DNA of 10,845 bases from Lachnospiraceae bacterium UBA3850 (lineage in GTDB: Bacteria > Bacillota > Clostridia > Lachnospirales > Lachnospiraceae), in assembly GCA_002392655.1 (NCBI GenBank), contig DGHK01000025.1, forward strand, positions 1 through 10,845. Reading direction: 5' to 3'. Shown piece by piece: positions 1 through 10,845 of this stretch (its first letter is position 1; every line of letters begins with the position of its first letter). The notes below the pieces were generated by a model, which was given only the letters and a program-made list of their open reading frames with translations, did not search any database and was not told where the DNA came from. A program made the translations under genes and the position numbers.

Positions 1-698
1 AGGAACTTGATAAACTGAGGATTGATACCATTCAGTCTTGATGAACTCTCATTGATACCTACTGCCTGTGTATAAAGTCCAAGCGTAGTAAACTTAAGCA
101 CCAGCATAATGATGATAACGCATATCATTGCTATAAAGAATGGTGTCGGAATCGGAATACCCGGTATATATCCTCCGAAATATCCGAATGATGGCTCGCT
201 TATGATAGGAAGCTCATTGTTGTTGATCCATGCAGCGATTGAACGTCCTGCAGTAAACAGTATCAGCGTCGCCACCATAGGCTGTATCTTAAAGTACGCC
301 ACCAAAATTCCATTAAATGCACCGAAGAGCATTGCTACTAAACATGCTAAAAGGAACGCTACAATTATAGGAGCACTAAGTATATTAGTGTTATCATCGT
401 TCCTAAGGACTCTCAGGATAACACTTCCGGCGATAGCTATAGCTGCACCAACACTGATATCCTGTCCGCCTGAAGCAGCAGTAACAAGTGTCATACCGAT
501 TGCCAGGATGGCAAGCTCTGAGCCATAATCAAGTATGGTAATGAGATAACCTGAAAGTACCGGATCACCATCACTGTTATATCCCTTGGTTATAGTGAAG
601 AAAGACGGATCTACGATCAGATTGAAGATAGCAAGTGCTACTATAGCTGCTAAAGGGATAAGTAATTGTTTGTTAAATGCTATTCTTTTCTTTCCCAT
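1..698 (-). CDS. Sugar ABC transporter permease, YtfT/RbsC-like (5' part, cut by window edge)
   Basis: This is the N-terminal part, about 232 codons, of an inner-membrane permease of the ribose/galactose/galactofuranose importer class (BPD_transp_2 family). The frame stays open to the left edge, so the C-terminal third or so is missing. A short basic start (MGKKRIAFNK) leads into a first membrane helix at about residues 12-29. Further hydrophobic helices lie at about 60-75, 85-98, 109-135 and 175-195. The family motif appears as GGQDISVG at 77-84, where relatives usually have GGIDLSVG, and again as FNGILVAYFKIQPMVATL at 128-145. ATG is at 696-698, with GGAGGG at 706-711 seven bases upstream. 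The start lies 3 nt after the ATPase stop, and the ribosome site overlaps the end of that gene, which suggests coupled translation. In ytfQRT-yjfF type systems a second permease gene follows, so one is expected just outside. The family call is firm; the substrate is inferred from context. Confidence 0.9.
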   Translation of the reverse strand, partial: MGKKRIAFNKQLLIPLAAIVALAIFNLIVDPSFFTITKGYNSDGDPVLSGYLITILDYGSELAILAIGMTLVTAASGGQDISVGAAIAIAGSVILRVLRNDDNTNILSAPIIVAFLLACLVAMLFGAFNGILVAYFKIQPMVATLILFTAGRSIAAWINNNELPIISEPSFGYFGGYIPGIPIPTPFFIAMICVIIIMLVLKFTTLGLYTQAVGINESSSRLNGINPQFIKF

Positions 699-701
699 TA
701 C

Positions 702-2231
702 TTAACCCTCCTTTCCTTCTTCTGACTGTCCCGCAATGGTCTTCATGATTCCGCTCTGTGTCAGATCGTCGCCTGTAAGCTCGCCTACCATCTTACGGTC
801 TCTCATGACAACGAGTCTTGAGCAAGTACGAAGCATCTCGTCTGTTTCAGAGGAAATGAATGTGATACTCATTCCTTCAGATGCAAGCTTCAGAACAAGC
901 TTCTGTATATCAACCTTGGTACCTACGTCGATACCTCTGGTTGGTTCATCAAGTATCAGGTATTCCGGATGCATCAGCAGCCATCTGGCCAGAATAACCT
1001 TCTGCTGATTTCCACCTGAAAGTGACTTGATCGGGGTATCTGCCGAAGCAGTTTTTATATCCAGCAAATCGATATATTCCTCTGCCAGCTTATATGTTTT
1101 CGCCTTCGAATATGGTTTAAAGAAACCACGGAGCACCTGAGATGCAAGTATGATATTCTCTCTTACCGAGAGATCTCCTATGATACCATCCACCTTTCTG
1201 TCTTCCGGCAGATAAGCTATACCATGCTTCATTGCATCCAGCGGTTTGGATATCTTGATATCCTCTCCATGCATCTTTACGTGACCGCCCAGAACTCTGT
1301 CTGCACCGAAGATCGCTCTTACGCTCTCGCTTCGTCCTGATCCGAGAAGTCCTGTAAAGCCGTTTACCTCTCCCTTGTTTATATAGAAGTTGAAAGGACT
1401 TATTCCGGCGTCACTCTGCAGCTGCTCTGCTTCAAATACAGGCGCCTCGTCCGCAGCCTGATCAAATGCTTTTGTATCTCCCTTTATGTCTGACAGATCA
1501 TCCAGCTCTTTACCAAGCATCTTGGATACCAGCTGAACTCTCGGAAGATTTTCTATCTCATATTCTCCGACAAGCTTTCCATCTCTTAAAACCGTTATCT
1601 TGTCACACACTTCATAAACCTGGTCAAGGAAATGTGTAACGAAGATGATACCTACTCCCTTTGCCTTCAGGTCTCTCATAAGACCAAAAAGCTTCTGAAC
1701 CTCACTCTCATCAAGCGATGATGTTGGCTCATCAAGTATCAGAACCTTACACTCCATATCAACCGCTCTCGCAATCGCTACCATCTGCTGCACTGCAAGC
1801 GAACAGCTGGCCAGCTGCTGGGTTGCCTTTGCAGGAATATCAAGAGACTTCAGGATATTATCTGCATCCTCGTTCATTTTCTTCCAGTTACGAAGACGGC
1901 TCTTGGTTCTTCCTATAAACATATTCTCTGCTACCGTAAGATTCGGACAAAGTGTAATTTCCTGATAAACAGTAGAGATTCCCAGATTCTGAGCATCCTG
2001 AGGTGAATGAATATGCACTTCACCTTCGTTACCCTTCAGGAAAATTTCTCCTTCTTCCTTCTCGTATACGCCTGTAATAACCTTGATCAGTGTAGATTTT
2101 CCTGCACCGTTTTCACCCATCAGAGCATGTATCTCGCCCTCACGCAAGGTAAAATCCACAGCCTGAAGAGCACGTACACCCGGAAAGCTTTTATATATAT
2201 TATGTAATTCCAGTACTGCGTTATCTTTCAC
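702..2231 (-). CDS. Sugar ABC transporter ATP-binding protein, two nucleotide-binding domains (YtfR/MglA-like)
   Basis: This 509-residue cytoplasmic ATPase energises the importer formed with the permease encoded just downstream. It is a tandem duplication of ABC domains, as usual in the MglA/RbsA/YtfR family (about 500 residues). Domain 1 has Walker A GENGAGKST at 39-47, Q-loop Q90, a degenerate signature CSLAVQQ at 143-149, Walker B ending D167-E168 and H-loop H200. Domain 2 has a degenerate Walker A-like GLLGSGRSE at 294-302, a canonical LSGGNQQ at 404-410 and Walker B with D428-E429. The altered Walker A in domain 2 is normal for this family and means only one fully competent ATP site. The start is GTG at 2229-2231, not ATG; GAGG at 2239-2242 is 7 nt upstream. 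An 81-nt gap with a strong hairpin separates it from the binding-protein gene before it. The family call is certain; arabinose or arabinofuranose as substrate is inferred. Confidence 0.96.
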   Translation of the reverse strand: MKDNAVLELHNIYKSFPGVRALQAVDFTLREGEIHALMGENGAGKSTLIKVITGVYEKEEGEIFLKGNEGEVHIHSPQDAQNLGISTVYQEITLCPNLTVAENMFIGRTKSRLRNWKKMNEDADNILKSLDIPAKATQQLASCSLAVQQMVAIARAVDMECKVLILDEPTSSLDESEVQKLFGLMRDLKAKGVGIIFVTHFLDQVYEVCDKITVLRDGKLVGEYEIENLPRVQLVSKMLGKELDDLSDIKGDTKAFDQAADEAPVFEAEQLQSDAGISPFNFYINKGEVNGFTGLLGSGRSESVRAIFGADRVLGGHVKMHGEDIKISKPLDAMKHGIAYLPEDRKVDGIIGDLSVRENIILASQVLRGFFKPYSKAKTYKLAEEYIDLLDIKTASADTPIKSLSGGNQQKVILARWLLMHPEYLILDEPTRGIDVGTKVDIQKLVLKLASEGMSITFISSETDEMLRTCSRLVVMRDRKMVGELTGDDLTQSGIMKTIAGQSEEGKEG

Positions 2232-2236
2232 TGTTT

Positions 2237-2242
2237 CACCTC
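2237..2242 (-). promoter_or_regulatory. Ribosome binding site that fixes the ATPase GTG start
   Basis: GAGGTG on the minus strand lies 5-9 nt before the GTG at 2229-2231. No in-frame ATG fits the conserved N-terminus: the nearby ATG at 2242-2244 reads ATG AGG TGA and stops at once. This supports GTG as the true start. Confidence 0.7.
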
Positions 2243-2261
2243 ATTCTTATACCTCTAAAAA

Positions 2262-2293
2262 GGGCACGACATATAACTGTATATGCCGCACCC
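2262..2293 (-). terminator. Intergenic hairpin plus U-run between binding-protein and ATPase genes
   Basis: On the transcribed (minus) strand, 14 bases at 2280-2293 pair with 14 bases at 2262-2275 around a 4-base loop (2276-2279), and five U follow at 2257-2261. Eleven pairs are Watson-Crick and three are G-U wobbles (one U-G and two G-U). Those three positions are mismatches on the plus strand, so the fold works only in minus-strand RNA. It starts 20 nt after the stop of the binding-protein gene. It has the shape of an intrinsic terminator. Because the ATPase lies in the same direction 31 nt beyond with no clear promoter, partial termination or a 3'-end stabilising hairpin is more likely than full termination. 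Such hairpins commonly make binding protein more abundant than its membrane partners. Confidence 0.75.
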
Positions 2294-2312
2294 CTCTCAG
2301 TTTTATTTAAAC

Positions 2313-3347
2313 TTAGATTCCGTAGTTATCAACGTCTTCCTGAGTAATAGTTGTTGCGTCAAATCCCTTTTCTTCCATGATGATTGTCTTCTCTGAAAGT
2401 GTCTCGCCATTTTCAAGCTTCTTGATAACGTCATCAATATACTTAGCCTGGAAAGGATTACACTGTCCATCATAGTTCCAGTTCTTGTTAAGGAGCTCTT
2501 CAAGTGCCCACTTGTTACAGTCAAATCCCATTACTACTACGTCTTTATCAACACCGTGTGAGATGTTAGCCTTGTCAAGTGCCTCTACAGCACCCTTAGC
2601 CATATCGTCGTTCTCTGCATAGATTACGTTGAACTTCTCGCCTGAATCGATAACTGACTGAACGATCTGCTGAGCCTTCTCTGCATTCCACTCAGCTGTC
2701 TGCTGCTGAACGATGTTCCATCCATTTTCCTTAGCCATAGTATCAAGTGCTCCTGATCTACCCTGCTGAGCTGCTGATCCCATAACACCCTGAAGGTGGA
2801 TTATGTTGTACTCGCCGAGGTTCTGATCCTTAAGCCAGTTAGCTGCTGTCTCGCCTTCCTTGTCCATATCAGATACGATTGATGCCTCATAGAGACTGTC
2901 ACTTGCATCGATAGTACGGTCGAAGAGGATAACTCTAACGCCTGCGTCCTGTGCATCCTTAAGTACGCTGTCCCAACCTGATGTATCAGCTGCTGAAAGA
3001 AGCAGATAGTCAACGCCGTCCTGGATGAACTTCTGAGCTGATGTGATCTGCTCATCATTCTTTAAGCTGTAAGCAAATGATGCATCATATCCATTTGCCT
3101 CACAGAACATAGCCTTGAGATCCTTATCGTTTGCTGTACGATATCCGGACTCGTTAGGATCGTTATTGATGATACCAACCTTGATTAAGTCTCCGCCGCC
3201 GCCCGATGTGTCGGCTGCTGTAGTAGCCTCTGTATCGCCTGATCCTGAATCTGATTTCTTGTCATCAGATGAACCACATGCTGCCATTGAGAGCACCATT
3301 GTGGATGCAACGAGAGTTGCAAGTAACTTTCTACCAAATTTCTTCAT
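2313..3347 (-). CDS. Sugar-binding lipoprotein of the ABC importer (YtfQ-like, periplasmic-binding-protein type 1)
   Basis: This 344-residue solute-binding lipoprotein probably delivers sugar to the importer encoded downstream. The signal peptide has basic residues at 2-7, a hydrophobic stretch at 8-21 and a lipobox SMAAC with the lipidated Cys at 24. A Gly/Ser/Asp/Thr-rich linker (25-53) follows, typical of Gram-positive lipoproteins. The mature fold begins at LIKVGI (54-59). YtfQ-class landmarks are ESGYRTAN (66-73), DTSGWDSVL (121-129), the DR pair at 143-144, a YAENDD stretch in the C-terminal lobe and QCNPFQA further on. It is related to the binding protein at 3559-4644 but clearly diverged: in the ungapped block 122-148 versus 114-140 of that protein, 14 of 27 residues match. 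ATG is at 3345-3347, with a strong GGAGGG at 3356-3361 eight nt upstream. The preceding terminator implies its own promoter. Ligand is inferred as L-arabinose, perhaps the furanose form; galactofuranose or another pentose is possible. Confidence 0.93.
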   Translation of the reverse strand: MKKFGRKLLATLVASTMVLSMAACGSSDDKKSDSGSGDTEATTAADTSGGGGDLIKVGIINNDPNESGYRTANDKDLKAMFCEANGYDASFAYSLKNDEQITSAQKFIQDGVDYLLLSAADTSGWDSVLKDAQDAGVRVILFDRTIDASDSLYEASIVSDMDKEGETAANWLKDQNLGEYNIIHLQGVMGSAAQQGRSGALDTMAKENGWNIVQQQTAEWNAEKAQQIVQSVIDSGEKFNVIYAENDDMAKGAVEALDKANISHGVDKDVVVMGFDCNKWALEELLNKNWNYDGQCNPFQAKYIDDVIKKLENGETLSEKTIIMEEKGFDATTITQEDVDNYGI

Positions 3348-3368
3348 AAATAAAACCCTCCATCCATT

Positions 3369-3386
3369 TTTATAAAGTTTATAAAG
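3369..3386. repeat. Tandem 9-bp repeat TTTATAAAG x2 in the leader
   Basis: Plus-strand TTTATAAAG occurs at 3369-3377 and again at 3378-3386, followed by a partial third copy (TTT). Each unit contains the 8-bp palindrome TTTATAAA. It sits 8-25 nt upstream of the GGAGGG ribosome site of the importer binding-protein gene. It may be only low-complexity AT sequence, or an A/U-rich element affecting initiation or mRNA stability. Confidence 0.5.
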
Positions 3387-3430
3387 TTTTTCCGTTACTT
3401 ATGGGTAGAGTGTAGCAAAATAAAAAACCA

Positions 3431-3475
3431 TTTGATACGGACTATTTTTCGATTTTTTTTAGAATTTTTATCAAA
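3431..3475. repeat. Spaced inverted repeat TTTGATA ... TATCAAA, candidate operator
   Basis: TTTGATA at 3431-3437 is the exact reverse complement of TATCAAA at 3469-3475, with a 31-nt AT-rich spacer. The half-sites are 38 bp centre to centre, not far from four helical turns, and lie just upstream of where the importer promoter should be. A regulator site is possible, but seven AT-rich bases can pair by chance in such sequence. Confidence 0.3.
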
Positions 3476-3476
3476 G

Positions 3477-3510
3477 AAAAATGGACCGGAACCATGTCCG
3501 ATCCATTTTT
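3477..3510 (-). terminator. Intrinsic terminator after the sensor/catabolic unit
   Basis: The arms 3477-3485 and 3502-3510 pair perfectly over 9 bp (AAAAATGGA/TCCATTTTT). A one-base mismatch (3486/3501) follows, then 4 more GC-rich pairs (3487-3490 with 3497-3500) around a 6-base loop ACCATG. The descending arm on the minus strand ends in UUUUU then CUUU. It lies about 48 nt past the stop of the binding-protein gene at 3559 and before the importer leader. The flanking A/T runs make it potentially bidirectional, but all neighbouring genes use the minus strand. Confidence 0.82.
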
Positions 3511-3558
3511 ATGATTTTTTACAAAAAAAGTTGAAAATGTTATTCAATTGTCAAAACA

Positions 3559-4644
3559 CTAGTATTCTCTGCTTCTTATTACCTCATCTGAAAATATGGT
3601 TATATCATACTCTACATCATCTATCTGAACGCTTTTTACAGTATCATCAACAGCGAAAACGCTCTCATTTACATATGTATACTTCTGGAAATCCTCTCCG
3701 TTTTTTACCTTGTTTATAAGCTCCTTCAGGTAGGATCCCTGAAGCGGATTACACTCTACATCCAGTGCAATTTTGCCCTCCTTCATCATGTTAAGTCCCG
3801 AATGGGCAGCATCGAAGGATATGATAAGTATCTCTCCGTTTGCTATATCTGTTCCAACCTTTCGACCGGACTCTTCGATTGCTTCTATGGCACCTACTGC
3901 CTCATTATCATTTTCGCAGTAAACCACGTTGATATCCTCATGTTCCTTAAGGAGTGATTCCATAACCTCCTTACCCTTCGCCTGTGTATAATCGGCAGGA
4001 ACCTCAGCCAGAATAGTCCATCCATATTTAGCAGCTGCGTTCTCAAGTCCTCCGGTTCTTCCTATCTGCGCTGTCGCACCAAGCGTTCCCTGTATATCAA
4101 CAATCCTCAGATCCTCCGGATTAATACCCTTCTTCGCTGTAAAACTATTCAGCCATTCACAAGCCAGATCACCTTCACGCTTGAAGTCTGAGCCTACCCA
4201 GGCGGTATAGAGATATGTATCCTCAACATCAACCATTCTGTCAACTACGATAACAGGGATTCCGGCATCCTTCGCTTCCTGAAGAACAGTATCCCATCCG
4301 GTTTCCGTTACAGGCGCAAGAACTATGAAGTCAACCTCCTGCTGGATAAAATTCCTAATGGCCAGTATCTGTTTATCCTGCTTCTGCTGAGCATCATCAA
4401 ACATAAGTTCAAAGCCATTCGCTCTGGTAAGAATATTTCTGATAGATTCTGTGTTTGCAACACGCCAGTCAGACTCGGCGCCGAGCTGCGAGAAACCAAC
4501 TGTTATGAGTTCCTTCTGCTTCTCGGAATCCTTACTCTCCTTTTTCTCAGAACCGCAACCGCTGAGCAAAAGCAGGGTCACCATAACAAGACTTATCAGT
4601 TTTTTATATACTTTCTTTTTTGCTGTACTTATTTTATCACTCAT
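3559..4644 (-). CDS. YtfQ-like sugar-binding lipoprotein in the two-component operon (candidate sensory binding protein)
   Basis: This 361-residue extracellular lipoprotein belongs to the periplasmic-binding-protein type 1 fold. A basic N-terminus (4-15) and hydrophobic segment (16-28) lead to the lipobox LLSGC with Cys at 30, then a charged linker. The mature domain starts at LITVGFSQLGAESDWRVAN (46-64), which resembles E. coli YtfQ more closely than does the second binding protein in this window. Other YtfQ-like stretches are QQKQDKQI (86-93), VTETGWDTVL (112-121) and the DR pair at 135-136. The C-terminus extends beyond the last conserved strand with an acidic tail. TAG stop is at 3559-3561. 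ATG is at 4642-4644, 10 nt after the kinase stop, with only a weak AAGGA overlapping that stop, so translational coupling is likely. Its place directly behind a sensor kinase, with a terminator before the importer, suggests a sensory role like clostridial XylFII. It could instead be a second uptake protein. Confidence 0.92.
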   Translation of the reverse strand: MSDKISTAKKKVYKKLISLVMVTLLLLSGCGSEKKESKDSEKQKELITVGFSQLGAESDWRVANTESIRNILTRANGFELMFDDAQQKQDKQILAIRNFIQQEVDFIVLAPVTETGWDTVLQEAKDAGIPVIVVDRMVDVEDTYLYTAWVGSDFKREGDLACEWLNSFTAKKGINPEDLRIVDIQGTLGATAQIGRTGGLENAAAKYGWTILAEVPADYTQAKGKEVMESLLKEHEDINVVYCENDNEAVGAIEAIEESGRKVGTDIANGEILIISFDAAHSGLNMMKEGKIALDVECNPLQGSYLKELINKVKNGEDFQKYTYVNESVFAVDDTVKSVQIDDVEYDITIFSDEVIRSREY

Positions 4645-4654
4645 TCACATATCC

Positions 4655-6112
4655 TTAAGTCTTCGGTATCCTGACCAAAACTTTTGTTCCTTCTCCATAC
4701 TCACTCTCAACACTCATGCCATACTCTTCTCCGTAAAGCATCTCAAGTCGCTTCTCAACATTTGCCATGCCGTAACCACTCTGATCATCATCTGTTATAT
4801 GACCGGCAATAAGTGATCTGAGCCTTTCCAGCTCTTCAGGTTTCATACCTATACCATCATCAATTATGCTGAAAACGATAGAATCATTTTCTTCTTTTCC
4901 GAGAACTCTTATCATTCCCTTTCCACGCTTATTCTTGATACCATGATAGAGCGCATTTTCCACTATCGGCTGAAGTGTCAGCTTCTGTATATGATACTCC
5001 AGGATTCCCTCATCAAAATCAATCTCATAATCAAGTATATCCTGATATCTGTATCTCTGTATCTCCAGATAACTCTTTACGTGTTCTCTCTCATTACTTA
5101 TTGTTATCTCGCTCTGTCCCTTACTGAGCGAGATTCTGAAAAAGCTTGAAAGTTCCTGTATGATCTGAATTGCCTTCTGATTCTCGCCGGCCTCAGTCAT
5201 CCAGAGTATTGCATCAAGGGTATTATAAAGGAAATGCGGATTTATCTGTTCTTGCAGAAGTCTGAGCTCAGCATCCTTCAGATTCTCCTGCTCCTTATGG
5301 ATATCCTCAACCAGAGTCTCTATCTCCTTGACCATGGTATTAAAGCTCTCTGCCAAAGTCTTCATCTCATCGTTACTATCCGTATGATACGATACGGAGA
5401 AATCTCCACCGGCAAACTTCTCAGTAACCTCGACGAGCTCCTCCACAGGTTTTGTTATCCTCTTGGAAAGCCTGTGCGAGAGTATGTAGATAACTATTAT
5501 CATAACGATAAAAAGAATGACTATGATTCTGATGGTAAGTAAGAGACTATCAGCCACCTTCTTACGGAGATTTTCCATATTGGTGGCTTCATCATATATA
5601 TATGTCTGAATATCTGTCTGAATCAGCGAAGTGAGCGTGCGGATATTCATATCCAGCATCTCCATATTTTCGTCATAGTGACCGCCCTCTTCCACATTCG
5701 CCAGAATATCATCAACTCTTTCGTCCAGAATTCCCAGAAGCTTTATAAGCGCGGTCAGATCCGAAACCACATTTTCCTCGTTTGCATTTTCCTTAAGCTT
5801 CTGAAAATGTTTTCTCGCGTCACTGATAAGAGCCTTCGGGTCATCATCCTCCAGCTTCTCCTCTGCATCAGTCCAGTTAGCATTTCCGATTATGATCCTG
5901 TACATCACTTCGTCCATATCATTCTTGAAGTCCACGCTGTACTCGTTTGCACCGGTAATGTTTCTTACCAGCTGATCATAATCCTGATAGTATCCGTAGA
6001 GTCTGACTATGGCAAAGCCCAGCAGGAAGATAAACGGTATGACGCATATCCAGATATACTTTATTAATTTAGATTGTATCTTGCTTGCTTTCTTTTTTTT
6101 GCTTTTACTCAT
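4655..6112 (-). CDS. Sensor histidine kinase, YesM/LytS type
   Basis: This 485-residue membrane kinase presumably phosphorylates the AraC-type response regulator encoded just upstream. After a Lys-rich start, TM1 spans about 18-38. An extracytoplasmic part of about 150 residues (40-188) appears all-helical and rich in acidic residues, with no Cache or PAS landmark that I recognise. TM2 is at about 190-211. A HAMP domain follows (about 213-265, starting SHRLSKRITKPVEEL) and a short coiled coil. The His_kinase domain carries QINPHFLYN with phospho-acceptor H293. The ATPase domain has N-box N386 (LQPIVENALYHG), a G1 box DDGIGM at 418-423 and a glycine box SGYGMANV at 445-452. The start ATG (6110-6112) is 10 nt after the regulator stop and lacks a good Shine-Dalgarno, which fits coupled translation. 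A binding-protein gene follows 10 nt downstream. A small helical sensor domain with a dedicated binding protein suggests indirect sugar sensing; the ligand is inferred. Confidence 0.95.
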   Translation of the reverse strand: MSKSKKKKASKIQSKLIKYIWICVIPFIFLLGFAIVRLYGYYQDYDQLVRNITGANEYSVDFKNDMDEVMYRIIIGNANWTDAEEKLEDDDPKALISDARKHFQKLKENANEENVVSDLTALIKLLGILDERVDDILANVEEGGHYDENMEMLDMNIRTLTSLIQTDIQTYIYDEATNMENLRKKVADSLLLTIRIIVILFIVMIIVIYILSHRLSKRITKPVEELVEVTEKFAGGDFSVSYHTDSNDEMKTLAESFNTMVKEIETLVEDIHKEQENLKDAELRLLQEQINPHFLYNTLDAILWMTEAGENQKAIQIIQELSSFFRISLSKGQSEITISNEREHVKSYLEIQRYRYQDILDYEIDFDEGILEYHIQKLTLQPIVENALYHGIKNKRGKGMIRVLGKEENDSIVFSIIDDGIGMKPEELERLRSLIAGHITDDDQSGYGMANVEKRLEMLYGEEYGMSVESEYGEGTKVLVRIPKT

Positions 6113-6122
6113 AAATACCGGC

Positions 6123-7796
6123 TTATAATTCCCTCTTCAACCTTCTGTATTCCTTTGGTGACATCCCCTGTGTCTTTTTAAATATATAACTGAAATAGTG
6201 AGGATCTCTGTAACCTACCTCAAAGCCAACATCGGAGGTTTTCATGGATGTAGTTACCAACATGTCCTTCGCTTTTTCCATTCGCACGTTAGTCAGATAA
6301 TCGATAAATGTACTGCCGGTTTCTTTTCTGAAAATTGCACTGAAATGATTGGAGCTTACATTTACATGTGATGAAACTGTCTGAAGAGACATATCATCAT
6401 TCTGATAATTCTCTCTGATATAATCCTGCGCCTTCTCTATTATATCCGAATATCTCTGATCAGACAGCTTGTTTCTATACTCAAGCATAACCGTAAGGAG
6501 TCGTCTCACATAACCCTTAGCCGTGTCAACTGATTCGTTATACCTGACCGGATCTGTAAGCTCTCCAAGCTTCTCGGATATATCATCTCTGGAAAGCCCG
6601 ATGGATTCCATAAGAGAAACCGCACTCAGAAGCGCTTCAACCAGCACATACTGTCTGAGCATCACTGACTCGACAGCTTCCTTGCCCATACTTGCAAAAA
6701 ACTCTTCAACCAGGTCATCTATCTCTGATATGGTTCCATGCTTCATGAAGTTATAGATGGTCCTCTTAGATATCATACTGACATCGATACTCTTGATATC
6801 AAGGACGTCTATTTTGTCCGCCGTACTGTTTCTTTCGGCTATGACATCCTCCTTGGAACCCTTTGTATCCTCCTCATCACCGTAGAATACAAAGCTGTCG
6901 TCATACATATATCTCTCAGCAAATTTTTTGCTGGCATCCGAATATGAGATATTCATATCACGGATTCTTTCAACCGGTTTACCCACTGAGATAAAGTATT
7001 TCATATCCGGATAATCCTTCATAACTTCGGCGATATTATCTATGCCCATCTTAATCTTGCTTTCCATTTCCTCAGGACTGTCCAATGCGTTTAAAAAGCA
7101 GAGAACGTCGCCGACCTGTTCATACAGATACACGTCGCCAACGTCAGAAAACATATCCTTTATTTTTATATAGATTTCTTCCTTGACTGCCGAATATTCA
7201 TCCAGTTCAACCGTTCCTCCGGACTTTGGAAAAACCTGCATAAGAACAGCTGAATAGAAAGCAGCCGTAATCTCAATTTCCAGTTTCTTACCAAGGTTAA
7301 CAGACTCCTGAACAGACAGCTTGCCTCCTATTACATCGTGAAGGAACTTCTGCTGTTCAAGAATCCTTATCTCTTCTCTGTCCTTTATATATCTGGTCCT
7401 GACCTCTTCCTCCTGACGCTGAACCTTGATATCCTCAGCGATACGCTTCAGCTCTGTCATGAGACTTTCTCCAGAAACAGGCTTCAATATATATTCTTCA
7501 ACTCCTATGCTTATTGCCTTCTTAGCATAATTAAAATCATCAAAACCACTAAGTACAACTATTTTGATATTCGGGAGCTCCTTCTTCACAAGTCCGGAAA
7601 GCTCCAGTCCATCCATAAATGGCATACGAATATCAGTGATGAGTATATCCGGCTTCGTCTTCATTATCTTCGGAAAAGCAACCTCACCGTCACATGCTTC
7701 ACCGACCAGTTCAAAGCCATCACTCTCCCAATCGACTGATTTCTTGATTCCTTCTCTTATTGCATATTCGTCTTCAACCAGAAAAACCTTAATCAT
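6123..7796 (-). CDS. Response regulator with AraC-type DNA-binding domain, YesN type
   Basis: This 557-residue transcription regulator is paired with the kinase encoded next. The receiver domain (1-120) shows the acidic pair E8-D9, phospho-acceptor D55 in ILITDIRMP, S83 and K105 followed by Pro. A charged helical linker (about 115-150) leads to a middle region (about 150-300) that ends with a FISVGKPVERI...SYSDA stretch, like the degenerate GGDEF-like module seen in YesN/CdaR-type proteins; that assignment is moderate. The last 100 residues form two helix-turn-helix units of the AraC family, including VSSHVNVSSNHFSAIFRKETG and VGFEVGYRDPHYFSYIFKK, interrupted here by residues 489-515 or so. 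I place the start at ATG 7794-7796 because AAAGG (7805-7809) lies 8 nt upstream and receivers of this family begin MIKVFLVED. The longer reading from GTG 7818-7820 has no ribosome site. Likely targets are the importer promoter near 3348-3476 and the cluster's own promoter outside the window. Confidence 0.94.
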   Translation of the reverse strand: MIKVFLVEDEYAIREGIKKSVDWESDGFELVGEACDGEVAFPKIMKTKPDILITDIRMPFMDGLELSGLVKKELPNIKIVVLSGFDDFNYAKKAISIGVEEYILKPVSGESLMTELKRIAEDIKVQRQEEEVRTRYIKDREEIRILEQQKFLHDVIGGKLSVQESVNLGKKLEIEITAAFYSAVLMQVFPKSGGTVELDEYSAVKEEIYIKIKDMFSDVGDVYLYEQVGDVLCFLNALDSPEEMESKIKMGIDNIAEVMKDYPDMKYFISVGKPVERIRDMNISYSDASKKFAERYMYDDSFVFYGDEEDTKGSKEDVIAERNSTADKIDVLDIKSIDVSMISKRTIYNFMKHGTISEIDDLVEEFFASMGKEAVESVMLRQYVLVEALLSAVSLMESIGLSRDDISEKLGELTDPVRYNESVDTAKGYVRRLLTVMLEYRNKLSDQRYSDIIEKAQDYIRENYQNDDMSLQTVSSHVNVSSNHFSAIFRKETGSTFIDYLTNVRMEKAKDMLVTTSMKTSDVGFEVGYRDPHYFSYIFKKTQGMSPKEYRRLKREL

Positions 7797-7804
7797 TTGT
7801 GTAA

Positions 7805-7809
7805 CCTTT
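7805..7809 (-). promoter_or_regulatory. Ribosome binding site that fixes the response-regulator start
   Basis: AAAGG on the minus strand lies 8 nt before the ATG at 7794-7796. The alternative in-frame GTG at 7818-7820 is preceded by AAAGAAACTTA with no purine-rich site. The downstream ATG also matches the usual first residue of YesN receivers. Confidence 0.6.
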
Positions 7810-7846
7810 ATATCTTTCACTAAGTTTCTTTTGGTGTGTTTTATTC

Positions 7847-8542
7847 TCAGTTTTGTCCATAGTACGCATTTGCTCCATGCTTACGGAAGAAATGCTTATC
7901 TCTGATGCAGTCCGGCGCAACCTTGACATCCGGATTAATGAGCTCTGTTTTAAGTGCCATCTTAGCAACCTCCTCCAGAACTACTGCATTATGAACTGCT
8001 TCAGCCGCATCCTTACCCCAGGTAAACGGGCCGTGATTTGTGCAGAGCACGCCGGGCGTATACATAGGATTAAGTCCTCTCTCTTCGAAGGTCTCTATGA
8101 TAACCAAACCGGTATTCTTCTCATAGGCCTCATCTATCTCCTCAGGTGTCAGGCTTCTTGCACACGGAATCTCTCCATAGAAATAATCAGCATGTGTTGT
8201 TCCGTAAAGAGGTATGCTTCTTCCTGCCTGTGCCCATGATGTAGCCTCAGGAGAATGTGTATGAACAACTCCGCCTATCTCGATATATTTCTTATATAGC
8301 TCCAGATGTGTCGGTGTATCGGAAGAAGGCTTATACCTTCCCTCAACCTTATTTCCATCCAGATCCATGACCACCATATCATCGGCGGTCATGGTCTCAT
8401 AATCAACTCCACTTGGCTTTATTACGAACAGTCCTGACTCTCTGTCGATTCCGCTCACATTTCCCCATGTATATGTAACCAGACCTCTTTGGGGAAGCTC
8501 CATGTTTGCTTCAAAAACCTTCTGTTTTAATTCTTCTAACAT
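7847..8542 (-). CDS. araD: L-ribulose-5-phosphate 4-epimerase
   Basis: This 231-residue cytoplasmic enzyme of the class II aldolase/epimerase family interconverts L-ribulose-5-phosphate and D-xylulose-5-phosphate, the last step of L-arabinose breakdown before the pentose phosphate pathway. Length equals that of E. coli AraD. Family residues are in place: substrate-binding TWGNVSG (25-31), KPSG (42-45) and SSDTPTH (73-79), metal-binding H94 and H96 in VVHTHS, D119 in THADYF, H170 in CTNHGP, and a C-terminal AYYGQ with Y228, matching the catalytic Tyr near the E. coli C-terminus. ATG is at 8540-8542, with AAGGA (8550-8554) seven nt upstream. The kinase stop lies only 3 nt before it, so the two are in one operon. 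A 50-nt gap without a terminator leads to the response regulator. The paralogues UlaF/SgbE act on the same substrate in ascorbate pathways, but the isomerase and kinase next door favour arabinose. Confidence 0.96.
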
Positions 8543-8545
8543 AGT

Positions 8546-10159
8546 CTAATCCTTCTTTTCAAATGCTAAAACTGCCGCTTTTTCAACAGGTATAGTTTTC
8601 TTAAATGTCTCCATAAACCTGTTGAAGCCTATCATTTCATCTTCAGGCGCAGTAAATGTGATTCCGTCATTTCCTGCAAATATCCTGTCGCTCAGGAACT
8701 GTGAAAGGGTTTTATCATCCGAGTCTTCTTTACTTTTATCCATCAGATAAAGTGCAAGAACTCCCATGCCCCAGGCACCGCCTTCACCGGCTGTTTCCAT
8801 CAATGTAACCGGACCACCGGTAGCCGCTGACATGATACTCTGTCCAACACCCTTTGTCTTGAAGAAACCACCATGTCCGTACAGCTTTTCAACCTTTACA
8901 TCTTCTTCCTTAAGGAGTATATCAAGTCCGACCTTGAGCGTACTGACTGCTGAATACAGATGCAGTCTCATAAAGTTTGCTAGACTGAAATCAGCATCAG
9001 CATCTCTGATAAACACAGGTCTGCCTGATGTAAATCCTGTGATCGGTTCGCCTGAAAAATAGTTAAAGCCTGCAAGTCCGCCACAATCAGCGCTTCCCTT
9101 AAGCGCAAGATTGAACAGCTTCTCATAGATGACTCCCTTATCTACCTGATAGCCCATAACATCAAGGAATTCATCGAATATATTAATCCATGCATTTATA
9201 TCCGACGTACAGTTATTGCAGTGAACCATAGCCACATCCTTACCATCAGGTGTTGTAACTACATCTAATTCCTCGTGCATCTTCTTAAGAGCATTCTCCA
9301 AAACCACCATGATAAATATGGAGGTGCCCGCAGATACATTTCCTGTTCTTACTGCTACGCTGTTTGTAGCAACCATTCCCGTTCCTGCGTCTCCCTCAGG
9401 TGGGCACATAGGTATGCCGGCTTCCAGAGCACCGCTCGGATCAAGAAGTGCTGCTCCCTCAGCCGTAAGCTTTCCAGCCGATTCTCCAGCCACCAGTACC
9501 TTCGGAAGTATATCCCGAAGCTTCCACCCCAGCTCATACGACTCTATAATCTTATCATATTTTTCGAGATATTGCAGATTATAATCATTAGTTTTACTAT
9601 CGATTGGGAACATACCGGATGCATCACCGACGCCCAGAACCTTCTCTCCACTTAACTTCCAGTGAATATAGCCAGCGAGTGTTGTGAGATATGCTACGTC
9701 CTTGATATGCTCCTCATTATTCAGTATGGCCTGATGCAGATGAGCTATGCTCCATCTCTGAGGAATATTAAAATCAAATTCTTTTGTAAGCTGCTGGGAT
9801 GCCTCGGCTGTTATTGTATTTCTCCAGGTTCTGAAAGGAACCAGAAGCTCGCCGTCCTTATCAAATGGCATATAGCCGTGCATCATAGCACTGAAACCAA
9901 TGGCACCTGTTTTCTTAATGTCAGTACCATATTCTTTTTTTACATTTTCGCGAAGCTCAGCATATGCACCCTGAAGTCCTGTCCAGATCATCTCCAGACT
10001 ATAGGTCCAGATGCCGTCAATATGCTGATTCTCCCATGTGTGACCACCCTGTGCAAGAACCGCTCCGGACTCATCAATCATTACAGCCTTGATTCTTGTT
10101 GATCCGAACTCGATACCTATTGCAGTTCTGCCCTCATCTATTATTTCTTTTACACCCAT
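8546..10159 (-). CDS. FGGY-family carbohydrate kinase, probable L-ribulokinase
   Basis: This 537-residue cytoplasmic sugar kinase most likely phosphorylates L-ribulose to L-ribulose-5-phosphate for the epimerase encoded 3 nt downstream. The first ATP-binding loop is AIGIEFGSTRIKAVMID (13-29), with Glu at 17 where many relatives have Asp. The substrate lobe has GFSAMMHGYMPFD (88-100) and FRTWRN (109-114). The catalytic-base Asp is probably D257 in PPEGDAGTGM, followed by a GNVSAGTS loop (273-280). The second lobe contains GHGGFFKTKG...SIMSAATGGPV and ETAGEGGAWGMGVLA, which replace the usual GGGA/S...W.Q..AD..G.P sequence of xylulokinase and AraB. Length (537) is nearer AraB (about 560) than XylB (about 490). 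I recognise the family but not a standard gene name, so none is given. ATG is at 10157-10159, with GAGG at 10168-10171 eight nt upstream. Specificity for ribulose rather than xylulose or fuculose is inferred from araD and the isomerase. Confidence 0.9.
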   Translation of the reverse strand: MGVKEIIDEGRTAIGIEFGSTRIKAVMIDESGAVLAQGGHTWENQHIDGIWTYSLEMIWTGLQGAYAELRENVKKEYGTDIKKTGAIGFSAMMHGYMPFDKDGELLVPFRTWRNTITAEASQQLTKEFDFNIPQRWSIAHLHQAILNNEEHIKDVAYLTTLAGYIHWKLSGEKVLGVGDASGMFPIDSKTNDYNLQYLEKYDKIIESYELGWKLRDILPKVLVAGESAGKLTAEGAALLDPSGALEAGIPMCPPEGDAGTGMVATNSVAVRTGNVSAGTSIFIMVVLENALKKMHEELDVVTTPDGKDVAMVHCNNCTSDINAWINIFDEFLDVMGYQVDKGVIYEKLFNLALKGSADCGGLAGFNYFSGEPITGFTSGRPVFIRDADADFSLANFMRLHLYSAVSTLKVGLDILLKEEDVKVEKLYGHGGFFKTKGVGQSIMSAATGGPVTLMETAGEGGAWGMGVLALYLMDKSKEDSDDKTLSQFLSDRIFAGNDGITFTAPEDEMIGFNRFMETFKKTIPVEKAAVLAFEKKD

Positions 10160-10164
10160 ATTTT

Positions 10165-10845
10165 TTACCTCGCAAACGGATTCTCTGACGGATATCTGTC
10201 ACCTGCAGGACGGTTATATTCTATCTCATCCAGCTCTACTCCGATAAACTTGAATACCTCGAAGAGTATTCTTCCGTTATGGTGGAATGTGATTGCTGCA
10301 TGATGAGGATAATTCTTCTCAACAAGTACATGTCTGTAGAATCTGCCCATCTCAGGCACTGCAAAGATTCCGATGGAACCAAATGATCTGGTTCTTACAG
10401 GAAGTATCTCACCCTCTGCGACATAAGCTCTGAGCTTTGAATCTGATGTACTCTGAAGTCTGTAAACTGTTGCATGTCCCGGAATCAGGTCACCCTCAAG
10501 CGTTCCGTTAGTAACCTCTTCAGGAAGCGTTCTTGCCATAATCTTCTGATTCTTCATCTCATGGAATGCAAGCTTCGTTGTACATGTATTTCCACAGTGG
10601 AATCCCATAAATGTATCCTTGATCGTATAGTCATAATCGAATTTGCCCTTTATCTCCTCCTCAAACATATCCTTCGGAACTGAGTTATTGATATCAAGAA
10701 GTGTAACTGCGTCATCACTAACTATCTGACCGATATACTCTGAAAGTGCTCCGTAGATATCAACCTCACAGGATACAGGGATGCCTCTCTTAGCCAGGCG
10801 GCTGTTAACGTAGCAAGGAACAAATCCGAACTGTGTCTGGAATGC
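10165..10845 (-). CDS. L-fucose/L-arabinose isomerase family protein (3' part, cut by window edge)
   Basis: The frame is open from the right edge to TAA at 10165-10167, giving the last 226 residues. The N-terminal half lies outside, and the internal ATG at 10666-10668 is not a start, because conserved coding sequence continues upstream of it. The fragment resembles the L-fucose isomerase-related group more than classical AraA. Numbering from the edge, SCEVDIYGAL (25-34) holds a likely metal-binding Glu at 27. MGFHCGNT (80-87) holds a likely metal-ligand His at 83. NYPHHAAITFHHNG (178-191) resembles the C-terminal His motif of both AraA and FucI relatives. The enzyme would convert an aldose to a ketose in the cytoplasm. 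With a kinase 5 nt downstream and araD after that, L-arabinose to L-ribulose is the most sensible reaction. L-fucose or D-arabinose is possible but would not fit araD. Confidence 0.85.
   Translation of the reverse strand, partial: AFQTQFGFVPCYVNSRLAKRGIPVSCEVDIYGALSEYIGQIVSDDAVTLLDINNSVPKDMFEEEIKGKFDYDYTIKDTFMGFHCGNTCTTKLAFHEMKNQKIMARTLPEEVTNGTLEGDLIPGHATVYRLQSTSDSKLRAYVAEGEILPVRTRSFGSIGIFAVPEMGRFYRHVLVEKNYPHHAAITFHHNGRILFEVFKFIGVELDEIEYNRPAGDRYPSENPFAR

What the first reader, a model, noticed from the sequence alone, without database searches (positions are those of the whole stretch)
3559..7796. Two-component system with a dedicated sugar-binding lipoprotein: candidate extracellular arabinose sensor
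The sequence shows response regulator, kinase and a YtfQ-like lipoprotein in tight order (10-nt gaps), followed by a terminator that separates them from the importer. The kinase's extracytoplasmic part is short and helical, with no recognised ligand-binding fold. Established knowledge: in Clostridium the XylFII binding protein complexes with the LytS kinase to sense D-xylose and drive YesN. Here a similar layout is linked to an arabinose-type pathway, so the lipoprotein may be the true sugar receptor and the kinase its partner. I know of no described arabinose version, though my recall is limited.
Basis: partly seen in the sequence, partly recalled or inferred. Interest (0 to 1): 0.72.

Follow-up and report, generated by a model that had tools for sequence, protein, structure and literature searches.

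The report
Three-protein arabinose sensor in rumen bacteria
A rumen bacterium carries a surface sugar-binding protein, a membrane kinase and a gene regulator that together probably detect arabinose outside the cell and switch on its importer; an arabinose system of this kind is already known in another group, so this is a well-supported new member rather than a new type.

Summary
Regulator (7796-6123), kinase (6112-4655) and the YtfQ/GafA-type lipoprotein SBP1 (4644-3559) follow each other with 10-nt gaps, then a hairpin terminator, then a separate CUT2 importer. HK-SBP1 adjacency holds in 24 of 24 orthologous loci. SBP1 models best on solved L-arabinofuranose/D-galactofuranose binders. The kinase's outer domain, modelled without templates, is a four-helix bundle; XylFII-LytS is its best natural match (rmsd 1.8 A, 121 residues), but other four-helix sensor domains score nearly as well and no sequence kinship was seen. 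New here: a conserved importer-promoter block (20 of 20 regions), the likely regulator target. The pathway is L-arabinose-type (AraD, sugar kinase, FucI-type isomerase; no AraA found). Not shown: the SBP1-kinase complex, the ligand, regulator-DNA contact. Adjacency is weak evidence (10 of 20 other YesM kinases also adjoin such a protein), and co-divergence did not single out SBP1. Unexpected: sensors keep the GafA-type Phe51/Trp60 (24 of 24) while importer proteins have Ile/Tyr (19 of 19), so the two may read different forms of the sugar.

The parts
6123..7796 (-). Response regulator, YesN/AraC type, 557 aa, phospho-acceptor Asp55
   Evidence: ORF; Pfam Response_reg + HTH_18; Asp55
4655..6112 (-). 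Sensor histidine kinase, LytS/YesM type, 485 aa; outer domain about residues 41-187; His293
   Evidence: ORF; Pfam; model; fold matches
3559..4644 (-). SBP1, candidate sensor lipoprotein, GafA/YtfQ type, 361 aa
   Evidence: ORF; Pfam; NCBIfam; PDB relatives; lipobox
3477..3510 (-). Hairpin of an intrinsic terminator, T run to about 3473
   Evidence: z -4.95; found in 1 of 20 regions
3401..3475 (-). Candidate regulator operator and importer promoter: TCCGTAT at 3441-3435, extended -10 TGCTACACT at 3417-3409; the window's copy is the most divergent of the 20
   Evidence: alignment of 20 spacers; genome scan; coordinates read
2313..3347 (-). SBP2, importer lipoprotein, 344 aa
702..2231 (-). Importer ABC ATPase, YtfR/AraG type; the permease that follows runs off the contig
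7847..8542 (-). AraD, L-ribulose-5-phosphate 4-epimerase
8546..10159 (-). FGGY sugar kinase (XylB-like, below every NCBIfam cut-off)
10165..10845 (-). C-terminal part of a fucose-isomerase-family protein; the frame is open to the contig end

Best explanation
A three-component sugar sensor. SBP1, a lipoprotein outside the membrane, binds L-arabinose (probably its furanose form), docks on the four-helix outer domain of the kinase and changes its activity; phosphate passes from His293 to Asp55 of the AraC-type regulator, which activates the importer promoter (SBP2-ABC-two permeases) at the conserved block upstream of SBP2. An AraR-like repressor upstream probably adds a second, cytoplasmic loop. 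Shown here: gene order and its conservation, predicted folds, conserved pocket residues, promoter block, pathway genes. Inferred: complex formation, ligand, direction of the signal, DNA binding.
Confidence: 0.62

Rival explanations
1. Same mechanism, but the sugar sensed is D-galactofuranose/D-galactose or another sugar, alone or besides L-arabinose.
For: [quoted passage not shown] the position of the arabinose-selecting Phe40 of Shewanella GafA maps to Asn64 here (my mapping).
Against: AraD, AraR-like repressor and pentose-type genes, no galactose genes seen in L004.
Confidence: 0.15
2. SBP1 is only a second delivery protein for the importer and takes no part in signalling.
For: It is a normal GafA-type binding protein with a conserved pocket.
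Against: Always beside the kinase, separated from the importer by a terminator in the window, and in a different part of the SBP tree from the importer proteins.
Confidence: 0.08
3. The kinase binds the signal directly in its four-helix bundle, as PcaY- or Tar-type domains do, and SBP1 is dispensable.
For: Ligand-binding four-helix domains score close to LytSN.
Against: 35 of 36 distant relatives with this domain keep an SBP next door, the last lying at a contig end, though the control weakens this.
Confidence: 0.08
4. The kinase's partner is the importer protein SBP2, or both SBPs.
For: Ten of the 74 SBPs in the tree are single SBPs beside both kinase and ABC gene; co-divergence slightly favours SBP2.
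Against: In the window-type loci the gene next to the kinase is SBP1 (24 of 24); in CuaDSR only the sensor SBP bound the kinase (PMC10384115 passages).
Confidence: 0.06

Closest known systems
AraP-AraS-AraT with AraEGH, Geobacillus stearothermophilus arabinan cluster (Shulami 2011; not held, seen through citing papers)
   Same: Sensor SBP, kinase and AraC-type regulator beside a CUT2 arabinose importer with its own SBP, a GntR-type regulator and AraD-kinase-isomerase genes (gene table of PMC4428132; PMC4194401, PMC4617443, PMC10384115 passages)
   Different: Order there SBP-kinase-regulator, here regulator-kinase-SBP; two permeases here; fucose-isomerase-family isomerase and XylB-like kinase here.
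XylFII-LytS-YesN, Clostridium beijerinckii (Sun 2015, Li 2017; papers not held)
   Same: Outer kinase domain of the same fold, rmsd 1.8 A over 121 residues; layout as cited in PMC10384115 and PMC13068155
   Different: Sugar pathway; no sequence kinship of the outer domain seen; SBP1 is nearer to GafA/YtfQ than to xylose-binding proteins
CuaD-CuaS-CuaR, Ruminiclostridium cellulolyticum (PMC10384115, PMC5663094; abstract and passages)
   Same: Dedicated sensor SBP plus a second importer SBP; AraC-type regulator acting on the importer operon
   Different: Cellobiose; kinase of 627 aa with a long outer domain and mixed fold
GafA/YtfQ furanose-binding proteins (5ocp, 2vk2, 6hbd, 6hbm; PMC10191376 passages)
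   Same: 39-45% identity; pocket motif residues kept
   Different: Those are importer proteins; SBP1 lies with a kinase and is far below the YtfQ equivalog cut-off, 238.5 against 510 bits

Membership tests
SBP-dependent three-component sugar sensor (XylFII / AraPST / CuaDSR kind) | Genes for exported SBP, histidine kinase and AraC-type regulator side by side | tested here: met
SBP-dependent three-component sugar sensor (XylFII / AraPST / CuaDSR kind) | A separate importer with its own SBP next to them | tested here: met
   21 of 24 loci, the other three cut by contig ends
SBP-dependent three-component sugar sensor (XylFII / AraPST / CuaDSR kind) | Outer kinase domain of the LytSN fold | tested here: met
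SBP-dependent three-component sugar sensor (XylFII / AraPST / CuaDSR kind) | SBP binds the kinase and the sugar alters signalling | not testable with these tools
   no complex prediction or bench work; co-divergence uninformative
SBP-dependent three-component sugar sensor (XylFII / AraPST / CuaDSR kind) | Regulator controls the importer promoter | tested here: inconclusive
   conserved block in 20 of 20 regions, perfect core pattern only there in 3 of 4 genomes; no binding data
GafA/YtfQ furanose-binding protein | NCBIfam YtfQ equivalog cut-off | tested here: not met
   238.5 bits against 510
GafA/YtfQ furanose-binding protein | Conserved pocket: stacking Trp, Arg-Asp pair and other motif residues | tested here: met
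   W60, R61, D135 and neighbours in 24 of 24 sensors; mapping by alignment, not on coordinates; which Phe stacks was not verified
L-arabinose catabolic cluster | AraD | tested here: met
   388.2 bits against cut-off 369 (NF009625); 379.9 against 389.1 for TIGR00760
L-arabinose catabolic cluster | Canonical AraA isomerase | tested here: not met
   AraA_N absent from the genome, 5 of 14 controls ring (assembly 97% complete); a Fucose_iso_C protein stands in its place

The most novel reading that the evidence does not exclude
Sensor and importer read different chemical forms of one sugar: SBP1 keeps the GafA-type aromatics and reports freshly released L-arabinofuranose, while the importer's SBP2, with Ile and Tyr in those places in 19 of 19 loci, takes up another form or a wider set. 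Since the genome shows no GH51 C-domain and only a sub-cut-off GH43 match, the sensor would report sugar that neighbours have just cut from plant fibre.
Probability: 0.2. Interest if true: 0.62.

Novelty: new member of a known kind. Interest (0 to 1): 0.36.

Why it matters
It extends external arabinose sensing by an SBP-kinase pair from Geobacillus to rumen Lachnospiraceae, names a kinase outer-domain family and a candidate operator to test, and raises a testable question about furanose sensing in bacteria that live on sugars freed by others.

Tried and rejected
Terminator scan did not list the hairpin; folding did, and the comparison then limited it to L004 and the window. Co-divergence to name the kinase's partner: uninformative (14 loci). 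Adjacency control: not a clean negative, so adjacency was demoted; one control (L101, 448-aa kinase) may itself be a relative. Profile search of the PDB with the outer domain: 143 matches up to E 10, 60 shown, no LytSN among those shown. Isomerase and FGGY kinase against the PDB by phmmer: nothing at E 0.001. Recent copying of SBP2 into SBP1: rejected, they lie in different parts of the tree (11 of the 23 other window-type loci were given, bootstrap not settled, midpoint root, several long rows). Palindrome scan for AraR-type sites of 15-18 nt printed none; a 13-nt GTACAAGTTGTAC upstream of the transaldolase gene in L004 was read by eye and not tested. Phylum search: outer domain in 5 of 398 genomes, 4 of them of the same family, own included (at most 7 candidates scored per genome). 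In one search the row L026 was cut at a wrong place; one search shows it correctly. In one search, 15 of 36 distant kinases were left out of alignment A3 for lack of a clear domain edge or N-terminal match. Papers: searches listed no paper on this Lachnospiraceae system; the library holds only openly licensed papers.

Full report
WHAT IS THERE. The window is a whole 10,845-base contig (C39) of the genome held. Its nearest named relative, L004, is a rumen-collection Lachnospiraceae assembly, RUG12719. On the minus strand it reads: end of a fucose-isomerase-family protein, FGGY sugar kinase, AraD, response regulator, histidine kinase, SBP1, 211 nt, SBP2, ABC ATPase, start of a permease. RR-HK and HK-SBP1 gaps are 10 nt each. 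Asp55 of the regulator, His293 of the kinase and the SBP1 lipobox are present. L004 shows the surroundings: a GntR-headed, LacI-bodied repressor (the build of AraR, from recall) divergently upstream, a transaldolase-family gene, the full isomerase, two YtfT/YjfF-like permeases and a GH13 protein. In the own genome the first half of the isomerase lies on contig C55, and a weak SBP-like match about 1.6 kb before it fits the repressor gene (inference).

IS IT MORE THAN CHANCE. In 24 orthologous loci (SBP1 identity 64-71%, L004 100%; a 25th hit at 21% was dropped), 24 of 24 have HK followed by SBP1, 22 of 24 RR before HK, 21 of 24 SBP2 after SBP1; each exception is a contig end. AraD lies upstream in 15; in 4 (L013, L017, L021, L027) there is 4 kb or more upstream and no AraD; 5 contigs are too short. 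Among 150 genomes of the family, the 36 best matches besides the window's own cover the kinase with its outer domain (35-46% identity; the list was cut, so more may exist); 35 of 36 adjoin a same-strand SBP gene and the last lies at a contig end. This is not specific: of the next 20 rows of that search, kinases matching in the catalytic half, 10 adjoin and 17 have within two genes an SBP of the same superfamily, mostly with weak scores. The layout is a common theme in this family, and adjacency alone proves little.

THE PROMOTER. The SBP1-SBP2 spacers are 204-268 nt long and mostly hard to align, yet the 20 regions with both genes share a block with TCYGTWT and an extended -10 TGNTAYANT (20 of 20 each, read; some rows are near-copies, such as L010/L015 and L024/L025). 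One search lists no ordinary sigma-70 site on this strand there. An 18-nt core pattern has one perfect site in each of three genomes (L019, L008, L023), by coordinates this promoter, and in a fourth (L014) the promoter site has one mismatch; sites with one mismatch are more frequent than the reversed-pattern control in three genomes and less frequent in one, so further targets are not excluded. The window's own block is the most divergent, and the pattern was not run on the own genome. The hairpin between SBP1 and this block is strong in the window but found in 1 of 20 regions.

TWO BINDING PROTEINS. In a tree of 74 SBPs the 12 window-type sensors form one 100/100 group inside a 28-row group (97/96) with shared and detached SBPs; 26 importer-side proteins form another 100/100 group. 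SBP1 is thus not a recent copy of SBP2. Ten loci have a single SBP beside both kinase and ABC gene; others have a dedicated sensor. Sensors and importer proteins differ without exception at several pocket-region positions: F51 and W60 in 24 of 24 sensors against I and Y in 19 of 19 importer proteins, Y219 against W; E57, S58, R61, D135, R136, R196, N245 and D278 are shared by all (partial SBP2 genes were left out). That these are sugar contacts rests on the motif and on analogy with ribose-binding protein from recall; no coordinates were checked, and which Phe stacks in GafA was not verified. SBP1 is also nearer to YtfQ than SBP2 is (238.5 against 133 bits).

WHICH SUGAR. AraD, no AraA_N in the genome while 5 of 14 controls ring, the fucose-isomerase-family isomerase, the AraR-like repressor and the transaldolase point to L-arabinose. 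The pocket cannot separate L-arabinofuranose from D-galactofuranose: Phe40, proposed to make Shewanella GafA arabinose-selective, maps to Asn64. The genome shows no GH51 C-terminal domain and one GH43 match below the cut-off, so it may live on arabinose freed by others; [quoted passage not shown]

WHAT IS KNOWN. Dedicated sensor SBPs are in print: CuaDSR for cellobiose, where CuaD but not CuaA bound the kinase (PMC10384115, abstract and passages; PMC5663094, passages); XylFII-LytS-YesN for xylose (cited there; papers not held); and araPST-araEGH of Geobacillus (PMC4194401 and PMC4617443 passages; the sensing and uptake roles of its two SBPs stated in PMC10384115). A table in PMC4428132 lists nearly the same gene set in two Geobacillus strains, and PMC13068155 proposes an SBP-kinase link for an arabinose locus of Parageobacillus. 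New here are the lineage, the outer-domain family, the GafA-type sensor protein, the replaced isomerase and the promoter block.

VERDICT. A conserved and probably working arabinose three-component sensor; a new member of a known kind. What could surprise a specialist is a sensor and an importer tuned to different forms of one sugar.

Noticed in passing
G000:C2:6290-7826 (L136, L138): The own genome has a second, 91-97% similar copy of the isomerase in two matched pieces with an unmatched stretch between them; it may be a paralogue or contamination (5.4%).
   Followed up: no
window 702-10668 against L004: Identity to L004 is uneven along the cluster: HK, SBP1 and AraD 100%, SBP2 and FGGY 98%, ABC 95%, as if parts had different histories.
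   Followed up: no
L004 about 1142-1305: A 13-nt palindrome GTACAAGTTGTAC lies upstream of the transaldolase gene, facing the AraR-like repressor (read); a possible repressor site.
   Followed up: no
L062-L066, L068, L069, L085: In 8 of 36 distant loci an AraR-like gene lies, in the opposite direction, between the sensor genes and the importer genes.
   Followed up: no
L132 7809-17563 (genome G497, same phylum, other family): Outside the family, one genome has two kinases with this outer domain around one importer: RR-HK divergent from SBP-ABC-permeases-HK.
   Followed up: partly
window 6123-7796, residues 126-450 of the regulator: The middle part of the regulator is only about 50% identical between orthologues, while receiver and DNA-binding parts are 84% and 77% (medians).
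   Followed up: no
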